DNA of 64,000 bases from Baekduia alba (GTDB taxonomy: Bacteria > Actinomycetota > Thermoleophilia > Solirubrobacterales > Solirubrobacteraceae): NCBI RefSeq assembly GCF_028416635.1, contig NZ_CP114013.1:3968001-4032000 (forward strand), given 5' to 3'. The notes beneath the pieces are model-generated. The model saw only the letters and a list, made by a program, of their open reading frames with translations, did no database searches and had not been told where the DNA came from. Positions 1-64,000 of the stretch are shown piece by piece. Position numbers and translations under genes: made by a program. Numbering within the stretch: the stretch's first letter is position 1; every line of letters starts with the position of its first letter.

Positions 1-565
1 CGGCCGCGCGCAGGTCCGCCGTCCCGCGGACGCCGGCGGCGTCTGCGGCCCGCAGCCTGACCGCCACGCGGCCGGAGCCGGTCCGCAGCGCGGCGGTGCC
101 GACCACCCGCACCGCGGGCGCGACGACGCGGAACGCCGCCTTCAGGCTGCGCGGCGGCCCGTTGTTGGGGTACTTGCCGCTCGGGCCGGCCAGGAACCGC
201 AGCCAGTGGTCCTTCGACGGGTCCGCCACGTCGGCGGGCGCCTCGGCGTCGTCGAGCGCCACGGTGCCCTTCAGCGTCCCGTCGGCGGCCGCGGTGAACG
301 GGCCGATCCCGGCGTCGCCGTGGTCGTCGATCTTCACGTACACCTTCTGCGGCGCGCCGCCCGCGGTGAGGAAGCCGGCCCCGATGAAGCGCACCGCGCC
401 GCCCGCGGCGGGCACCTGCGGCGTGGCGATCGTCACGGCCGCCGGCGGGCTCCCCGGGTTCTCGGCCGGACCCGTCGGCGGGATCGCGAGCACGCCGGCG
501 GGCACGGCGGCGCCCAGCAGCGCGCCCGCCACGCAGGCCGTCGTCGCCAGCGAGCGCCGGCTCAT
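1..565 (-). CDS. Secreted Ig-like protein (3' end outside window)
   Basis: The reading frame starts with ATG at 565 and runs off the left edge, so only about 188 N-terminal residues are visible. Residues 1-27 look like a Sec signal peptide. The body has a beta-rich pattern (VRFIGAGF, VYVKIDD, HWLRFLAG) that recurs in the proteins at 562-966 and 4567-6105, so the three seem to be paralogous extracellular Ig-like proteins. The ATG overlaps the stop of the upstream gene (ATGA), which implies one two-gene transcript fired from the dyads at 991-1042. Related folds occur around actinobacterial haem/iron surface loci, but no named domain can be assigned; a cell-surface role in metal uptake is inference. 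Confidence 0.7.
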   Translation of the reverse strand, partial: MSRRSLATTACVAGALLGAAVPAGVLAIPPTGPAENPGSPPAAVTIATPQVPAAGGAVRFIGAGFLTAGGAPQKVYVKIDDHGDAGIGPFTAAADGTLKGTVALDDAEAPADVADPSKDHWLRFLAGPSGKYPNNGPPRSLKAAFRVVAPAVRVVGTAALRTGSGRVAVRLRAADAAGVRGTADLRAA

Positions 566-966
566 CGCGACACCTTGAACGTCGCGCTCTTGACGCTCGT
601 CGCGGGGTCGGAGGCCAGGAACCGCAGCCAGTGCCGGCCGGCCTTGACCTGCTTGGGCACGCGCACCCAGCCGAAGAAGCGCTTGCCCTTGATCGGGAGG
701 AGCGCGAGGACGTCGCGGTCGTCGATCTTGACGGTCACCGTCGCGCCCTCGACGGTCCGCGAGGACGTGGACTTCCAGTTCGTGCCGACGACCTTGATGC
801 GGCCGCCGGCCTTGACGGCGGTGCGGTCGAGGCGGACCTTCGCGCCGTTGTGGGTCGGGGCGGGGCCGCCCGGCGGGATCGCGCTCGCGGCGGGCGCGAG
901 CGTGACCGCGGCCGCGAGGGCCGCGGCGGCGAGGGCGGTACGGGTTCGGAGTGCGAGAGCAGGCAT
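562..966 (-). CDS. Small secreted Ig-like protein
   Basis: This 134-residue protein has a clear signal peptide (residues 1-29, ending APAASA). One beta-sandwich-like unit follows, with GRIKVVGTNW near residue 55, VTVKIDD near 78 and HWLRFLASD near 112. The same order of motifs appears in the neighbours at 1-565 and 4567-6105. It is the first gene of the minus-strand unit. Its start at 966 lies 25 nt from the first AGGG/CCCT dyad, so metal-type repression is likely. The function is unknown. The signal peptide and the lack of a membrane anchor suggest an exported or surface-associated product. Confidence 0.75.
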   Translation of the reverse strand: MPALALRTRTALAAAALAAAVTLAPAASAIPPGGPAPTHNGAKVRLDRTAVKAGGRIKVVGTNWKSTSSRTVEGATVTVKIDDRDVLALLPIKGKRFFGWVRVPKQVKAGRHWLRFLASDPATSVKSATFKVSR

Positions 967-990
967 TGGTCGGTCCTCTCCGTCGGGTGG

Positions 991-1042
991 CAGGGCACCC
1001 TTACGGGAGTAGTTAGGGTAATCTGATGTAGGGCACCCTAAC
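991..1042. promoter_or_regulatory. DtxR/IdeR-like operator cluster
   Basis: The intergenic region between 966 (minus) and 1057 (plus) contains AGGGCACCCTTA (992-1003), then GTTAGGGT (1012-1019) facing ACCCTAAC (1035-1042), with GTAGGGCACCCTA (1028-1040) inside. The core TAGGG-N2-CCCTA also appears at 8778-8789 and, as AAGGGTACCCTT, at 6154-6165. It resembles the TTAGG...CCTAA arms of actinobacterial iron boxes. Control by the DtxR-family gene at 8010-8726 is inferred. Confidence 0.65.
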
Positions 1043-1056
1043 AAGGATCTCCAGCG

Positions 1057-2061
1057 ATGCCCTCCTCCCCCATCTCCGGCCCGCGCCCCGCCCTCTTGGC
1101 GCTCGTCGCCGCCCTCGCGGCCGTCGTGTCGGCGTGCGGATCGAGCGACCTGCCGAGCGCCGGCGAGACGCGCACGATCCGCGACGCGCGCGGCACGCAG
1201 GTCGCCGTCCCGACCCGGCCCAAGCGCGTGATCACGCTCAGCGAGCCCACGCTCGACGCCGCGCTGGCGCTCGGCGTCCACCCCATCGCCACGACCAGCG
1301 GCCGCGGGCAGGGCGGCGTCTCCTCCTACCTCGCTCGGCGGGCGCACGGCATCCCGATCCTCGGCGCCCTCGGCCAGCCCAACATCGAGCGCGTCGCCGC
1401 GCTGCGCCCCGACCTCATCCTGGTCGACGGCACCTCCGTCCAGGACGCCTCGATCGTCGACAAGCTGCGGCGCATCGCGCCCACCGCGTACGTCAGCAGG
1501 ACGGCTGAGGACTGGCGCTCGGCGTTCACCGCCACCGCGCGCGTGCTCGACCGCCAGCCCGCCGGCGCCCGCGTGCTCGCGGACTTCGACGCCCGTGTCG
1601 CGCGAGTCCGCGCCGCGCTCGGCGCGAACGCCGCGGCGCGGGTCAGCATCGTGCGCTGGGGCGGCATCGGCCTGCCGTCGGTGCTGATGAAGGAGCTCGC
1701 GGCGGGCCGCGTGCTCGCCGACCTCGGGCTGCGCCGACCGGCCTCCCAGGACCGGCGCGGCCCCGGCCACTCGGTGCCCGTCAGCCTCGAGAACCTGCGC
1801 GCCATCGACGGCGACTGGATGTTCTTCGGCGCGCTGGGCACCGGCGCGACCGGCGGCGTGTCCGAGACGCCCGCCGACCTGACCGCGGCGCGCAAGGCGC
1901 TGACGCTGGCGCGCGACACGCCGGGCTTCACCCGCCTGGACGCGGTGCGCGCCGACCGCGTCGTCGCGGTCGACGGCTCGGCGTGGACCAGCGCCGGCGG
2001 CCCGCTCGCCGAGCGGGTCGTGCTCGACGACGTCGCCCACGCGCTGGCGCCCGCGCGATGA
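1057..2061 (+). CDS. Iron-siderophore ABC transporter substrate-binding lipoprotein (FecB/FepB type)
   Basis: The 334-residue product has an N-terminal lipoprotein signal with lipobox VSAC, the modified cysteine being residue 27. It then follows the periplasmic-binding pattern of the FecB family: the TRTIRDARGTQVAVPTRPKRV entry strand, a GxxGQPNIERVAALRPDLI segment, and later VRADRVVAVDGSAW. This class binds ferric siderophores outside the membrane and hands them to FecCD-type permeases. No permease or ATPase lies in the window, so the partner must be elsewhere. It starts 15 nt after an iron-box-like dyad, with AAGGA upstream as a possible ribosome site, and overlaps the esterase gene by ATGA. 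Confidence 0.85.
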   Translation: MPSSPISGPRPALLALVAALAAVVSACGSSDLPSAGETRTIRDARGTQVAVPTRPKRVITLSEPTLDAALALGVHPIATTSGRGQGGVSSYLARRAHGIPILGALGQPNIERVAALRPDLILVDGTSVQDASIVDKLRRIAPTAYVSRTAEDWRSAFTATARVLDRQPAGARVLADFDARVARVRAALGANAAARVSIVRWGGIGLPSVLMKELAAGRVLADLGLRRPASQDRRGPGHSVPVSLENLRAIDGDWMFFGALGTGATGGVSETPADLTAARKALTLARDTPGFTRLDAVRADRVVAVDGSAWTSAGGPLAERVVLDDVAHALAPAR

Positions 2062-3380
2062 GGCCGCCGAAGATCCCCAAGCACCCCGCGCCCGAGGTGG
2101 TGGCCAGCGACCGGCTCGCACACCTGCGGGCCGACCTCGACGCGGCCGGCACGGCCGGGCGCGCCGCCGTCCTGGACCGCTTCTGGGCCGCGGTCGCCGC
2201 GGCCGGCACGCCGCTGGTCGAGCCGCGCGACGGCGAGCCGCGCCACCGCACGGTGACGTTCCTGTGGCGCGACCGCCGCGGCAACGGCCCTGGCACCCGC
2301 GAGGTCGTCCTGCTGGCCAACAAGCTGACCGACCCGAGCGTGTGGGACGCGAGCACGCTCGAGCGCCTGCCCGGGACCGACGTCTGGCACCGCAGCTTCC
2401 GGTTGCGCGCGGACTGGCGCGCGACCTACCAGCTCGCGCCCGCCGATCGCGACGACGTCCAGGACGGCCCGGCGATCACGGGCCCGCCGTCGCGCTGGGG
2501 CGCCGCCGCGGCGCGCGCGACTTCCGACCCCTACAACATCGTCGCGCCGTTCCCGTCGCGCTACGGCGTCGCCCCGCACTCGGTCGTCGAGCTGCCCGAC
2601 GCGCCGCCGCAGCCGTGGGTGGCCGCGCGCGACGGCGTCCCGCGCGGCACCGTCGCCGCCCACCGCGTCGCCAGCGCGATCCTCGGCAACGAGCGCGACG
2701 TCTGGCTCTACACGCCCGCGCCGGAGCTCGGCGCGGCGGACGCGGCCAACGCGGCCGACGCGCTGATCCTCCTCGACGGCGAGGACTGGGCGACGCGGCT
2801 GCCGGCCGCGACCATCCTGGACAACCTGATCGCGGCCGGCGCGATCCCGCCGACCGTGGCGATCATGCCCTCGACGGTCGACAACGCGACGCGCTGGCGC
2901 GAGCTGGCGTGCTCGGCCGACTTCGTCGGGTTCCTGGCCGGCGAGCTGCTGCCGTGGGCGGCCAGCCACCGCCCGCTCGCCGCCGACCCCGCGCGCACGA
3001 CGCTGGCCGGCCGCAGCCTCGGCGGCCTGACCGCGCTGTTCGCGGCGCTGCGCGCGCCCGAGCGCTTCGGCCGCGTGCTGTCGCAGTCGGCGTCGCTGTG
3101 GTGGCCGTCGGCCACGGACTTCGACGCGGGCGCCGGCGCGATCGTCGACGCCTACGTCGCCGCCGCGCCGGTCCCGGTCCGCTTCCACCTGGAGGTCGGC
3201 CTGCAGGAGTGGGCGCTGCTGGCCCGCCATCGCCACCTGCGCGACGTGCTCGCGCTCAAGGGCCACGACCTGTCCTACGTCGAGTACCACGGCGGGCACG
3301 ACGCGCTGTGCTGGCAGGGCGGCCTGGCCGACGGCCTCGTCGCGCTGACCGCCGACCGCCGCGCCGCTCCGGCCCTTTGA
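2058..3380 (+). CDS. fes: Enterochelin esterase homologue
   Basis: This 440-residue alpha/beta hydrolase hydrolyses ferric catecholate trilactone siderophores in the cytoplasm to release iron. The N-terminal half (to about residue 200) matches the Fes-specific domain, with TVTFLWRD, LLANKLTD and VWHRSFRL segments. The C-terminal half is the esterase-D-like domain, with nucleophile Ser at about 320 in GRSLGG and the catalytic His at about 414 in GGHD. It overlaps the binding-protein stop by four bases, so the two are translationally coupled. No siderophore synthesis genes are present, so the substrate could be a scavenged xenosiderophore. Confidence 0.88.
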   Translation: MRPPKIPKHPAPEVVASDRLAHLRADLDAAGTAGRAAVLDRFWAAVAAAGTPLVEPRDGEPRHRTVTFLWRDRRGNGPGTREVVLLANKLTDPSVWDASTLERLPGTDVWHRSFRLRADWRATYQLAPADRDDVQDGPAITGPPSRWGAAAARATSDPYNIVAPFPSRYGVAPHSVVELPDAPPQPWVAARDGVPRGTVAAHRVASAILGNERDVWLYTPAPELGAADAANAADALILLDGEDWATRLPAATILDNLIAAGAIPPTVAIMPSTVDNATRWRELACSADFVGFLAGELLPWAASHRPLAADPARTTLAGRSLGGLTALFAALRAPERFGRVLSQSASLWWPSATDFDAGAGAIVDAYVAAAPVPVRFHLEVGLQEWALLARHRHLRDVLALKGHDLSYVEYHGGHDALCWQGGLADGLVALTADRRAAPAL

Positions 3381-3388
3381 ACACCCCA

Positions 3389-4570
3389 TCAGCGCACGAC
3401 GACCTTCCCCTTCATCTTGGGGTGGATGCTGCACACGTAGCGGAACGTGCCGGCCCGGGCCAAGCGGTGCTTGAACGTGCCCTTGGCGACGATCTTGGAC
3501 CGGAAGCCGGGGCCGACCACGTCGTGCGGCGTGCCGCCGTCGCGCCACGTCCACGTCACGGTCCCGCCCTTGCGGACGGTGACCGTGGCGGGGGTGAACC
3601 TGATGTTCTTCAGGCTGACCGCGGCCTTCGCGGGGGCGGCCGCGGCGGCCCTGGCCTGTGCAGCGGCGCGCGCGGCGAGGACGACCGCGAAGGACTCGGT
3701 CGCGGCGCCCACGACCGGGAGCGTGACCGTCACGCGCACGGTCACCGCGAGCCGGTGCGCACGCTGGAGCGCCGCGCGGGCGCGGGCGTCGAGGCGGATC
3801 GCCATGGCCAGGCGGCCGCCGGCCGACGTGCGTCGCGTGGCCTTGCCGACGCTCACCAGCGCGGTCCGGCGGCCGGGGGCCTTGACCGTGCCGCGCTGGG
3901 CGCGCACGTCCACGGCGACCCTCGTGCGCGCGCCCGCGTGCGTGACCGTGCCGCGTACGACCGTTCCCTTCTGGCGCTGGGCGACCGCGATCCTCGGTGC
4001 CGGCGGGGTCGTGGTCGATCCCGCGGCCGGCGCGGTGCCGCCGCCCGGGGCGGTGCCGCCGCCGTTACCGCCGCCGCCCGACGTCGTCGGGGTGGTCGTC
4101 GGCGTGGTCGGCGTCCCGGTGCCGGTGGGCGGCGCGGTCGTGGTCGTCAGGTCGGCCTCGACCACGACCGACCCCTTCATGTCGTGCTCGGGGACGTCGC
4201 AGAAGAACTGGTAGGTGCCCGCCTGGGCGAACGTGCAGGTGCCGGCCCAGCCCTCCTCCTCGGGCGCGGGCGGGACGACCTTGCTGTTGGTGGCGTTGCC
4301 GACGCCGTCGGTCTGCGTGCAGGCGACGCCGTCGCGGACGAACCGGACGTCGTGCTCGTCGGCGCCGTCGGGGTAGGCGAAGTCGACCTTGCCGCCCTGG
4401 GCGATCGTCACCGACGTGCCGGACCCACCGGCCGCCTGGAACGCGTTGTCGACGACGACGAACGACGCGGTCGTCGGCGCGGCGCCGATCGCGCCGCCCG
4501 CGGCCAGGCCGCAGCCCAGCGCGCCGGCGGCGACGACGACGACCGCCGCGACCTTCCGGCGGCGCCTCAT
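3389..4570 (-). CDS. Exported protein with two cupredoxin domains
   Basis: This is a 393-residue exported protein with a hydrophobic N-terminus. Two plastocyanin-like domains flank a Thr/Gly/Pro-rich linker (about 141-195) and a beta-rich middle region. The first domain carries copper-ligand candidates His73, Cys124, His129 and Met131. The second has His349, Cys380, His383 and Met386 (PHDVVG ... YVCSIHPKMKG). Both ligand sets are complete, so type-1 copper binding is likely in each. Its start overlaps the stop of the secreted protein at 4567 (ATGA). The locus looks metal-regulated, so an electron-transfer or copper/iron redox role at the surface is plausible but inferred. Confidence 0.82.
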   Translation of the reverse strand: MRRRRKVAAVVVVAAGALGCGLAAGGAIGAAPTTASFVVVDNAFQAAGGSGTSVTIAQGGKVDFAYPDGADEHDVRFVRDGVACTQTDGVGNATNSKVVPPAPEEEGWAGTCTFAQAGTYQFFCDVPEHDMKGSVVVEADLTTTTAPPTGTGTPTTPTTTPTTSGGGGNGGGTAPGGGTAPAAGSTTTPPAPRIAVAQRQKGTVVRGTVTHAGARTRVAVDVRAQRGTVKAPGRRTALVSVGKATRRTSAGGRLAMAIRLDARARAALQRAHRLAVTVRVTVTLPVVGAATESFAVVLAARAAAQARAAAAAPAKAAVSLKNIRFTPATVTVRKGGTVTWTWRDGGTPHDVVGPGFRSKIVAKGTFKHRLARAGTFRYVCSIHPKMKGKVVVR

Positions 4571-6105
4571 GCCGCGCTCCGGAGCGTCACGGTCCGGGTG
4601 ACCGCCGCGCCGCCGCCGACGGGCGCGACGCGGACGGTGACCTTCAGCCGGCCGGCGAGCCGCAGCGCCTGACGGCCCGCGACGGTCACCGTCAGCGTCA
4701 CGGTCGCCTTGGCGCCGGCCTTCGGCGCGACCGTCCGCGCCGTGGCCAGCGTGATGACCTTCGCCTTGCCGCCGCGCCTGGTGCGGACCTTGCCGGTCGT
4801 CCTGACCGAGACCGTGACGCGCTGGGCCGTGCCGGCGCCGAGCGCGACCCGCAGCGAGCGGCCGCCGCGCAGCAGCGTGAGCGCCGTCGGGCGCGGCACG
4901 ACGACCTTGGCCGGCGAGACCGGCGGGACGACGGCCGGCGGCGGCGTCGCGGCAGGCGGATTGGGCGTCGCGGCCGGCGGGGCGTCGGGCGTCGGGTCCG
5001 GCGCCACCACCGTGAACGGCAGCTGGACGACGCGCGCGGGCAGGTCGTTCTGCTCGCCACCGGACACGCACGACGCGCCGCCCAGCAGCCGGATCGGGCT
5101 CGCCTTGGCGGTCGTCGCGTCGGCCGGCAGGTCGACCGTGCCCGACAGCGCGCCGCCGGCGTCGGCGGTCAGGCAGGCCTTGACGCCCTGCGTGCCGAGC
5201 ATCACGCCGACCTTCTGGCCGGCCCCGGCGATCCCGCGGAAGCCGGTCGCGGTGAACGCGACGCGCTGGCCGGCGGTGACCGCCGTCTGGGCCAGCGCGC
5301 CCGCGGCCGCCGGGGCGACCGTGAAGTGCTGGATCAAGGTGGCCGCGCCGGTGGTGAGCGTGAAGGCGTGGACGCCCGCGGCCATGCCGGCCGGGATCGT
5401 CAGGCGCGCGGTCGGTGCGATCGCGCCGGTCGCGCCAGTCGCGATCGTGGTGGCCGAGTACGGCGCGCCGTCGAGCTGGATGGCCACCGGGGCGCTGGCG
5501 GCGAACGCCCCGCCGCGCACGCCGATCGACGCCGCCGCCGGGAAGACGCGGCCGTCGTAGAAGGTCGAGCTGGCGCTGACCATCCCGTAGCTGAAGTCGA
5601 CCGACGAGAAGTACGCGCCGAGGTTGATCGGCGGCGTCGGGCTCGCGCCGTCGGTGCTCAGGAGGCCGGAGAGCAGGCGCAGGACGTGCTCGCCGGCGTG
5701 CGCGCCGGCGCCGGGGCCGGTCAGCGCGAGGTCGTCGGGCAGGTCGATCCAGCCGCTGAACGTACCGTCGACCTTGGCGGCGAACGTCAGGACCCACTCG
5801 CCGCCGCCGACGTCGACCGGGGCGCCGGCGTCGGGCCCGCCGGTCTTCCAGCGGGCGACCTGCGCCTGGTCGTCCTCCTCGTCGGGCTTGAGGGCGATGA
5901 TCGGCTGGCCGGTGCCCTGGCTGCGGACGAAGCCCGTGCCCGAGATCTCGATGCGCCCGCTCTTGGCGTACGTGTCGTTGTTCAGCGTCACCGCCGCGCC
6001 GGTGCCCGGGTCGGCGTAGGTCAGCGGCGCGGCCTGCGCCGCGGCCGGGAGGACCGCCGCGAGCGCGAGCGCGGCGACGGTCGACAGCAGGGGGATTCGG
6101 GGCAT
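4567..6105 (-). CDS. Secreted multi-domain Ig-like protein
   Basis: The 512-residue product has a signal peptide (about 1-25, ending AAAQA). Its first unit carries IEISGTGFVRSQG, a long inserted segment, then FSGWIDLP and HVLRLLSG, matching the motif order of the two small secreted proteins at the left edge. Further beta-rich units follow, then a Pro/Ala/Thr linker and a C-terminal Arg/Lys-rich beta domain. It is the first gene of a two-gene unit with the cupredoxin and lies divergent from the beta-propeller gene across the 6152 palindrome. It is probably a cell-wall or surface adhesin-like protein. No enzymatic motif is visible. Confidence 0.72.
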   Translation of the reverse strand: MPRIPLLSTVAALALAAVLPAAAQAAPLTYADPGTGAAVTLNNDTYAKSGRIEISGTGFVRSQGTGQPIIALKPDEEDDQAQVARWKTGGPDAGAPVDVGGGEWVLTFAAKVDGTFSGWIDLPDDLALTGPGAGAHAGEHVLRLLSGLLSTDGASPTPPINLGAYFSSVDFSYGMVSASSTFYDGRVFPAAASIGVRGGAFAASAPVAIQLDGAPYSATTIATGATGAIAPTARLTIPAGMAAGVHAFTLTTGAATLIQHFTVAPAAAGALAQTAVTAGQRVAFTATGFRGIAGAGQKVGVMLGTQGVKACLTADAGGALSGTVDLPADATTAKASPIRLLGGASCVSGGEQNDLPARVVQLPFTVVAPDPTPDAPPAATPNPPAATPPPAVVPPVSPAKVVVPRPTALTLLRGGRSLRVALGAGTAQRVTVSVRTTGKVRTRRGGKAKVITLATARTVAPKAGAKATVTLTVTVAGRQALRLAGRLKVTVRVAPVGGGAAVTRTVTLRSAA

Positions 6106-6151
6106 CGGGTCCTTCGTGACGGATGGGCGTGCGGCGTCTTCACGCAACAGA

Positions 6152-6182
6152 GTAAGGGTACCCTTACAGATTCTGTAGGGTG
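6152..6182. promoter_or_regulatory. Perfect DtxR-type palindrome
   Basis: GTAAGGGTACCCTTAC at 6152-6167 is a perfect 16-bp palindrome. It is followed by a half-site, TGTAGGGTGA (6174-6183). It lies midway between the divergent genes starting at 6105 and 6236 and shares its AGGG/CCCT core with 991-1042 and 8777-8790, which supports a common repressor. Confidence 0.7.
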
Positions 6183-6235
6183 ACCGCCGACACGTACCGC
6201 TCGCCCCTCGCGAGCGCCATCCAAGGAGCACGCAC

Positions 6236-7999
6236 TTGTCCATCAAGAACCTGCGCCGAACGGGGCTGCGCCTGCCGGCGCTGCTGTCCGCCATCGGCGT
6301 CCTCGGGGTCCTGCCGGCCACGGCCGGTGCCGACCTGACTTCCACCTCGATCACCCAGGCCTCGACCGGCAAGGTCGTCGCGTTCGACACCACCACCAAC
6401 GCGTTCCTGAAGAACTACTCCTTCACGAACCTGCTCGGCAGCGACGGCGTCGTCGGCGGCGGCTACGCCTTCGGCAACGCCAACGCCTCCGGCATCGCGT
6501 CGGCGACCAACCGCGGGACCGCGAACAACCCGTACGGGATCGCGCTCGCGCCCGACCCGGCGGCGCCCGCCGACCCGTGGCTCGTCACGGCCCAGACGCG
6601 CACCGGGTCGGTGGCGGTCTTCAAGTCGTCGGCTACCGCGCCGGCCAACGCCGACGTCATCACCAAGAACCCGGACGGCACGACGGCCGCGTTCTCCCGC
6701 GTCCGCACGCCGCGCGTCTACCCGGACACCGACCTGCCGGCCTCCAACGGCTCGCCGCTGGCCTTCGTGGCCAACTACAACGCGACGACCGGCTACGTCG
6801 CGGTCGTCGACGTCAAGCAGAAGAAGGTCGTCGCGCGCCTCAACGCGCCCGGCGTCGCCGACCTCGCGATCGACGTCGCCCACCAGCGCCTCTACGCCGG
6901 CACGTTCGCTGCGCCGAACCTCGGCGACGTGCTCGTGTTCGACCTGACGACGATCGACACCGGCAACCCCAACGTCGCGTCGCAGGCCGGCAACCAGCCG
7001 ATCGACACCATCGACACCCAGAGCGGCGGCGTCGACCAGGACAACTCGCGCCCGGCCTACGACCCGGTCCGCGACCGCATCTACACGGCCAACTCCTCGG
7101 CCAACAGCGTCTCGGTGATCGACGCGTCGACCGGCCTGCTGGTCAAGACGATCCCCGTGGCCGGCACGCCGAACGCCGCGACCGTCGACAGCACGCGCGG
7201 CCTCGTCTACGTCGCGAGCCTCAGCGGCCAGGTCGTGACCGTCATCGAGGAGGACGCCGACCCGGCCAACGACGCGCCGGTGCTGACGATCCCGACCTAC
7301 GGCCGCGTCATCGCGACCGCGGTCGACGAGGCCTCCGGCACGGCCTACATCTCGGAGATGAGCTCCGGCACGATCCGGGCCGCCAAGGTCACCGAGAGCG
7401 GCGGCACCTACTCGGCGTCGATCGTCGAGCTGAAGTCCGGCATCGTCCTCGGCTACGAGGCGGTCGTCGACCAAGTCAACCACAAGCTCTACGCGGCAGA
7501 CGCCCAGCCGCTGACGGCGACGCGGACCAAGGTCGTCGACGAGAACGGCAGCGCGCAGGGCCCGGTCGGGCCGACCGGCGCGGCGGGCGCCAACGGCGCG
7601 GCCGGCGTGAACGGCGCCACGGGTCCCACCGGCGCCGCCGGCCCGGCGGGCGCGATCGGCCCGGCCGGACCCGTCGGCAACCTGTCGCTGGAGCTGACGC
7701 TCGGGTCGATCAAGGTCGTCGGCCGCTCGGCCTCGGTCAAGGTCCCGGCGGCCGGCGTCGCCAAGGCCACCGTCAAGTCCGGCGCCACCACGATCGCGAC
7801 CGGCACCGCCACCGCGACGAAGGCCGGCACGCTGAAGATCGCGCTGAAGAAGACCGCCAAGGGCGCGGCGTTGTTGAAGAGGAAGGCCGTCGCGGCGACG
7901 CTGACGGTCACGTTCACGCCCAAGGGCGCGAAGGCGGCCGCGGCCCTGCGCTCGACCAAGGTGCGGCTCGCCCGCACCGCGGTCGAGCACCGCCGCTAG
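6236..7999 (+). CDS. Secreted YVTN-type beta-propeller with collagen-like segment
   Basis: The TTG start at 6236 is chosen because AAGGAG lies 7 nt upstream, giving 587 residues with a signal peptide ending near ATAGA. Residues about 30-435 show repeated propeller blades (YVAVVDVKQKKVVARL, VSVIDASTGLLVKTI, LVYVASLSGQVVTVI), as in surface-layer YVTN/YncE proteins. Residues about 442-481 consist of some 13 Gly-X-Y triplets, a collagen-like stretch. A Lys/Ala-rich beta domain ends the chain. It is divergent from the Ig-like/cupredoxin unit and probably shares the 6152 operator. It is likely a cell-surface binding or scaffold protein; the ligand is unknown. Confidence 0.8.
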   Translation: MSIKNLRRTGLRLPALLSAIGVLGVLPATAGADLTSTSITQASTGKVVAFDTTTNAFLKNYSFTNLLGSDGVVGGGYAFGNANASGIASATNRGTANNPYGIALAPDPAAPADPWLVTAQTRTGSVAVFKSSATAPANADVITKNPDGTTAAFSRVRTPRVYPDTDLPASNGSPLAFVANYNATTGYVAVVDVKQKKVVARLNAPGVADLAIDVAHQRLYAGTFAAPNLGDVLVFDLTTIDTGNPNVASQAGNQPIDTIDTQSGGVDQDNSRPAYDPVRDRIYTANSSANSVSVIDASTGLLVKTIPVAGTPNAATVDSTRGLVYVASLSGQVVTVIEEDADPANDAPVLTIPTYGRVIATAVDEASGTAYISEMSSGTIRAAKVTESGGTYSASIVELKSGIVLGYEAVVDQVNHKLYAADAQPLTATRTKVVDENGSAQGPVGPTGAAGANGAAGVNGATGPTGAAGPAGAIGPAGPVGNLSLELTLGSIKVVGRSASVKVPAAGVAKATVKSGATTIATGTATATKAGTLKIALKKTAKGAALLKRKAVAATLTVTFTPKGAKAAAALRSTKVRLARTAVEHRR

Positions 8000-8009
8000 C
8001 CGGTGGGCG

Positions 8010-8726
8010 TCAGCCGCGCGCCGTCACGTAGACCTGGCGCGCGGCGCGCTCGCCGACCACGACCTTGGCGCTGCGCCCGACGCCGACCGTGAGCCGGCCG
8101 GCGGCCGGGTGGACGTCCTGGACGCGCAGGCCGGCGCCGGGGACCAACCCCTCGTCGAACAGCCAGCCGATGAGCTCGGGGTCGTCCTCGACGATCCCGA
8201 CGATCCGGCAGCGCGCGCCCTCCTCGAGCTCGATGAGCCGCCGCAGGTCGCCCGCCTCCTGACGCTCGTCGCCCGCGCCGACCGGCCAGCCGTGCGGGCA
8301 GCGCGCCGGCGACCCGAGCCGCTCGTGGAGGCGGTCGATCATGTCCGGGCGGAACGCGTCGCGCATCCGGGTCGCGTCGGCGTGGACCTGCGCGGGCGCG
8401 TAGCCCATGAAGGACACCAGGAACGTCTCGATCACGCGCGTCGCGCGGATCGCCTGCTCGGCCAGCTCGATGCCCGTCGCCGTCAGCGCCAGCGAGCGGC
8501 CGGGGCCGCGCTCGATCAGGCCCTGGTCCGCCAGCCGCCGGAGCATCTCGCCGGCCGACGCGCGTGACACGCCGAGCCGATCGGCGACGCGCGAGGCGAT
8601 CGGCGCGGCCGCCTCGTTGGGGCGGTACTCGCCCACCGGGAAGAGCAGCTCGTACAAGATCTCCACGTAGTCGGCCGCACGCTGGCTGGTGGCTCCTCCG
8701 GGCACGGCGCCGAGTCTATGCGGCAC
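8010..8726 (-). CDS. DtxR/MntR-family transcriptional regulator with altered metal site
   Basis: This 238-residue regulator (GTG at 8726; a GTG at 8704 is an alternative) has an N-terminal winged helix, a dimerisation domain with the family signature RCPHG (142-146), and a C-terminal FeoA/SH3-like domain (about 165-235). Asp19 and Glu22 occupy the MntR-like N-terminal metal positions. In the dimerisation helix the canonical Cys/Glu-x2-Glu-His ligands align with Thr119, Arg122 and Asp123; only His115 is kept. Metal sensing may therefore be lost or different. It is divergent from 8792 across an AGGG/CCCT dyad, which suggests autoregulation. It is the best candidate regulator of the three similar dyads. 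Confidence 0.85.
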   Translation of the reverse strand: MPHRLGAVPGGATSQRAADYVEILYELLFPVGEYRPNEAAAPIASRVADRLGVSRASAGEMLRRLADQGLIERGPGRSLALTATGIELAEQAIRATRVIETFLVSFMGYAPAQVHADATRMRDAFRPDMIDRLHERLGSPARCPHGWPVGAGDERQEAGDLRRLIELEEGARCRIVGIVEDDPELIGWLFDEGLVPGAGLRVQDVHPAAGRLTVGVGRSAKVVVGERAARQVYVTARG

Positions 8727-8776
8727 CCACCGCGTCCTGTCGCCGACCCCGCGATTCCCGACCGCACCGCTATGTA

Positions 8777-8790
8777 TTAGGGTGCCCTAC
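8777..8790. promoter_or_regulatory. DtxR-type operator abutting a start codon
   Basis: TTAGGGTGCCCTAC ends one base before the G preceding the ATG at 8792. The TAGGG and CCCTA arms match the other two boxes of the locus. Such placement would block initiation of the plus-strand gene, possibly on a leaderless or very short-leader mRNA, and could also feed back on the regulator at 8726. Confidence 0.62.
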
Positions 8791-8791
8791 G

Positions 8792-9346
8792 ATGACGCGC
8801 ACGATCGACCGCTGCGGCGCCCCGCAAGGCTGCGTCCGCCACGCGCTGCTGGCCCTCTCCGCCACGCCCGACGCGGACGCGGCGGCCGCCCGTCGCGGCC
8901 TCGCCGAGCTGGCCGGGCGGCTCGAGGCCGCCCGCTCCGGCGCGCCCCGTCAGGAGCTGGCGGCCTGCGGCGAGCTGCTGGCCGCCGCGTTCACGGCGGA
9001 CCGCTCGGGCGCGCCCGACAGCTTCCGCCTCGACGTCGCGCTGGCCCGCGGCAGCGGTGCGCCGCTCATCCTCGGCGCCGTCGCGGTGAATGCCGCCCGT
9101 GACGCCGGCATCGCGCTGGGCCTGCTCGCCGGTCCGGCGGGCCGGCTGGTCGTCGCGCACGCGATGCTGTCCCGGCCGCTCGTGCTCGACCTGGCCGACG
9201 ACTTCGCGCCGCGCGACATCGGCGGCGAGGAGGCGCTGCACCGGTGGCTGTGCGCCCACGAGACCGCCCGGCGCGTCGGCGCCCAGGTCCGCTCCGCCGA
9301 CGCGGACGCCGCGCCGCTTCGGTGCGCCGCGGCCGCCGCCGTCTAG
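8792..9346 (+). CDS. SirB1/transglutaminase-like protein
   Basis: This 184-residue cytoplasmic protein shows the SirB1-type transglutaminase-like pattern: a helical N-terminus, then RLDVALARGSGAPLILGAVAVN, a GLAGPAGRLVVAHAM strand with a conserved His, and LVLDLADDF. Members are non-classical transglutaminase-fold proteins of unclear activity. The N-terminal cysteines (residues 8 and 14) are unusual. The ATG follows directly after an operator-like dyad and no Shine-Dalgarno sequence is apparent, so leaderless translation is possible. Its membership of the metal-type regulon is inferred from the box. Family assignment is moderate because the sequence is diverged. Confidence 0.5.
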   Translation: MTRTIDRCGAPQGCVRHALLALSATPDADAAAARRGLAELAGRLEAARSGAPRQELAACGELLAAAFTADRSGAPDSFRLDVALARGSGAPLILGAVAVNAARDAGIALGLLAGPAGRLVVAHAMLSRPLVLDLADDFAPRDIGGEEALHRWLCAHETARRVGAQVRSADADAAPLRCAAAAAV

Positions 9347-9356
9347 TGTCGTGAAA

Positions 9357-10040
9357 CTAGAGCAGCGCGGCGCCGTCGACGTGCTCGACGGCGATCGGCC
9401 CGCCGGCCAGGAGGGCGACCGCGCCGACGTGCTCGGCATCGGGCGCGACGTCGGCGATCGAGCAGGTCGCCGGGAGGGCCGGCCGCCCGGCGAAGGCCAG
9501 CAGCCGCGGCGGCTCGTCCGGCGCCGAGACCGCGACGTCGCGTGGCTCGACCGCCAGCCCGTCGCCCGTGGCCTTCAGGACCGCCTCCTTCCGCGTCCAC
9601 CACGTCAGCAGCGCCCAGCGCCGCGCCGCCTCGTCGCGGCCGGCACAGCAGCGCGCGAAGGCGTCGCGCTCGGCCCGCGCGAGGATCCCGGCGGCCAGCT
9701 CTCCGGCATCGGGCGCGCCGGCGAGCGCCTCGACGTCGACGCCGACCGGCGCGATCCGCGTCACGGCCACCGCCACCAACGCGCCCGCGTGCGCGACCGA
9801 CACGTACAACTCGGCGCCCTCGACGACCGGCGCCCGACCGCGCGCCCGCCGCACGCGGGCGTCCGGGCCGCCGTGCTCACGGACGAGCGCGTCGGTCAGC
9901 AGGACGCCGGTCGCGTGCCGAGCGCGATCGTCCGGGTGGCGCAGCCGGGCGAGCCGTGCACGGACCTCGTCGTCGAGCCGCGACGGATCCGGGCGCGACG
10001 GCCGCGCCCAGGCCACCTGACAGCCGCGCGGGCCCAGCAC
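9357..10040 (-). CDS. 4'-phosphopantetheinyl transferase, Sfp type
   Basis: This 227-residue enzyme transfers 4'-phosphopantetheine from CoA to a Ser on carrier proteins. The diagnostic motifs are present: SVAHAG (81-86), GVDVEAL with metal-binding Asp102 and Glu104, and WWTRKEAVLKATG with Glu152 and Lys156. The length is normal for Sfp-type enzymes of NRPS/PKS pathways. The start is a GTG directly after the small gene at 10042-10212, in the order MFS exporter, small protein, transferase. Next to siderophore-uptake genes a siderophore NRPS target is plausible, but no carrier protein or NRPS is in the window. Confidence 0.9.
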   Translation of the reverse strand: MLGPRGCQVAWARPSRPDPSRLDDEVRARLARLRHPDDRARHATGVLLTDALVREHGGPDARVRRARGRAPVVEGAELYVSVAHAGALVAVAVTRIAPVGVDVEALAGAPDAGELAAGILARAERDAFARCCAGRDEAARRWALLTWWTRKEAVLKATGDGLAVEPRDVAVSAPDEPPRLLAFAGRPALPATCSIADVAPDAEHVGAVALLAGGPIAVEHVDGAALL

Positions 10041-10041
10041 C

Positions 10042-10212
10042 TCAAGGACGGGCGAGGTCGGCGTGCGCCGGCAGGTCGAGCACCCCGGCGGCGAGCACGC
10101 GCTCGACGTCGGCGGCGCTGTCGGCCAGGGCGCGCGGGTCGTAGTCCTGGGCGATGACGAGATCGGCGCCCAGCGCCAGCCACCCGTCGAGGTCGACGGG
10201 CATGTTCATCAT
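10042..10212 (-). CDS. Small protein of unknown function
   Basis: A 56-residue frame begins with clustered ATGs (MMNMPVDLDGW), 4 nt after the MFS stop, and ends one base before the transferase start. A longer TTG start at 10230 would overlap the MFS gene. The sequence has a Trp, several Asp residues and an ADVERVLAAG helix; I do not recognise it. It is kept because it fits exactly between two co-oriented genes and its codon pattern matches theirs. It could be an accessory protein or a remnant of a longer gene. Confidence 0.4.
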   Translation of the reverse strand: MMNMPVDLDGWLALGADLVIAQDYDPRALADSAADVERVLAAGVLDLPAHADLARP

Positions 10213-10216
10213 GTCG

Positions 10217-11422
10217 TCAGGACTCGCCAACGGCAGGCACGTTAGCGCTCTCCGCGCGCCGCTCGCGACCGGCGCGCCGCGGGGCCGGGAAGCCGTGCTC
10301 GCGCGCCGCCGCGACCACCGCCAGCACCGGGACGAGCAGCACGAGCGCGCCCCAGGGCAGCGCGTCGGCGCCCGCCGCGTCCAGGAGCACCCCGCCGGCG
10401 ACGCCGCCGGCGGCCATCGCGACGTTCCACAGCGTGACGAGCATGGCCTGCGCCCCGTCGGCGGCGCCGCCGCCGGCGCGCGCGCCCGCGGTCTGGAGCA
10501 GGGTCGGGACGCCGCCCCAGCCCAGCCCCCACGCCGCGGCGGCGAGGTAGACGACCGGTGCGGCGCCGCCGGCCGCGAGGAGCCCCGCGGCCACGGCGAC
10601 GAGCGTCGCGCTCGTCAGCGTGAGCGCGCGCAGCCGCCGGTCGACCTGGGCGCCGACGATCCAGATCGACGCCAGCGACGCCACGCCGAAGACCAACAGC
10701 ACCGTGTCGGTCGATCCGTCCAGGCCGACGTCGTCGAGATAGGTCGCGATGTAGGCGTACACGATGGTGTGGGCCAGGACGTAGGTCAGCGTGACGAGCA
10801 GGACCGGGACGACGCCCGGCACCCGCAGCGCGCCGAGCACCGGCGCGCGCTCGGCGGCCGACTGCCCCGGCTGCTCGGGCACCGTCGCCGCGATCCAGCC
10901 GACGAGCCCGACCGCCAGCACGCTCATCGCGCCGAAGGCGACGCGCCAGCCGAGCGCGTCGCCCACGAACGTGCCGAGCGGCACGCCCAGCGAGAGGGCG
11001 ACCGGGACTCCGGCCATGGCCACCGCGATCGCCCTGCCCTGCAGCGACGGCGGGACTATGCGGCGGGCGATGCCGGCGAGCACGGCCCACGCGAGGCCCG
11101 CCGCGACGCCGGCGACGAAGCGCCCCGCGAGCGTGAACGCGAACGTCCCCGACAGCGCGGTGGCCGTGTTGCCGACCACGAAGCCGGCCATCGCCGCCAG
11201 CAGCAGCCGCTTGCGGTCCCATCCCGCGGTGACGGCCACGAGCGGGATCGCGGTCAGCGCCGTGGCCAGCGCGTACACGGTCACGCTCTGGCCCATCGCC
11301 GCCTCGCTGACGTGGAGGTCGCCGGCCATGTCCGGCAGGACGCCGGCGGGCAGCGTCTCGGTCAGGCTGGTGATGAACACCGCGGTGGTGAGGGCCAGGA
11401 GGGCCGGCAGGTACTTGCGCAT
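10217..11422 (-). CDS. MFS transporter, DHA1/arabinose-efflux type
   Basis: This 401-residue protein has about 12 hydrophobic segments. Motif A appears between helices 2 and 3 (GWDRKRLLL), and RFVAGVAAGLAWAVLAGI is typical of proton-driven drug/sugar efflux proteins of the AraJ/YdhP kind. The C-terminal tail is Arg/Glu-rich and cytoplasmic. It is divergent from the MerR gene at 11489, with a MerR-style dyad in the 66-nt gap, so induction by that regulator is likely. Being upstream of the phosphopantetheinyl transferase it could export a peptide or siderophore product, but a general drug pump is as likely. Confidence 0.85.
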   Translation of the reverse strand: MRKYLPALLALTTAVFITSLTETLPAGVLPDMAGDLHVSEAAMGQSVTVYALATALTAIPLVAVTAGWDRKRLLLAAMAGFVVGNTATALSGTFAFTLAGRFVAGVAAGLAWAVLAGIARRIVPPSLQGRAIAVAMAGVPVALSLGVPLGTFVGDALGWRVAFGAMSVLAVGLVGWIAATVPEQPGQSAAERAPVLGALRVPGVVPVLLVTLTYVLAHTIVYAYIATYLDDVGLDGSTDTVLLVFGVASLASIWIVGAQVDRRLRALTLTSATLVAVAAGLLAAGGAAPVVYLAAAAWGLGWGGVPTLLQTAGARAGGGAADGAQAMLVTLWNVAMAAGGVAGGVLLDAAGADALPWGALVLLVPVLAVVAAAREHGFPAPRRAGRERRAESANVPAVGES

Positions 11423-11431
11423 GCCCGATAG

Positions 11432-11458
11432 CCTTCAACCCTCACATCAGTGTGAAGG
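11432..11458. promoter_or_regulatory. MerR-type dyad between MFS and regulator
   Basis: CCTTCA (11432-11437) faces TGAAGG (11453-11458), with an inner CACAtcagTGTG. On the minus strand a TTGACC hexamer lies at the outer edge, as in promoters with an over-long spacer that MerR proteins twist. It sits between 11422 (minus) and 11489 (plus). Confidence 0.5.
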
Positions 11459-11488
11459 TCAAGCCCCGACACGTGAGGTACATCACAC

Positions 11489-11893
11489 ATGCGGATCGGC
11501 GAGCTCTCGGAGCGCACCGCGACACCCCGGCGCCTGCTGCGCTACTACGAGGAGCAGGGCCTCATCATCGCGCACCGCACGGCGAACGGCTACCGCCGGT
11601 ACGACGACAACTGCGTCGATCGCGTGATCCAGGTGCGCGGCCTGCTCGACGCCGGCCTGCCGACCCGGATCATCAAGCAGATCCTGCCCTGCCTCGACAA
11701 GCCGCGCACGATCTACTTCCCCGACGCCACGCCCGAGATGCTCGCGACCCTGACCCAGGAGCGCGACCGGATGACGCAGCGCATCGACTGCCTCGCCCGC
11801 AACCGCGACGCGATCGGCGAGTACCTCGACGCCGTGCTCGCGCTGCGGGCCACGCCGGCCGCCCGCGCCGTCAGCCCAGCACCGCCGGCTTGA
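11489..11893 (+). CDS. MerR-family transcriptional regulator
   Basis: This 134-residue protein begins with the MerR winged-helix signature (MRIGELSERTATPRRLLRYYEEQGLI, then RTANGYRRYDD). A dimerisation coiled coil follows (about 80-112) and a short Ala/Pro tail. No metal-binding Cys cluster is present at the C-terminus, so it belongs with the drug- or small-molecule-sensing members. It is divergent from the MFS exporter, which is the usual target layout. Its 3' end overlaps the convergent NmrA-like gene by 23 nt. Confidence 0.88.
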   Translation: MRIGELSERTATPRRLLRYYEEQGLIIAHRTANGYRRYDDNCVDRVIQVRGLLDAGLPTRIIKQILPCLDKPRTIYFPDATPEMLATLTQERDRMTQRIDCLARNRDAIGEYLDAVLALRATPAARAVSPAPPA

Positions 11894-12749
11894 GCACGGC
11901 CTCGCACCATTGCCGGAAGGTCGTCGACGTCGTCGACTGCGCCGTGCGCGGCGCGTCGTCGTAGATGCCCCGGTCGACGGCGGCCGCCATGGCGACGAGC
12001 CCCTGCGCCCACGCCTCGGTCATGCCGCCCTGCAGCAGCACCGACTTGTAGGCGTCGCTCGTGAGCGGATGGAAGCGGATCGGCCGCTCGAGCACCTCGG
12101 TCATGATCTGCGCGATCTCGGCGTAGGAGAGGTCCTCGGGCCCGAGCACCGGGACGTCCTCCTGGCCGCTCCAGGTCTCGTCGAGCAGCAGCCGCGCCGC
12201 GGTCGCGGCGACGTCGCGCGCGGCGCAGATCGGCACCCGTCGATCCGCGGCCAGCGGCAGGAAGAGCGTGCCCCGGGTACGGATCGAGCCGGCCTGCCAG
12301 AGCATGTTGTCCATGAAGCCCGGCGGGCACAGCGAGCGGTAGGCCACGCCGGTGCTCTCGATCAGGTCGTCCATCGCGAAGATGGCCGACACCTGGCCGG
12401 CGTCCTTGGCGATGCCGCGGCCCAGGCTCGAGACCGCGACCACGCGCTGGACGCCCAGGTGGTTGATCGCGGCGCAGAGCGGGCGGACGAAGCCGAGGAC
12501 GTGCTCCTGGAGGCTGTGGGCATGCGGGTCGGGCGGCACCAGCCAGAACACGGAGTCGGCGCCGTCGAGCGCCGCGGTGACGACGTCGAGGTCGCCGTGG
12601 GACCCCTGCACGACCTCCGCGCGCTCGCGGACGTCAGCGGGGAGCCGTGCGGGATCGCGCGCGATCACCCGGACCGGCTCGTCGCTCGCGAGGGCCGCGT
12701 CGAGGACCTCCCGGCCGATCTGGCCGGTGGGGGTGGTGATGACGATCAT
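11871..12749 (-). CDS. NmrA-like NAD(P)-binding protein
   Basis: The 292-residue atypical SDR starts MIVITTPTGQIGREVL, a Rossmann dinucleotide motif near the N-terminus (TPTGQIG). SVFWLVPP and VAVSSLGRG segments follow, and a C-terminal region ending KPAVLG. The classic YxxxK catalytic pair is absent, as in NmrA/QorB-type proteins that sense or reduce with NAD(P)H. It is preceded by the dyad at 12769-12783 and by a decayed MarR-like gene, so it was probably once under that repressor. Substrate unknown. Confidence 0.82.
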   Translation of the reverse strand: MIVITTPTGQIGREVLDAALASDEPVRVIARDPARLPADVRERAEVVQGSHGDLDVVTAALDGADSVFWLVPPDPHAHSLQEHVLGFVRPLCAAINHLGVQRVVAVSSLGRGIAKDAGQVSAIFAMDDLIESTGVAYRSLCPPGFMDNMLWQAGSIRTRGTLFLPLAADRRVPICAARDVAATAARLLLDETWSGQEDVPVLGPEDLSYAEIAQIMTEVLERPIRFHPLTSDAYKSVLLQGGMTEAWAQGLVAMAAAVDRGIYDDAPRTAQSTTSTTFRQWCEAVLKPAVLG

Positions 12750-12768
12750 CCTGTCAGCGTAGGTGATC

Positions 12769-12783
12769 GTCAGCAATGCTGAC
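12769..12783. promoter_or_regulatory. Perfect short inverted repeat upstream of the NmrA-like gene
   Basis: GTCAGCAATGCTGAC is a perfect 7-bp inverted repeat around one central base. It lies 20 nt upstream of the NmrA-like start and 9 nt before the decayed divergent regulator frame. The size fits a MarR or HxlR operator. Confidence 0.45.
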
Positions 12784-12791
12784 CATCGGCG

Positions 12792-12948
12792 ATGTATCGT
12801 TCCGCCGTGCCCCCGACCGCCGACGACCCGGCAGCGGGTCGAGCGCACGATCGACGCACCGAGCGCGAGTTCCTCGCCGCGCTCAGCGCGCCCGACGCCG
12901 AGCGCCTGAAGGACGCCCCTGCGGACCGTGATCGCCGCCGAGTCCTAG
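12792..12948 (+). pseudogene. Possible MarR-type regulator remnant (C-terminal, frameshifted)
   Basis: From the ATG at 12792 the frame reads to EREFLAALSAPDAERLKDA. If one C is skipped near 12917 the reading continues as LRTVIAAES and stops at TAG 12946-12948. This is the usual end of MarR-family proteins (helical dimerisation tail). The DNA-binding part is missing. In the unshifted frame the reading continues into Arg-rich sequence antisense to the next gene. I infer a deletion-plus-frameshift relic of the regulator of the divergent NmrA-like gene; a chance resemblance cannot be excluded. Confidence 0.35.
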
Positions 12949-13340
12949 GCGACGGGCTCGCGCGCGGTCGCCAGCCGTGCCCGCCCCTCCGCGAACGCCG
13001 CGCCCGGCCGGAAGCCCTCGGTCGTCCACGTCGTCGCCCGCACGCTGACGCGCGTGCGATAGCGGCGCATGATCGCCACGTGCCGAGGCAGCGCGACGAA
13101 GCGGCGGAGGTCCTCGGCGCTGGACCAGGCCGACATCGACCCGCCCCGGCGTGCCCGGACGTCGACGTAGAGCACGACGCCGAGCGCGCCCGGCATCGCC
13201 CACCAGCCACGCCGCAGCCCGAAGCCCGCCCACGCGATCCCCGGCAGCTGCCAGAGGCGGCGCGCCGTGAACTCCGTGTAGCTGACGACGACCGGCCCGT
13301 CGGTCGGCGGCGCCGAACCAGGGTGGAACCGCGTCCTCAT
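12945..13340 (-). CDS. DUF3291-like small protein
   Basis: The 131-residue protein has the pattern of dimeric alpha/beta-barrel proteins of the DUF3291/monooxygenase-like group. It has an N-terminal strand (PVVVSYTEF), a small hydrophobic region, then MSAWSSAEDLRRFVALPRHVAIMRRYR, the characteristic helix with a conserved His, and a TTWTTEGFRP strand. No catalytic function is established for such proteins. It is a single gene, with its stop overlapping the decayed MarR frame. The call is by pattern only. Confidence 0.5.
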   Translation of the reverse strand: MRTRFHPGSAPPTDGPVVVSYTEFTARRLWQLPGIAWAGFGLRRGWWAMPGALGVVLYVDVRARRGGSMSAWSSAEDLRRFVALPRHVAIMRRYRTRVSVRATTWTTEGFRPGAAFAEGRARLATAREPVA

Positions 13341-13398
13341 TCCGCGCTCGTCATCATATGCCTATCGTCTACTAGAGCGTACGATCTGTCAAGCGCGT

Positions 13399-13944
13399 TC
13401 AGGTCGCGATCGGGTCGAGCAGGCGGCGCGGCGGGCGCAGCGCGGTCGTCACCGGATCGTCGCGGCGCCGGCGGCGCCCGGCGACGGGCGCCGACAGGAT
13501 GTCCTCGGGGCCGGGCGTCGCGCCGCAGTCCGGGCACGTCCCGCGGTCGTCGAGCGGCGTCGGGCACGTGACGTGCAGGAAGACGCGGCTGTTGCCGCCG
13601 TGGTGCCGTCCGCCCCAGGCCAGCAGCGCGTGCAGGGGCGGCCACAGCTCGCGACCGGTCGCGGTGAGGACGTACACGGGCCGGCGGGGATGGGCCGGAT
13701 CGGGCCGCCGCTCCAGCACGCCGTCCTCGGTCAGGCCCTTCAGCCGGTCGGCGAGCACGCCCTTGGGGATGTCGAGGTGGACCTGGAAGTCGGTGAACCG
13801 CTGGACGCCGTAGAAGGCATCGCGAACGATCAGCAGCGTCCAGCGTTCACCGAGGATCTCGAGCGAGCGGGCCAGCGCGCAGTCCTGCCCGGCGTAGTCG
13901 TTTCCGAGCACGTCGGACAGCTTACCGCCTCCAGGTTCGATCAT
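13399..13944 (-). CDS. HxlR-family transcriptional regulator
   Basis: This 181-residue protein carries the HxlR winged helix: CALARSLEILGERWTLLIVRDAF (about 23-45), FTDFQVHLDIPKGVLADRLKGL and YVLTATGRELWPPL. A C-terminal extension contains CPTPLDDRGTCPDCGATPG, a likely small zinc knuckle absent from minimal family members. It is divergent from the MFS gene at 13978. A 17-bp inverted repeat spans both start codons, so it very likely represses itself and the transporter. The ligand is unknown; the conserved early Cys could sense electrophiles. Confidence 0.88.
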   Translation of the reverse strand: MIEPGGGKLSDVLGNDYAGQDCALARSLEILGERWTLLIVRDAFYGVQRFTDFQVHLDIPKGVLADRLKGLTEDGVLERRPDPAHPRRPVYVLTATGRELWPPLHALLAWGGRHHGGNSRVFLHVTCPTPLDDRGTCPDCGATPGPEDILSAPVAGRRRRRDDPVTTALRPPRRLLDPIAT

Positions 13945-13988
13945 CAGACCAAGTCGTGCTAGGTTCGGCCCGGTCTTATGATCGAACC
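13934..13988. promoter_or_regulatory. Long inverted repeat containing both divergent start codons
   Basis: GGTTCGATCATCAGACC (13934-13950) and GGTCTTATGATCGAACC (13972-13988) are inverted copies with one mismatch over 17 bp, separated by 21 bp. Each arm includes the ATG of one flanking gene, so both proteins begin Met-Ile-Glu-Pro. It is probably the HxlR operator. Confidence 0.75.
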
Positions 13989-15171
13989 AAGCGCAGGTCC
14001 ACGTCGATGGGTCCCGGTGGCCGCCGTCGTCCTCGGCACCGGGTGGGGCACCAACCAGTTCGTGCCGCTGCTGCCGGTCTACCGCCGCGCCCTCGACCTC
14101 GGGGCGGGCACGCTCGCGGCGCTCTTCGGCCTCTACGCGCTCGGCCTGATCCCCGGGCTGCTGCTCGGCGGCCCGCTGTCGGACGCGCGCGGCCGGCGCC
14201 CGGTCGTCATCCCGGCGGCCGCGCTGTCGCTGCTGGCCAGCGTCGTGCTGATGGCCGGCGCCGGGACCGTCGCCGTGCTGTTCGTCGGCCGGTTCCTGAC
14301 CGGCATCAGCAGCGGCGTGGTCTTCGGCGCCGGGACGGCGTGGCTGCGCGAGTCCTCGGCGGGCGAGCCCAACCAGGTGCTGGCGCGCCGCGCCGCCGTC
14401 GCGATGACCACGGGCTTCGCGGTCGGGCCGCTGGTCTCCGGGCTGCTCGCGCAGTGGGCGCCGGCGCCGCGCGTCGTGCCCTACCTCCCCCACGTCGCGA
14501 TCATGCTCGGCGTGCTGGTGCTGTTGCGCGGCGCCCGCGAGACGGTCGCAGGCGACCGCGCGCGGCCGGTGCGCCTCGGCGTGCCGGGCGTCGCGTCGCC
14601 GCGCTTCCGGCGCGTCGTGGTCCCGATGGCCCCCTGGGTCTTCGCGTCGCCGGCGATCGCGTTCGCGATGCTGCCGACGGTGGTCCACGCCGGCGACGCG
14701 ACCGACGGGATCGCGCTGGTGGCGGCGGTCACCTCGTCGACGGCCGCCGCCGGCGTCGCCGTCCAGCCTCTGGGGCGGCGCCTGGCCGCGCGCAGCACCA
14801 CGTACAACCTGGCCGCGGTCGCCGGCCTGCTGGTCATCGCGTGCGCGCTGGTGCTCGGGGCCGTGACCGTCGCGCACAGCGCCCTCTGGATGCTCTTCCC
14901 CTGCGCGCTGGCGTTCGGCGCCGGCTTCGGGCTGTGCATGGTCGCCGGCCTGGTGGAGGTCGGCCACCTCGCCCACGACGACGGCCTCGCCGGCCTGACC
15001 GCCGCCTACTACGCCATCTGCTATCTCGGGTTCGCCGCGCCCTACGTCTTCACCCTCGCCTCGCACGTCGCCGGCTACGCCACGCTGCTGGTCCTCACCG
15101 CCGGGCTGGCGCTCCTCACCGCGGCGCGCGTGAGCGTCGTCTCGGCGAGCCGCGTCCGGAGCGCGGCGTGA
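13978..15171 (+). CDS. MFS transporter
   Basis: This is a 397-residue membrane protein with about 12 hydrophobic spans. Motif A is visible after helix 2 (GGPLSDARGRRPVVI) and RFLTGISSGVVFGAG occupies the helix-4 region. The family exports drugs or metabolites by proton antiport. It is divergent from the HxlR repressor and shares its operator-like repeat. Its stop overlaps (GTGA) the start of an amidase remnant at 15168, so the pair once formed an operon for an amide-containing compound. The substrate is not determinable. Confidence 0.85.
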   Translation: MIEPSAGPRRWVPVAAVVLGTGWGTNQFVPLLPVYRRALDLGAGTLAALFGLYALGLIPGLLLGGPLSDARGRRPVVIPAAALSLLASVVLMAGAGTVAVLFVGRFLTGISSGVVFGAGTAWLRESSAGEPNQVLARRAAVAMTTGFAVGPLVSGLLAQWAPAPRVVPYLPHVAIMLGVLVLLRGARETVAGDRARPVRLGVPGVASPRFRRVVVPMAPWVFASPAIAFAMLPTVVHAGDATDGIALVAAVTSSTAAAGVAVQPLGRRLAARSTTYNLAAVAGLLVIACALVLGAVTVAHSALWMLFPCALAFGAGFGLCMVAGLVEVGHLAHDDGLAGLTAAYYAICYLGFAAPYVFTLASHVAGYATLLVLTAGLALLTAARVSVVSASRVRSAA

Positions 15172-15356
15172 CGCGCAGCGGGGCGTTGGACGCCCAGTCC
15201 GTCGCCGACGGCGCGCTGGAGCGCGCCCGTCGGGCCCAGGCGCTGGGAGCGTTCCTCGCGCTCCCCGACGCCGTCTCCGCGCCGCTCGCGCCGGCGCCCG
15301 GCGAGCAGGCGCTCCACGGCCGCCCGATCGCGGTCAAGGACATCATCGACGCGGAC
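15168..15356 (+). pseudogene. Truncated amidase N-terminus
   Basis: A GTG overlapping the MFS stop opens a frame with AQSVADGALERARRAQALGAFLAL and then LHGRPIAVKDIID. This is the conserved N-terminal segment of amidase-signature/allophanate-hydrolase proteins, including the catalytic-lysine region (VKD). After about 63 residues the similarity stops and the frame turns Arg-rich. The Ser-Ser-Lys core (GSSGG region) is absent. The gene therefore lost more than 80 percent of its length. It was translationally coupled to the transporter, which suggests a former hydrolase/exporter pair. Confidence 0.6.
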
Positions 15357-15466
15357 GCCCTGCGGGAGCTCACCTGTCGCGTCGATCGCCGCCGCGCGCG
15401 AAGCGAGCGCGCCGCGCACCAGCTCGCGCGCGAGCGTCGGCTCGGAGGGCACCGCCTCGACGCCGA

Positions 15467-16090
15467 TCACGCCGCCCACAGCCCGAGGCGCCGGTAGCGG
15501 GGCTCGAACACCAGCTGGTTGACGATCCTGAGCGGCCCCGGCAAGGCCGAGAAGAACCGCGCCCGCGTCTCGGCGCTGGCGCCGTCGACGATCCACGGGA
15601 CGTACATCGCCGCGCCCTTCAGGCCCTGCTTGCGGCGCATCGCCGCACCGAACCCGCGCCAGTCCGCGGGCTCGAGGACCTCCTGGATCAGCGGCAGCGC
15701 GCTGCTCTCCTCGTGCTTCAGATGGCCGTCGAGGACCCCGGCCAGCTCGTCGACGCGACGGGCGAGCACGGCGTCGTCGCCACCGGCGAGCGCCGCGTCG
15801 AGCGCCTCGAGCAGGGGGTCGAGCACCGCGTGCTCGTCCTCCATCTCCTGCAGCATCGCCAGGCGCCCCGGATCGTCGCCGATCGCCCGGTAGAGCCGCG
15901 GCCACAGGTCGTCGTCCTCGACGGTGTGATGGACGTGCAGCTGCGCCTTGAAGTTCGCCCACCCGGCCTGGACCGACGACGAGCCGGCTCGGCCCGTGGC
16001 GATCGCCGCCGCCAGGCGCTGCACGTCACGCCGCAGCGCGTCGTGCGTGACGTACATCATGGTGAAGTCGATCTGCTGTGTTTCGCTCAT
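15467..16090 (-). CDS. Hemerythrin-domain protein (paralogue 1)
   Basis: The 207-residue protein begins MSETQQIDFTMMYVTHDALRRD and shows the hemerythrin HHE pattern: LHVHHTVEDDDLWPRL, EDEHAVLDPLLEALD and HLKHEESSALPLIQEV. Together these supply the His/Glu/Asp ligands for a di-iron centre. The last third (YVPWIVDGA ... PRYRRLGLWAA) is a conserved C-terminal extension. It overlaps the RibBA-like stop by four bases and is the last gene of the ring-cleavage operon, so it may store or sense O2/iron for the dioxygenases. A close paralogue lies at 53233-53868. Confidence 0.85.
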   Translation of the reverse strand: MSETQQIDFTMMYVTHDALRRDVQRLAAAIATGRAGSSSVQAGWANFKAQLHVHHTVEDDDLWPRLYRAIGDDPGRLAMLQEMEDEHAVLDPLLEALDAALAGGDDAVLARRVDELAGVLDGHLKHEESSALPLIQEVLEPADWRGFGAAMRRKQGLKGAAMYVPWIVDGASAETRARFFSALPGPLRIVNQLVFEPRYRRLGLWAA

Positions 16091-17097
16091 AGCTCAGAGA
16101 CAACGCGCAAGGGGGCATTGTGACACGACGACGAGACGCCGAGCTCGGCCAGGATCTGGATCGCGACGCCGGCGTCCCGGACGTCGGGCGCCTCGCGCGG
16201 GTGGTGGCCGCCGAACCCGTGCTGGCCGAGGTAGAGCAGCACCCCGGCGCCCTCGGCCTCGATCAGCGTCAGGGCGGACTCCAGCCGCGCGGCGCAGTCG
16301 CAGCCCAGCGAGCGCAGGACGTCACCGGCCAGGCACCCGGCGTGCACGCGGACGAGCACGCCGGCGACCCCGGCGACGTCGCCCTTGACCAGCGCGACGT
16401 GCTGGCGATCGTCGACCAGCGAGCGGTAGCCGTGCACGGCGAAGCGCCCGAACGCGGTCGCCAGCGCCGTCGTCCCGACGCGCTCGACGAGCCGCTCGTG
16501 ACGGCGCCGATGCGCGATGAGGTCGGCGATCGTCACCGCCGGCAGGCCATGCCGGCGCACGAAGCCGTCGAGCTCGCCGAGGCCCGCCACCGACCCGTCC
16601 TCGTTGCGCACGGGGCAGATCACGCCGGCCGGGGCGAGGCCCGCCAGGCGGGCGAGGTCCACGGACGCCTCGATGTGCCCGGCCCGCTCCAGGACGCCGC
16701 CCGCGCGCGCCTTCAGCGGCCGGACGTGGCCCGGCACGACGATGTCGGCGCGGCCCTTGGCGGGGTCGGCGGCGGTCCGGATCGTGTGCGCCTGGTCGGC
16801 CGTCGAGATCCCGGTCGTCACGCCGTCGCGCGCCTCGATCGTCACCGTGAACGGGGTGTCGCGCACGGCCTCGGGCCGCAGGGACATCACCCGCAGGCCC
16901 AGCTCGTCGCACCGCTCGGGCGCGAGCGCCAGGCCGATCCAGCCACCGGCGCGCCGCGTGAGGAACGTGATGGCCTCGGCGGTCGCGCGCTGGGCGCCGA
17001 GCACGACGTGACCGGGCGTCTGGGCGTCCGCCTCGTCGACGACCACGACCATGCCGCCCGCGCCGATCGCGTCCGCAGCCTGCTCGACGCTGGTCAT
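16087..17097 (-). CDS. RibBA-like protein with altered catalytic residues
   Basis: This 336-residue protein aligns with bifunctional 3,4-dihydroxy-2-butanone 4-phosphate synthase / GTP cyclohydrolase II. Conserved parts are FTVTIEARDGVTTGIST (83-99), PGHVRPLKAR (122-131), RAGHIEAS and the zinc cysteines Cys255, Cys266 and Cys268. However, the synthase motif DRENEGD is replaced by AQTPG and the second acidic site (CEI) reads CPV. The cyclohydrolase QEGRGIG reads QHGFGGH, and about 20 residues after it are missing (the family total is about 400). Riboflavin synthesis activity is doubtful. It is embedded in the catabolic operon between the aldolase and hemerythrin genes. Confidence 0.75.
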   Translation of the reverse strand: MTSVEQAADAIGAGGMVVVVDEADAQTPGHVVLGAQRATAEAITFLTRRAGGWIGLALAPERCDELGLRVMSLRPEAVRDTPFTVTIEARDGVTTGISTADQAHTIRTAADPAKGRADIVVPGHVRPLKARAGGVLERAGHIEASVDLARLAGLAPAGVICPVRNEDGSVAGLGELDGFVRRHGLPAVTIADLIAHRRRHERLVERVGTTALATAFGRFAVHGYRSLVDDRQHVALVKGDVAGVAGVLVRVHAGCLAGDVLRSLGCDCAARLESALTLIEAEGAGVLLYLGQHGFGGHHPREAPDVRDAGVAIQILAELGVSSSCHNAPLRVVSEL

Positions 17098-18095
17098 GCG
17101 CCGCCGTCCGCCAGTTGCGCGGCGACGTCGATGATCATGTCCTCCTGGCCGCCGACGACGCGACGGCGGCCGAGCTCGAGCAGGATGTCGCGCGGATCGA
17201 CGCCGTACTTCTCCCCCGCGCGGCGCGCGTGCAGGAGGAACGACGAGTACACGCCGGCGTAGCCGATCGTCAACCCGTCGCGGTCGATCGCCGGCGGGCG
17301 GTCCATGAGCGGCCGGACGACCTCCTCGGCGACGTCCATCAACGTGAAGGGGTCGGCGCCGATCGCCATCTCGGCGCGCTCGAGCGCGACCGCGAGCACC
17401 TCGGTGGCCGCGTTGCCGGCCCCGGCCCCCAGCCCGCAGAGCGAGCCGTCGACCCAGGTCGCGCCGGACGCCACGCCGGCGATGACGTTCGCCACCGCGC
17501 AGCCGAGGTTGTTGTGCGTGTGGATCCCGACGTCGCACCCGATCGTGTCGCCCAGGGCCGCGACACGCTCACGGATGCCACGCGGCAGCAGCGCTCCGGC
17601 GGAGTCGACGACGTACACGCAGGCGGCCCCGCAGCGCTCCATCAGCCGCGCCTGCTCGGCCAGCGCCGCAGGCTCGAGCATGTGGCTCATCATCAGGAAG
17701 CCGACGGGCGTCATCCCGTTCTCGGCCGCCCACGACAGGTGCTGGGCGGCGATGTCGGCCTCGGTGCAGTGCGTCGCCACCCGCGCGACCCGTGCCCCGA
17801 GCTGCTGGGCGCGCCGCAGGTCGGCCAGCGTGCCGATCCCCGGCAGCAGCAGCACCGCGACGTCGGTGGACGGCGCGGCGGCGACGACGGCCTCGACGAG
17901 CGCCGCGTCGGCCGTGGCCGCGTGCCCGTACTGGATCGACGAGCCGCCGAGGCCGTCGCCGTGGCCCACCTCGATGACGTCGACGGCGGCCGCGTCGAGC
18001 CCGCGCGCGACGGCCGCGGCCTCGTCGACCGTGAAGCGGTGCCCGACCGAGTGCATCCCGTCGCGCAGGCTCGAGTCGCAGAGCCGCGGGCTCAT
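17094..18095 (-). CDS. 4-hydroxy-2-oxovalerate aldolase
   Basis: This 333-residue DmpG/BphI/HsaF-type enzyme cleaves 4-hydroxy-2-oxoacids to pyruvate and an aldehyde in the last step of meta-cleavage pathways. It begins [15 protein letters not shown] with the catalytic Arg-Asp pair and a His. HTHNNLG supplies the metal-binding histidines, and the C-terminal communication domain follows. It overlaps by four bases with its partner acylating dehydrogenase at 18092, with which it forms a channelling complex. Slightly short for the family (about 340-350) but intact. Confidence 0.93.
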
Positions 18096-18970
18096 CGCGT
18101 ACCTCCTTCGACGACCATCCGCTGGGCGATCCGCTCGCCGACGCGCGCGGCGGCCGCGGTCATGATGTCCAGGTTGCCGGAGTAGTGCGGGAGGAAGTCG
18201 CCGGCGCCCTCGACCTCGACCATCACGGTCACGCGGTCGCCGTCGGTGTCGCAGAGCACCAGCCGGTAGCCGGGGACGTACTGGCGGACCGACACCACCA
18301 TGTCGGCCACCGAGCGCTCGATCGTCGCCGCGTCGGGCTCCTCCACCGTGGCGAAGATCGTCGCGCGCATCAGGATCGGCGGGTCGGCCGGGTTGAGGAT
18401 GATGATGGCCTTGCCACGGGTCGCGCCGCCGACGCGCTCGATGCCCTCCGCGGTGGTCTCGGTGAACTCGTCGATGTTCTGCCGCGTCCCCGGACCGGCG
18501 CTCGCGCTGGCGATCGTCGCGACGATCTCGCCGTACCGCGCGCCGGCGACGCGGTCGATGGCGTGGACCATCGGGATCGTCGCCTGCCCGCCGCAGGTGA
18601 CCATGTTCACGTTGGGCGCGTCGAGGTGGGCTTCGAGGTTGACGGTCGGCACGACGTAGGGCCCGATCGCCGCCGGCGTGAGGTCGACGACGGTCTTGCC
18701 CGCCGCCTCCAGCACCGGCCAGTTCGCGCGGTGCGCGCCGGCGCCGGTGGCCTCGAACACCAAGGGGATGTCGTCGCGCGCGACGACCGCGCCGGCGCCG
18801 TCGGCCGACGTCTCGACGCCCATCTGCGCGGCGCGGACCAGACCGGGCGAGTCGGGGACGATCCCGACCATCAGCGCGACCTCGACCACGGCGCTGCGCT
18901 GCAGCTTGACCAGCAGGTCGGTGCCGATGTTGCCCGGCCCGATGATCGCGGCCTTCACCTTGGCGGTCAT
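18092..18970 (-). CDS. Acetaldehyde dehydrogenase (acylating)
   Basis: The 292-residue DmpF/BphJ/HsaG-type enzyme oxidises acetaldehyde or propanal to the acyl-CoA with NAD+. The dinucleotide motif GPGNIGTD is at residues 11-18. The catalytic cysteine lies in [36 protein letters not shown] and IILNPADPP are family hallmarks. It receives the aldehyde directly from the aldolase at 17094. Start and stop overlap with both neighbours by four bases. Confidence 0.94.
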
Positions 18971-19767
18971 CGGCCGAACCTCACGGCGACCTCGCCGAGC
19001 GGCCCGAGCTTCGCGCGGAAGCGGTCGCCCGCGTAGGCGTCGACCATCCGCGTGCAGGCGCCGGAGAGCACGACGTCACCGGCCTGCAGGGACACACCGT
19101 GCCGATGCAGCGCGTTGGCCAGCCACGCGACCGCGCGCCGCGGGTCGCCCAGGACCGCGGACGAGTGCCCGTCGGCCACGCGCGAGCGCCCGCGCACCAG
19201 GTCGACGGCGATGTCGGCGACGTCGACCTCGTCGAGGTGCGTGATCCGATCGCCGAGCACGAAGGCGGCCGACGAGGCGTTGTCGGCGATCGTGTCGAAC
19301 AGCGCGACCCGCCAGTCGGCGATGCGGCTGTCGACGATCTCGATCGCCGCGCGCACGTGCGCGGTCGCGGCCGTGACATCGCCGACGTCCACGTCCGGGC
19401 CGGCCAGGGGCGCGGAGAGGACGAACGCGACCTCGACCTCGACGCGCGGCGCGATCAGCGCCGACCGCGACAGCTCGTGGCCGTCGGGCTTGTGCATGTC
19501 GTCGAGCAGCGCGCCGTAGTCGGGCTCGCCGACGCCGAGCTGCGCCTGGACCGCCGCGGAGGTCAGGCCGATCTTGTGGCCGACCAGCCGCGCGCCGCGC
19601 AGCGTCCGCGCAGCGATGCCGGCCCGCTGGATGGCGTAGGCGTCGGCGACCGTCGGGACGGCGAGCACCTCGGCCAGCGGCGCGATCGGCGCCGCGTCGG
19701 ACCGCGCGCGCTCCAGGCGCTCGGCGAGCAGGTCGTGCGTGGCGGGTTCGAGCGACTCGGCGACCAT
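18967..19767 (-). CDS. 2-hydroxypenta-2,4-dienoate hydratase
   Basis: This 266-residue member of the MhpD/BphH/HsaE group hydrates 2-hydroxydienoates to 4-hydroxy-2-oxoacids, feeding the aldolase. It carries the family signatures GHKIGLTS (near 65), EVEVAFVL with metal-binding Glu residues, and [12 protein letters not shown]. The ATG at 19767 overlaps the SDR stop by one base (TGATG). Gene order hydratase, acylating dehydrogenase, aldolase is the standard lower meta-cleavage arrangement. Confidence 0.92.
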
Positions 19768-20558
19768 CAGGCCAGCTCGATCCCGCCGGTGACGTTCAGC
19801 GACTGGCCGACGACGTAGTCGAACGCCGGCGTGCACAGCAGCGCGACGAGTCGCGCGACCGCGGCCTCGTCGGGGAAGCCGCCCGCGGGCGCGCGGTCGG
19901 CGAGCTGCTGGGCGACGACGGCGGGCGTGGTGTCCAGCTGCTTGGCCCGGCGCGCGAAGACGCGGTCCAGGCGTTCGCCCTCGACCGGCCCGGGCGTCAC
20001 GGCGTTGACGTGCACGCCCCGCGGACGCAGCTCGGTGGCCGTCGTGCGCATGAGCGCGAGGACCGCCGCCTTGGACACCGCGTAAGGCAGCCGGAGCGGA
20101 TAGGCGCGCAGCCCGCCGCCGAGCGCCGAGAGGAAGACGATGTGGCCGGAGCCGCGGGCGGTCATGTGCGCCGCGGCGTGACGGGTGGCGAGGAAGGCGC
20201 CGCGGACGTTGACCGCGATGACGTGGTCCCAGTCGCTGGTCGCGATCGTCTCCAGCGGCGTCGTCGGCCCCTCGATCGCGGCGTTGTTGACGAGGATGTC
20301 GAGGCGCCCGTGCGTCGCCAGCACGTCGGCGAAGAGCTGCTGCACGTCGCCCTCGTGGGCGACGTCGCACCCGTGCGCGGTCGCCGTGCCGCCGGCTGAG
20401 CGGATCCTGGCGACGGCGTCGTCCAGCGCCTCCCGGCCGCGACCGGCGATCGCCACGTGGACGCCGTCGGCGGCGAGCGTCTGGGCGACCGCGCGCCCGA
20501 TGCCGCGACCGCCGCCGGTCACGAGCGCGACGCGCGGGCGGTCCGCGTCGGCGGTCAC
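19767..20558 (-). CDS. SDR-family oxidoreductase
   Basis: This 263-residue classical short-chain dehydrogenase starts at GTG 20558, overlapping the dioxygenase stop (GTGA). It has the cofactor motif TGGGRGIG, NNAAIEG, an active-site Ser in VFLSALGG and YAVSK with the catalytic Tyr and Lys. It ends in a QSLNVTGGIEL tail. Between an extradiol dioxygenase and the hydratase, it may oxidise a diol to the catechol, or reduce a ketone or alcohol side chain. The specificity cannot be read from sequence. Confidence 0.88.
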   Translation of the reverse strand: MTADADRPRVALVTGGGRGIGRAVAQTLAADGVHVAIAGRGREALDDAVARIRSAGGTATAHGCDVAHEGDVQQLFADVLATHGRLDILVNNAAIEGPTTPLETIATSDWDHVIAVNVRGAFLATRHAAAHMTARGSGHIVFLSALGGGLRAYPLRLPYAVSKAAVLALMRTTATELRPRGVHVNAVTPGPVEGERLDRVFARRAKQLDTTPAVVAQQLADRAPAGGFPDEAAVARLVALLCTPAFDYVVGQSLNVTGGIELA

Positions 20559-21490
20559 GCGCTCGCCCTGGCCGGCGGCCGCGACCAGTCCGCGACCGGC
20601 TGCCCCTCGTACATCGAGGCCGGCGGCCGCGCGCCCCACGCCAGCCGCCCGGTCGCCTCGAACTCCTCGGCGGTCCACGCCACCGGCTCGAAGTCGGGGT
20701 CCGGGATCAGGTAGTCGCCCGAGTAGATCTCGATGCGGTTGTCGTCCGGGTCGCGGATGTAGGAGAAGAACGCGTTGGTGATGCCGTGCCGGCCGGGCCC
20801 GAACTCGATCTGCGCCTGCATGCCGCGCGCGGCCATGCGATCGGCGACGTGCAGGACGTCGTGGCTCTCGGGCACGTAGAGCCCGACGTGGTGGATGAGC
20901 GTCCCGGGGCCCTGGACGAGCGCGACGTCATGGGTGGTCTGCTTGCGGTGCAGCCACGCCGCGAACGTCGTCCCGTCCGGGTGCAGCGCGTACTCGGAGA
21001 TCAGGAACCCGAGGCGCTCGCGGTAGTAGGCGACGCCCGCGTCGACCGGCCCGGGAAGCCGCAGGTTGAGGTGGTCGAGCCGGCTCGGCCCGCGGTTGCC
21101 GTGGGTGCGCAGCGTCCGCGCGACGGGCTCGACGCGGTGGTAGAACTCGACCGGGAAGCCGAGCGGGTCGCGCAGCCGGATCGCCGGTCCTTGGGCGCGC
21201 TCCTCCTCGGCGTCGACCTCGACGACGTCGATGCCGTCGGCGCGGTAGGCGGCCGCCAGCGCGTCGAGGTCGGCGGGGTCGTCGACCCGGAAGCCGATGT
21301 GGCCGAGCCCGTTGCCCGCCGCGCGCGTGAGGATCAGCGTGTGGTGCTCGCGGTCCTCCAGGCAGCGCAGGTAGACGTGGTCGTCGTCGCGCTCGGTCTC
21401 GATCAGGCCGAGGACGTCGACGTAGAAGTCGGCGCTGCGGTCGAGGTCGGCGCTGAACAGCTCGACGTGGCCGACGCGGGTCACTGCCAT
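20555..21490 (-). CDS. Extradiol ring-cleavage dioxygenase (catechol 2,3-dioxygenase type)
   Basis: The 311-residue protein has two vicinal-oxygen-chelate domains. The C-terminal one carries the Fe(II) ligands: His in RLDHLNLRL, His in LIHHVGLYV and Glu in NRIEIYSGDY. Conserved active-site residues include the His of GRHGITNAFF. It cleaves a catechol adjacent to its hydroxyls. The N-terminal domain (VGHVELFSADLDRSADFY) is structural. It is upstream of the SDR and hydratase and downstream of the hydrolase in one operon. A second, different enzyme of the type is at 27834. Confidence 0.92.
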   Translation of the reverse strand: MAVTRVGHVELFSADLDRSADFYVDVLGLIETERDDDHVYLRCLEDREHHTLILTRAAGNGLGHIGFRVDDPADLDALAAAYRADGIDVVEVDAEEERAQGPAIRLRDPLGFPVEFYHRVEPVARTLRTHGNRGPSRLDHLNLRLPGPVDAGVAYYRERLGFLISEYALHPDGTTFAAWLHRKQTTHDVALVQGPGTLIHHVGLYVPESHDVLHVADRMAARGMQAQIEFGPGRHGITNAFFSYIRDPDDNRIEIYSGDYLIPDPDFEPVAWTAEEFEATGRLAWGARPPASMYEGQPVADWSRPPARASA

Positions 21491-21521
21491 GGGGATCGCT
21501 TTCGCTCGGTGATGGAGGTCG

Positions 21522-22406
21522 TCACGCCCGCGCCCGCTCGGAGTCGAGGAACGCGAGGCTGATGTCGTTGAAGGTGTCGGGCTGCTCGAACTGCGGCCAG
21601 TGGCCGCAGTCGCGCATGACGACGAGGCGCGCGTCGGGGATGGCCTCGGCGAACCACTCGCCGACGGGCACGTCGGCCATCGGGTCGTGCGTCGTCCAGA
21701 GCACCAGCGTCGGCGCCCCGATCCGCGCCAGGCGCTCCCCGGTCAGGAGGTTGCGCCGGCGCGTATCGAGCTCGAGCAGGACGAGGCGGTCGTCGATCGC
21801 GTCCTGGAAGACGGGGCGGTCGTAGATCGCCTGCCGGATCGCCACGAGCTCGGGCGTCACGGTCTCGGGGTGGGCCATCAGCCACTCCAGCCGGCGGCGC
21901 ACGGTCTCGGCGGTCGGCGTCAGCATCGCCTCGCGCGTCAGCCCGCGCAGCCGGTCCAGCACCGCCTCGTCCGCGGTCGCGCCGCCGGGCGTGTTGAGCA
22001 GCAGCCGCCCGACGCGCTCGGGGTGCTCGCTGGCGAACCACGCGGCGACCCAGCCGCCCAGGGACTCACCGGAGAGGTGGGCCCACTCGAGGTCGAGGGC
22101 GTCGAGCACCGCGCCGAGGTGGGCGACGTAGTCGGGGATCTCGCACGGCCGGCCGGGCGCGTCGGTGTACCCGTGGGCGAGCAGGTCGACGGCGACGACG
22201 TGGAAGCGCTCGGCGTGGGCGGCGAGGTTGCGCGAGTACGCCTCGGCGTGCCCGCCGGTGCCGTGCAGCAGGATCAGCGGCTCGCCTTCGCCGGCCTCGA
22301 CCACCCGCGTCCGGATGCCACCGGCATCGATCCAGCGCTGGGCGAACGGCAGGCCGGCGAGGTCGAGCCAGGCGGTGCGCTGCGCGGTGGTGGCTGAGAC
22401 AGTCAT
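21522..22406 (-). CDS. Alpha/beta hydrolase, meta-cleavage product hydrolase type
   Basis: This is a 294-residue MhpC/BphD-like hydrolase. It carries an oxyanion motif HGTGGHAEAY, nucleophile elbow GESLGGW, an acid in LWTTHDPMADV and a His in DCGHWPQFEQP. Such enzymes hydrolyse the C-C bond of ring-fission products to give a 2-hydroxydienoate plus an acid. It is the first gene of the eight-gene minus-strand operon. The palindrome at 22405-22421 overlaps its ATG, which implies direct repression by the divergent IclR protein. Confidence 0.87.
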   Translation of the reverse strand: MTVSATTAQRTAWLDLAGLPFAQRWIDAGGIRTRVVEAGEGEPLILLHGTGGHAEAYSRNLAAHAERFHVVAVDLLAHGYTDAPGRPCEIPDYVAHLGAVLDALDLEWAHLSGESLGGWVAAWFASEHPERVGRLLLNTPGGATADEAVLDRLRGLTREAMLTPTAETVRRRLEWLMAHPETVTPELVAIRQAIYDRPVFQDAIDDRLVLLELDTRRRNLLTGERLARIGAPTLVLWTTHDPMADVPVGEWFAEAIPDARLVVMRDCGHWPQFEQPDTFNDISLAFLDSERARA

Positions 22407-22421
22407 TCTGTAGAGCAGAAT
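22405..22421. promoter_or_regulatory. IclR-type operator, ATTCT-N7-AGAAT (site A)
   Basis: ATTCTGTAGAGCAGAAT is a perfect inverted repeat with 6-bp arms. It overlaps the ATG of the hydrolase and ends 17 nt before the ATG of the IclR gene. It is the member of the five-site family closest to a regulator gene. Confidence 0.72.
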
Positions 22422-22438
22422 TGCTATCCTCAACGCAG

Positions 22439-23194
22439 ATGGCAAGCGTCGGTCCCACCCAGCGGAACGCGCCCTCGGTCCTCGGCCGCGCGTTCGCCGT
22501 GCTCGACGCCTTCGGCGCCGCCGACGGCCGCTCGCTGAGCCTCAGCGCGATCGCCCGCCGGGCGGGCCTCCCGAAGTCCACCGCCCACCGGATCGTCGCC
22601 CAGCTGCTGGACTGGGGCGCGCTCTCGCGCGACGGCGACCTCCTGCGCCTCGGCCCACGGCTGTTCGAGCTCGGCACGCTCGGGGCCCAGACGCGGGACC
22701 TGCGCGAGGCCGCGATGCCCGCCATGCAGGTCCTCTACGCCGCGACGCGCGAGACCGTGCATCTGGGCGCGCGCGAGGACACCGACGTGCTGTACGTCGA
22801 GAAGCTGCACGGCCACCGGCCGTCCGGCGCCTCGACGCGCCTCGGCGGCCGGATGCCGCTGCGCAGCACGGGGCTCGGCAAGGCGATCCTCGCGTTCTCC
22901 CCCGTGGCGGTCGTCGACGCCGCGCTCGCGACGCCGGTCGTCACGCCGACCGTCCACACCGTCACCGACCCCGTCGCCCTGCGGGCCGAGCTGGACGAGA
23001 TCCGGCGCACCGGCGTCGCGTTCGACCGCGGCGAGACGCTCACGCAGGTGGCCTGCGCCGCCGCGCCCATCGTCGCGCCCGGCGGCCTGGCGGTCGGCGC
23101 GCTGTCGATCACCGCGCCGGTCGCCCGCTTCGACGCCCACCGCTTCGCGACCGCCGTGCGCTCCGGCGCGGTCGCCGTCTCGCGCGCGCTCTAG
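22439..23194 (+). CDS. IclR-family transcriptional regulator (candidate master regulator)
   Basis: This 251-residue protein (ATG 22439; a TTG at 22421 is less likely because it lies in the operator) has the IclR winged helix (SLSAIARRAGLPKSTAHRIVAQLL, residues about 36-59). A GAF-like effector domain follows (TVHLGAREDTDVLYVEKL, PLRSTGLGKAILAF, GVAFDRGETLTQVACAAAP). Aromatic-pathway regulators such as PcaR/MhpR have this build. It is divergent from the first catabolic operon, with site A between. It overlaps the convergent cyclase gene by four bases. Confidence 0.9.
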   Translation: MASVGPTQRNAPSVLGRAFAVLDAFGAADGRSLSLSAIARRAGLPKSTAHRIVAQLLDWGALSRDGDLLRLGPRLFELGTLGAQTRDLREAAMPAMQVLYAATRETVHLGAREDTDVLYVEKLHGHRPSGASTRLGGRMPLRSTGLGKAILAFSPVAVVDAALATPVVTPTVHTVTDPVALRAELDEIRRTGVAFDRGETLTQVACAAAPIVAPGGLAVGALSITAPVARFDAHRFATAVRSGAVAVSRAL

Positions 23195-23991
23195 CGCTCG
23201 TCGTCGACGATCGCCACCACGCGCGACCAGGACGCGCTGGCGTCGGCGATCAGCACCGGGAGCGCGAGCACGAGGAACCCGGTCGGGGCGGGCAGCCGGT
23301 CCAGGTGGCAGAGCTGCTCGATCTGCGCGTACTCCTGCTCGGTGCCGAAGTAGTGCGACTCCCAGAACTGCTCGCGATCACCGGAGCGCGCCTCGGCCAC
23401 CATCACGTCGAACGGCCGGTCCAGCCCCCAGGCGTCGATGCCGATCAGCCGGACGCCGGCCTCGACCAGCAGCTGCGTCGCCGAGCGACGCAGTCCCGGC
23501 TGGCGGTTGGGATAGCCGGGCTCGGCGAAGCCCACAGAGGCGCCCGTGTGGAGCAACACGATGTCGTAGGGCGACAGGACGTGGCCGATGCGCGCGAGCT
23601 CGGCGCGGACGTCGTCGGCATCGATCCCGGCCCCGACCGGCTTGGCCGTGAAGTCCAGCAGGACGCCGGGGCCCATGAACCAGCGCAGCGGCAGCTGGTC
23701 GACGCGGCGCGCCGGCGCGCCACCGGAGAGCGGTCCGTAGTGATACGGGGCGTCGACGTGCGTTCCCGAGTGCGTCGTGAGCTCGACGGTCTCCGCCGCC
23801 CCGCCGAGGCCGTCGCGCCAGAGGTCCTCGGACCCCAGCCGCGCGCCGATCTGACGCACCGACTCGGCGTGGTCGACGTAGGTGATGCTGTGCGGGTTGG
23901 GCTCGAAGCCGGCGGTCGCGTTGCTCAGCCGCCGGCTGAGGTCGATGACGCGGACGTCGCGACCGCCGAACGCGAAGCGCTCGCCGCTCAC
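23191..23991 (-). CDS. Cyclase/kynurenine-formamidase-family hydrolase
   Basis: This 266-residue protein of the cyclase family has the metal-binding signature HSGTHVDAPYHY. Other family features are RVIDLSRRLSN near the N-terminus, IVLLHTGAS and GIDAWGLDRP. Family members hydrolyse formamides, lactones or ring imides using a divalent metal. It starts with a GTG overlapping the upstream monooxygenase stop and is the last gene of the second catabolic operon. It may open a lactone produced by a Baeyer-Villiger-type step of the neighbouring flavin enzymes; that is inference. Confidence 0.85.
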   Translation of the reverse strand: MSGERFAFGGRDVRVIDLSRRLSNATAGFEPNPHSITYVDHAESVRQIGARLGSEDLWRDGLGGAAETVELTTHSGTHVDAPYHYGPLSGGAPARRVDQLPLRWFMGPGVLLDFTAKPVGAGIDADDVRAELARIGHVLSPYDIVLLHTGASVGFAEPGYPNRQPGLRRSATQLLVEAGVRLIGIDAWGLDRPFDVMVAEARSGDREQFWESHYFGTEQEYAQIEQLCHLDRLPAPTGFLVLALPVLIADASASWSRVVAIVDDER

Positions 23992-25223
23992 GCGAACCTC
24001 GGCAGCACCTGGTTGGCGAACAGGTCCATCTGGCGCTGCTGCTCCTCGACCGGGTAGGTGCCGGTGGTCAGGAACTCCCAGGCCAGGTACTCCAACTTGC
24101 CGTCGGCGTGGCAGCGCTGCAGGTCCGCGAGCTGGTCGGCGACCTCGTCGGGCGTGCCGGCCAGCAGCTGCTTGGTCTCGAACATCCGCTCCGCGCACTC
24201 GCGGTCGCTGGAGAAGCGCACCATCTGCTTGGGGTCGTCGCGGTCCGTGCGGTTGGCCTCGGCGAAGCCGAAGCGGCTGAAGTAGCGGTGGAACCAGAAG
24301 CCGGCCGTGTTGGTGGCGATGTCCATCGCCTCCTCGAAGCTGTCGCCGAGGAAGATCTTGCGCACGGCCACCACGCCCTCGCCGAGCGCGAGGTCGCGAC
24401 CGTGCTCGCGCGCCTGGTCGCGGTAGCGCTCGCACGCGGGCGTGAAGCGCTGCGGCCGCCCGTCGTAGATGAAGACGCCGAAACCGCGCCGGGCGGCGTC
24501 GTCGAGCGTCTGCTCCGACAAGGTGTAGGGGACGAACACCGGCGGGTGCGGCTCGCTGCGCGGCGGCGGGACGACGCCGACGCGCCGGATCAGACCCGCC
24601 TCGTCGACCTCTCCGTCGCCACCGAACTCGCGGGTCCAGTCCAGCGCCTGCCAGCCGGCGATCCCGCTCGCCGGGAACGGCACCTGGTAGTGCTTGCCCT
24701 CGTAGCGGAACCCATCCTCGGTCCACGCCTTCAGCATGACCTCGAGGTGCTCGTCGAAGATCTCGCGGTTGATCGCGTCGGCGTGGGGGTCGCGCGGCCC
24801 GGAGACGATCGCGTCGCTCTGGGTCAGCGTCTGCATCCAGCGCGTCTGGTAGCCGCGGGCGAAGCACGCGGCGATGCGCCCCGGGTACATCTGGTCGAAG
24901 AGCGCGAGGTCCTCGGCCGTCCGGATCGGGTCGCGCGCCGGGAGCACGAGCGACAGCGGGATGAAGCGCAGCTGCCGGGTGCGCGCCGCGAGCTTGGCGT
25001 AGAAGAGCAGGGCGTTGGGCAGCGACTCCCCGCCTTCGGTGTGCAGGTGGTGTTCGGTGGTCCCGAAGCCGTGCAGGCCGGCGTCGTCGGCCATCACCGC
25101 CAGCTGCTCGAGCTCGGCGAGCATGGCGCCGTAGCGCTCCCGGTTACGACCGATCGGCCGCAACCGGGAGCGCTCTTCGGCGGTCGCCCGGATCATCGTC
25201 CCGGGCCACACGATGACCTTCAT
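23988..25223 (-). CDS. Luciferase-like flavin monooxygenase (LLM 1)
   Basis: This 411-residue TIM-barrel flavoenzyme of the bacterial luciferase family uses reduced FMN and O2. Features are LEQLAVMADDAGLHGFGTTEHH, PLSLVLPARDPIRTAEDLALFDQMYPGRIAACFARG, a mid-protein insertion (GWQALDWTREFGGDG) longer than typical, and LLAGTPDEVADQLADL. The MKVIVWPGT start lies 5 nt after the stop of LLM 2. The two enzymes share only general family features, so they may act on different steps or form a pair. The substrate is unknown. Confidence 0.87.
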   Translation of the reverse strand: MKVIVWPGTMIRATAEERSRLRPIGRNRERYGAMLAELEQLAVMADDAGLHGFGTTEHHLHTEGGESLPNALLFYAKLAARTRQLRFIPLSLVLPARDPIRTAEDLALFDQMYPGRIAACFARGYQTRWMQTLTQSDAIVSGPRDPHADAINREIFDEHLEVMLKAWTEDGFRYEGKHYQVPFPASGIAGWQALDWTREFGGDGEVDEAGLIRRVGVVPPPRSEPHPPVFVPYTLSEQTLDDAARRGFGVFIYDGRPQRFTPACERYRDQAREHGRDLALGEGVVAVRKIFLGDSFEEAMDIATNTAGFWFHRYFSRFGFAEANRTDRDDPKQMVRFSSDRECAERMFETKQLLAGTPDEVADQLADLQRCHADGKLEYLAWEFLTTGTYPVEEQQRQMDLFANQVLPRFA

Positions 25224-25228
25224 GTCGC

Positions 25229-26392
25229 TCAGGCCGCCGCGCCTGCGGCCGCGCCCGCGGCCGCCGTCCGGAACCGCGGCATCACCTGCTCGGCGAACAG
25301 GTCGGTGCTGCGCTTGACGTCCTCGGCCGCCATGTCGCCGACCGAGAACAGCCCGGAGAACGCGCCGAAGCCGAGGTCCTGGCGCAGCGCCTCGATCTTG
25401 TCGCCGACGGTCGCCGGGCTGCCGACGATCGCGTAGCCCAGGTCGAGGAGCTCGTCGTAGGTGATCTCCTGGAAGTACTTGACGCCCGAGCGCAGCAGGC
25501 CCTCGAACGACTTGGGCGTCACGTAGCCGGGCGGGTTGAGGATCGCCGGGATCTCCAGCCGCAGGCCCTTGTGGAACAGCCACTCGACGTGCTGCTTGCC
25601 CAGCTTGTAGGCCTCTTCGTCGGTGTCGGCGACGATGACCGGAACCGTGAAGCCGATGTCCTCCGGATCGGCCTTGTAGCCCTCCTCCTCGCACGCGTCG
25701 CGGTAGGTGTCGAACCACTTCCCGACCACCTTGGCCGGCGCGAAGACGGCCGAGTATGGGTAGTGGTTGCGCGCGCAGAAGCGCATCGTGTCCGCGCTGC
25801 CGGTGCCGGGGACGTAGATCGGCGGGTGCGGGCTCTGCAGCGGCTTGGGCCAGATGTTCACGTAGCGGAACTCGTAGTGCTCGCCGTACCAGTCGAAGAT
25901 CTCGTCGGACGTCCACGCCTTGACGATCAGGTCGTGCGCCTCGTTGAACCGCCCGCGCGACTGGTTGGGGTCCACGTTCTGGTTGAAGTACTCCCAGCCG
26001 ATGCCGCGCACGAAGCCCGAGATCAGGCGCCCGTCGCTGAGGTGGTCGAGCATCGCCAGCTCCTCGGCGACGCGGATCGGGTTGCGGCGCAGCGCGATCT
26101 GGTTGCCCAGCACCAGGATCTTGGCGTTGCTCGTGCGCCGCGACAGCGCGCCGACGATGATGTTCGGGCTGGGCATCAACCCGTACATGGTCTGGTGGTG
26201 CTCGTTGACGACGATGCCGTCGAAGCCGACCTGGTCGGCGTGCTCCAGCTCGTCGAGGTAGCGGTGGTACAGGTCGCGCCCGAGCTTGGGGTCGAAGTGC
26301 TTGTTGGGCCAGATCAGCGCGCTGGCGGGGAAGTCGTCGTACTCGTCCGGGAGGTACGGGTACGGCATCAGGTGAAAGAAGTTGAACTTCAT
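25229..26392 (-). CDS. Luciferase-like flavin monooxygenase (LLM 2)
   Basis: This is a 387-residue luciferase-family protein. It has EHADQVGFDGIVVNEHHQTMYGLMPSPNI, KILVLGNQIALRRNPIRVAEELAMLDHLSDGRLISGFVRGIGWEY and AIVGSPATVGDKIEALRQDL. It ends in an Ala/Gly tail. The NEHH motif is typical of FMN-dependent oxygenases acting on ring ketones or sulfonates. The FMN reductase at 27241 in the same operon can supply FMNH2. It starts 24 nt after the stop of the hydrolase at 26417. Confidence 0.87.
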   Translation of the reverse strand: MKFNFFHLMPYPYLPDEYDDFPASALIWPNKHFDPKLGRDLYHRYLDELEHADQVGFDGIVVNEHHQTMYGLMPSPNIIVGALSRRTSNAKILVLGNQIALRRNPIRVAEELAMLDHLSDGRLISGFVRGIGWEYFNQNVDPNQSRGRFNEAHDLIVKAWTSDEIFDWYGEHYEFRYVNIWPKPLQSPHPPIYVPGTGSADTMRFCARNHYPYSAVFAPAKVVGKWFDTYRDACEEEGYKADPEDIGFTVPVIVADTDEEAYKLGKQHVEWLFHKGLRLEIPAILNPPGYVTPKSFEGLLRSGVKYFQEITYDELLDLGYAIVGSPATVGDKIEALRQDLGFGAFSGLFSVGDMAAEDVKRSTDLFAEQVMPRFRTAAAGAAAGAAA

Positions 26393-26416
26393 GTCGGGGC
26401 CTCTCTGGGGACGGGG

Positions 26417-27217
26417 TCAGGCGGTGAAGGCGAGGACCGCCGCGGCGGCGGCCTCCGGGCGCTCGGCGGTCACGGCGTGGCCGCAGTCCTCGATGACCTG
26501 CAGCCGGGCGTCGGGGATGCCGGCCGCGTAGCGCTCGCCGTGCGTGCGGCCGACGATGCGGTCGTCGTCGGCCCACAGCAGCAGCGTGGGCGCGGTGATC
26601 CGGCCCAGGCGACGCTCCAGCTTGGGGTTGTTGAGGAACGGCGAGAACCCGTAGCGGGCGAAGGCCGACGCCTCGGCGTAGGCGCCGACGATCATCTCGA
26701 TCGTGGGCTCGCCGCCGAACATCTGCGCGGCGATCGCCGGGTCGTGGAACAGCGCGGCGCCGAGCTCCTGCGGCGTCGCCAGGAACACGTCGAACGGCGG
26801 CGCCTCCGGGACGCGCAGGCCGGGCGCCCCGATGAGCACCAGGCGCTCGACGCGATGCGGGGAGTGCGCGGCGATCTCGGCCGCCAGCCAGCCGCCGAGC
26901 GACTCGCCGACGAGGACCACCCGCTCCAGCTCGAGCCGGTCGAGCAGGTCGAGGTAGAAGTACACGAGGTCGTCCATGTCCTTGAGCTCCTCGAGCAGCG
27001 AGGAGCGGCCGAAGCCCGGATGCTCGGTCGCGATCACCTCGAAGCGCTCGGCCAGCGCGACGTGCGCGGCCGACCACTGGCCGGCCGCGCCGGCGCCGTG
27101 CAGGAACAACAGCGGCGGGCCGTCACCCCCACGCTGGAGGTGGATCGTTCGGCCCTCGCCGGCGTCGAGCGTCTCGCTGCGCACGCCCGCCGGCTGGGCG
27201 ATGGTGTTCTCGGCCAC
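26417..27217 (-). CDS. Alpha/beta hydrolase
   Basis: This 266-residue hydrolase has HGAGAAGQW, nucleophile motif GESLGGW, an acid in LLWADDDRIV and a His in EDCGHAVTAERP. GTG 27217 is preferred because AAAGGA lies 8 nt upstream. An ATG at 27241, overlapping the reductase stop, would add eight residues. It resembles the meta-cleavage hydrolase at 21522 in layout but differs in sequence. Each of the two operons thus contains one dioxygenase and one hydrolase, which suggests two successive ring-opening steps. Confidence 0.84.
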   Translation of the reverse strand: MAENTIAQPAGVRSETLDAGEGRTIHLQRGGDGPPLLFLHGAGAAGQWSAAHVALAERFEVIATEHPGFGRSSLLEELKDMDDLVYFYLDLLDRLELERVVLVGESLGGWLAAEIAAHSPHRVERLVLIGAPGLRVPEAPPFDVFLATPQELGAALFHDPAIAAQMFGGEPTIEMIVGAYAEASAFARYGFSPFLNNPKLERRLGRITAPTLLLWADDDRIVGRTHGERYAAGIPDARLQVIEDCGHAVTAERPEAAAAAVLAFTA

Positions 27218-27240
27218 GTCGGGTCCTTTCTCTTGGTCCA

Positions 27241-27837
27241 TCAGGCCTGGCTGGCCTGGAAGGTGGTGCTGGGCACGGTGGCGCGCAGGTGCGCGAACTC
27301 GGCGACCTGCTGGCCGACGATCGCCAGCTGGCGCGCCACGCCCTCGTCGCTCGGCGCGCCGTCGGGTCCGAAGACCGGCAGCGCCGAGTTGATGGCGACG
27401 CCCAAAGGGGTGGGCCAACCGCGCAGCGCGTGGACGATCGAGCGCAGCGTCGTCAGCGTCGTCGTGCCCGATTGCCAGCCGGCGGCGCAGACGACGCAGC
27501 CGACCGGCAGACCGTCGAAGTACGGGCGCTCGTGGTCGCGCAGCTCTTCTGTGTAGTCGAGCGCGTTCTTCAACAGCCCGGAGATGCTGCCGTGGTAGCC
27601 CGGCGAGGCGATGACCAGGCCGTCGGCGCGGACGAGCGCGTCGAGGAACGCGCGGGCGTCGGCCGACACCTCGCCGCGCTCGGGGGCGTACATCGGCAGC
27701 TCGAGCTGCTGGGCGGTGAACGTCGCGACCTCCGCCCCGTGCGCGGCCGCGGCGTCGAGCGCGACGGCCAGCGCGCGCTCGGAGGTCGACGACGGCCGGG
27801 TCGTGCCGCCGATGCCGACGACGAACGGCGCGCTCAT
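27241..27837 (-). CDS. NAD(P)H-dependent FMN reductase
   Basis: This 198-residue flavodoxin-fold protein of the SsuE/ArsH-like group starts VVGIGGTTRPSSTSERAL (phosphate-binding loop). It has SPGYHGSISGLLKNALDY, the characteristic flavin-binding and dimer segment, and VCAAGWQSGTTTL. It reduces free FMN for two-component monooxygenases. Its position two genes upstream of the luciferase-like enzymes makes it their probable reductase, and possibly that of the HsaA-like hydroxylase at 33996. It overlaps the dioxygenase stop (ATGA). Confidence 0.88.
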   Translation of the reverse strand: MSAPFVVGIGGTTRPSSTSERALAVALDAAAAHGAEVATFTAQQLELPMYAPERGEVSADARAFLDALVRADGLVIASPGYHGSISGLLKNALDYTEELRDHERPYFDGLPVGCVVCAAGWQSGTTTLTTLRSIVHALRGWPTPLGVAINSALPVFGPDGAPSDEGVARQLAIVGQQVAEFAHLRATVPSTTFQASQA

Positions 27838-28808
27838 TCGCCGACCGCCGCGACGTCCTGCGCGGGGACCGGCACGTCGGGCGTCCCGTACTGGTTGAGC
27901 GTCTCGTCGAAGTGCCCCAGCCAGTAGGAGTCGCCGCGCTGCGAGGCCTTCCAGCGGATCGGGCCCCAGTCGGGCGCGAAGACCTGGTAGCCGCCCGAGA
28001 AGAGCTCGATGCGGTTGCCGCCCGGCTCGCGGACGTAGAGGAAGAACGCCTCGCCGATGCCGTGGCGGCCTGGGCCGTTCTCGATGAACGCGCCCGCGTC
28101 GCGCATCACGTCGGCCGCGCGCAGGACGTCCTCGCGCGTGTCGAGCCAGAAGGCGAAGTGGTTGAGGCGCCCGCGCCCGCCGCTGCGGTCGCCGATCAGC
28201 CCGATGTCGTGGGCCATCGGCCCGGTGGAGGCGAACGCCGCGACCTCGCGGTCGTCGGCGTCGAGGTGCGTGCTCTCCATGTGCTTCCAGCCCAGGTCGC
28301 AGTAGAACTCGCGGTTGGCGGCGACGTCGTTGCAGAACACCGTGACGTGGTCGATGCGCCGCACGGCGGCCCCGCGCGGCTGGAACTTCTGCGGGCGGTT
28401 GGGCAGCGGCGACCGCTGCGCGGCGTCGGCCTCGAACCACTCGACGTCCCAGAAGACCTCGTTGACGTGGCCTTCGGGGTTGCGGAAGCGGTAGGCCGGG
28501 CCGTGGCCGGTGTCGCCCTCGGTCCAGCCCTCGCCGTGGCCGCCGTCGGCGAGCAGCTGAGCCGCGATCCTGAGCTCCTCGGCGCCGCCCGCCCGCCAGC
28601 CGATGTGGCCGAGGCCGGCGTTCGGCGCCTCGGTGACCTTGAGGCTGTGGTGGAAGAGATCGCCCCAGCCGCGCAGGAACGCCGACTGGCCCGCCTGCCC
28701 GTTGGCCTCCAGCCCGAGCACGTCGTGGAGGAACGCGACGGTCTCGGCGGGCTTGGGCGACAGCACCTCCACGTGGGCGAGCTGCGAGATCAGATGACGA
28801 CGGGACAT
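27834..28808 (-). CDS. Second extradiol ring-cleavage dioxygenase
   Basis: This 324-residue two-domain vicinal-oxygen-chelate protein has iron ligands His in RIDHVTVFC, His in RLNHFAFWL and Glu in NRIELFSGGY. An active-site His lies in PGRHGIGEAFF. It differs clearly from the enzyme at 20555, for example in the long GHGEGWTEGDTGHGPAY loop. It opens the six-gene minus-strand operon. Operator-like palindromes lie 54 and 111 nt upstream. It may cleave a different catechol, such as a second ring of a polycyclic substrate. Confidence 0.9.
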   Translation of the reverse strand: MSRRHLISQLAHVEVLSPKPAETVAFLHDVLGLEANGQAGQSAFLRGWGDLFHHSLKVTEAPNAGLGHIGWRAGGAEELRIAAQLLADGGHGEGWTEGDTGHGPAYRFRNPEGHVNEVFWDVEWFEADAAQRSPLPNRPQKFQPRGAAVRRIDHVTVFCNDVAANREFYCDLGWKHMESTHLDADDREVAAFASTGPMAHDIGLIGDRSGGRGRLNHFAFWLDTREDVLRAADVMRDAGAFIENGPGRHGIGEAFFLYVREPGGNRIELFSGGYQVFAPDWGPIRWKASQRGDSYWLGHFDETLNQYGTPDVPVPAQDVAAVGE

Positions 28809-28861
28809 GGTGCGGGCGGGACTCCTTGTCGGACGAACGTGATTCCACGCTAGACGTCACA

Positions 28862-28937
28862 GATTCTGCTGTCAAGAACATTTGACGAACGGCATTTTTG
28901 TTCGCCATTTCAGGATTTGATTCTTGACAGAAGAATC
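28862..28937. promoter_or_regulatory. IclR-type operators (site B, tandem)
   Basis: GATTCTTGACAGAAGAATC (28919-28937) is a perfect 19-bp inverted repeat. ATTCTGCTGTCAAGAAC (28863-28879) is a near copy with one arm mismatch. Between them CGAAC and GTTCG form another small dyad (28887-28905). The block separates the dioxygenase operon from the ABC-importer operon and could regulate both. Confidence 0.7.
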
Positions 28938-29000
28938 AGTGGTGTTCTACGTTCCTCGCCGCCGCCTGTCCCGGCGGCCCGTCGAATCGAAGGAGGAGCA

Positions 29001-29405
29001 GTGCTTCAGTCGTTCCGCAAGGCGACGCTGGCCTCGGCCGCCGTCGCGATCTCGGCCTGCGCGCTGATAGCGCCGGCGTCCGGCGTGGCGAGCAAGGCGC
29101 TCGTCGTCAAGTCCACCGGCACCCAGAAGGGCACCGCGATCTCGGGGAAGATCGTGGGCGGCAGCATCGGCAAGGGCACTTACGCCGGCAAGGTCACCAA
29201 CGGTGGCAGCGGGTCCGTCATCACCTGGAAGGTCAAGGGCGGCACGCTGCGCGTCACGACCGCCGCCGGCATCGTCGGTCGCGCCGTCAAGGGGACGTTC
29301 ACCGTCACCGGGGGCACCGGCAAGTACAAGGGCGCCAAGGGCAAGGGCAAGCTCAACGGCAACCTCAACAGCGGCCTCTTCACGTTCACCGGCTCGCTGT
29401 CCTGA
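29001..29405 (+). CDS. Small secreted Gly/Lys-rich protein
   Basis: The 134-residue product starts with GTG 29001 behind AGGAGG (28991-28996). It has a signal peptide (about 1-30) and a beta-rich, strongly basic body. The segment GTFTVTGGTGKYKGAKGKGKLNG resembles the closing repeat of allene-oxide-cyclase/dirigent-like beta-barrels. It is the first gene after the site B operators and precedes the importer by 14 nt. It may help deliver or hold a hydrophobic substrate outside the cell; this is inference from position only. Confidence 0.65.
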   Translation: MLQSFRKATLASAAVAISACALIAPASGVASKALVVKSTGTQKGTAISGKIVGGSIGKGTYAGKVTNGGSGSVITWKVKGGTLRVTTAAGIVGRAVKGTFTVTGGTGKYKGAKGKGKLNGNLNSGLFTFTGSLS

Positions 29406-29419
29406 TCGGCCGCTCCGTC

Positions 29420-30676
29420 ATGCGCATGCGCTCTCCCCGCACGCGCGCCGGCGGCCTGGTCGCCGTCGCCGCCCTCGCCCTGGCCTGTGCCGGATGCGGG
29501 GGCGGCGGCGACGCGGCCGGCACCGGCGCCGCCGCCACGCCGTCCCAGACCGACGCGAAGGCCAGCGCCTGCGTCCCGAGCGGGCACGGGCCCGCCACCG
29601 GCAAGCCGATCCCGGTCGGCGCCATCGTCGAGAAGACCGGCGGCCCGGGCGTCCCCCAGGCCACCGCGGCCGCCGCGGCCTACTACGACTGCGTCAACGC
29701 CAACGGCGGCATCCACGGCCGGCCGATCAAGTTCCTGCAGTTCGACTCGGCCTACAACCCGCAGAAGGCGGGCCAGGGCGCCGACCACCTCATCGACGAC
29801 GAGGGCGTCGTCGCGTTCGCCGGCACCTCCAGCTTCCTCGACTGCCTCGTCAACGGCAGCACGTACCGCAGCAAGGGCATCTACTCGCTGGCGGGCGTCG
29901 CCGGGCCGCCCGAGTGCAACAACAACACCAACATCGCCGCGGTCGACAACGGCCTGGCCGACTGGGTCGGCGCCGTGCAGTACGCGGTCGAGGCCCAGGG
30001 CGCCAAGCGCATCGCGCTCGTGGTGGCCAAGGCCGGGACCATCGGCGACGCGATCGTCGCCGCCGACACCGCCTACGCCAAGGCGCACGGCGCGGAGATC
30101 GTGAAGGTCGACAAGATCGACAACGGCCTCAAGGACGCGACCTCGGTCGTGCTCGACGTCGCCTCCGCCCACCCCGACGCCGTGGTCGTCAACACGCTCC
30201 AGCAGGACGCGATCGCGATCCTCAAGGCCGCGCAGTCCCAGGGCCTGACGCAGTCTCCGAAGTGGGTGTGCCTCTCGCTCTGCTACAGCGACAACCTGCC
30301 CAAGGTGCTGGGCAGCGGGTGGAAGGGCCTGCCGATCCAGACGCCGTTCCAGCCGGTCGACGCCCAGACGCCCGACAACCTGCTCTACCGGCAGGTCATG
30401 GCCAAGTACGCGCCGTCGGCGCCGCTCGACCCGTTCTCGCAGGGCGGGTTCCTCGCCGCGCGGATCTTCACGCAGGCGCTGCTGGGGATCGACGGGCCGA
30501 TCACGCGGGCCTCGGCCGGCAAGGCGCTGAAGGACGTCAGCGGCTTCCGCAGCGACGAGCTGTGCGGGCCGTGGCACTTCGGCGCCGGCGCGATCACCTC
30601 GCAGCGCGTGGTCAAGATGACCGAGGACGGCTTCGAGCTGGCCTCGGACTGCAAGCCCGTGCCGGGAGCGTCGTGA
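29420..30676 (+). CDS. Branched-chain-type ABC transporter substrate-binding lipoprotein (LivK type)
   Basis: This 418-residue protein has a lipoprotein signal with the cysteine near residue 25 (ACAGC), a Gly/Ala linker, and a Leu/Ile/Val-binding fold (PIPVGAIVEKTGGPG, YYDCVNANGGIHGRPIKF, VAFAGTSSFLDCLVNG). Many such proteins bind aromatic acids or other catabolic substrates. It contains several internal Cys residues that could form disulphides. It heads the permease/ATPase genes that follow with one- to four-base overlaps, in an importer next to ring-cleavage genes. The ligand is therefore probably the pathway substrate. Confidence 0.88.
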   Translation: MRMRSPRTRAGGLVAVAALALACAGCGGGGDAAGTGAAATPSQTDAKASACVPSGHGPATGKPIPVGAIVEKTGGPGVPQATAAAAAYYDCVNANGGIHGRPIKFLQFDSAYNPQKAGQGADHLIDDEGVVAFAGTSSFLDCLVNGSTYRSKGIYSLAGVAGPPECNNNTNIAAVDNGLADWVGAVQYAVEAQGAKRIALVVAKAGTIGDAIVAADTAYAKAHGAEIVKVDKIDNGLKDATSVVLDVASAHPDAVVVNTLQQDAIAILKAAQSQGLTQSPKWVCLSLCYSDNLPKVLGSGWKGLPIQTPFQPVDAQTPDNLLYRQVMAKYAPSAPLDPFSQGGFLAARIFTQALLGIDGPITRASAGKALKDVSGFRSDELCGPWHFGAGAITSQRVVKMTEDGFELASDCKPVPGAS

Positions 30677-31554
30677 TGCCGGACTTCAAGCCGTTCATCG
30701 TGTCGGGGCTGGCGCTGGGAGCGATCTACTCGCTCTCCGGCGTCGGCATCGTCCTGCTGCTGCGGACCTCCGGCGTGCTCAACCTGGCCCACGGCGCCCT
30801 CGGCGCGGCGTCCGCGCTGACCTGCTGGCAGCTGCTCGACGACGGCAACGGCGAGCCGCTGGCGATCGCGGCCGGCGTCGTGGTCGCCGCGGCGCTGGCC
30901 GCCGGCTACGGGCTGTTGATCAGCCCGCGGCTGGCAGGCCGCGAGCCGGTCGTGCAGGCGGCGTCGTCGCTGGGCTTCGCGCTCGCGGTGCTCGGCGGCT
31001 GCCTGCTGATCTGGGGCGAGGAGCCGCGCACGCTGGACCTGAGCACGTCGCTGCGCGGGTTCTTCCTCGGCGAGGTCCACGTCAACACCACGCAGGTGAT
31101 CGCGCTCTGTCTTGGCCTGGCGACGACGCTCGTGGCGTCGATCGTCCTGCGCGCGACGCGCGTCGGCGTCGCGATGCGCTCCCTCGCCTGCGATCGCGAG
31201 CTCAGCGCGCTGCTCGGGGTGCGCGTGCGCCGGACCGAGGCCTTGGCCTGGACGGCCAGCGGCGCGCTCGCCGGCCTCGCCGGGATCCTGCTCGCCAGCC
31301 TCGTCCGCCTCGAGCCCTACACCTTGACCTTCCTCGTGATCGCCTCGCTCGCGGCCGCCGTCCTCGGCGGGCTGCGGTCGTTGTACGGGGTGTTCGCCGG
31401 CGGCCTGCTGATCGGCGTCCTCCAGGCCTGCGCCACCCCGGTCGGCGCGATCTCCACCTACCGGGACGCGACGCCGTTCGTGGTCGCGATCGTGGCGATG
31501 CTGGCGCTCTACGCACGTGGGCAGGGCGCGGCGACCGGAGGGCGTCAGGCATGA
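30676..31554 (+). CDS. ABC transporter permease, LivH type
   Basis: The 292-residue membrane protein has about eight hydrophobic segments. LivH motifs are SGLALGAIYSLSGVGIVLLLRTSGVLNLAHGALG at the N-terminus and LGVRVRRTEALAWTASGALAGLAGIL, the EAA-like cytoplasmic coupling loop. The ATG overlaps the binding-protein stop by one base. Together with 31551 it forms the translocation pore. Confidence 0.88.
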   Translation: MPDFKPFIVSGLALGAIYSLSGVGIVLLLRTSGVLNLAHGALGAASALTCWQLLDDGNGEPLAIAAGVVVAAALAAGYGLLISPRLAGREPVVQAASSLGFALAVLGGCLLIWGEEPRTLDLSTSLRGFFLGEVHVNTTQVIALCLGLATTLVASIVLRATRVGVAMRSLACDRELSALLGVRVRRTEALAWTASGALAGLAGILLASLVRLEPYTLTFLVIASLAAAVLGGLRSLYGVFAGGLLIGVLQACATPVGAISTYRDATPFVVAIVAMLALYARGQGAATGGRQA

Positions 31555-32519
31555 CCCTCCTCCGCGGCGTCACCGGCGCCCTCGCCCTGCTCGCGGTGGG
31601 CCTCGCGCTCCCGGGCGCGCTCGACGCGTTCTGGCTCAGCGCGGCCACCGCCACCGTCATCTACGCGGTCGTGGCCGCCGGCACCGGCGTGCTCTACGGC
31701 CGCCTCGGGTTCGTGTCGCTCTACCAGGTGGCGCTGCTCGGCGTGGGTGGCTGGGTGACCCTGCGCCTCGGCCACGGGACGTCGCTGCCGTTCCTGGTGG
31801 TGTTGCTCGTCGCGGGCGCCGTCACCGCGCTGATCGGCGCGCTCGTCGGCCTCCCCGCGCTGCGCTTCGGCGGCCTGCACCTCGCGCTCATCACGCTCAT
31901 GACCGCCGGCGCCGCCGAGGTCGTCTTCACCACGATCGGCTTCCCCAACGGCGGCGACGGCTTCAAGGGCGTGGTCACCGCGACCCAGAGCCCGAGCCCG
32001 CTGCGGCGACCCGCGCTCGGCTCCGGGGACGTCGCGTTCTTCCGCTACGCCTTGGTCGTCGCGGCGCTCGTCTTCGTCGTCTACTGGCTGCACCTGCGCG
32101 CCCGCCCGGGCCGCGCCTGGGCGACGATCCGCGCGGGCGAGGCGCCCGCGCGCGCGAGCGGGATCGACGTCCTGCGCCACAAGCTCTGGGCGCTGACGCT
32201 CACCGGCTTCGGCACCGGCGTCGCCGGAGCGCTGCTGGCCGCGAGCATCGGCTCGCTGCAGGCGACGTCGTTCACCGCGGCGCAGAGCGTGATCCTGTTC
32301 GCGGTGGTCCTGGTCGGCGGCGCGTACTCGCTGACGGGCGCGGCGATCGCGGGCGTGTTCGCCCAGCTGCTGCCGTCGCTGCTCGACCGGCTCTCGGTCA
32401 ACGGCGACCTGCTCGTGCTGCTGTTCGGCATCGGCCTGGTCGCGACGCTCACGGTCGCGCCGCACGGCGTCGCCGGCCAGCTCTCGGGCCTCACGCGCCG
32501 GGTGGTGCGCGCCTCGTGA
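31551..32519 (+). CDS. ABC transporter permease, LivM type
   Basis: This 322-residue LivM-like permease has YGRLGFVSLYQVALLGVGGW, GLPALRFGGLHLALITLMTAG, TIRAGEAPARASGIDVLRHKLWALTLTGFGTGVAGALLAA and many membrane spans. It overlaps its neighbours by four bases on each side. It is the second half of the importer pore and of normal family length. Confidence 0.88.
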   Translation: MTLLRGVTGALALLAVGLALPGALDAFWLSAATATVIYAVVAAGTGVLYGRLGFVSLYQVALLGVGGWVTLRLGHGTSLPFLVVLLVAGAVTALIGALVGLPALRFGGLHLALITLMTAGAAEVVFTTIGFPNGGDGFKGVVTATQSPSPLRRPALGSGDVAFFRYALVVAALVFVVYWLHLRARPGRAWATIRAGEAPARASGIDVLRHKLWALTLTGFGTGVAGALLAASIGSLQATSFTAAQSVILFAVVLVGGAYSLTGAAIAGVFAQLLPSLLDRLSVNGDLLVLLFGIGLVATLTVAPHGVAGQLSGLTRRVVRAS

Positions 32520-33247
32520 TCGCGCTCACCGACGTCAACGTCCAGTTCGGCGGCGTGCACGCGCTCGACGCCGTGACCCTCGAGATCGGCCCCGGCGTCA
32601 CGGGGCTGATCGGCCCCAACGGCGCCGGCAAGACGACGCTCCTCAACGTCCTCAGCGGCTTCGTCCGGCCCCGCTCGGGCACGGTCCGCACGGCCGACGG
32701 CGAGGACTTCCTGACGCTCGCGCCGCACCGCCGGGCGCGGTGGGGGCTGCGCCGCGGCTTCCAGCACGACCGCATCGTGGACGGGCTGAGCGTCCGCGAG
32801 CACGTGCTGGTCGCCGCGGAGCACACCGGCGGCCACGGCGCGGGCGCAGCAGCCGACGAGGCGCTCGCCCTCGTCGGCCTGGACGACGTCGCCGGCCGCC
32901 AGGCCACCGAGCTCGACCAGCGGCGCCGCCGCCTGCTGGAGATCGGCCGCGCGGTCGTCGGCGCGCCCCGCGTGATCCTGCTCGACGAGCCGGCCGCCGG
33001 GCTCGACGAGCGCGAGACCGCGGACCTCGCGGACCTCATCGGCCGCCTGCCCGAGCTGCGCGACGCCGCCGTCGTGCTCGTCGACCACGACATGGCGCTG
33101 GTGCGGCGCACGTGCGCGCGCCTGGCCGTCCTGGACTTCGGCCGGCTGCTGGCGACCGGCGAGACCGAGGCCGTGCTGGCCGACCGCGCCGTGCAGGACG
33201 CCTACCTCGGCGCCACCCCCACCCTCGACCCCGAGATGACGCGATGA
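32516..33247 (+). CDS. ABC transporter ATPase, LivG type, with degenerate signature motif
   Basis: This 243-residue ATPase has Walker A GPNGAGKTT, LivG-type GLRRGFQHDRIVDGLSVREHVLV, Walker B VILLDEPAAGLD and an H-loop in LVDHDMALV. The usual signature (L-x-Y-G-Q or LSGGQ) is replaced by ELDQRRRRLLEIGRA, without the Gly-Gln. In the LivG/LivF heterodimer one composite ATP site would therefore be non-canonical. It begins with GTG overlapping the permease stop. Confidence 0.87.
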   Translation: MIALTDVNVQFGGVHALDAVTLEIGPGVTGLIGPNGAGKTTLLNVLSGFVRPRSGTVRTADGEDFLTLAPHRRARWGLRRGFQHDRIVDGLSVREHVLVAAEHTGGHGAGAAADEALALVGLDDVAGRQATELDQRRRRLLEIGRAVVGAPRVILLDEPAAGLDERETADLADLIGRLPELRDAAVVLVDHDMALVRRTCARLAVLDFGRLLATGETEAVLADRAVQDAYLGATPTLDPEMTR

Positions 33248-34002
33248 CCCCTGGCCTGACCATCGCGGACGCGCGCGTGCGCCGCGGCCGCCGTGAGGTG
33301 CTGCACGGCGTCTCGCTGACGATCGAACCGGGCGCGGTCACCGCGCTCCTGGGTCCCAACGGCGCCGGCAAGAGCTCGTTGGTCGCGCTCCTGGGCGGCC
33401 TGCTGTCGTCCTCGACGGGCGACGTCGCCCTCGACGGGCGGTCGCTGCGCGGGCTCACGCCCGACCGCATCCGCGCCGCCGGGCTGGCGATCGTCCCAGA
33501 AGGCCACCGCGTGCTCGCCGAGCTGACGGTGGAGGACAACCTGCGCGCCGGCCTGGCCGCCGTCCGCCGGCGCGACCAGCGCGAGCGCATCGACGCGGTG
33601 CTGGAGCGCCTGCCCGAGCTGGGCGAGCGCCTGGGCCAGCGCGCGGGGTCGCTGTCGGGCGGCCAGCAGCAGATGCTCGCGGTCGCCCAGGCGCTCGCGG
33701 CGCGGCCGCGGTACCTCGTCGTCGACGAGCTGTCGCTCGGGCTGGCGCCGGCGGTGGTGCGCCGCCTGGCGCAGGTCCTGGTCGACCTTGCCGGGACCGG
33801 CGTCGGCGTCCTGCTCATCGAGCAGTTCACGAGCCTCGCCCTGGAGGTCAGCACCAACGCCTACGTGTTGCAGGGCGGCCGCGTCACGCTGGCGGGCACG
33901 GCCGCCGCGCTGCGGGAGGACCGGGCGGCGCTGGCGGACGCGTACCTGGCCGCGCCCGCCGAGGTGGGTGGGTCCGCGTCCGCGCCCGCGCCCGCTCAGT
34001 AG
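33244..34002 (+). CDS. ABC transporter ATPase, LivF type
   Basis: The 252-residue ATPase has Walker A GPNGAGKSS, LivF-type IVPEGHRVLAELTVEDNLRAG, a complete signature LSGGQQQMLAVAQALAARPRYLVVDELSLGLAP and LLIEQFTSLAL. It partners the LivG protein upstream. Its Ala/Pro tail ends convergent with the hydroxylase gene, overlapping by 7 nt. Confidence 0.9.
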   Translation: MTPGLTIADARVRRGRREVLHGVSLTIEPGAVTALLGPNGAGKSSLVALLGGLLSSSTGDVALDGRSLRGLTPDRIRAAGLAIVPEGHRVLAELTVEDNLRAGLAAVRRRDQRERIDAVLERLPELGERLGQRAGSLSGGQQQMLAVAQALAARPRYLVVDELSLGLAPAVVRRLAQVLVDLAGTGVGVLLIEQFTSLALEVSTNAYVLQGGRVTLAGTAAALREDRAALADAYLAAPAEVGGSASAPAPAQ

Positions 34003-35183
34003 AGCGGGTCCTTCGGGTTACGCCCCAGCGCGAGCTCGAGCCGGCCATGCGCCTCGTACACGCTGTTGGGGTTCAACCCGGTGTGACAGGCGATCGCGTG
34101 CACGTCGCGCCACGCGCGCTGGACCGAGTTGGTGTCGAACAGGCCGCGCGCGCCGCTGAGCTGGAGCAGCTCGTCCATCGTGCGCGTGAGCAGCTGGGCC
34201 GCGTAGGCGCAGTTGCGGCGGTTGGTCGTGCGCTCGACCTCGGTGATCGCCTCGGGGTCGGCGAGCCGGCGCAGGTTGTCGCGCAGCAGCAGCTCCGCGG
34301 CATCGACGTGCGCGGTCGCCTGGCCGAGGCTGATCTGCATCGGCGTCTGCTGCGCGACCTGCTCGAAGGTGTACGTCGAAGTGCGCTCCTTGGTCCAGTC
34401 GCGCCACTCCTCCAGCGCCCCGCGCGCCACGCCGAGCGCCGGCCCGAGGAGCCCGAGGCCGAACGCAGCCATCATCGGTGTGCGGAACGGCGCGGACGCG
34501 TTGACCTGCCCACCGGGGGCGGTCCCCTCGCGCAGCGCGAACAGCTCGACGGTGCGGTGCGCCGGGACGAACGTCTCCTCGGCGATCACCACGTTGTTGC
34601 TGCCCGAGCCGCGCAGTCCGACGTTGAACCAGGTGTCCTCGATCGTGAAGTCGGTCTCGGGGAGCAGGAAGAGCCGCGGGCTCGGCGGTCCGGGCTGCGC
34701 GGGGTCGACGGCGGCGACGATCGTCCAGTTGCAGTGGTCGATGCCGCTGGCCCACGGCCAGTTGCCCTGGAGCACCCAGCCGCCGTCGACCGGGCGGGCG
34801 CGGCCGCCGGGCGCGAACGCGCTGGCCACACGCGCGTCGCGGTCGTCGGCCCAGACGTCGGCCTGCGCCTGCTCTTCGAACTGGCCGAGGAGCCAGTCGT
34901 GGTGGTTGAGGAACGAGACCGACCAGGCCGTCGAGCCGCAGGCGCGGCCGATCTCGGCGGCGACGTCGAACGCGGCCTCGAAGCCCAGCTCGTAGCCACC
35001 CCAGCGGGCTGGGCGCTGCACGCGCCCGATGCCGCTGGCCAGGATCTCCTCGACCGACGCCCACGGCAGGCGACGCAGCGTCTCGGTCTCGTGCGTGCGC
35101 GCCCGGATCGCGGGGGCCAGCGCGCGTGCGCGGTCCCGGATGTCGTGCGCCGTGACGGGGTTCTGGTCCGTCTCGAATGCCAT
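33996..35183 (-). CDS. Acyl-CoA-dehydrogenase-fold flavin monooxygenase (HsaA-like)
   Basis: This 395-residue protein has the acyl-CoA dehydrogenase fold used by two-component flavin hydroxylases such as HsaA/HpaH. Visible features are RPARWGGYELGFEAAFDVAAEIGRACGSTAWSV, WPWASGIDHCNW, TWFNVGLRGSGSNNVVI and a C-terminal LSGARGLFDTNSVQRAWRDVHAI. The catalytic-base Glu of true dehydrogenases is not apparent. It would hydroxylate a phenol to a catechol using FMNH2/FADH2 from a reductase, feeding the extradiol enzymes. Its start lies 47 nt from site C. Confidence 0.85.
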   Translation of the reverse strand: MAFETDQNPVTAHDIRDRARALAPAIRARTHETETLRRLPWASVEEILASGIGRVQRPARWGGYELGFEAAFDVAAEIGRACGSTAWSVSFLNHHDWLLGQFEEQAQADVWADDRDARVASAFAPGGRARPVDGGWVLQGNWPWASGIDHCNWTIVAAVDPAQPGPPSPRLFLLPETDFTIEDTWFNVGLRGSGSNNVVIAEETFVPAHRTVELFALREGTAPGGQVNASAPFRTPMMAAFGLGLLGPALGVARGALEEWRDWTKERTSTYTFEQVAQQTPMQISLGQATAHVDAAELLLRDNLRRLADPEAITEVERTTNRRNCAYAAQLLTRTMDELLQLSGARGLFDTNSVQRAWRDVHAIACHTGLNPNSVYEAHGRLELALGRNPKDPLY

Positions 35184-35209
35184 GTCGGTCCTCCTTCGCA
35201 GTCAGCGTA

Positions 35210-35246
35210 ATTCTGCTAGAAGGTATCATATTCTTTCATTCAGAAT
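35210..35246. promoter_or_regulatory. IclR-type operators (site C)
   Basis: ATTCTTTCATTCAGAAT (35230-35246) is a 17-bp ATTCT-N7-AGAAT dyad, 22 nt before the ligase ATG. A half-site, ATTCTGCT, starts at 35210, nearer the hydroxylase start. The placement permits control of both divergent genes. Confidence 0.66.
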
Positions 35247-35268
35247 CCAACGCTAGGAGGGTGATCGC

Positions 35269-36840
35269 ATGCGCACACCGTCGCTCGAACCGCTGAGCCC
35301 GTTGCGCTTCCTCGACCGCTCGGCCGCGGTCTTCCCCGACAAGACCGCGGTCGTCTGCGGCGACCGGCGCCTGAGCTACCGCGAGCTCGCCCAGGAGGCG
35401 ACCCGCGTGGCCCGCGGCCTGCTCGCGGGCGGGCTGGAACCGGGGGACCGCGTCGCGTACCTGTGCCCCAACGTCGCCGAGCTGCTCGTCGCCCACTTCG
35501 CCGTCCCGCTCGCCGGCGGCGTGCTCGTCGCGATCAACACCCGGCTGTCGGCGCCGGAGATCGCCTACATCTGCGAGCACGCGGGCGCCCGGACGCTCGT
35601 GGTCGACGCCGAGCTCGCGCCGCAGACGGCCGAGAGCGTCGTGGACGAGGTCGTCGTGATCGGCGGCGCGCCGTCCGGCGACGGCCGCATCGCCTACGAC
35701 GAGCTGCGCACGCGCGGCGGCGACGCGCCGCTGCCGTGGAGCGTCGACGACGAGCTCGCGACCATCTCCATCAACTACACGTCCGGGACGACCGGCCGAC
35801 CCAAGGGCGTCATGTACACGCACCGCGGCGCGTACCTCAACGCGCTCGGCGAGGTGCTCCACTCCGGGCACACACCGGACTCCGTGTACCTGTGGACGCT
35901 GCCGATGTTCCACTGCAACGGGTGGTGCACCGCCTGGGGCGTCACCGCGATCGGCGGAACGCACGTGTGCCTGCGCGCGGTGCGCGGCGACGCGATCTGG
36001 GAGCTGCTCGCCCGCGAGCGGATCACCCACCTCAACGGCGCGCCGGCCGTGCTCACCACGATCGCCCGCGCGCCGGAGGCCCACCTGCTCGACGGTCCGC
36101 TGACCGTCACGGTCGCGGGCGCCGCGCCGAGCCCGACGACCATCGCCGAGATGGAGGCGCTCGGTGCCCACGTCGTCCACGTGTACGGCCTGACCGAGGT
36201 CTACGGGCCCTACTCGGTCTGCGAGTGGCAGCCGGACTGGCCGGCGCTCGAGCCCACCGAGCGCGCCCGGCGCCTCGCGCGCCAGGGCGTGGGGATGATC
36301 ACGGCCGAGCGCCTGCGCGTCCTCGACGCCGAGGGCGCAGACGTTCCGGCCGACGGCACCACCATGGGCGAGATCGCCATGCGGGGCAACAACGTCATGA
36401 AGGGCTACTTCCGCGATCCCCAGACGACGGCGCAGGCGTTCGCGGGCGGGTGGTTCCGGTCGGGCGACCTCGGCGTCGTGCACCCCGACGGCTACGTCGA
36501 GCTGCTGGACCGGGCCAAGGACATCGTGATCTCCGGCGGCGAGAACATCTCGACGGTCGAGGTCGAGCAGGCGCTGCTCAGCCACCCGGCGGTCCTGTCG
36601 GCCGCGGTCGTCGGCGTGCCCGACGATCGCTGGGGTGAGCGTCCGCACGCCTACGTCGTGCTCAACCCGGGCGCGGACGCCGCACCGGCCGCGCTGGTCG
36701 ACCACGTCCGGGGCCGGCTGGCGCGGTTCAAGGCGCCCGACGTCGTCGAGGTGCTCGACGCGCTGCCGACGACCTCGACCGGCAAGATCCAGAAGTACGA
36801 GCTGCGCGCACGCGCGCGGGCGGCGGTCGCGCGCGAGTAA
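35269..36840 (+). CDS. Acyl-CoA synthetase / AMP-dependent ligase
   Basis: This 523-residue ANL-family enzyme activates a carboxylate with ATP and CoA. Motifs are YTSGTTGRPKGVMYTH (P-loop), MFHCNGWC, YGLTEVYGP, GWFRSGDLGVVHPDGYVELLDRAKDIVISGGENIS and the catalytic Lys in TSTGKIQKYEL. The HCNGW motif is usual in medium-chain or aromatic-acid ligases. An AGGAGGG ribosome site precedes the ATG. It is divergent from the hydroxylase across site C and probably activates the side-chain acid or the hydrolase product. Confidence 0.92.
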   Translation: MRTPSLEPLSPLRFLDRSAAVFPDKTAVVCGDRRLSYRELAQEATRVARGLLAGGLEPGDRVAYLCPNVAELLVAHFAVPLAGGVLVAINTRLSAPEIAYICEHAGARTLVVDAELAPQTAESVVDEVVVIGGAPSGDGRIAYDELRTRGGDAPLPWSVDDELATISINYTSGTTGRPKGVMYTHRGAYLNALGEVLHSGHTPDSVYLWTLPMFHCNGWCTAWGVTAIGGTHVCLRAVRGDAIWELLARERITHLNGAPAVLTTIARAPEAHLLDGPLTVTVAGAAPSPTTIAEMEALGAHVVHVYGLTEVYGPYSVCEWQPDWPALEPTERARRLARQGVGMITAERLRVLDAEGADVPADGTTMGEIAMRGNNVMKGYFRDPQTTAQAFAGGWFRSGDLGVVHPDGYVELLDRAKDIVISGGENISTVEVEQALLSHPAVLSAAVVGVPDDRWGERPHAYVVLNPGADAAPAALVDHVRGRLARFKAPDVVEVLDALPTTSTGKIQKYELRARARAAVARE

Positions 36841-37851
36841 CTAGGACGGCCGCGCCGCGAGCGCGGCCGGCGCCTCGGCCCGCACCGCGGTGCGCTGCGC
36901 GCCGAGGCCGTCGCCGCCGGCTTCGACGACGTCACCCGGCTGGAGGTAGCGACCGTCGCGGAACCCCGAGCCGGCCGGCGTGCCGGTGGCGATGACATCG
37001 CCCGGCCGGAGCGGGACCTGACGCGAGGCGAAGGCGATCTGCTCTTCGATGCCGAAGGTCATCTCCCCCGCGCGGTCGTTCTGGCGCAGCTCGCCGTTGA
37101 CCCACAGCCGCAGGCGCAGCGCGCGCCAGTCCGGGACGGCGGCGGCCGGCAGCAGGAACGGGCCGAGCGGCGCGGCCGTCTCGAAGTTCTTGCCGCTGAA
37201 CCAGTCGGTCTTCAGGAACGGCCAGTCGGCGCGCATCGTGCGGCTGCGACTGGAGACGTCGTTGCACAGCAGGTAGCCGGCGACGTGGTCGAGCGCGTCC
37301 TCGGGCTCGACGTGCCGGCCGCCGCGGCCGATCACGACCGCGAGCTCGACCTCGTAGTCGAGCTGATCGTGCCCGAGCGGCCGGACGATCGGCGCGTACG
37401 GACCGCTCACGCACAGCGGCAGCTTGATGAACATGTAGGGCTCGGCGGCCTCGGCGGCCGCGGCGCCCGCGGTGTCGGGATCGAAGCGGGCCGCGTCCTC
37501 GAGGACGTGGCGCTGGTAGTTGGCGCCGGCGAACAGCAGCTTCTCGGGCCGCGGCACCGGCGCCACCACGCGCTCGTCGCCCGCCGCGAAGGCGCCAAGG
37601 TCCCAGGGCGCCTGCGCCTCGCCGGCGATGAGCTGGGCCTGCAGCGCCGCGAGCGCCGGCCGGTTCGCGTCCCACGCGCCGAGCAGCGCGTGCAGCCCCG
37701 GCGCTTGGTCGTCCACCGTCACCGCGATGCCGAGCGCGGCCGCCGCGCGCGCGACGTCGACCATGCGGTCGCCGGCCAGCAGCGCGGCGACGATCCGGCC
37801 GTCGGGCGCGCGCACGCTGAGCAGCGGGGCGGTCAGGGCGTCGTCGGCCAC
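36841..37851 (-). CDS. Fumarylacetoacetate hydrolase-family protein
   Basis: This 336-residue FAH-fold enzyme has a conserved LFAGANYQRHV, the metal-ligand region DYEVELAVVIGRGGRHV, GYLLCNDVSSR and FETAAPLGPFLLP, and GDVIATGTPAGSG. The family includes hydrolases, decarboxylases and isomerases of oxo-acids in meta-cleavage pathways. It is convergent with the ligase (stops touch) and lies downstream of the IclR gene at 37915 on the same strand. It is possibly the oxo-acid hydrolase or isomerase of a parallel branch. Confidence 0.87.
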   Translation of the reverse strand: MADDALTAPLLSVRAPDGRIVAALLAGDRMVDVARAAAALGIAVTVDDQAPGLHALLGAWDANRPALAALQAQLIAGEAQAPWDLGAFAAGDERVVAPVPRPEKLLFAGANYQRHVLEDAARFDPDTAGAAAAEAAEPYMFIKLPLCVSGPYAPIVRPLGHDQLDYEVELAVVIGRGGRHVEPEDALDHVAGYLLCNDVSSRSRTMRADWPFLKTDWFSGKNFETAAPLGPFLLPAAAVPDWRALRLRLWVNGELRQNDRAGEMTFGIEEQIAFASRQVPLRPGDVIATGTPAGSGFRDGRYLQPGDVVEAGGDGLGAQRTAVRAEAPAALAARPS

Positions 37852-37914
37852 CGGCCGACCGTAGTCGGGCGCCGGCGCCGGCGGAAGCCCCCGTCCCGGC
37901 GAGCGGAACCGCGC

Positions 37915-38691
37915 TCAGCCCAGCAGCGCCGCGGCGGCCGCGGCCTTCTCGGTCAGGACGGCCGCGAGGTCGGACGCGTTGCGCCGGTTGAGCCGCGTCG
38001 CCGGCGCCGACACCGCGAGCGCCGAGGTGACGACGCCCGCCCCGTTGCGCTGCGCGACGGCGACCGACGCGATGTCGGCCTCGTCCTCGCCGAAGCTCGT
38101 GGCGTAGCCGTTGCGACGGACGCGCTCCAGCTCGGGCGCGAGCTCCGCGAGGCTGCCCGCCGCCTTCTCGGTCGGCCGCTCCCACGGACCCTCGCCCAGC
38201 AGCGCGCGCAGGCGGTCCTCGGTCAGCTCGGCGAGCAGCGCCTTGCCCGCGGCGCTCGCGTGCGGCAGCCAGGTCTCCCCGATCCGCGCCGACGTCTTCA
38301 CGGCCTGCGGGCTCTCCACGCCGTCCACGCACCGGACGACGCGACCCTGCAGGAGCACGAGGTGCGCCGTCTCCCGGGTCTGGGCCGCAAGCTCCTCGAG
38401 CACCGGGCGCAGCTGGCCGACGAGGTCGAGGTTGCGCACGACCGACAGCCCGATGTCCCACAGCGCCGGGCCGGCGAGGTAGGCCTTGGTCGCCGGGTCT
38501 TGGCGCACGAGCTCGTGGTACTGCAGCATCGCCAGCAGGCGGTGCGCGGTCGACCGCACCACGCCGAGCTCGTCGCTGGCCTCCGCCACGCGGATCGACT
38601 GCCGCTCCCGGAACAGGAGCAGCAGTCGCAGCGCGTTGTCGACGGACGTGATCGGGTAAGCGGGCTTCGCCGTCGCAGACGCGGATTCCAT
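37915..38691 (-). CDS. IclR-family transcriptional regulator (second)
   Basis: This 258-residue protein has the IclR winged helix near residues 30-55 (IRVAEASDELGVVRSTAHRLLAMLQYHEL). Its effector domain carries TAHLVLLQGRVVRCVDGVESPQ, HASAAGKALLAEL and YATSFGEDEADIASVAVAQRNG. No ATTCT-N7-AGAAT dyad is visible upstream of it, so it probably recognises another site or acts on the FAH gene 63 nt downstream. It is less likely than the 22439 protein to be the regulon master. Confidence 0.88.
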   Translation of the reverse strand: MESASATAKPAYPITSVDNALRLLLLFRERQSIRVAEASDELGVVRSTAHRLLAMLQYHELVRQDPATKAYLAGPALWDIGLSVVRNLDLVGQLRPVLEELAAQTRETAHLVLLQGRVVRCVDGVESPQAVKTSARIGETWLPHASAAGKALLAELTEDRLRALLGEGPWERPTEKAAGSLAELAPELERVRRNGYATSFGEDEADIASVAVAQRNGAGVVTSALAVSAPATRLNRRNASDLAAVLTEKAAAAAALLG

Positions 38692-38721
38692 GCGCCAGAC
38701 TCTACCGGCGTCGGGGACCGC

Positions 38722-39360
38722 TCAGGCGGCGAGCAGCGGTCGTTGCACGACCGCTGCGAGCGCGAGCTCCTCGAGCAGATCCCAGTAGGCGCTGAGCGCC
38801 GCCTCGGCGTGGCTCACCGCGACCGCGCCCCGCAGTGGCGCAGCGCCCTCGACCAGCGCGCGCACCGCCTCCTGCTGGCGGCAGGCGATCGCCGCCTCGT
38901 CGAGCAGCAGGCGGCGCGCGTCGAGCGCGCGCTCGGGCCGGTCGGCCAGCGCCCCGAGCACGCAGGTCGCGATCGCGATCCGCAGCGTGGCGACGCCGTG
39001 CAGGATCAGCAGGCGCTCGACGCGCCCCGCGCCGGCCTCCGCGCCAGCCCACACGTCGGCACACTCGCGCGTCGCGTGCCAGGCCGGATCGGCCATCGCG
39101 CCGGCGCTCCCGGCGAGGTCGCGCCAACGCCGCGCCAGCGCGCGGTCCTCGCCGGCGGTGCGCGCGAGCGCGTCGGACCGGTAGGCCGACGTCAGCCACG
39201 CGCCGCCGTCGGCCAGGCCATCGAGCAGCTCGGCGTGCGCGACGGCGTAGCGCGCCGCCGCGTCGTCGGGGACGTCCTCCTCCATCCATCGGCGCCAGTG
39301 CCGATGCGCCGTCGGCTCCCAGCGTTCGTGTGCCTGCTGCATCTCGACCCAGATACTCAT
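38722..39360 (-). CDS. Uncharacterised helical protein
   Basis: This is a 212-residue Ala/Leu/Trp-rich, probably all-helical soluble protein without signal peptide or recognised motif. Recurrent W, H and E/D residues (HRHWRRWMEEDVPDDAAARYAVAHAE, DPAWHATRECADVWAG) could suggest a metal- or ligand-binding helical bundle. It is divergent from the large activator at 39479. The gene start at 39360 abuts an alternative ATG of that gene, so the two may share a promoter region. Function unknown. Confidence 0.6.
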   Translation of the reverse strand: MSIWVEMQQAHERWEPTAHRHWRRWMEEDVPDDAAARYAVAHAELLDGLADGGAWLTSAYRSDALARTAGEDRALARRWRDLAGSAGAMADPAWHATRECADVWAGAEAGAGRVERLLILHGVATLRIAIATCVLGALADRPERALDARRLLLDEAAIACRQQEAVRALVEGAAPLRGAVAVSHAEAALSAYWDLLEELALAAVVQRPLLAA

Positions 39361-39478
39361 GCGCCCACGGTCGAGCATGCACCCGAAATCGAGGCGAAAC
39401 GGCAGCGAATGCCTCGAGCCCGTCGACCATAGGCGTAACGTGTCGCCCGGCAGGTCGCCCCACCCCTGGACTGCGCCG

Positions 39479-42400
39479 GTGATCATCCGCACCAAGCTCA
39501 AGCCGCCCGGCGGCCCCACGCGGTTCGTCCCGCGACCACGTGTCGACGAGCTGCTGCGCGGGCTGATCGACCGCCACCAGATCGTCTGGATCGCCGCGAC
39601 CGCGGGATCCGGCAAGACGACCGCGGTCGTCGAGGCGGCGCGCGGCGCCGGCCGGCCGCTGGCCTGGCTGACGCTCGACCAGACCGAGCGCGCGCCCGGC
39701 CGGCTGCTCGCCTACCTCGCCGCCGCGCTGGCGCCGCACGTCCCCGACGCCGAGGAGCTGGTCCAGAGCACGCTCCAGCTCGGGACGCCGCACCAGGAGG
39801 TCGCCGGGCTGCTCGCCGACGCGCTGCCCGAGGAGCCGCTGCTCGTGGTCGTCGACCAGGTCGAGCACCTGGCCGACGCCGCCGGTGGACGCCGCGTGCT
39901 CAGCGCGCTGATCCGCTACGCGCCGAGCGCGGCGCGGTTCGTGCTCGTCAGCCGCGCGGAGGTGGAGCTCGACCTCGGGTCGGCGTCGTGGACGGGTGGC
40001 GTGGCGGCGGTCGGCGAGCGCGACCTGGCCTTCGACGCCGACGAGGCCGCCGAGGCGCTGCGCGCCGTCGGCGGGGCCGCGATCGACCCCGAGACGGCGG
40101 TCCGCGTAACCGGCGGCTGGGTCACCGGCGTGCTGTTCGAGTCCTGGCGCGCGGCCGACCACGTATACGGATCGGGCGGCGAGGCCGACCCGCTGCACGG
40201 CTACCTGGCGCAGCACATCATGTCGACTCTGGCGCCCGCCGAGCACGAGCTGCTCGTCCGGGCGGCCGTGCTGCGGGCCGTCGACGCCGACGCCGCCGAG
40301 GCCCTGGGCGTCGCGCACGCCGGCGCGCTGCTCGCGAGCCTGCGCGGCAAGCACCTGCCGGTCATCTGGGAGGGCGGCGGCGCGGTGCTCCAGCCCCACC
40401 CGCGCTTCCGCGAGTACCTGCTGACGCTGCTGGGCCGGCGCTCGCGCGAGGAGCAGCTCGCCATCCACCGCGCGCACGCCGAGCTGCTCCTGGCGCGCGG
40501 CGAGCGCGAGGAGGCGACCGAGGCGCTGCTGCGCGCGCACATGCCCGACCGCGCGGCGAGCGCCGCCGAGGACGTCATCCACGCGGTCGTCGAGCGCCAC
40601 GACCTCGAGCAGGCGACGCGCTGGCTCGACGCGTTCGGCGGCGACCGCGTGCGCCGCTCCGAGCGGCTCATGGCCGCCGAGCTGCTCGTCGCCGTCGGCA
40701 CGGAGCGCTACGGCGACGGCGCCGCGATCGCCGACCGGCTGCGGGCCCGGCGCCGGTCCGGCGATCCTCCGTTGGAGGCGCGCCTGGCCTGCTTCATCGC
40801 CTGGTGCTACATGATGGTCGTCCGCTTCGACGACGGGCTGGCCGTGCTCGACGACGCCGTGCCGGGGCCGGAGGTCGACATCGCCCGCTCGGTCCTGCTG
40901 ACCGAGCTGCCGGGCGGGCACTACGCGCAGCTCGCGCCGCCCTCGGGCGGGCCGGTCGACGCGCTGCTGCAGCGCTCGTACTGGGCCTACGGGCGGCTGA
41001 CCCGCCTGCTCGCCGAGCCGCCGTCGCCGTGGGCGGCGGCCGTCAACAAGCCGTGGCGGGTGGCGGCGCTGCGCGCGCTGGGCCGCCTGCCCGAGGCGCT
41101 GGCGCTCTACGAGGAGTCGATGGCCTCGGGCTGGGGGTCGACCTGGCTGACGGCGTCGGTCCACATGGAGGTGATGGCCGAGCTCGGCCGGGCCGACGAG
41201 GCGTGGCAGGTCTACGCCGAGCGGCGGCCGTCGCTGGAGGCGACGGGCTCGCACCGGCTCGTGCTGTTCGCCGACACGCTGGAGGCCAAGCTCGCGCTGC
41301 GCGTGGACCGCGACCTCGAGCGCGCCCGCGCGGCGCTCGACCGCATGGCCGCCGACCCGGCGACCCAGCAGATCGTCATCGTCCGCGAGCAGATGCTGCT
41401 GTGGCAGGGCCTCAGGCTGCTGCTCAGCGGTGAGGACGACGCAGCGGCGTTGGCCTCGCTCACGACCGCCGTGGCGCTCATGGCCGGCGCCGACCGCATC
41501 CTCGAGCTGCCGAGCGCGGCGGTCTACCTGAGCGAGGCCCAGTGGCGTACGGGCGACCCCGAGGCCGCCGACCGCGCCGCCGACCTGGCCCTCGACGCGG
41601 CGCGGCGCCAGGGCTCGCACCACTCCATGCTCAAGGCCCTCGCGGACTTCCCGGCGGTCGCGTCGCGGCGGCTGGACAGCGGGCCGAGCGACGACGCCGC
41701 TTGGCGTGACCTCGGCCGCGCGCTGCTGCAGGGGCCGGCCGCGAGCGGCGCGGGACGGCCGTCGGCTCCGCGGCGACGCGGCGTCGTGATCGGCGACCTC
41801 GGCCGGCGCGTGCTGCTGGTCGACGGGCGCGAGACGCGACCGCGCATCGCCAAGAGCATCGACCTGCTGGCCTTCCTCGCAACGCGGTCCGACCAGAGCG
41901 CCGGCCGCGCGCAGCTGCTCGACGTGCTCTTCGACGGCCGCGCCGACGACTCGTCGCGCGCGTACCTGCGCCAGGCGCTGAGCCGCGCGCGCGAGGTGCT
42001 CCCTCCGCCCTACGCGCTGAGCTCGGAGAACGGGACGGTCGCGGTGACCGGCGGCGCGCTGGTCAGCGACTCCACCGAGCTGCTCACGGCGCTCGACACG
42101 GCGGCGAGCCTGGAGGGCCCCGCGGCGCTGGCGGGGCTGCGGGTGGCGCTGGCCGACCACGGCGAGCGCGAGCTGCTGCCTGGCGGCGAGACCGAGTGGA
42201 TCGCGGAGCGCCGGCGGCGGCTGGCGGCGGCCGTCGTCGACGCGCGGCTGCGGGCCGGCACGATCGCGCACGACCTCGGCGAGTACGCCGACGCCGAGTC
42301 CTACGCCAAGGCGGTCCTGCGCGACGACCCCTACCGCGAGCAGGCGTGGCGGCTGCTGATGCGCGCCCGCTCCGCGATGGGCGACGACGACGGGATGCTG

Positions 42401-42493
42401 CGCGCCTACCAGGGCTGCCGCGAGGCGCTGGGCGCGCTCGACGCGGAGCCGGCCCGGTCCACGCAGCAGCTGCTCGAGCAGCTGCGGCGCTGA
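39479..42493 (+). CDS. Large P-loop transcriptional activator with C-terminal BTAD domain
   Basis: This is a 1004-residue MalT-like STAND regulator (GTG 39479, fitting the conserved IIRTKLKPP start; an ATG at 39359 would add 40 residues). Walker A is ATAGSGKTT near residue 44, followed by LLVVVDQVEHLADA. A long helical/TPR region follows. The C-terminal winged helix (VVIGDLGRRVLLVDGRETRPRIAKSIDLLAFLA) and bacterial transcriptional activation domain resemble SARP proteins in fused form. Such proteins switch on pathways when a ligand triggers oligomerisation. It directly precedes the site D cassette. Confidence 0.85.
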   Translation: MIIRTKLKPPGGPTRFVPRPRVDELLRGLIDRHQIVWIAATAGSGKTTAVVEAARGAGRPLAWLTLDQTERAPGRLLAYLAAALAPHVPDAEELVQSTLQLGTPHQEVAGLLADALPEEPLLVVVDQVEHLADAAGGRRVLSALIRYAPSAARFVLVSRAEVELDLGSASWTGGVAAVGERDLAFDADEAAEALRAVGGAAIDPETAVRVTGGWVTGVLFESWRAADHVYGSGGEADPLHGYLAQHIMSTLAPAEHELLVRAAVLRAVDADAAEALGVAHAGALLASLRGKHLPVIWEGGGAVLQPHPRFREYLLTLLGRRSREEQLAIHRAHAELLLARGEREEATEALLRAHMPDRAASAAEDVIHAVVERHDLEQATRWLDAFGGDRVRRSERLMAAELLVAVGTERYGDGAAIADRLRARRRSGDPPLEARLACFIAWCYMMVVRFDDGLAVLDDAVPGPEVDIARSVLLTELPGGHYAQLAPPSGGPVDALLQRSYWAYGRLTRLLAEPPSPWAAAVNKPWRVAALRALGRLPEALALYEESMASGWGSTWLTASVHMEVMAELGRADEAWQVYAERRPSLEATGSHRLVLFADTLEAKLALRVDRDLERARAALDRMAADPATQQIVIVREQMLLWQGLRLLLSGEDDAAALASLTTAVALMAGADRILELPSAAVYLSEAQWRTGDPEAADRAADLALDAARRQGSHHSMLKALADFPAVASRRLDSGPSDDAAWRDLGRALLQGPAASGAGRPSAPRRRGVVIGDLGRRVLLVDGRETRPRIAKSIDLLAFLATRSDQSAGRAQLLDVLFDGRADDSSRAYLRQALSRAREVLPPPYALSSENGTVAVTGGALVSDSTELLTALDTAASLEGPAALAGLRVALADHGERELLPGGETEWIAERRRRLAAAVVDARLRAGTIAHDLGEYADAESYAKAVLRDDPYREQAWRLLMRARSAMGDDDGMLRAYQGCREALGALDAEPARSTQQLLEQLRR

Positions 42494-42514
42494 GGTGCCT
42501 CCGATCGTGGACTT

Positions 42515-42533
42515 GATTCTGCATAGAAGAATC
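42515..42533. promoter_or_regulatory. IclR-type operator (site D)
   Basis: GATTCTGCATAGAAGAATC has GATTCT and AGAATC as 6-bp arms (positions 1-6 and 14-19). It lies 19 nt before the ATG of the binding-like protein and 22 nt after the activator stop. The arms are identical to those of site B. Confidence 0.72.
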
Positions 42534-42552
42534 GCGTACGGTCTCGCGGAAC

Positions 42553-43398
42553 ATGCTGTTGACCGTCGCGATCTTCCCAGGCGCCCACTCCGTCCCCGTC
42601 TACCAGGCGTTGGAGGCCGGCCACTTCGCCACCGCGGGCCTCGACGTCACGGTCCGCGAGGTCACGTCCTCCAGCGAGCAGCTCGCCCGGTGGGACCGCG
42701 GCGCCCTGCACGCGGTCCACACCTCGGCCGACCACTTCGTCCGCGGCCCGCGGCCGGTCGCCGCACGCCTGCTGCGCGTCGAGCCGGTCGGCGAGCTCGT
42801 CGTGCACACCCGGCCCGGCGTCGCACCGGGCGAGGACGCGACCTCGCTGCGCTGGGGCGTCGACGACCCCGACAGCGGCTTCGCGTTCGTGCTGCGCGCG
42901 ATCGTGGAGGCGCGCCTCGGCACCGCGCCGGCGGCGGCGTCGCTCGTCACGACCGGCGGCACGCTCCAGCGCCTCGAGGCGCTGCGCGAGGGTCGCGTGG
43001 ACGGCGCGACGCTGCACAGCCCGTTCGACGTGATCGCCGCGCGCGCCGGGCTCCCGCGCCTCGGCGGCCACCTCGAGGTCGCGCCCGACCTCGTGACCAA
43101 CGCCTGCTTCGTCCGCGCCGACCTCGGCGTCGCCGACGCCTACGACGCCGCCCTGGAGGCCGGCCGCCAGGACGTGCTCCGCGGGGGCCCGGACCGGGCG
43201 GCGGCGCTCCTGGCCGGCCGCGGCCTGGCCGCCGACCGCGCGACCGCCGCCGCCCGAGGCATCTTCACCGACCTCGGGCTGCCGGCCGACCCGCGCCCGA
43301 CCCGCGCGGGCCTGGACGCCGTGGCACGCCTGCGCCGGCGCTTCGATCCCGGCTTCGAGCCGGATCCGGTGCTGCTCGATGCGCTCCTCGCTCGTTGA
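42553..43398 (+). CDS. Cytosolic periplasmic-binding-like protein (SsuA/NMT1 type)
   Basis: The 281-residue protein starts directly with the first strand of the fold (LLTVAIFPGAHSVPVYQALEAGHFATAGLDV). The family usually has a signal peptide, but none is present, and the operator 20 nt upstream leaves no room for one. The ligand-cleft pattern continues with LHAVHTSADHF, LRWGVDDPDSGFAFVLRAI and LREGRVDGATLHSPFD. It overlaps the UspA-like gene by 20 nt. Without secretion or transporter genes it may act as an intracellular sensor or an enzyme of the THI5/NMT1 kind. Confidence 0.72.
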   Translation: MLLTVAIFPGAHSVPVYQALEAGHFATAGLDVTVREVTSSSEQLARWDRGALHAVHTSADHFVRGPRPVAARLLRVEPVGELVVHTRPGVAPGEDATSLRWGVDDPDSGFAFVLRAIVEARLGTAPAAASLVTTGGTLQRLEALREGRVDGATLHSPFDVIAARAGLPRLGGHLEVAPDLVTNACFVRADLGVADAYDAALEAGRQDVLRGGPDRAAALLAGRGLAADRATAAARGIFTDLGLPADPRPTRAGLDAVARLRRRFDPGFEPDPVLLDALLAR

Positions 43399-43864
43399 CG
43401 CGCCGAGCCGCGTGCGGCTCGCCGACGTCGTCGCGGTCGTCACCTACGACACCTACATGTCGGTCCTCCCCTACGCGCTGGCGTGCGGCGGCGACCGACC
43501 GCTGCGGCTGACGGTCTTCTCCTACGTGCCGCAGATCATGACGCGGTCGTTCGCGTCGATGGCGGGCTACCTGTTCACGATCGAGCGGCTCAGCGCCGAG
43601 GTGCGCGAGGTCGAGCTGGCCGCCAACGCGATGCTGCCCGCCGGCTGCTCGGTGCGCTTCGTCGGCGGCGGCTTCAGCCCGCGGCGCCAGCTCCACGCGC
43701 TGGTGGTCGCCGCGGCGCCGGACGTCGTCGTCACGAGCGACCGGCACCCTCTGATGCTGCGCTGCGTCCGCGCCGCGGCGCGGCGCCGCAGCGCGGTCTT
43801 CGTCGCCGGGCCGCAGCGCACGACCGACGGCGGCCGCACGGGACCCGTGGAACGACCCATCTAG
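43379..43864 (+). CDS. UspA-like small protein
   Basis: This 161-residue protein has an alternating strand/helix pattern (LADVVAVVTYDTYMSVLPYAL, LRLTVFSYVP, HALVVAAAPDVVVTSDRHPLMLRCVRAAARRRSAVFVAG) reminiscent of the universal-stress-protein fold. The ATP-binding GxxGxxxGxxS motif is not apparent. It overlaps the upstream gene by 20 nt, so the two products are probably made together. Its TAG overlaps the TAG of the convergent SDR. Fold assignment is tentative and the function unknown. Confidence 0.5.
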   Translation: MRSSLVDAPSRVRLADVVAVVTYDTYMSVLPYALACGGDRPLRLTVFSYVPQIMTRSFASMAGYLFTIERLSAEVREVELAANAMLPAGCSVRFVGGGFSPRRQLHALVVAAAPDVVVTSDRHPLMLRCVRAAARRRSAVFVAGPQRTTDGGRTGPVERPI

Positions 43865-44703
43865 GCCGCTTTGGCCGCCATCCCGGCATCGACGGGCAGC
43901 ACCGCGCCCGTGACCCAGCGCGCCGCGTCGGACGTCAGCCACACCACCGCCGCGGACACGTCGGCGGGCGCGACGAAGCCTGGGCGCAGGAGGACCTGCC
44001 CGGCGAGGGCGGCCTCCAGCGTGGCGCGCGTGCCCTCGCCGGCGGCCGCGCCGCTGAAGAGGTCGAGCGTCGCCTGGTTGGTCACCATCGGCGTGTCGAC
44101 CGCGCCGGGGCAGACGGCGTTGACCCGCACGCCGGCGGCGCCGACCTCGTTGGCGATCGTGCGCGTCAGCCCGATCGCGCCGTGCTTGGCCGCCACGTAG
44201 GCCGCCATCCCCGGCTGGCCCTTCAGCCCGCCGATCGAGGAGATGACGACGATCGAGCCGCCGCCGGCGGCCAGCAGCGCGGGCAGCGCGACCTTGCAGG
44301 TCAGCCACACGCCCTTGAGGTTGACCGCGAGCACGCGATCCCAGTCCTCCTCGCTCAGCTCCCAGCTCGGACCCGGCCGCCCGACGATGCCGGCGTTGGC
44401 CACGACCGCGTCGAGCCGGCCGAGCTCCGCCACCGCCCGCTCGACGAGCGCCCGCAGCGCCGCCTCGTCGGTGACGTCCGCCACGCCGGCGACGCAGCGG
44501 CGGCCGAGCGCTCGGACGGCGCCGGCGGTCTCCTCCAGGTCGGCGGACGTGCTCAGCGCGTACGGCGCCGAGGGGTCCGCGCCGTCGGCCAGGTCGCAGA
44601 TCACGAGATCGGCGCCGGCCTCGGCGAGCGCGAGCGCGTGCGCGCGGCCCTGGCCGCGCGCCGCGCCGGTGACGAAGGCCACGCGGCCCATCAGTTCGGT
44701 CAT
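43861..44703 (-). CDS. Mycofactocin-coupled-type SDR oxidoreductase
   Basis: This 280-residue SDR has cofactor motif TGAARGQGRAHAL, active-site Ser in VVISSIGGLKG and YVAAK. Between strands 2 and 3 it has the extra segment DLADGADPSAPYALSTSADLEETAGAVRALGRR. This insertion marks the SDR subfamily whose NAD is non-exchangeable and whose electrons go to mycofactocin. These enzymes oxidise alcohols, often in steroid or terpenoid catabolism. The start lies 15 nt from site E, linking it to the proposed IclR regulon. No mycofactocin genes are in the window. Confidence 0.82.
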   Translation of the reverse strand: MTELMGRVAFVTGAARGQGRAHALALAEAGADLVICDLADGADPSAPYALSTSADLEETAGAVRALGRRCVAGVADVTDEAALRALVERAVAELGRLDAVVANAGIVGRPGPSWELSEEDWDRVLAVNLKGVWLTCKVALPALLAAGGGSIVVISSIGGLKGQPGMAAYVAAKHGAIGLTRTIANEVGAAGVRVNAVCPGAVDTPMVTNQATLDLFSGAAAGEGTRATLEAALAGQVLLRPGFVAPADVSAAVVWLTSDAARWVTGAVLPVDAGMAAKAA

Positions 44704-44718
44704 GGGCGCGAGCATAGG

Positions 44719-44735
44719 ATTCTGCTGTGGAGAAT
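44719..44735. promoter_or_regulatory. IclR-type operator (site E)
   Basis: ATTCTGCTGTGGAGAAT matches the ATTCT-N7-AGAAT pattern. It lies between the SDR start (44703) and the MFS start (44849), much closer to the SDR. Confidence 0.66.
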
Positions 44736-44848
44736 GCAATTGCGGATATCCGCCAGACGCCTGGAGCGCGAGCGCCGGAGAACCCGCGCCAACCGCCCGG
44801 CGCGACGATTCGGCTCGGGGCGAAACATCGGCGCCATAGCGTCGGGGC

Positions 44849-46249
44849 ATGGAAGATCGGACGCAGCGACATGACTCCGGACGACGAGATGGCGGAGGCC
44901 TTGCAGGACGTTGGCCGCAGCTGCTGGCGACGAGCCTCGGGTTCGCCGTCGTGCAGCTCGACGTCAGCGTCGTCAACGTCGCGATCAAGCCGATCGGCGC
45001 CTCGTTGGGTGGTGGGACCAGCGCGCTGCAGTGGGTGATCAACGCCTACACCGTGGTCTTCGCGGCGCTGATCCTGACCGCCGGCGCGCTGGGGGACCGG
45101 ATCGGCGCCCGGCGGGTGTTCGTCGCCGGCTTCGCGGTCTTCACCGCCGCGTCGGCGGCCTGCGGGCTCGCGCCCAGCCTCGGCGCCCTCGTCGCCGCCC
45201 GCGCCGTTCAGGGCGCCGGGGCCGCCGCGCTCGTGCCGTGCTCGCTGGCGCTGCTCAACCACAGCTTCCCGGCCGCGCAGGACCGCGCCAAGGCCGTCGG
45301 CCTGTGGGCGGCCGGCGCCAGCGTCGCGCTGTCGGGCGGACCGCTGGTCGGCGGCGTCCTCACGCAGACGCTGGGCTGGCGGGCGATCTTCTTCATCAAC
45401 GTCCCGATCGGCCTCGCCGCGATCGGGCTCACCGTCCGGCGCGTCGCCGAGACGCCGCGCGGCGCCGACCGCGTGGTCGACCTCGTCGGCCAGCTCGCGG
45501 CGATCACGACGCTCGCGGTGCTCGCCGCCGCGATGATCGAAGGCGGTGTGCGCGGGTTCGCCGACCCGGCCGTCCTGGCGGGGTTCGTCGTGGCGTTCGC
45601 CGCGGGCGCGGCGTTCGTGACCGTCGAGCGCGTGCGCGCCCGACCGATGCTCCCGCTGGCGCTGTTTCGCTCCGCGACGTTCAGCGCGACCTCGGCGATC
45701 GGGTTCATCATCAACATTGCGTTCTACGGGTTGATCTTCGTGCTCAGCCTCTGGTTCCAGGACCAGCGCGGCTTCACCGCGCTGCAGACCGGTCTGGCGT
45801 TCGCCCCCAGCACGATCGCGGTCCTGGCCGGGAACCTGCTCGCCGGGCGGACCGCGGCGAGGGTCGGCCCGGCCAGGGTGATCGTCGCGGGCAGCCTCCT
45901 GGTCAGCGCCGGCCTGGCCGCGCTGCTGGTGATCGGGCCCGACACGCCGTATCCGGCGATCGTCGGCCAGCTCGTCGCGATCGGCCTGGGGCTGGGGTTC
46001 GTCGTGCCGGTCATGACCGCGTCGCTGCTCGGCAGCGTCGACCCGTCGCTCTCCGGGGTCGCCTCGGGCACCCTGAACACCGCGCGCCAGACCGGCAGCG
46101 TGATCGGCGTCGCGCTCTTCGGCGCCCTGGCCTCCTCCGACCGCGTCGGAGGCCTGCACGTCGCGCTGGTCATCTCGATCGTCCTCGCGCTGACCGCCGC
46201 GGTGGTCGCCCGCCGCGTCGAGCCGGCCCGCGTGCCGCAGAAGGCGTGA
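44849..46249 (+). CDS. MFS transporter, DHA2/EmrB-QacA type
   Basis: This 466-residue protein has about 14 hydrophobic segments. The DHA2 hallmarks are VQLDVSVVNVAIKPIGASL in helix 1, WVINAYTVVFAALIL, motif A (GALGDRIGARRVFV) and motif C (GASVALSGGPLVGGVLTQTLGWRAIFFINVPIG). Such proteins export drugs or toxic intermediates. It is divergent from the SDR, 113 nt from site E. The polar N-terminus (MEDRTQRHDSG) is weakly supported and an internal start is possible. Confidence 0.88.
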   Translation: MEDRTQRHDSGRRDGGGLAGRWPQLLATSLGFAVVQLDVSVVNVAIKPIGASLGGGTSALQWVINAYTVVFAALILTAGALGDRIGARRVFVAGFAVFTAASAACGLAPSLGALVAARAVQGAGAAALVPCSLALLNHSFPAAQDRAKAVGLWAAGASVALSGGPLVGGVLTQTLGWRAIFFINVPIGLAAIGLTVRRVAETPRGADRVVDLVGQLAAITTLAVLAAAMIEGGVRGFADPAVLAGFVVAFAAGAAFVTVERVRARPMLPLALFRSATFSATSAIGFIINIAFYGLIFVLSLWFQDQRGFTALQTGLAFAPSTIAVLAGNLLAGRTAARVGPARVIVAGSLLVSAGLAALLVIGPDTPYPAIVGQLVAIGLGLGFVVPVMTASLLGSVDPSLSGVASGTLNTARQTGSVIGVALFGALASSDRVGGLHVALVISIVLALTAAVVARRVEPARVPQKA

Positions 46250-46334
46250 CGCGTGCCGGCCTGATCGCGGATCGTGACCCGCGCGTTCACGCGCTCGCGT
46301 TGGGCGTGGGCCGGCCCGCCTCTAGGGTCGAGCC

Positions 46335-47435
46335 ATGGACCTCTTTCGAGCGCTCGAGCGCCCAACCTCCATCCGCGCCGGCGCCCGTGCCCGCGGCGTC
46401 ATGACCGCGCGCTTCCTGCCGCTGCTGGCCCTGGTGACGGCGTCGGTCCTGGCCCTCGGCGGTGGCGTCGCCTCTGCCGCACCGGGCAGCTGCCGAGACG
46501 TCGTCGTCCCCGTCTCGGCGCCCGCGCCCGGCGCGTCGCTGCACGGCCGCCTCTGCCAGCCGGCGGGACGCCCGGCGCGCACCGTCCAGCTGCTCGTCTC
46601 GGGCGCGACCTACAACAACGGCTACTGGGACACGCCGGCCGAGGACGGCCGCCTCTCCTACGTCACGCGCGCGGTGAGCGCCGGCTACGCGACGTTCGCC
46701 GTCGACCGACTCGGCACCGGCGCCAGCAGCCGTCCAGACAGCAGCGCCGTGTCGCTCGCCAACGGCGCCGCCGACCTGCACGACGTGATCGCCAAGCTGC
46801 GCGACGGCTCGCTCGCCGGCCAGCGCTTCGCCCGTGTCGTCTGGGTCGGTCACTCGCTCGGCTCGATCTACGCGTGGGCGGAGGCCTCGAGCTGGCAGGA
46901 CGTCGACGGCTTCGTGCTGACCGGCCTGTTGCACGCGAGCAAGCCGTCGGGCGCGGCGCAGCTCGCCGGCAGCCTCGTGCCCGCCGCCACCGACCCGCGC
47001 TTCGCGGGCCTCGACCCGGGCTACGTCACGACCGCGCCCGGCACGCGCGCCGCGGACTTCTACTACGCGCCGACGGCCAGCCCCGAAGCCATCGCGATCG
47101 ACGAGGCGACCAAGGACACCATGTCGCTGACGGAGCTGTCGGACGCGGCGAGCCAGCAGGCGGCCGATCCCGCGCTGGCCCCGTCCCACGCGCTCCGGGC
47201 GCCGACGCTGCTGGTGCTCGGCGATCACGACGGCCTGTTCTGCGGCCCGCCGGACGGGGCGGACTGCACGCGCGACAGCGTGCTCGCTGCCGAGCGGCCC
47301 TACTACGCGCCGGCGGCACACCTCCAGGCGCTGATCGTGCCGGCCACCGGCCATGACGTCCAGCTGCACGAGACGGCGCCGGTCGCCGACGCCGGGACGC
47401 TCGCCTGGCTCGTCGGCGCGGGCCTCGCTCCCTGA
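46335..47435 (+). CDS. Secreted alpha/beta hydrolase
   Basis: This 366-residue hydrolase (ATG 46335; ATG 46401 would place the signal peptide at the true N-terminus and may be correct) has a hydrophobic export signal ending GVASA/APGS. Nucleophile motif GHSLGS (VVWVGHSLGSIYAWAEA) follows, then an acid near LVLGDHDGLFCG and a His in PATGHDVQLHE. An early GATYNNGYWDT replaces the classical HG oxyanion motif. Conserved Cys pairs suggest disulphides. It is probably an extracellular esterase or lipase-like enzyme. A hairpin terminator follows. Confidence 0.8.
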   Translation: MDLFRALERPTSIRAGARARGVMTARFLPLLALVTASVLALGGGVASAAPGSCRDVVVPVSAPAPGASLHGRLCQPAGRPARTVQLLVSGATYNNGYWDTPAEDGRLSYVTRAVSAGYATFAVDRLGTGASSRPDSSAVSLANGAADLHDVIAKLRDGSLAGQRFARVVWVGHSLGSIYAWAEASSWQDVDGFVLTGLLHASKPSGAAQLAGSLVPAATDPRFAGLDPGYVTTAPGTRAADFYYAPTASPEAIAIDEATKDTMSLTELSDAASQQAADPALAPSHALRAPTLLVLGDHDGLFCGPPDGADCTRDSVLAAERPYYAPAAHLQALIVPATGHDVQLHETAPVADAGTLAWLVGAGLAP

Positions 47436-47454
47436 CGCCGACATCGGTCTCCCA

Positions 47455-47480
47455 GCGCCAGCTCAGCCGCCGGCTGGCGC
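47455..47480. terminator. Candidate terminator hairpin
   Basis: GCGCCAGC (47455-47462) and GCTGGCGC (47473-47480) form a perfect 8-bp GC-rich stem with a 10-nt loop, 19 nt after the hydrolase stop. There is no T-run, as is common in high-GC actinobacteria. The rest of the gap to 47652 shows no supportable gene. Confidence 0.45.
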
Positions 47481-47652
47481 GGCCTCAGGCGGCCAGCCGC
47501 ACTGCGAGGAGCGCAATCGCTCGGCCAGCGCCGCGCCCTCGGCGACGTCAGCACCGGGCGTCCTGCACAGCAGGAGGATCGACCCGGGTGCGCCCGGTCT
47601 GAGCGCGCTGTCCGCCGGTCGCTGCGCTCGGACGCGCCGAGGCGCGACCTCG

Positions 47653-48429
47653 TCACCCCGGCCGACGGGCGGTGAGCAGGACCGCGCTCGCCGGCAGCTC
47701 GAAGCCGGGGCCGTCCCGATACGGCTCGACGAGGCGGCGCACCTCGGCCTCCAGCGCACCGGCGCGCGCGGGTGGCACCGCCTCGATCAGCGCGGCGTTG
47801 TCCCAGGTCGTCGTCCGCGTGCCTTCGAGCAGGTGCGCGGCCGACCACACCCGTGTCGTGGCGGCCAGCAGCTCGGCCTGTGCGTCGGCGAAGCCGGCCG
47901 CCGCGATCGCCGCCAGCATCCGCGGCCCTGCCCCCGCGTCCGACGGCGGGCGAGCGGACACCGCCTCCGGATGCACGGCGGCGACGGCCTCGACGATCAC
48001 GCTGTTGTGCCGGGCCGCCAGGCGATCGGCCCACACGGTCGCCGCCAGCCGGCCGCCGGGCTTCAAGACGCGCCGGATCTCGGCCAACCCGGCCGCCGGG
48101 TCGTCGAGGTGGTTGAGGAAGAAGCCCGCGACGACCGCGTCGATCGACCGGTCGGCGAACGGCAGCGCCTCGCCCGCGGCGCACACCGCCCGCAGCTCGG
48201 GATGGCGGGCGCGGGCGGCCTCGAGCATGTCCGGTGACTGCTCGACGAGGATCGCCGTCGCCCCCGCCAGATGCGCGGCCCACCCGAGGCGCCCGAGGCC
48301 GGCGCCCAGGTCGACGACGACCTCGCCGGGCGCGACCGACGCGGCGGCGACCACCGCCCCGACGAACCGGCGCGTGATCGCTCCGAGGAACTCGTCGTAC
48401 CGCACCGCCCGCGCGCGGTCGTCGGTCAC
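47653..48429 (-). CDS. SAM-dependent class I methyltransferase
   Basis: This 258-residue protein has the SAM-binding motif VVVDLGAGLGRLG (motif I), AILVEQSPDMLEAA, AGEALPFADRSIDAVVAGFFLNHL (motif IV region) and EIRRVLKPGGRLAATVW. This is the UbiE/methyltransferase-11 pattern. The start is a GTG overlapping the SDR stop (GTGA). The substrate is a small molecule not identifiable from sequence. It forms one unit with the SDR at 48426 and probably the oxidoreductase at 49345. Confidence 0.85.
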   Translation of the reverse strand: MTDDRARAVRYDEFLGAITRRFVGAVVAAASVAPGEVVVDLGAGLGRLGWAAHLAGATAILVEQSPDMLEAARARHPELRAVCAAGEALPFADRSIDAVVAGFFLNHLDDPAAGLAEIRRVLKPGGRLAATVWADRLAARHNSVIVEAVAAVHPEAVSARPPSDAGAGPRMLAAIAAAGFADAQAELLAATTRVWSAAHLLEGTRTTTWDNAALIEAVPPARAGALEAEVRRLVEPYRDGPGFELPASAVLLTARRPG

Positions 48430-49337
48430 GGGCAGAGAACGAGGCTCTCCGGCAGCCCTGCGAGCCACTCGGGGACGCGCTCGGACAGCTCGTCGACCGA
48501 CCAGCCGGGCCCGGCGTCGGGGCCGAGGTAGGTCACCTCTTCACGGGCGACGACCAACCCGATGCGGTCGCCGTTCATCGCGAAGGCGCGGCCCGTGATC
48601 GACCGCCCGGCGTCCGTGCACAGGAACACGCCCAAGGGCGGCACCGACGCCGCCTCCGACGGGCCGCCCTGCGGCGCTTCGCCCTTGACCCCGTAGTGCG
48701 CGCGCACGTTGGTCAGGAAGCGCGTGCGGCGCTCGTCGTCCAGGCTCGCCGCGTAGGTGCGCGCCATCGCCGTCGCCGTGTTGCCGGGCATGATGACGTT
48801 GACGTTGATGTTGTCGCCGCGCAGCTCGTCGGCGGCGTAGAGCGACAGGACGACGTTGGCCGCCTTCGCGGCGCGATGGGTGCCGATGAGCGGGTAGTGC
48901 AGCGCAGTCGAGATGTCACCGACCGTAACGATGCTCCCGCCACCCCGCGCCGCCATCAGCGGCGCCGCGTGCCGCAGGCAGTTGAACGTGCCGCTGAGGT
49001 TGACGCCGACCACCGAGTCCCAGTCGGGCTCGTCGGTCTCGTGGACCAGCGCCGGCCGCACCGTGCCGGCGTTCGCGATCACGACGTCGAGGCCGCCGAG
49101 TCGCTCGACGGCGGCCGCCATCGTCGCGGCCACGCCGTCGTAGTCGGCGACGCTGTGCCCGTCGGCGATCGCCGTTCCGCCGCGCGCCACGATGTCGGCC
49201 GCGACGGCGTCCGCGCCGGCGACGTCGTTGACCACGATACTCGCGCCCTCGCCCGCGAGCGCCTCGGCGTAGGCGCGGCCGATCCCGGCGCCGGCGCCGG
49301 TGACGACGGCGACCTTCCCCTCCAACTTGCCCGTCAT
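48426..49337 (-). CDS. SDR-family protein with catalytic Tyr replaced by His
   Basis: This 303-residue SDR has cofactor motif TGAGAGIG (13-20), IANAG, Ser143 and Lys158. The invariant catalytic Tyr position (Y-x3-K) is His154, in THRAAKAAN. The C-terminus is extended by about 40 residues (EEVTYLGPDAGPGWSVDELSERVPEW) compared with ordinary SDRs, resembling the SDRs found with MaoC-type proteins. Reductase activity may be absent or changed. It starts 7 nt after the stop of the 49345 gene. Confidence 0.83.
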   Translation of the reverse strand: MTGKLEGKVAVVTGAGAGIGRAYAEALAGEGASIVVNDVAGADAVAADIVARGGTAIADGHSVADYDGVAATMAAAVERLGGLDVVIANAGTVRPALVHETDEPDWDSVVGVNLSGTFNCLRHAAPLMAARGGGSIVTVGDISTALHYPLIGTHRAAKAANVVLSLYAADELRGDNINVNVIMPGNTATAMARTYAASLDDERRTRFLTNVRAHYGVKGEAPQGGPSEAASVPPLGVFLCTDAGRSITGRAFAMNGDRIGLVVAREEVTYLGPDAGPGWSVDELSERVPEWLAGLPESLVLCP

Positions 49338-49344
49338 GACGCGA

Positions 49345-50253
49345 TCAGCCGATCAGGAGGACGAGCTTGCCGCGGACGTGGCCCGCGGCGCTCACCGCGT
49401 GCGCCTCGGCGACGTCGTCGAGCGGGAACGTGGTCGTGACGAGCTTCAGCCCGCCGCCGGCCCAGCGCTCGGCGAGCTCCGCCAGCGCGGCGGCGTCGCG
49501 GTCGTCGGGCCGCCCCATCAGGAAGCGGACGCCGATCTCGCGCGCGCGCCCGTCGGCGATCGTGACGACCCGATCGGTCCCGCCGGTCAGCGCGATCGAC
49601 GCGTCGAGCGCGTCGCGGCCCGCCACGTCGACGGCGGCGTCCACGCCGTCGGGCGCGACGGCCCGGACACGGTCGACGAGCCCGTCGCCGTAGATGACCG
49701 GCTCCGCCCCGAGCGAGCGCAGGTAGTCGTGATTGGCCTCGCCGGCGGTCGCGATGACCCTCGCGCCGAGCTCGCGCGCCAGCTGGACGAGCACGGTGCC
49801 GACGCCGCCGGCGCCGCCGTGCACCAGCACGGTCTCCCCCTTCTGGAGGTCGATGGCGTCGAGGATCCGCCGCGAGGTCTCGCCCGCGACGGGGAGCGCC
49901 GCGGCCTGGTCCCAGGGCATCGTCGCCGGCTTGCCCGCGAACACGCCGAGCAGGGCGTGCTCGGCGCAGGCGCCCGTCGCGCTCCAGCCCAGGACCTCGT
50001 CGCCGACGGCGACGCCGCTGACGCCGTCGCCCACCTGGTCGACGACGCCCGCGACCTCCGAGCCCGGCGTGCTGGGCAGCGGCGTCGGGAACAGGCGCTC
50101 CATCCCGCCGCTGCGGATCTTGATGTCCATCGGGTTGACGCCCACGGCCCGGACCGCGACGCGCACCTGGCCGTCGCCGGCCTCGGGCGCCGGCACCTCG
50201 CCCAGCTCGAGGACGTCGGGACCGCCGAAGGCGGCGAAGCTCACAGCTCGCAT
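49345..50253 (-). CDS. Quinone oxidoreductase / zinc-independent MDR
   Basis: This 302-residue medium-chain dehydrogenase starts MRAVSFAAFGGPDVLELGEV. It has GVNPMDIKIRSG, GDEVLGW, the NADPH motif VHGGAGGVGTVLVQLARELGARVIATA and a TFPLDDVAEAHAV tail. The zinc-ligand residues of alcohol dehydrogenases are absent, so it is of the QOR type that reduces quinones or enones with NADPH. It is first of a three-gene minus-strand group with the SDR and methyltransferase. Confidence 0.88.
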   Translation of the reverse strand: MRAVSFAAFGGPDVLELGEVPAPEAGDGQVRVAVRAVGVNPMDIKIRSGGMERLFPTPLPSTPGSEVAGVVDQVGDGVSGVAVGDEVLGWSATGACAEHALLGVFAGKPATMPWDQAAALPVAGETSRRILDAIDLQKGETVLVHGGAGGVGTVLVQLARELGARVIATAGEANHDYLRSLGAEPVIYGDGLVDRVRAVAPDGVDAAVDVAGRDALDASIALTGGTDRVVTIADGRAREIGVRFLMGRPDDRDAAALAELAERWAGGGLKLVTTTFPLDDVAEAHAVSAAGHVRGKLVLLIG

Positions 50254-50374
50254 CGTTGACACGCTCTCCTGTCGGGGACGGCGGGGCGCAAGGCGACCCG
50301 GACCGCCGGCGAACCTATTCGGCCGGGGTGCCATCCTCCAACAGCTCTTGCGCCACCGACCCATACGTGGTGCG

Positions 50375-50719
50375 CTATGCGGCCAGGCCCAGGACGAGCG
50401 TCGCGACGGCCAGCGTCAGGAACATGAGCGCGTCGCGGATCCCGCGGTCGCCGACGCGGACATGGGCGCTCAGCGCGCAGACGAAGTACAGGACGAGGCC
50501 GATCGCGGCCGCCGTCCCGAGCGCGGGGACGGCGAACCCGACGACCAGGCCGGTCGCACCGGCGGCGAGCAGGATGCCGAACGGCACCATCATCCTGGTC
50601 GACACGCGCACGCGCTCGGCGACCGCGACGACCGAGGCGTCATGGGTGAAGTCCAGGTAGGCGGCGTAGTAGTTGAACAGGGCGGTGATCGACGCGACGA
50701 TGACGTAGGCGATTGACAT
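50375..50719 (-). CDS. Small membrane protein, DoxX-like
   Basis: This 114-residue protein has four hydrophobic segments (SIAYVIVASITALFNYYAAYLDF, MMVPFGILLAAGATGLVVGF, AAAIGLVLYFVCALSAHV and LMFLTLAVATLVLGL). The layout and the AVPALGTAAAIGL stretch fit the DoxX/DUF4267-like four-helix family. A role in redox or detoxification has been suggested for relatives. It lies just downstream of a decayed sigma-factor locus, which often keeps a DoxX-like gene nearby. Confidence 0.7.
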   Translation of the reverse strand: MSIAYVIVASITALFNYYAAYLDFTHDASVVAVAERVRVSTRMMVPFGILLAAGATGLVVGFAVPALGTAAAIGLVLYFVCALSAHVRVGDRGIRDALMFLTLAVATLVLGLAA

Positions 50720-50761
50720 GCTTCGCAGACGAACGGCGGCCGGCGATGGGGACGACCGGCG

Positions 50762-51239
50762 TCACAGCTCCGCCAACCGCCGCACCAGGAACCGCCGCTC
50801 GGGCTCGGTGAGCGCGCGCTCGATCGCCCGCGTGTAGGCCACGGCGGCCGCGTCGACGTCCCCGACCCGGCGCAGGAGCTCGGCGCGCGTCGAGTCGACG
50901 TAGCGGTAGTCGCCGAGCTCCAACGCGTCCACGGCGGCCAGCGCGCCCGCGGGATCGCCGGCCTCCGCGACCGCGACCGCGCGGCTCAGCTCGACCACCG
51001 GCGAACCCGACAGCGTGGCGAGCTCGCAGTAGAGCGCCGCGACCTGCGGCCAGTCGACCGGCCGCTCGGCCTGGAGCGACGCGATGGCCGCCTGGAGGAC
51101 ATAGGGCCCGCGGCCCTGCAGGCCGATCGCGCGGTCCAGCGCCGCGCGGCCCTCCGCGCTCACGCTGCGCGCCCTCGGCGGCCTGTCCAGGGCCGTCGTA
51201 CCGGCCGGGCCGCTCGTGGATCAGGATCGCGTAGCGCAC
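50762..51239 (-). pseudogene. Fused remnant: YCII-domain N-terminus plus ECF sigma-factor C-terminus
   Basis: A GTG at 51239 with AAGGAG upstream begins VRYAILIHERPGRYDGPG, the normal N-terminus of a YCII/DGPF protein. After about 20 residues similarity ends. In another frame from about 51180, the sequence is RALDRAIGLQGRGPYVLQAAIASLQAE with VDWPQVAALYCELATLSGSPVVELSRAVAVAEAG, ending 50762. That is the C-terminal helical domain of SigJ-like ECF sigma factors (DUF6596 type). YCII genes normally precede such sigma genes, so one deletion seems to have removed the rest of YCII and the sigma DNA-binding domains. Confidence 0.7.
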
Positions 51240-51342
51240 TGCTGGCTCCTTCGTCGTCGTCAACACGCCTCGATCACATGACGGACGCGGGCGGCAGAGT
51301 GCGACACCGGGGCGGACGGCATCGTCGGGCGGCTATGCGTCG

Positions 51343-51366
51343 GGCGACCAATACGTATTGGTCGCC
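51343..51366. promoter_or_regulatory. Perfect 24-bp palindrome upstream of the P450
   Basis: The half GGCGACCAATAC is followed immediately by its exact reverse complement, giving a gapless 24-bp palindrome centred between 51354 and 51355. It lies 51 nt before the P450 ATG. The length and perfection fit a TetR- or GntR-type operator. The core ATACGTAT shares its half-site with the dyad at 53162-53176. Confidence 0.72.
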
Positions 51367-51417
51367 GCCCCACGGGCCGGCATACGGTCGGCGCACTGTC
51401 TCCGAGGAGGAAGCGCG

Positions 51418-52707
51418 ATGACCACCGACACGCCCATCAGGCCTCCGGCCCCCGCCGGGTTCGACCCGTTCTCCCAGGACTTCCTCGCCGACCCGCACAC
51501 GTTCTGGCAGGGCGCGCGCCAGCACTCCGTCTTCTTCTACGAGCCGCTGCGGTGCTGGGTGCTCACCGACCACGCCGACGTGACCGCCGCCTTCAAGAAC
51601 TGGCAGACGTTCTCCTCGCGCGTGCTGCGCGTGGCGCCGCTGCCCGAGGACACGCGCGTTCCCGCGCAGACGCGCGAGATCCTGTCCAACCTGATGGCCC
51701 ACGCCATCATCAACATGGACCCGCCCGAGCACACCGTCCATCGCAAGAGCACCCAGAAGGCGTTCACGCGGCCGCTGGTGGCCCAGTCCGAGCCGATGAT
51801 CCGGCAGCTGGCCAACGAGCTGATCGACGACTTCGCCGACCGCGGCGAATGCGATCTCGTCGGCGACTACTTCCACAAGCTGACGACCGGCGTCATCGTC
51901 CGGATGGCGGCGATGCCGGCCGAGATCCTGCCGCGCTTCCGCGGGTGGATCGACGACCTGCAGGGCCTGATGACACTCCAGCAGTTCGGCGCCGACGACG
52001 AGCCCACCCAGCTCCCCGCGCCGGTCGAGGTCCTCGAGGAGCGCTACCTGCGCGTGGCCGAGGCCTACCCCGCGTTCAAGGCCTACCTCGACGACCGTCG
52101 CGCGAACCCGCGCGACGACCTCGCGTCGGCGATGCTCCAGGCGACCAACGACGACGGCACGCCCGCGATGTCCTACGACCACATCCTCGGGCACATCGTC
52201 GGCCTCGCCGTCGCCGGCAGCGAGACGACGACCGGGCTCATGAGCCAGCTGGTGCGCCTCTTCGGCGACCGGCCCGAGCTGCTCGACGAGATCGGCGCCG
52301 ACCCCGACCTCTGGGACAACGCGGTCGAGGAGGGCCTGCGCCGCCTGGCGGTCGTCAACAACCTGCTGCGCGTCACCACCGCGGAGGTCGAGGTCGCCGG
52401 CGTCACGATCCCGGCGCGCTCCCCCGTCCTGCTCAACGTCGCCGGCGCCAACAGCGACGCCGCGGTGTTCGACGACCCGCTGGCCTTCGACCTGCACCGC
52501 GCCAACCGCGACGACCACCTCGGCTTCGGGCTGGGCCGGCACTTCTGCTCCGGCGCGCCGCTGGCGCGGCTCGAGGCGCGCTGCGCGCTGCAGGAGCTCT
52601 ACCGCCGCCTGCCCGACCTGCGCGTCGTCGCCGACCAGCCGTTGGAGTACAAGCCGGCGGTGACGGTGCGCGGGCTCAAGCGCCTGCGCGTCCGTTGGGC
52701 TGCGTGA
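51418..52707 (+). CDS. Cytochrome P450
   Basis: This 429-residue soluble bacterial P450 has I-helix AGSETTT (oxygen activation), K-helix EEGLRRL (ExxR) and heme-binding FGLGRHFCSGAPLAR with proximal Cys377. Length and motifs fit the CYP class that takes electrons from a ferredoxin; none is encoded nearby. GAGGAGG ends 7 nt before the ATG. It starts 51 nt downstream of the 24-bp palindrome, so it is probably tightly repressed. It is convergent with the MarR gene, overlapping 32 nt. Substrate unknown. Confidence 0.93.
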   Translation: MTTDTPIRPPAPAGFDPFSQDFLADPHTFWQGARQHSVFFYEPLRCWVLTDHADVTAAFKNWQTFSSRVLRVAPLPEDTRVPAQTREILSNLMAHAIINMDPPEHTVHRKSTQKAFTRPLVAQSEPMIRQLANELIDDFADRGECDLVGDYFHKLTTGVIVRMAAMPAEILPRFRGWIDDLQGLMTLQQFGADDEPTQLPAPVEVLEERYLRVAEAYPAFKAYLDDRRANPRDDLASAMLQATNDDGTPAMSYDHILGHIVGLAVAGSETTTGLMSQLVRLFGDRPELLDEIGADPDLWDNAVEEGLRRLAVVNNLLRVTTAEVEVAGVTIPARSPVLLNVAGANSDAAVFDDPLAFDLHRANRDDHLGFGLGRHFCSGAPLARLEARCALQELYRRLPDLRVVADQPLEYKPAVTVRGLKRLRVRWAA

Positions 52708-53158
52708 GCTCGGCGGTGGCCGTCTGCCCCGCCGTCGCGGCGCGCGCCAGGAAGCCGGCCACGAGCTCCAGCTCGGCGGCCGTGTAGGACGCGCAGATCT
52801 CGTCGACCGCGGTGTTCATGCCCCCGTACAGCCGGACGAGGTCGCCGTTGCGCCGGCCCAGCCCGCGGACGACGACCGCCCGCCCGTCCTGCGCGCTGCG
52901 CTCCCGCACCACCCAACCGCCGCGCTCGAGGCGGTCCAGGATGCCCGTGATCGTCGCCGCGTGCAGTCCCGCGCGGCGCGCGAGCGCGGTCGGGCTGAGG
53001 GGCCCCTCGCGCACGATCAGGTCCAGGCAGTTGAGGTCGACCTGGCGGAGGTCGACCCGGGCACCGACCTGGTGGTTGAGCAGCGACAGCTGGATGCTCA
53101 GCGCACGCATCGTGCTCTTGATCGTGGCCGTCGAGACGGCTTTTTCTTTGGAAGTCAT
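52676..53158 (-). CDS. MarR-family transcriptional regulator
   Basis: This 160-residue regulator has an N-terminal dimerisation helix and a winged helix with LSPTALARRAGLHAATITGILDRLERGGWVVRERSAQDGRAVVV, the canonical MarR recognition helix and wing Asp-Gly-Arg. C-terminal helices follow. It is divergent from the hemerythrin gene at 53233, with an ATACG-N5-CGTAT dyad next to its ATG. It is convergent with the P450 gene. A role in oxidative or aromatic stress is typical for the family. Confidence 0.88.
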   Translation of the reverse strand: MTSKEKAVSTATIKSTMRALSIQLSLLNHQVGARVDLRQVDLNCLDLIVREGPLSPTALARRAGLHAATITGILDRLERGGWVVRERSAQDGRAVVVRGLGRRNGDLVRLYGGMNTAVDEICASYTAAELELVAGFLARAATAGQTATAELTQPNGRAGA

Positions 53159-53161
53159 ATG

Positions 53162-53176
53162 ATACGGTCTTCGTAT
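53162..53176. promoter_or_regulatory. MarR-type dyad ATACG-N5-CGTAT
   Basis: The dyad lies 3 nt upstream of the MarR ATG and 56 nt before the hemerythrin gene at 53233. It is likely an autoregulatory site shared with the hemerythrin. The half-site ATACG also forms the core of the 51343 palindrome. Confidence 0.5.
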
Positions 53177-53232
53177 TATCTGATTTGCGTAATAGATCCT
53201 AGCGATCCACCCCACCGAGGAACAGACACGGC

Positions 53233-53868
53233 ATGAGCGCCACCGACAAGGACCCGATCGACTTCACGATGATGTACGTCACGCACGACGCGCTGCGGCG
53301 CGACGTGCGCCGGCTGGCGTCCGCCGCGTCCACGCGACGCGCCGACACGCCCGCGGTCCGCAAGGGCTGGGAGAACTTCAAGGCCCAGCTGCACCTGCAC
53401 CACACGGTGGAGGACGACGACCTCTGGCCGCGGCTCTACCAGGCCATCGGCGACCGTCCGGACCGCCGCAAGCTGCTGGAGGACATGGAGGCCGAGCACG
53501 CCGTCCTCGACCCGCTGCTGACCGCCACCGACGACGCGTTCACCACCATGTCGGGCGACGCGCTCAACGATCGCCTCGTCGAGCTCACCGCCGCGCTGGA
53601 CACCCACTTCGAGCACGAGGAGCAGAGCGCGCTCCCGCTCATCCAGGAGGTCCTGACCGAGAAGGACTGGAAGAGCTTCGGCAAGTCGATGGCCAAGGCC
53701 CAGGGCTTGAGCGGCGCGGCCGTCTACGTGCCGTGGATCGTCGACGGCGCGACGGCGGAGAAGCGCCGCCAGTTCTTCTCGGTCCTCCCCGCGCCCGTCA
53801 AGGTGCTCAACCGGCTGGTGTGGGAGCCGCGCTACCGCCGCAGCGGACCGTGGGCGGCCGGCGCCTGA
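53233..53868 (+). CDS. Hemerythrin-domain protein (paralogue 2)
   Basis: This 211-residue paralogue of the protein at 15467 has the same opening (IDFTMMYVTHDALRRDV), HLHHTVEDDDLWPRLYQAIGD, EAEHAVLDPLL, HFEHEEQSALPLIQEVL and the C-terminal YVPWIVDGA ... EPRYRRSGPWAAGA. The di-iron ligands are present. The C-terminal extension is as conserved as the hemerythrin core, which implies it matters for function. It is divergent from MarR and probably induced by the signal that releases it, in contrast to copy 1, which is embedded in the catabolic operon. Confidence 0.87.
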   Translation: MSATDKDPIDFTMMYVTHDALRRDVRRLASAASTRRADTPAVRKGWENFKAQLHLHHTVEDDDLWPRLYQAIGDRPDRRKLLEDMEAEHAVLDPLLTATDDAFTTMSGDALNDRLVELTAALDTHFEHEEQSALPLIQEVLTEKDWKSFGKSMAKAQGLSGAAVYVPWIVDGATAEKRRQFFSVLPAPVKVLNRLVWEPRYRRSGPWAAGA

Positions 53869-53878
53869 GCGGCGCCGG

Positions 53879-54436
53879 TCAGTCCGCGGCCGCGAACGGC
53901 GACTCGACCGGCAGCTGCAGACGCCACACGTTGGCGACCGTGGCGTGGGCCACGTAGCGGCCCGCGAGCAGCAGGCACGCGACCGCGACCTCGTCGCCCA
54001 CGACGCGCTTGAGGCGCAGGAACGCGGGCTCGCAGCCGCTGCCGAACCGGCGCGTGACGCACGTCGCCAGCGCGTGCGCCGCGCGCTCGGCCGGTGAGAA
54101 CGACGGGAACGCGTGCAGCGTCCCGTGCGAGAGCGAGCGGACCTCGTCGGCGTCCATCCCGATCTTCAGCGCCAGCCGCTCGTGCTGGATGCGCTCGTAG
54201 GCGTTGCCGGTGTCGCCGGCGATCGTCAGCGCGATGATCTCGACGACGCGCTCGGGCAGCACGGCCTTGAGCGCTTCGGTGAACTCGTAGAAGTGCAGCA
54301 GGGCGTCGGGCTGGTGACCGGCGTGCGTGAAGAACGCCCCGAGGTAGCCGAGCCGGTCGACCCGCGGCGCGAGACGCTCCCTGAGCGGTGAGGGAAGGTC
54401 GGCGAGATCGAGCGGCTGGACCGCGTCACTGCGCAT
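53879..54436 (-). CDS. Carboxymuconolactone-decarboxylase/AhpD-like protein
   Basis: This 185-residue all-helical protein has the CMD-family pattern VVEIIALTIAGDTGNAYERIQHERLALKIGMDADEVRSLSHG, followed by AERAAHALATCVTRRFGSG. The CxxC redox motif of AhpD peroxidases is missing; only single Cys residues occur. It may therefore be a decarboxylase-like or non-enzymatic member. It is divergent from the LysR gene at 54551, an arrangement that often means direct control. Confidence 0.75.
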   Translation of the reverse strand: MRSDAVQPLDLADLPSPLRERLAPRVDRLGYLGAFFTHAGHQPDALLHFYEFTEALKAVLPERVVEIIALTIAGDTGNAYERIQHERLALKIGMDADEVRSLSHGTLHAFPSFSPAERAAHALATCVTRRFGSGCEPAFLRLKRVVGDEVAVACLLLAGRYVAHATVANVWRLQLPVESPFAAAD

Positions 54437-54550
54437 GCCGCGGACGTTACGTCGGCGCCTGTGGGCCGACAAATACCCATCTGACGCGGTTGACGTCGCG
54501 AAATGCCTATGGACGCGGCCAGAGCCATTGGCCTATGGTCGGCACCAGTC

Positions 54551-55534
54551 GTGTCGCGAACCTTCGACAACCGGATCACCTTCCAGAAGCTCGAGATCCT
54601 GTGCCTCGTCGTCGACCTCGGCGGGGTCACGCGGGCGGCCGAGCACCTCTGGGTCGCGCAGCCGGTCGTCACCGCCCACATCCGCTCGCTGCAGGAGCGG
54701 CTGGGCGTGACGCTCTTCCACCGCGAGGGCCGGCGGACGATCCTCACCGACGCCGGCCAGCAGGTGTACCAGTGGGCCCAGGACGTCCTGTCGCGCACCG
54801 AGCAGATGCAGCGCGAGATCGACGGGCTCGCCGACGGCTCGGGCGGCCCGGTGGCGATCGCGGCGAGCATGTCGCTGGGCAGCTACCTGCTGCCGCCGAT
54901 CCTCTCGGACTTCCGCGAGCGCTACCCGGGCGTCGAGATCACGCTGATCGTCGAGGACCCCGAGGGCGCCGTCACGTCGGTCGAGCGCGGCGAGAGCGAC
55001 CTGGCGTTCATCGTCGCGCCGTCGCCGCCGCAGAACCCCGCGCTGGAGTGCCGGCAGGTCGGCGACGACGACCTCGTCCTGGTCGCCGCGCCGGACTTCC
55101 GCCCGGGCCTCGAGGAGATGTCGGTGAGCGAGCTCGCCGACATGCCGCTGGTCTCGACGCCGCGCAGCCACCTGCGCCGCGAGATGGTCGACCGCCAGCT
55201 CTCGGCTCATGGCGTGCGGACCAGCAACATCATCATCGAGCTCGGCCATCCCGAGGCGATGAAGCACGCCACCCAGGCCGGGCTCGGCGCGTGCCTGCTG
55301 TTCCGCGCGGCGGTCGAGCAGGAGCTGCGCGACCGCCGGCTCGTGGAGATCGCGCTGACCGACGCGTCGATGACCGTGCCGGTGTACCTGGTGTCGCGTC
55401 TGACCAAGGCGCTCACCCCGGCGCAGACCGCGATCGTCGAGGCGGTCTGCCAGCACTTCGCGCTGGCCGCCCCGGCGCCCCCACCCGCGCCCCCACCCGC
55501 ACCCGCACCCGCACCCGCACCCGCAGGCGACTAG
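54551..55534 (+). CDS. LysR-family transcriptional regulator with Pro/Ala tail
   Basis: This regulator has about 327 residues (GTG 54551, chosen so that about 15 residues precede the helix-turn-helix; ATG 54503 would add 16). Its winged helix is TFQKLEILCLVVDLGGVTRAAEHLWVAQPVVTAHIRSLQERLGVTLFHR. The co-inducer domain starts near VAIAASMSLGSYLLPPIL. The last 20 residues alternate Ala and Pro, encoded by a hexamer repeat. It is divergent from the CMD-family gene. The direct repeat CCTATGG near 54507 and 54532 could be part of its own site. Confidence 0.87.
   Translation: MSRTFDNRITFQKLEILCLVVDLGGVTRAAEHLWVAQPVVTAHIRSLQERLGVTLFHREGRRTILTDAGQQVYQWAQDVLSRTEQMQREIDGLADGSGGPVAIAASMSLGSYLLPPILSDFRERYPGVEITLIVEDPEGAVTSVERGESDLAFIVAPSPPQNPALECRQVGDDDLVLVAAPDFRPGLEEMSVSELADMPLVSTPRSHLRREMVDRQLSAHGVRTSNIIIELGHPEAMKHATQAGLGACLLFRAAVEQELRDRRLVEIALTDASMTVPVYLVSRLTKALTPAQTAIVEAVCQHFALAAPAPPPAPPPAPAPAPAPAGD
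55495..55524. repeat. Tandem ACCCGC hexamers in a coding sequence
   Basis: Five exact ACCCGC units, preceded by imperfect copies from about 55477, encode the Pro-Ala tail of the LysR protein. The repeat ends just before the touching stop codons of this gene and the convergent SnoaL gene. Slippage would change tail length in two-residue steps without a frameshift. Confidence 0.8.
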
Positions 55535-56040
55535 CCGGGCTCGCCGACGAACGCCCGCCACGTCGGCCAGGCGTAGGGCAGCGTGCCGCGGCCGACGATC
55601 CCACGCGGCCAGTCGGCCGGCGGCTGGGCCAGCGGCCGCTCGTCGAGCTCGAGCCCGTAGAAGAGCTGATGGTCGCGACGCGCGAAGAGCCAGCGCCCGG
55701 CGTGGCGCTCGTACTCGTCCTGGTAGACGATGGCCTGCCGCACCCAGCGCTCGTCGTCGCCGAGCTCCGCGAGGCAGTGCACGGAGCCGCGCGCGTGGTC
55801 GGCGTCGACCAGGTCGATCACGTGCCCGCCGACGAGCGTGAAGCCGACGCGACCGCCGGTGCCCGTCCGGAACGCGGTCGTGAACTCGGCCTCCAGCGCC
55901 GCGCGCCCGGTGGCGCCGCCCAGCGTGGCGCAGTCCTCGGTGAACAGCGTGGCGAGCGCCGCGAAGTCGCGCATGTCCATGGCCAGCGCGTAGCGGGCGG
56001 CGAGCTGGCGGATCTGCTCGCAGGCGTCGGCCGGCGTCAC
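55531..56040 (-). CDS. SnoaL-like protein (NTF2 fold) 1
   Basis: This 169-residue protein has the cone-shaped NTF2/SnoaL pattern: an N-terminal helix pair (EQIRQLAARYALAMDMRDFAALATLFTEDCA), then strands GGHVIDLVDADHARGSVHCLAEL and WVRQAIVYQDEYERHAGRWLFARRDHQLFYG. Such proteins act as cyclases, dehydratases or isomerases of ring compounds. The start is GTG overlapping the next SnoaL stop. It is the last gene of the second importer operon. Confidence 0.8.
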   Translation of the reverse strand: MTPADACEQIRQLAARYALAMDMRDFAALATLFTEDCATLGGATGRAALEAEFTTAFRTGTGGRVGFTLVGGHVIDLVDADHARGSVHCLAELGDDERWVRQAIVYQDEYERHAGRWLFARRDHQLFYGLELDERPLAQPPADWPRGIVGRGTLPYAWPTWRAFVGEPG

Positions 56041-56465
56041 GGCGAGGGCTCGGCAAACGCGTCGGCGCGGGCGCCGGCGGTCCACACCGCCGTCAGCACG
56101 ACGCGGCTCAACCGCCAGCCGGCGGCCGTGCGCCGCGCCGAGAAGCGGTACCAGCCGCCGACGTCGAAGTGCACGTCGGGCGCGTGCGCGTGCTGGACGT
56201 GGACGGCGACGAGGTTCGCGCGGATCGAAGCCTCGTCGCCGTCGACCGCGACCAGCAGGTTGGTGATGACGTGCTGGGTGGCCGCGAACGCGCCGAGCGC
56301 CGAGCGCCCCGCCTCCGCCACGGCGTCGCGGCCGTCGTGGCGGCCGAAGGGGTACTCGGCGACGACGTCCTCGGTGAGCACGCGGTCGGCCGCGTCGAAG
56401 GTCCGCTCGTCGGCCATCGCGCCGTAGCGGCTGACGAGCTCCTCCAGCTCCGTGCGGTCGGTCAT
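56037..56465 (-). CDS. SnoaL-like protein (NTF2 fold) 2
   Basis: This 142-residue SnoaL-family protein has LEELVSRYGAMADERTFDAADRVLTEDVVAEYPFGRHDGRDAV, TQHVITNLLVAVDGDEASIRANLVAVHVQHA and GGWYRFSARRTAAGWRLSRVVLTAVW. It overlaps both neighbours by four bases. Two adjacent but different NTF2-fold proteins could form a heteromer or act on successive intermediates of the compound imported by the ABC system. Confidence 0.8.
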   Translation of the reverse strand: MTDRTELEELVSRYGAMADERTFDAADRVLTEDVVAEYPFGRHDGRDAVAEAGRSALGAFAATQHVITNLLVAVDGDEASIRANLVAVHVQHAHAPDVHFDVGGWYRFSARRTAAGWRLSRVVLTAVWTAGARADAFAEPSP

Positions 56466-57184
56466 GCGGCGACCCCGAGGTACTGCTTGAACACGCCGGA
56501 CTCCTGCAGTTGCGCAGGCGGGCCGGCGTAGGAGATCGCGCCGCGGCGCAGCACGTAGGCGACATCGGCCATCGCCAGGGCGCGCGTCGCGAACTGGTCG
56601 ACGACCAGCAGCGCGATGCCCTGTGCCGGCAGCCCCTCCAAGAACGCGAAGATCTCGTCGAGGACCAACGGCGCGAGCCCGAGCGAGACCTCGTCGACCA
56701 CGACCAGCGTCGGCGACCGCGTGTACGCGGCGGCCACGGCGAGCATCTGCTGCTCGCCGCCGCTCATCGTCCCGGCCGCCTGGCCCAGCCGGCGCCCGAG
56801 GATCGGGAACGCCGCGACGGCGCGCTCCAGCGCGGCGTCGGCGGTGCCCTTGGGCGCCTGCATCGCGAGGTTCTCGCGGACCGTCAGCCCGCGGAACACG
56901 CCGCGGCCCTCCGGCACGTGGCAGAGCCCGGCCGCGAAGCGGCGATGGGCCTTCACCGCCGTGACGTCGACGCCGTCGAGCCACACGCTGCCGGCGGTCG
57001 CGGGGAGCAGCCCGGACACCGTCCGCAGCAGCGTGGTCTTGCCCGCTCCGTTGGACCCCAACAACGCTGCGACGCCGCCCGCGGGCACCGCCAGCGAGAC
57101 GTCGCGCAGCACGGTCGTGCGGCCGTAGCCGCTCGACAGGCCCTCGACGCGCAGCACGGCCGCGTTCTCGGTCGCGCCGGTCAT
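56462..57184 (-). CDS. ABC transporter ATPase, LivF type (second importer)
   Basis: The 240-residue ATPase has Walker A GSNGAGKTT, VPEGRGVFRGLTVRENLAM, a signature MSGGEQQMLAVAAAYTRSPTLVVVDEVSLGLAP and VVDQFATRAL. It is the only separate ATPase of this importer; the other is fused to the permeases at 57181. It overlaps the fusion gene by four bases. Confidence 0.9.
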   Translation of the reverse strand: MTGATENAAVLRVEGLSSGYGRTTVLRDVSLAVPAGGVAALLGSNGAGKTTLLRTVSGLLPATAGSVWLDGVDVTAVKAHRRFAAGLCHVPEGRGVFRGLTVRENLAMQAPKGTADAALERAVAAFPILGRRLGQAAGTMSGGEQQMLAVAAAYTRSPTLVVVDEVSLGLAPLVLDEIFAFLEGLPAQGIALLVVDQFATRALAMADVAYVLRRGAISYAGPPAQLQESGVFKQYLGVAA

Positions 57185-59898
57185 GCCTTCACCTTCTCCT
57201 CGGTCGTGGTCCCGACCGCGGCCATGACCTCGTCGTCGCCGAGGTAGGCGGCGCGGACGATCGGGCTGGCCGCCACCTCCGCCGGCCGGCCGTCGAAGAT
57301 CAGCCGCCCGAAGTCCAGCACGTAGATGTAGTCGCAGACGCGCATGACCATCTCGACGTCGTGCTCGACGAGCAGGATGCCCACCCCACGCTGCGCGACG
57401 ACCTCCTGCAGGAGCGCGCTGAACCGCGCCGTCTCCTGCTCGTCCAGGCCCGACGACGGCTCGTCGAGCAGCAGCACGTCGAACGGCCCGGCCAGCAGGC
57501 GCGCGAGCTCGACGAGCCGTGCCTGCCCGGTCGACAGCGTGCCCGCCGACCGGCCGGCGAGCTCCTCGATCCCACACGCCTCGAGCGCGGACCACGCGGC
57601 GGCCTCGGCCGCCTGGCGGCGCCCGGGCGCGGCGGCGAGGTGCGCGGCGACGCTCGAGCCGACCGCGCCGGCCTCGACGCCGAGCATCACGTTCTGGAGG
57701 ACGCTCAACGTGTCGCACAACTCGACGCGCTGGAACGTCCGCCCCAGCCCGAGGCGCCCGCGCGCCGACGGCGACTGCCCCGTGACCTCGGTGCCGTGCA
57801 GCCGGACCTCGCCCGCGGTCGGGCGCGTGAACCCGCTGGCGGCGTCGAAGGTGGTGGTCTTGCCTGCGCCGTTGGGTCCGATCAGGCCGGTGATCCGCCC
57901 CAGCGGCGCGTCGAAGCCGAGCCCGTCGACGGCCACGAGGCCGCCGAAGCGCACGGTCAGGTCGCTGATCCGCAGACCCGCGCCTTCACGTTGACCGTCA
58001 CTCGCGCGCGCGGGCGCGAGCTCCGCCGGCGGCCGCGGCGCGCGGCGCCGGCCGCCCAGGCGGTCGAGCACGTGCCGCAGCGTGTCCGGCATCGCCGGCG
58101 AGCCGCCCTGCATCGACACGACGACCGCCGCGACGCCGAACAGCACGTTCAGCCACGTGGCCGTGTCCTCGCCGGTCAGGTAGGCCGGGATGACGCCGGC
58201 CAGGGCGACCACGGCGTACCAGGGCTCGGCGAAGGGCGCGATCGCGAGCATCGCCAGCAGCACGAGCGAGTTGAAGGACATGTAGAACGGGTCGGCCGCG
58301 ACCGCGAACCCGCGCGCGCAGCCCAGCAGCACGCCGGCGATCCCCGCCACGAAGGCCGACAGGCAGAAGACCACCACCTTGGTCACGTTCACGTTCAGCC
58401 CCATCGCCGCGACCGCGGTCGGCGACCCCGACATCCCCTGGAGCACGCGCCCAAGGCGACTGCGCTGAACGGCGACGACCAGCCCGGCCGCGAGCACGAC
58501 CACCGCGAGCACCACGTAGAAGAACTGCTTCTGGTCGTCCACGAAGCCGGGCAGCGGCATCGCGCGGCCCGAGCTGAACGTCGTGAACATCCACGACTGG
58601 CTGTAGAGCAGGCGCTCGACGAGGATGCCGAAGCCGAGCGTCGCCAGGGCCAGGAACAGCCCGGACAGGCGGATCGCCGGAATGGCCACCAGCGCACCGA
58701 TCGCCATCGTGACCACGCCCGCCCCCAGCAGCGCGACGACCCACGGCACGCCGTGGTCGACGTGCAGCTGGGAGAACGTGACGGCGCCGACGGCCGCGAA
58801 CGTCGCGTGGCACAGCGACACCTGGCCGGAGGTCCGCACGAGCAGCCCCAGCGAGAGCAGCATCACGGCCGTCACGAGCGACTCGGTGAAGTACGGCAGC
58901 CGGCCACCGACGAGCTGCGGCACGAGCGCGAGCGCGACGACCGCGAGCGCGCCGGCCCCCAGGCGCACGCGCCCCGGGGCGCGGTACGGCGTCGGCGGTC
59001 GCGTCACTGCGCGCGTGACGCCGGACACCAGCTTGCGCCGTGGGATGACCAGCAGCGCGACGAAGAGCACGACGAACGGCAGCGACGACGGCAGCCCGGC
59101 CAGCCACGGCACGTCGACGACGTACTTGGTGGAGATCGCCGAGCCGACGCCGATCAGCAGGCCGCCCAGGAAGGTGAGCGGGATGTTGGAGAACCAGCCG
59201 ATCGCCGCCGCGCCGAAGGCCTGGACGACGAGGTAGGTCAGCAGGATCGAGTCCAGCCCGGAGAGCGGCGCGATCAGCACGCCCGAGAGCGCGGCGAACA
59301 TCGAGCCGATCACCCAGGACAGCCGGCGCACCGCGGCCGGGTCGGTCGCCTGCATCGCCAGCAGGTCGGGGTCGTCGACCACGGCGCGCATCGCGACGCC
59401 GGTGCGCGTGAAGCGGAAGAGGCAGTAGAACGCGACGACCGCCGCCACCGCCACGCCGGCGACGATCACCTGGTCCCAGGTGACGACCGCGCCGGCGATG
59501 GCGAACGACGACGTCGAGCCCGGCAGGAACTGGGGCAGCGTGATCGTCTCCGGCCCCCAGGCGATCGACGCCAGGCCCTGGACGGCGAGCACGATCCCGA
59601 CCGTCGCCACGATCTTCAGGCTCATCGGGCGGGGCGCGAGGCGCTCGGCGATCCGCTCGAAGACGAGGCCGACCAGCAGCCCCAGCACCACCACGCTGAG
59701 CAGCAGGGCGGGCACCCAGCCCATCCCGTGCTGCTCGTGCAGGAAGTAGAAGCAGTAGGCCGCCGCCGCGGCGATCGCGCCGTAGCCGAAGTTGAAGATG
59801 CCCGACGTCTTGTACGTCAGGACCAGACCGGTGCCCGCCAACCCGTAGAGGGCACCGGTCGCGATCCCGAGGACGACGAACGGCAGGAAGTCCGTCAT
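57181..59898 (-). CDS. Fused LivH-LivM-LivG transporter polypeptide
   Basis: This 905-residue protein joins three normally separate subunits. Residues about 1-295 are LivH (VVLGIATGALYGLAGTGLVLTYKTSGIFNFGYGAI). About 310-620 are LivM (TSGQVSLCHATFAAVGAVTFSQ, AIRLSGLFLALATLGFGILVERLLY). After an Arg/Pro/Ala linker, about 655-890 are LivG (GPNGAGKTTTFDAASGF, LSTGQARLVELARLLAGPFDVLLLDEPSSGLD, LLVEHDVEMVM). All motifs are intact, so it is a functional fusion rather than an artefact. Only the LivF ATPase (56462) and binding protein (59914) are separate. Confidence 0.9.
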   Translation of the reverse strand: MTDFLPFVVLGIATGALYGLAGTGLVLTYKTSGIFNFGYGAIAAAAAYCFYFLHEQHGMGWVPALLLSVVVLGLLVGLVFERIAERLAPRPMSLKIVATVGIVLAVQGLASIAWGPETITLPQFLPGSTSSFAIAGAVVTWDQVIVAGVAVAAVVAFYCLFRFTRTGVAMRAVVDDPDLLAMQATDPAAVRRLSWVIGSMFAALSGVLIAPLSGLDSILLTYLVVQAFGAAAIGWFSNIPLTFLGGLLIGVGSAISTKYVVDVPWLAGLPSSLPFVVLFVALLVIPRRKLVSGVTRAVTRPPTPYRAPGRVRLGAGALAVVALALVPQLVGGRLPYFTESLVTAVMLLSLGLLVRTSGQVSLCHATFAAVGAVTFSQLHVDHGVPWVVALLGAGVVTMAIGALVAIPAIRLSGLFLALATLGFGILVERLLYSQSWMFTTFSSGRAMPLPGFVDDQKQFFYVVLAVVVLAAGLVVAVQRSRLGRVLQGMSGSPTAVAAMGLNVNVTKVVVFCLSAFVAGIAGVLLGCARGFAVAADPFYMSFNSLVLLAMLAIAPFAEPWYAVVALAGVIPAYLTGEDTATWLNVLFGVAAVVVSMQGGSPAMPDTLRHVLDRLGGRRRAPRPPAELAPARASDGQREGAGLRISDLTVRFGGLVAVDGLGFDAPLGRITGLIGPNGAGKTTTFDAASGFTRPTAGEVRLHGTEVTGQSPSARGRLGLGRTFQRVELCDTLSVLQNVMLGVEAGAVGSSVAAHLAAAPGRRQAAEAAAWSALEACGIEELAGRSAGTLSTGQARLVELARLLAGPFDVLLLDEPSSGLDEQETARFSALLQEVVAQRGVGILLVEHDVEMVMRVCDYIYVLDFGRLIFDGRPAEVAASPIVRAAYLGDDEVMAAVGTTTEEKVKA

Positions 59899-59913
59899 GG
59901 TCCGGGGCTCGAG

Positions 59914-61191
59914 CTAGCCGACGCCGAGGCGCGGGTCAGGGCAGGTCGGCTCGGCCGTGCCCGTGAACTTGCCGTCCTGGTAGCCGTACAACCAGGCGCA
60001 GCTCGGGGCGGGCGCGGGCTTGCCCTTCGTGTAGGTCACCGGACCGGGCAGCAGCCCGTCGAGCGTCTCGCCCTTGATCGTCCCGTAGGCGGCGACGACG
60101 TCGGCGCGGTTGACGGTCGGGCTGAGCGTGGCGGCGTTGGCGTCCAGCGCCTTCTTGAACAGCTCCATCGTGGCCCAGGCGGCCGTCGAGTCGCCGCGGG
60201 CCCACTTGTCCTCGGAGACCTTGTTGTCGTCCATGACCTGCCGGTAGTTCTTGACCGGCGGGGTGTCGGCGTACCACGGGAACCCGGTCAGGCCGCCCAT
60301 CAGCTTGTTGCCGGAAAGCGACTTGTAGAACAACGGCGTGACGAGGGCGGCGCCGGCGCCGAAGGCACCCTTGTACCCCTGCCGCGCGCAGTCGGCCGCC
60401 AGGCGCTTGGCCGTGGCGTCGGGCATCGTCAGCGCGGCGTACTGCACCTTCTTCTGCACGAGCTGCAGGCACTGCGCCGTGAAGTTCGGCGCGGTCGCGT
60501 CGATCGTGATGCCGGCGACGAAGTCCAACCCCTCCGCCTTGCCCATCCCGGCGATGAGCTGGGTGGCCTGCTTGCTGCTCGGGTTCTGCGCCTCGTCGAG
60601 CGCGGCGATCGTCTTGTAGCCCGCCTGCTTGGCGACCGTGACGAACGGCGCGGCGTTGGCCGGGAAGGCCGCCGTGACGCCGTAGACGTTGGGCAGCTGC
60701 GGGATCTTGGCGAGCTTGTTGCCCGGCGCGGCGCCCCAGACCGCGGGGTTGAAGCCGTTGCCGCCGATCACGGGCAGGCCCGCGGCCGACAGCGGCTTGG
60801 CCGCCGGCGCGTCGGCGGCGGCGTCGTTGAGGACGACCGCGGCGACCGACTTGTCGGCGACGAGGCCCTGGGCCGCGGTCGCGGCCTTCGACGGGCTGCC
60901 GGCCGTATCCTTGACCTCGATCGCGACGGGATGCTTCGCGATGCCGCCCGCGGCGTTGGTGGCCTTGGCCCATGCCTCGAGCACGTCGGCCGCGCCGCCC
61001 TGCCCGCCGTTCTGCGGGCCGCTGGCGTCGACCAGCAGGCCGACCTTGATCGGCGTGCCCTTGGGCCCGGCCGCCGCTGTCGCCGTCGTGCTCGCACCGG
61101 CGCTGTCAGAGCTCGAGTCCGAGCTCGACCCGCAGGCGCCGAGCACCACCGACGCCGCAACCACACCTGCCACCGTCCATGACCTGACCAC
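59914..61191 (-). CDS. Branched-chain-type ABC substrate-binding lipoprotein (second importer)
   Basis: This 425-residue protein starts with GTG 61191 behind GGAGGAG. It has a lipobox VLGAC near residue 20, a Ser/Asp/Thr-rich linker and the LivK-type fold (PIKVGLLVDASGPQNGGQGGAADVLEAWAKATNAAGGIAKHPV). The family binds amino acids, aromatic acids or amides. It lies 15 nt upstream of the permease fusion on the same strand. The operon ends with the two SnoaL proteins, so the ligand is probably a cyclic organic acid; this is inference. Confidence 0.88.
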   Translation of the reverse strand: MVRSWTVAGVVAASVVLGACGSSSDSSSDSAGASTTATAAAGPKGTPIKVGLLVDASGPQNGGQGGAADVLEAWAKATNAAGGIAKHPVAIEVKDTAGSPSKAATAAQGLVADKSVAAVVLNDAAADAPAAKPLSAAGLPVIGGNGFNPAVWGAAPGNKLAKIPQLPNVYGVTAAFPANAAPFVTVAKQAGYKTIAALDEAQNPSSKQATQLIAGMGKAEGLDFVAGITIDATAPNFTAQCLQLVQKKVQYAALTMPDATAKRLAADCARQGYKGAFGAGAALVTPLFYKSLSGNKLMGGLTGFPWYADTPPVKNYRQVMDDNKVSEDKWARGDSTAAWATMELFKKALDANAATLSPTVNRADVVAAYGTIKGETLDGLLPGPVTYTKGKPAPAPSCAWLYGYQDGKFTGTAEPTCPDPRLGVG

Positions 61192-61277
61192 GTGACCCTC
61201 CTCCGCTCCTGCCGGACCGTCATTGGCCCGACCTGCCGAACATCTCAGCCCGCTTCGGTGTAGCTCAAATATCATTC

Positions 61278-61320
61278 AAGGACCCGGTTCATACACGCCT
61301 CGGTATGGATCAGGGTCCTT
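61278..61320. terminator. Nested hairpin between two minus-strand operons
   Basis: AAGGACCC (61278-61285) pairs with GGGTCCTT (61313-61320), and inside it CATAC pairs with GTATG. It lies 12 nt beyond the stop of the SDR at 61333 and upstream of the binding-protein promoter. It may be a terminator or an operator. No T-run follows. Confidence 0.42.
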
Positions 61321-61332
61321 GCGGGACGAGGC

Positions 61333-62100
61333 TCAGGTGAACGTCGACCCGCCGTCGAACTGCAGCGTCTGGCCGGTGATGAAGCCCGACGCCTCCTCGG
61401 TGAGGAACAAGATCCCGTGCGCCAGGTCCTCGGGCAGGCCGCGACGCTTGATCGACTGGTGCTCGAGCGTGCGCGCGAAGAACCCGTCGACGGTCGCCCG
61501 CGCCTCGGCCGTGTCGCCCACCATCGTGAGGACGTGCTCGGTCGCGATCAGCCCCGGCATGATGATGTTGATCGTGATCCCGTCCGGCCCCAGCTCCTTG
61601 GCCAGGACGCGCGTCATCCCGATCGTGCCGCCCTTGGCCGCGACGTAGGCCGACAGCCCGGGCTGCGGGTTGTGGAACGTCCCGGACGCCGTGGTGACGA
61701 TCCGCCCGTAGCCACGGCCGCGCATGTGCGGCACGACCTTCTGGCAGCACAGGAACGCGGACTCGAGGTTCGTCGCCAGCGCGTGGCGCAGGCCGGCGAG
61801 CGTCTGCTCCTCGAGCATCGGCCGCTGGCCGTACACGCCCGCGAGGTTCACCAGGACGTCGACCGCCCCGAACCGCGCGACGACCTGGTCCACCATGTCG
61901 GCGACCGCCGCCTCGTCGGTGAGGTCGGCGACGACCCCGAAGACGTCGAGCGCCTGCGCGGCCTCGCGCACGGCGGCGGCGTTGATGTCGACGATCGCCA
62001 CGTCGGCGCCCTCGGCGACGTAGGCCTTCGCCGTCGCCAGGCCGATGCCGGCCGCGCCCCCGGTCACGATCACGACGCGCCGTGCGAACCGCCCCGACAT
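61333..62100 (-). CDS. SDR-family oxidoreductase
   Basis: This 255-residue SDR is complete: TGGAAGIG cofactor motif, DIN after strand 2 (NAD preference), NLAGVYG (variant of NNAG), Ser in TTASGTF, YVAAK catalytic pair and a C-terminal FITGQTLQFDGGSTF. Its ATG follows directly after the TAG of the haloalkane-dehalogenase-type gene, so the two are co-transcribed. It could oxidise the alcohol released by that hydrolase, a common pairing. Confidence 0.9.
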   Translation of the reverse strand: MSGRFARRVVIVTGGAAGIGLATAKAYVAEGADVAIVDINAAAVREAAQALDVFGVVADLTDEAAVADMVDQVVARFGAVDVLVNLAGVYGQRPMLEEQTLAGLRHALATNLESAFLCCQKVVPHMRGRGYGRIVTTASGTFHNPQPGLSAYVAAKGGTIGMTRVLAKELGPDGITINIIMPGLIATEHVLTMVGDTAEARATVDGFFARTLEHQSIKRRGLPEDLAHGILFLTEEASGFITGQTLQFDGGSTFT

Positions 62101-62991
62101 CTAGCGGACCTCCTGCGAGCTGCTGACCCACGGCTCGGTGCGCAGCCCGTGCCGGTCGGCCCAGGCCGCGACGGCCGCGCCGATCGCCTCCGGCTGGTCC
62201 TCCGGGGCGTGGTGCAGCGCCGGGCCGCAGTGCGCGACCTCCAGGCCGGCGATGTGCTCCTCGCACCAGCCGATCAGCGCGTCGTCCGACCACGGCGCGC
62301 CCTCGAAGGCGAGCAGGAGCTTGGGCACCTCGGGCGTGTCGGCCATCCAGCGCCCGTAGGCCTCGACGCGGTCGACCACGTCGGCGGGCTCGCCGTCGAT
62401 CGGGATCTCGCGCGGGAAGCGCAGCAGCGGCCGGCGCGACTCCGGCGTCGGGAACGGCTTGCGGTACGCGTCCATCTCGGCCCCCGACAGCGTCCGGCGC
62501 ACCGACATCGGCAGCGCCTTCTCGATCAGCACGTTCTGCTCGAGCACCATCTGCTCGCCCACGCCCTCGGTGCGGAACCCGCGGAACAGCTGCTGGCCCG
62601 AGGGCGGGAACTCGTCCCACGCCAGCGGGCGCACGATCGTCTCCAGGAACGCGACGCCGCGCGTGCGGCCGGGGTGCCGGGCGGCCCAGTCCAGGGCCAG
62701 CACGCCGCCCCAGTCGTGGCCGACGAAGACGATGTCGTCGAGCATCAGCGCGTCGATCCACGCCTCGAGGTACCGCACATGGTCGGCGATGCGGTAGTCG
62801 ATGTCCGGCTTGCCGGAGGCGCCGGTGCCGATCAGGTCGGGCGCCAGGCACCGGCCCGGCGACCCGATCGCGGGGATCACGTTGCGCCAGAGGTACGACG
62901 ACATCGGGTTGCCGTGCAGCAGCACGATCGGCGGCCCCTCGCCGACGTCGACGTAGGCGATCGTCGAGTCCAGGATCTCGATGGTGTCCAT
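62101..62991 (-). CDS. Haloalkane dehalogenase-type alpha/beta hydrolase
   Basis: This 296-residue protein has all the haloalkane dehalogenase subfamily II marks: HGNPMSSYLWRNVIP with halide-binding Asn28, nucleophile Asp93 in GHDWGG followed by halide-stabilising Trp94, Glu117 in FLETIVRPLAWDEFP, and His260 in ALHHAPEDQPEAIG. It would replace halogen by hydroxyl in haloalkanes by hydrolysis. Coelenterazine luciferase-like relatives share the fold but come from eukaryotes. Its ATG is followed on the strand by the SDR. The real substrate is unknown. Confidence 0.9.
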   Translation of the reverse strand: MDTIEILDSTIAYVDVGEGPPIVLLHGNPMSSYLWRNVIPAIGSPGRCLAPDLIGTGASGKPDIDYRIADHVRYLEAWIDALMLDDIVFVGHDWGGVLALDWAARHPGRTRGVAFLETIVRPLAWDEFPPSGQQLFRGFRTEGVGEQMVLEQNVLIEKALPMSVRRTLSGAEMDAYRKPFPTPESRRPLLRFPREIPIDGEPADVVDRVEAYGRWMADTPEVPKLLLAFEGAPWSDDALIGWCEEHIAGLEVAHCGPALHHAPEDQPEAIGAAVAAWADRHGLRTEPWVSSSQEVR

Positions 62992-63008
62992 GGTGGTGCT
63001 CCTTGCTC

Positions 63009-63851
63009 TCAGTCGGCGAACAGCCGCGCGTTGGCGGCCGCCCAGTCGGCGAACGGCAGCGCCGGGCGGCCGAGCAGCTGCGCGACGTCGTCGGTGGTCG
63101 GGCCCGGCTGGGCCGCGTAGTCGGCCAGCGAGCCGAGCAGGCGGTCGGCGATCTCGGACGGGACGCCGTTGGCGACCATCCCGGCCTTGGCCTGGGCCGG
63201 CGTCAGCTCCACCAGCTCCAGCGACCGCCCGATCGTCTCGGCGATGGCCGCGAGCTTCTCGCGCTGGTCCAGCGCCCGCGGCCCGGTCAGCACATAGGCC
63301 TTGCCTTCATGCCCTGGATCGACCAGGACCCGGGCGGCGACCGCGGAGAGGTCGCGCTCGACCAGCGGTGCGGTGGCCGCGCCCGGGTAGGCGGCGCGGA
63401 CCACGCCGCCGTTGCGGATCTGCGGCGCCCAGAGCCGCACGTTGCCGGCGAAGTCGCCGGCGCGCAGCAGCGTCCAGCTCAGCCCCGACGCGCGGACGAG
63501 GTCCTCGAGCACGCGGAAGCGATCGGCGAAGCGCGGCTCGCCCGCCGGGAACGCCACGGTCATCGCCGACAGCAGCACCGCGTGCTGCACGCCGTGCGCG
63601 GCCGCGAGCGCCAGGAGCTGCTCGGCGCCGCCCTCGACGGCGGCCGGGTTGAGGAAGATCGCGCGCACGCCGTCGAGGTGCGGCGCGAGCGCGGCCGGGT
63701 CGGCGAGGTCGGCCGCGACGGGCACGACGCCGTCCGGGAGCGCGGCGGCCTCCGGGTGCCGGGCGACGGCGACCACGCGCTCGCCACCCTGCGCCAGCAG
63801 GGTGACGAGCTCGCGGCCGACCGTTCCCGTCGCTCCCGTGACCAGGATCAT
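63009..63851 (-). CDS. NmrA-like NAD(P)-binding protein
   Basis: The 280-residue atypical SDR starts MILVTGATGTVGRELV with a complete TGATGxxG motif. It continues VRAIFLNPAAVEGGAEQLL, VLLSAMTVAFP and SWTLLRAGDFAGNV, and ends GRPALPFADWAAANARLFAD. The Tyr/Lys catalytic pair is missing, as in NmrA/QorB proteins. It lies 17 nt upstream of the dehalogenase gene on the same strand and differs from the NmrA-like protein at 11871. It may be a redox sensor or a quinone reductase. Confidence 0.86.
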   Translation of the reverse strand: MILVTGATGTVGRELVTLLAQGGERVVAVARHPEAAALPDGVVPVAADLADPAALAPHLDGVRAIFLNPAAVEGGAEQLLALAAAHGVQHAVLLSAMTVAFPAGEPRFADRFRVLEDLVRASGLSWTLLRAGDFAGNVRLWAPQIRNGGVVRAAYPGAATAPLVERDLSAVAARVLVDPGHEGKAYVLTGPRALDQREKLAAIAETIGRSLELVELTPAQAKAGMVANGVPSEIADRLLGSLADYAAQPGPTTDDVAQLLGRPALPFADWAAANARLFAD

Positions 63852-63861
63852 GGGCGCGTGC

Positions 63862-64000
63862 TCACGTCGTCGGGAGCCCGAGAGCCGCGCGGTACTCGTC
63901 CGCCGTCGCGACCTCGCGTCCGAGCAGCTGCGCGATGGTCTTCGCCGTCGTGAACATCTCGAGGTTGTTCTCGACGACGTCGTCGCTGCGCGGGCTGCGC
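63862..64000 (-). CDS. Partial gene, probable BKACE (DUF849) C-terminus
   Basis: The last 45 codons of a minus-strand gene enter from the right edge and stop at TGA 63864-63862. The ending FTTAKTIAQLLGREVATADEYRAALGLP matches the C-terminal helix of beta-keto acid cleavage enzymes (IAxELGREVATPAEAREILGL). Only the tail is visible, so the assignment rests on that motif. BKACE members cleave beta-keto acids with acetyl-CoA and would fit the catabolic setting. Confidence 0.5.
   Translation of the reverse strand, partial: RSPRSDDVVENNLEMFTTAKTIAQLLGREVATADEYRAALGLPTT

What the first reader, a model, noticed from the sequence alone, without database searches (positions are those of the whole stretch)
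8010..8726. DtxR-fold regulator that lost most metal ligands
The dimerisation-helix ligands (Cys/Glu, Glu, His in DtxR/MntR) align with Thr119, Arg122 and Asp123, while Asp19, Glu22 and His115 remain. The fold, the RCPHG motif and the FeoA-like domain are intact. The protein may sense another ligand, bind metal in a new way, or act constitutively.
Basis: partly seen in the sequence, partly recalled or inferred. Interest (0 to 1): 0.62.

Follow-up and report, generated by a model that had tools for sequence, protein, structure and literature searches.

The report
Rewired iron regulator beside siderophore genes
A soil bacterium's iron-type gene switch has kept its DNA-reading half but lost several of the residues with which its relatives hold iron or manganese, and it sits inside a set of iron-scavenging genes that carry matching DNA target sites.

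Summary
The gene (8010-8726, minus) encodes a three-domain DtxR/IdeR/MntR-type protein, and Thr119/Arg122/Asp123 align without gaps with Cys102/Glu105/His106 of IdeR. It is not a lone oddity: it belongs to a third DtxR clade of the class Thermoleophilia, and its genome also has MntR- and IdeR-like proteins with intact ligands. Clade-wide the primary site is rebuilt (Cys102 to Asp, Glu105 to Gly, His106 to Asp) while His79/Glu83/His98 stay. Some Solirubrobacteraceae branches then lost His96 and Asp119 together; the window branch also gained Arg122. Of 88 clade genes, 65 lie near ZIP, FbpABC-like, FTR1, Fec, siderophore or FeoB-like genes, and many have a dyad TWAGG-N4-CCTWA. The window gene lies at an enterobactin-type siderophore locus with three such dyads. 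Best reading: a local repressor of iron acquisition whose classical two-metal switch is broken. Whether it senses metal weakly, is locked by Arg122, or is overshadowed by IdeR is untested. New variant of a known kind.

The parts
8010..8726 (-). DtxR-type regulator with degenerate metal ligands (the finding); start may be 8705
   Evidence: ORF; Pfam domains; alignments; model pLDDT 90
8777..8790 (.). dyad TTAGGGTGCCCTAC between the regulator and 8792-9346; TGTATTAGGGTG[C/G]CCTA is conserved in L039 at the same distance from the regulator
8792..9346 (+). divergent partner gene, transglutaminase-like fold (weak); homologues adjoin the regulator in L039 and Conexibacter
   Evidence: weak Pfam hit under the cut-off; neighbours; alignment; fold search without a match at E 0.001
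6153..6166 (.). perfect dyad TAAGGGTACCCTTA, the only exact TAAGG-N4-CCTTA in the genome
6236..7999 (+). probably secreted protein (by eye) with collagen-like repeats, divergent from 4567-6105 across the 6153 dyad
4567..6105 (-). probably secreted protein (by eye), no Pfam match; a protein with 36% identity (50 bits) adjoins the regulator in L166/L167
3389..4570 (-). protein with two cupredoxin-like stretches
1057..2061 (+). FecB-type periplasmic binding protein (Peripla_BP_2)
2058..3380 (+). Fes-type enterochelin esterase (Enterochelin_N plus Esterase)
1028..1041 (.). dyad GTAGGGCACCCTAA before the FecB/Fes pair
990..1003 (.). weaker dyad GCAGGGCACCCTTA (two mismatches) in the same intergenic region
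9357..10040 (-). 4'-phosphopantetheinyl transferase (ACPS family), expected partner of the NRPS genes upstream of the window

Best explanation
It is a local DtxR-type repressor of an enterobactin-type siderophore locus. As a dimer it binds TWAGG-N4-CCTWA dyads at its own/8792 promoter, at 6153 and at 1028, and holds down siderophore uptake (and perhaps synthesis) genes. Its DNA-reading helix is unchanged from some clade members, but the classical two-metal switch of IdeR/DtxR cannot operate as known, because the His79, Cys102 and Glu105 equivalents are Thr, Thr and Arg. The input is most likely loosened: either a single weak Fe/Mn site from Glu100, His115 and Glu180 (about 40% in my judgement), or DNA binding that needs no metal, with Arg122 sitting among Asp19, Glu22 and Asp123 in place of the cation (about 30%), while the IdeR-like protein of the same genome supplies iron sensing at the same kind of box. 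Shown by tools: domains, ligand identities, clade, dyads, neighbours. Inferred: binding, repression, the sensing step.
For: Domains and fold: (Z 25.5 to a Mn repressor, about 20-22 to IdeR, ScaR and SloR). Locus: FecB and Fes genes; genes with EntF, EntB, EntE, EntC, EntA-like and SIP domains just upstream of the window; PPTase. Dyads: 4 in the window (up to 2 mismatches) against 0.32 expected, 0 of 100 shuffles reaching 4; 10 sites in the 5.86-Mb genome at up to 1 mismatch, 3 of them here. Clade dyads: exact TWAGG-N4-CCTWA 43 times in 20.7 kb around the starts of 87 distinct clade genes against 29 in 1,099 kb elsewhere, reversed-pattern control 0. In 11 genomes of two other families (f7, f10) 19 of 22 TAAGG-N4-CCTTA sites lie within 6 kb of a clade gene. 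A close IdeR orthologue was not found in 8 of 8 genomes outside the family that hold the clade protein. The window's recognition helix VSRASAGEML is letter-identical to that of L115 and L106. 65 of 88 clade loci have a metal-uptake or siderophore gene within 6 kb, and one more an Nramp. Print gives TTAGGNNNNCCTAA as the one-dimer IdeR site (PMC8464063 passages).
Against: Same-genus genomes without the clade protein (G001, G005, G006) carry such boxes at FecB-, FTR1- and ferritin-like genes, so IdeR can explain the window's boxes. The genome-wide count is only 10 against 4 for the reversed control; over 11 family genomes without the clade protein the sums are 72 against 34, over 8 with it 130 against 30. 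In the 11 f7/f10 genomes the reversed pattern occurs 11 times against 22. Three f5 genomes that hold the clade protein have neither form of the box. 46 of 86 clade genes have no exact dyad in their upstream region, the siderophore-linked L042, L166, L168, L169 and L172 among them. No binding data exist, and distances in the site were not measured.
Confidence: 0.55

Rival explanations
1. A single-metal regulator: the surviving half of the ancillary site (Glu100, His115, Glu180, perhaps Asp182) binds Fe(II) or Mn(II) well enough to switch DNA binding, so it is an ordinary iron repressor with an unusual site.
For: E100 kept in 67 of 67 rows, H115 in 64, E180 in 62, even in rows where other ligands are lost. 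In IdeR the ancillary site has the higher affinity for most metals and fills first (PMC10317159 passages).
Against: The His79 equivalent is Thr96 and the Glu172 equivalent Gly177; primary-site mutations are the more severe in IdeR. The five Conexibacter-type rows have K180.
Confidence: 0.4
2. Metal-independent regulator: Arg122 pairs with Asp19, Glu22 and Asp123 and mimics the bound cation, so that the dimer is always DNA-competent and competes with IdeR at shared boxes.
For: T96 and R122 occur together in both members of the window branch (SH-aLRT 100), with D19, E22 and D123 kept. An IdeR orthologue is present in all 7 family genomes tested, which could relax the need for metal sensing.
Against: Only two sequences carry this set; proximity is inferred from the ligand equivalence, not measured. 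The G017 group lost ligands without an arginine (S/G119, A/G122, A123). L087 and L089 of the same family keep the clade norm.
Confidence: 0.3
3. Decaying or minor paralogue: the boxes here are read by the IdeR-like protein (genome 5413104) and the window protein has little regulatory role.
For: Boxes at iron genes in same-genus genomes that lack the protein; IdeR orthologue present; long stem (0.94) of the window pair.
Against: Open frame, all three domains intact; DNA-binding domain 81% and recognition helix 87% identical to L039 against 70% in the dimer/metal part and 64% in FeoA; dyad kept at the same distance in L039.
Confidence: 0.25
4. It senses an organic ligand, such as the siderophore or a catechol intermediate, instead of a metal.
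For: Sits at a siderophore locus, as do the ligand-poor G017-group relatives.
Against: No pocket or ligand evidence; the Conexibacter relatives lost ligands with no siderophore gene seen by eye among the six nearest genes on either side (some contigs are short).
Confidence: 0.08

Closest known systems
IdeR/DtxR (actinobacterial iron repressors)
   Same: Three domains, fold (Z about 20-22), dyad half-sites TTAGG/CCTAA, iron-gene setting
   Different: Cys102, Glu105 and His79 equivalents lost, Met10 is Asp19; NCBIfam NF053665 score 59 against a cut-off of 290
MntR/ScaR/SloR-type Mn repressors (best chain 5zr6)
   Same: Closest fold (Z 25.5, 29% identity); Asp19 at the Met10 position, as PMC10317159 gives for MntR
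   Different: Thr/Arg/Asp where the paralogue MntR rows have Glu/Glu/His; NF047407 score 99 against 350; no Nramp gene seen by eye near it
Third DtxR clade of Thermoleophilia (described here; not found in print by the searches, of which 56 showed 15 of 694 papers)
   Same: Whole length, P30/G32/Y34 after helix 1, PHGWP, DNA-binding helix, and in L039 the dyad
   Different: Clade norm H96/D119/G122/D123 is T/T/R/D in the window

Membership tests
DtxR/MntR superfamily | N-terminal winged-helix domain (PF01325) | tested here: met
   29.3 bits against a cut-off of 26
DtxR/MntR superfamily | metal-binding and dimerisation domain fold (PF02742) | tested here: met
   63.7 bits; structural matches span residues 11-237
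DtxR/MntR superfamily | C-terminal FeoA/SH3 domain (optional in the family) | tested here: met
   46.8 bits; FeoA chain 3e19, Z 14.3
IdeR/DtxR | primary-site ligands Met10, Cys102, Glu105, His106 (His106 recalled) | tested here: not met
   D19, T119, R122, D123
IdeR/DtxR | ancillary-site ligands His79, Glu83, His98, Glu172, Gln175 (set partly recalled) | tested here: not met
   T96, E100, H115, G177, E180: two of five identical, one chemically similar
IdeR/DtxR | curated equivalog score (NF053665, cut-off 290) | tested here: not met
   59.2 bits; the IdeR-like paralogue L202 also stays under it at 130, so this is a weak test
IdeR/DtxR | TTAGG-N4-CCTAA-type operator next to iron genes | tested here: met
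   sequence only, up to one mismatch
MntR | Asp8, Glu11, His77, Glu99, Glu102, His103 (recalled) | tested here: not met
   D19 and E22 kept; T96, T119, R122, D123
DtxR/MntR superfamily | metal-dependent DNA binding | not testable with these tools
   needs purified protein
Thermoleophilia third DtxR clade | falls inside the clade on a tree | tested here: met
   SH-aLRT of a quick tree, no bootstrap: with L039 100, with Conexibacter 98, Solirubrobacteraceae set of 13 rows 97; the split from the ten paralogue rows has only 92, and the single IdeR-type row sits on a very long branch

The most novel reading that the evidence does not exclude
A DtxR-family regulator that has evolved away from metal sensing by replacing the cation with its own arginine, and works as a metal-blind partner that competes with IdeR at the same one-dimer boxes of a siderophore locus.
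Probability: 0.25. Interest if true: 0.72.

Novelty: new variant of a known kind. Interest (0 to 1): 0.52.

Why it matters
IdeR needs two metals, and both the source of the cooperativity and the role of half sites that take one dimer are listed as open questions (PMC10317159 passages). Here is a natural series: a clade norm with the Glu105 position already Gly, branches that have lost the His79 and Cys102 positions together, and one with an arginine in the site, with the DNA-reading helix largely preserved. In the genomes tested outside the window's family the clade protein may stand in for IdeR. That gives ready-made variants for asking which ligands activation needs and what one-dimer boxes do.

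Tried and rejected
Chance ligand drift in one protein: rejected, shared with L039 and part of a clade-wide pattern. Misalignment of the ligand helix: rejected, gapless. Ordinary MntR or IdeR orthologue: rejected, both kinds are present elsewhere in the genome (L201, beside a gene that looks like Nramp by eye; L202, closest to IdeR), and the tree separates them with support 92. 'The boxes prove that this protein binds them': rejected as too strong, because genomes without it use the same boxes. A test that H96 and D119 are lost together independently: inconclusive, only 2 independent pairs on starred branches. Distances inside the predicted site: no coordinates were found among the files. Plasmid and defence-library searches led nowhere. 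The 8792 gene: weak Transglut_core2 hits, and a model without a Foldseek match at E 0.001 or better. Literature: searches listed no paper whose title or shown abstract describes such a DtxR protein; only listings were seen, except passages of PMC10317159, PMC8464063, PMC7064749 and PMC3327659; one search showed 15 of 694 papers; the library is open-access PMC only.

Rows dropped: three of 96 rows (L092, L105, L140) were mis-extracted and count as gaps, and some rows are one genome under two names, so the report uses the 67 rows (64 rows of A2, which are 63 of the 82 references listed plus the window, and L174, L175, L183). In one search the clade gene was not recognised in 10 of 104 loci by my gene caller and motif. 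In one search, 111 stretches encoded a relative and the best 80 were kept. In one search several reference proteins come from the loci counted; the FeoB of L175 matches itself and was named by eye.

Full report
WHAT IS THERE. The ORF at 8010-8726 (minus) encodes 238 residues with Fe_dep_repress, Fe_dep_repr_C and FeoA domains above their Pfam cut-offs. Its predicted structure has mean pLDDT 90 and aligns over most of its length with a manganese repressor (5zr6, Z 25.5, rmsd 1.8, 209 residues) and with IdeR, ScaR and SloR (Z about 20-22). It is a complete DtxR-type protein.

THE LIGANDS. The five printed alignments to solved relatives are gapless from residue 82 to about 146. In addition T96 stands at H79, E100 at E83, G177 at E172 and E180 at Q175. 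So three ligand positions have side chains that cannot be expected to bind a divalent cation in the usual way (T96, T119, R122), one is empty (G177), and D19, E22, E100, H115, D123 and E180 could still contribute. PMC10317159 (passages) says that mutations of the primary site (it names Met10, Cys102 and Glu105) are the more severe, that the ancillary site fills first, and that a Glu105-His79 hydrogen bond has been proposed to couple them; both partners of that bond are gone here. The remaining ligand assignments of IdeR and MntR are recalled.

THE CLADE. A search with the protein gave close relatives (71, 54, 49 and 47% identity) in 4 of 60 relatives besides the window's own genome. A five-row alignment gave matches at E 1e-40 or better in 22 of 146 genomes of the family and 148 of 399 of the class, own genome included; the weakest of these, near 1e-41, may not belong. 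In genome contigs 111 stretches encoded a relative, of which 80 loci were kept; their titles name Thermoleophilia, Gaiella, Conexibacter, Miltoncostaeaceae and unspecified actinobacterial bins, and one an Acidobacteriota bin. On a quick tree of 77 rows (ligand columns left out; SH-aLRT only) the window and L039 pair at 100, join Conexibacter at 98 and a 13-row Solirubrobacteraceae set at 97; the ten paralogue rows split off at 92, and the one IdeR-type row has a very long branch. The clade norm at positions 19, 22, 96, 100, 115, 117, 119, 122, 123 is D/E, E, H, E, H, H, D, G, D. Thus the common form already has the Glu105 position as Gly and the Cys102 and His106 positions as Asp, with the His79/Glu83/His98 trio intact. 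Of 67 rows, H96 is lost in 12, D119 in 15, G122 in 9, D/E/N at 123 in 11, E180 in 5, E100 in none, H115 in 3 and E22 in 3; all 12 rows without H96 also lack D119, and 3 rows lack D119 alone. This may be as few as two or three events, so no significance is claimed. The ten paralogue rows all have Glu, Glu, His at 119, 122, 123.

THE LOCUS. The window gene lies near a FecB-type binding protein (1057-2061) and a Fes-type enterochelin esterase (2058-3380), a phosphopantetheinyl transferase (9357-10040) and, just upstream of the window, genes with the domains of EntF, EntB, EntE, EntC, an EntA-like SDR and a siderophore-interacting protein. This is the gene content of a catecholate (enterobactin/bacillibactin-type) siderophore locus.

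THE DYADS. TWAGGGNNCCCTWA with up to two mismatches occurs four times in the window, at 990, 1028, 6153 and 8777, all between genes; 0.32 are expected and none of 100 shuffles reached four. With up to one mismatch there are 10 sites in the genome (reversed control 4), three of them in this 8-kb stretch; by my arithmetic, on a stretch chosen afterwards, 0.014 would fall there if the ten were spread evenly. Of the other seven, five lie before SIP/FecCD genes, an FTR1 fusion, a ferritin, a FUR/VIT1 pair and an S4 ribosomal gene, one near a zinc peptidase gene, and one (3365059) was not examined. The dyad matches the one-dimer IdeR site TTAGGNNNNCCTAA proposed in PMC8464063 (passages). Window and L039 share TGTATTAGGGTG[C/G]CCTA at the same distance from the regulator.

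WHO READS THE DYADS, FOR THE CLADE PROTEIN. Exact TWAGG-N4-CCTWA occurs 43 times within -200..+40 of 87 distinct clade genes (20.7 kb) and 29 times in the other 1,099 kb; 20 of those 29 lie 2.6-5.0 kb upstream, about where FbpABC-like genes lie in such loci; the reversed control occurs 0 times. In 11 genomes of two other families, 19 of 22 TAAGG-N4-CCTTA sites lie within 6 kb of a clade gene, and TTAGG-N4-CCTAA occurs 3 times. A close IdeR orthologue (70% identity or more) was found in 7 of 7 family genomes but in 0 of 8 outside it, where the best matches (41% or less, up to 105 bits) include the clade protein and score like MntR does in the family genomes (88-103 bits); a diverged IdeR is not excluded.

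WHO READS THE DYADS, AGAINST. Same-genus genomes G001, G005 and G006, which have no clade match, carry such boxes at iron genes (gene identities by eye). In the family, sites against reversed control sum to 130 against 30 in 8 genomes with the clade protein and 72 against 34 in 11 without it; G005 and G011 are rich in sites without it. In the 11 genomes of the other families the reversed control gives 11 against 22. Three f5 genomes with the clade protein (G268, G175, G190) have neither form. Of 86 clade genes with a full upstream region 40 have an exact dyad there and 46 do not; 12 of the 46 have one 2.6-5.0 kb upstream and 4 Conexibacter-type loci one before the 8792-type gene, while the siderophore-linked L042, L166, L168, L169 and L172 have none. 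L202's helix shares Glu-Met with the clade at the Gln43 region. In the window's genome both IdeR and this protein may therefore use the boxes.

NEIGHBOURS ELSEWHERE. Within 6 kb of 88 clade genes (window included), 65 have a ZIP, FbpABC-like, FTR1, Fec, NIS-siderophore or FeoB-like gene: ZIP 31, Fbp 20, FTR1 4, Fbp+FTR1 1, NIS siderophore 6, Fec 2, FeoB-like 1; 6 have only the 8792-type gene and 17 none of these (short contigs included); one of the 17 (L174) has an Nramp. Pfam supports the ZIP, ABC, FTR1, IucA/IucC, monooxygenase and FecCD representatives.

MECHANISM. I take the protein to be a local repressor of this locus whose DNA half is conserved and whose input is altered. That it binds the dyads is inferred. 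For the input I weigh a weak single site (E100, H115, E180) above a metal-blind form with Arg122 in the old primary site. The presence of IdeR in the same genome may have relaxed the constraint, but L087/L089 keep the clade norm in the same family, so IdeR alone would not explain the loss.

NOVELTY. By domains it is a DtxR-superfamily member; it fails the ligand tests of IdeR and of MntR and their NCBIfam cut-offs, so it should not be filed as either. No paper on this clade was found (15 of 694 listed).

Noticed in passing
L195 (G000:C1:829001-834000) 2363-3661; L227 2288-3590: An S4 ribosomal protein gene (Pfam, L195) whose start lacks the usual cysteines (by eye), followed by a gene related to window 8792-9346, with a TTAGGG-N2-CCCTAA dyad just upstream; the same arrangement occurs in same-genus G006. 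Suggests iron control of an alternative S4 gene.
   Followed up: partly
window 8792-9346: Partner gene family with a weak transglutaminase-like signal; C14, H123, D133, D142, C154 and H156 are among the invariant residues in 8 sequences; adjoins the regulator in the window, L039 and Conexibacter.
   Followed up: partly
L198 382-2331: Single gene joining FTR1, a cupredoxin domain and an imelysin domain (EfeUOB-like fusion) behind a dyad.
   Followed up: no
L039 8662-9630: Cation-efflux (CDF) gene convergent with the 71% homologue.
   Followed up: no
window 15467-16090 and 53233-53868: Two hemerythrin-domain genes with similar starts in one window.
   Followed up: no
L086 8819-9421: In Conexibacter the regulator is followed by a BioY-family gene, an odd partner for a metal regulator.
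   Followed up: no
L174 and L175, regulator at 7726-8778 and 7269-8300: Longer regulators (350 and 343 aa as called) with an extra N-terminal part, Tyr at the His98 position and other ligands lost, beside Nramp (L174, Pfam) and a FeoB-like gene (L175, by eye): a further degenerate branch, with L183.
   Followed up: partly
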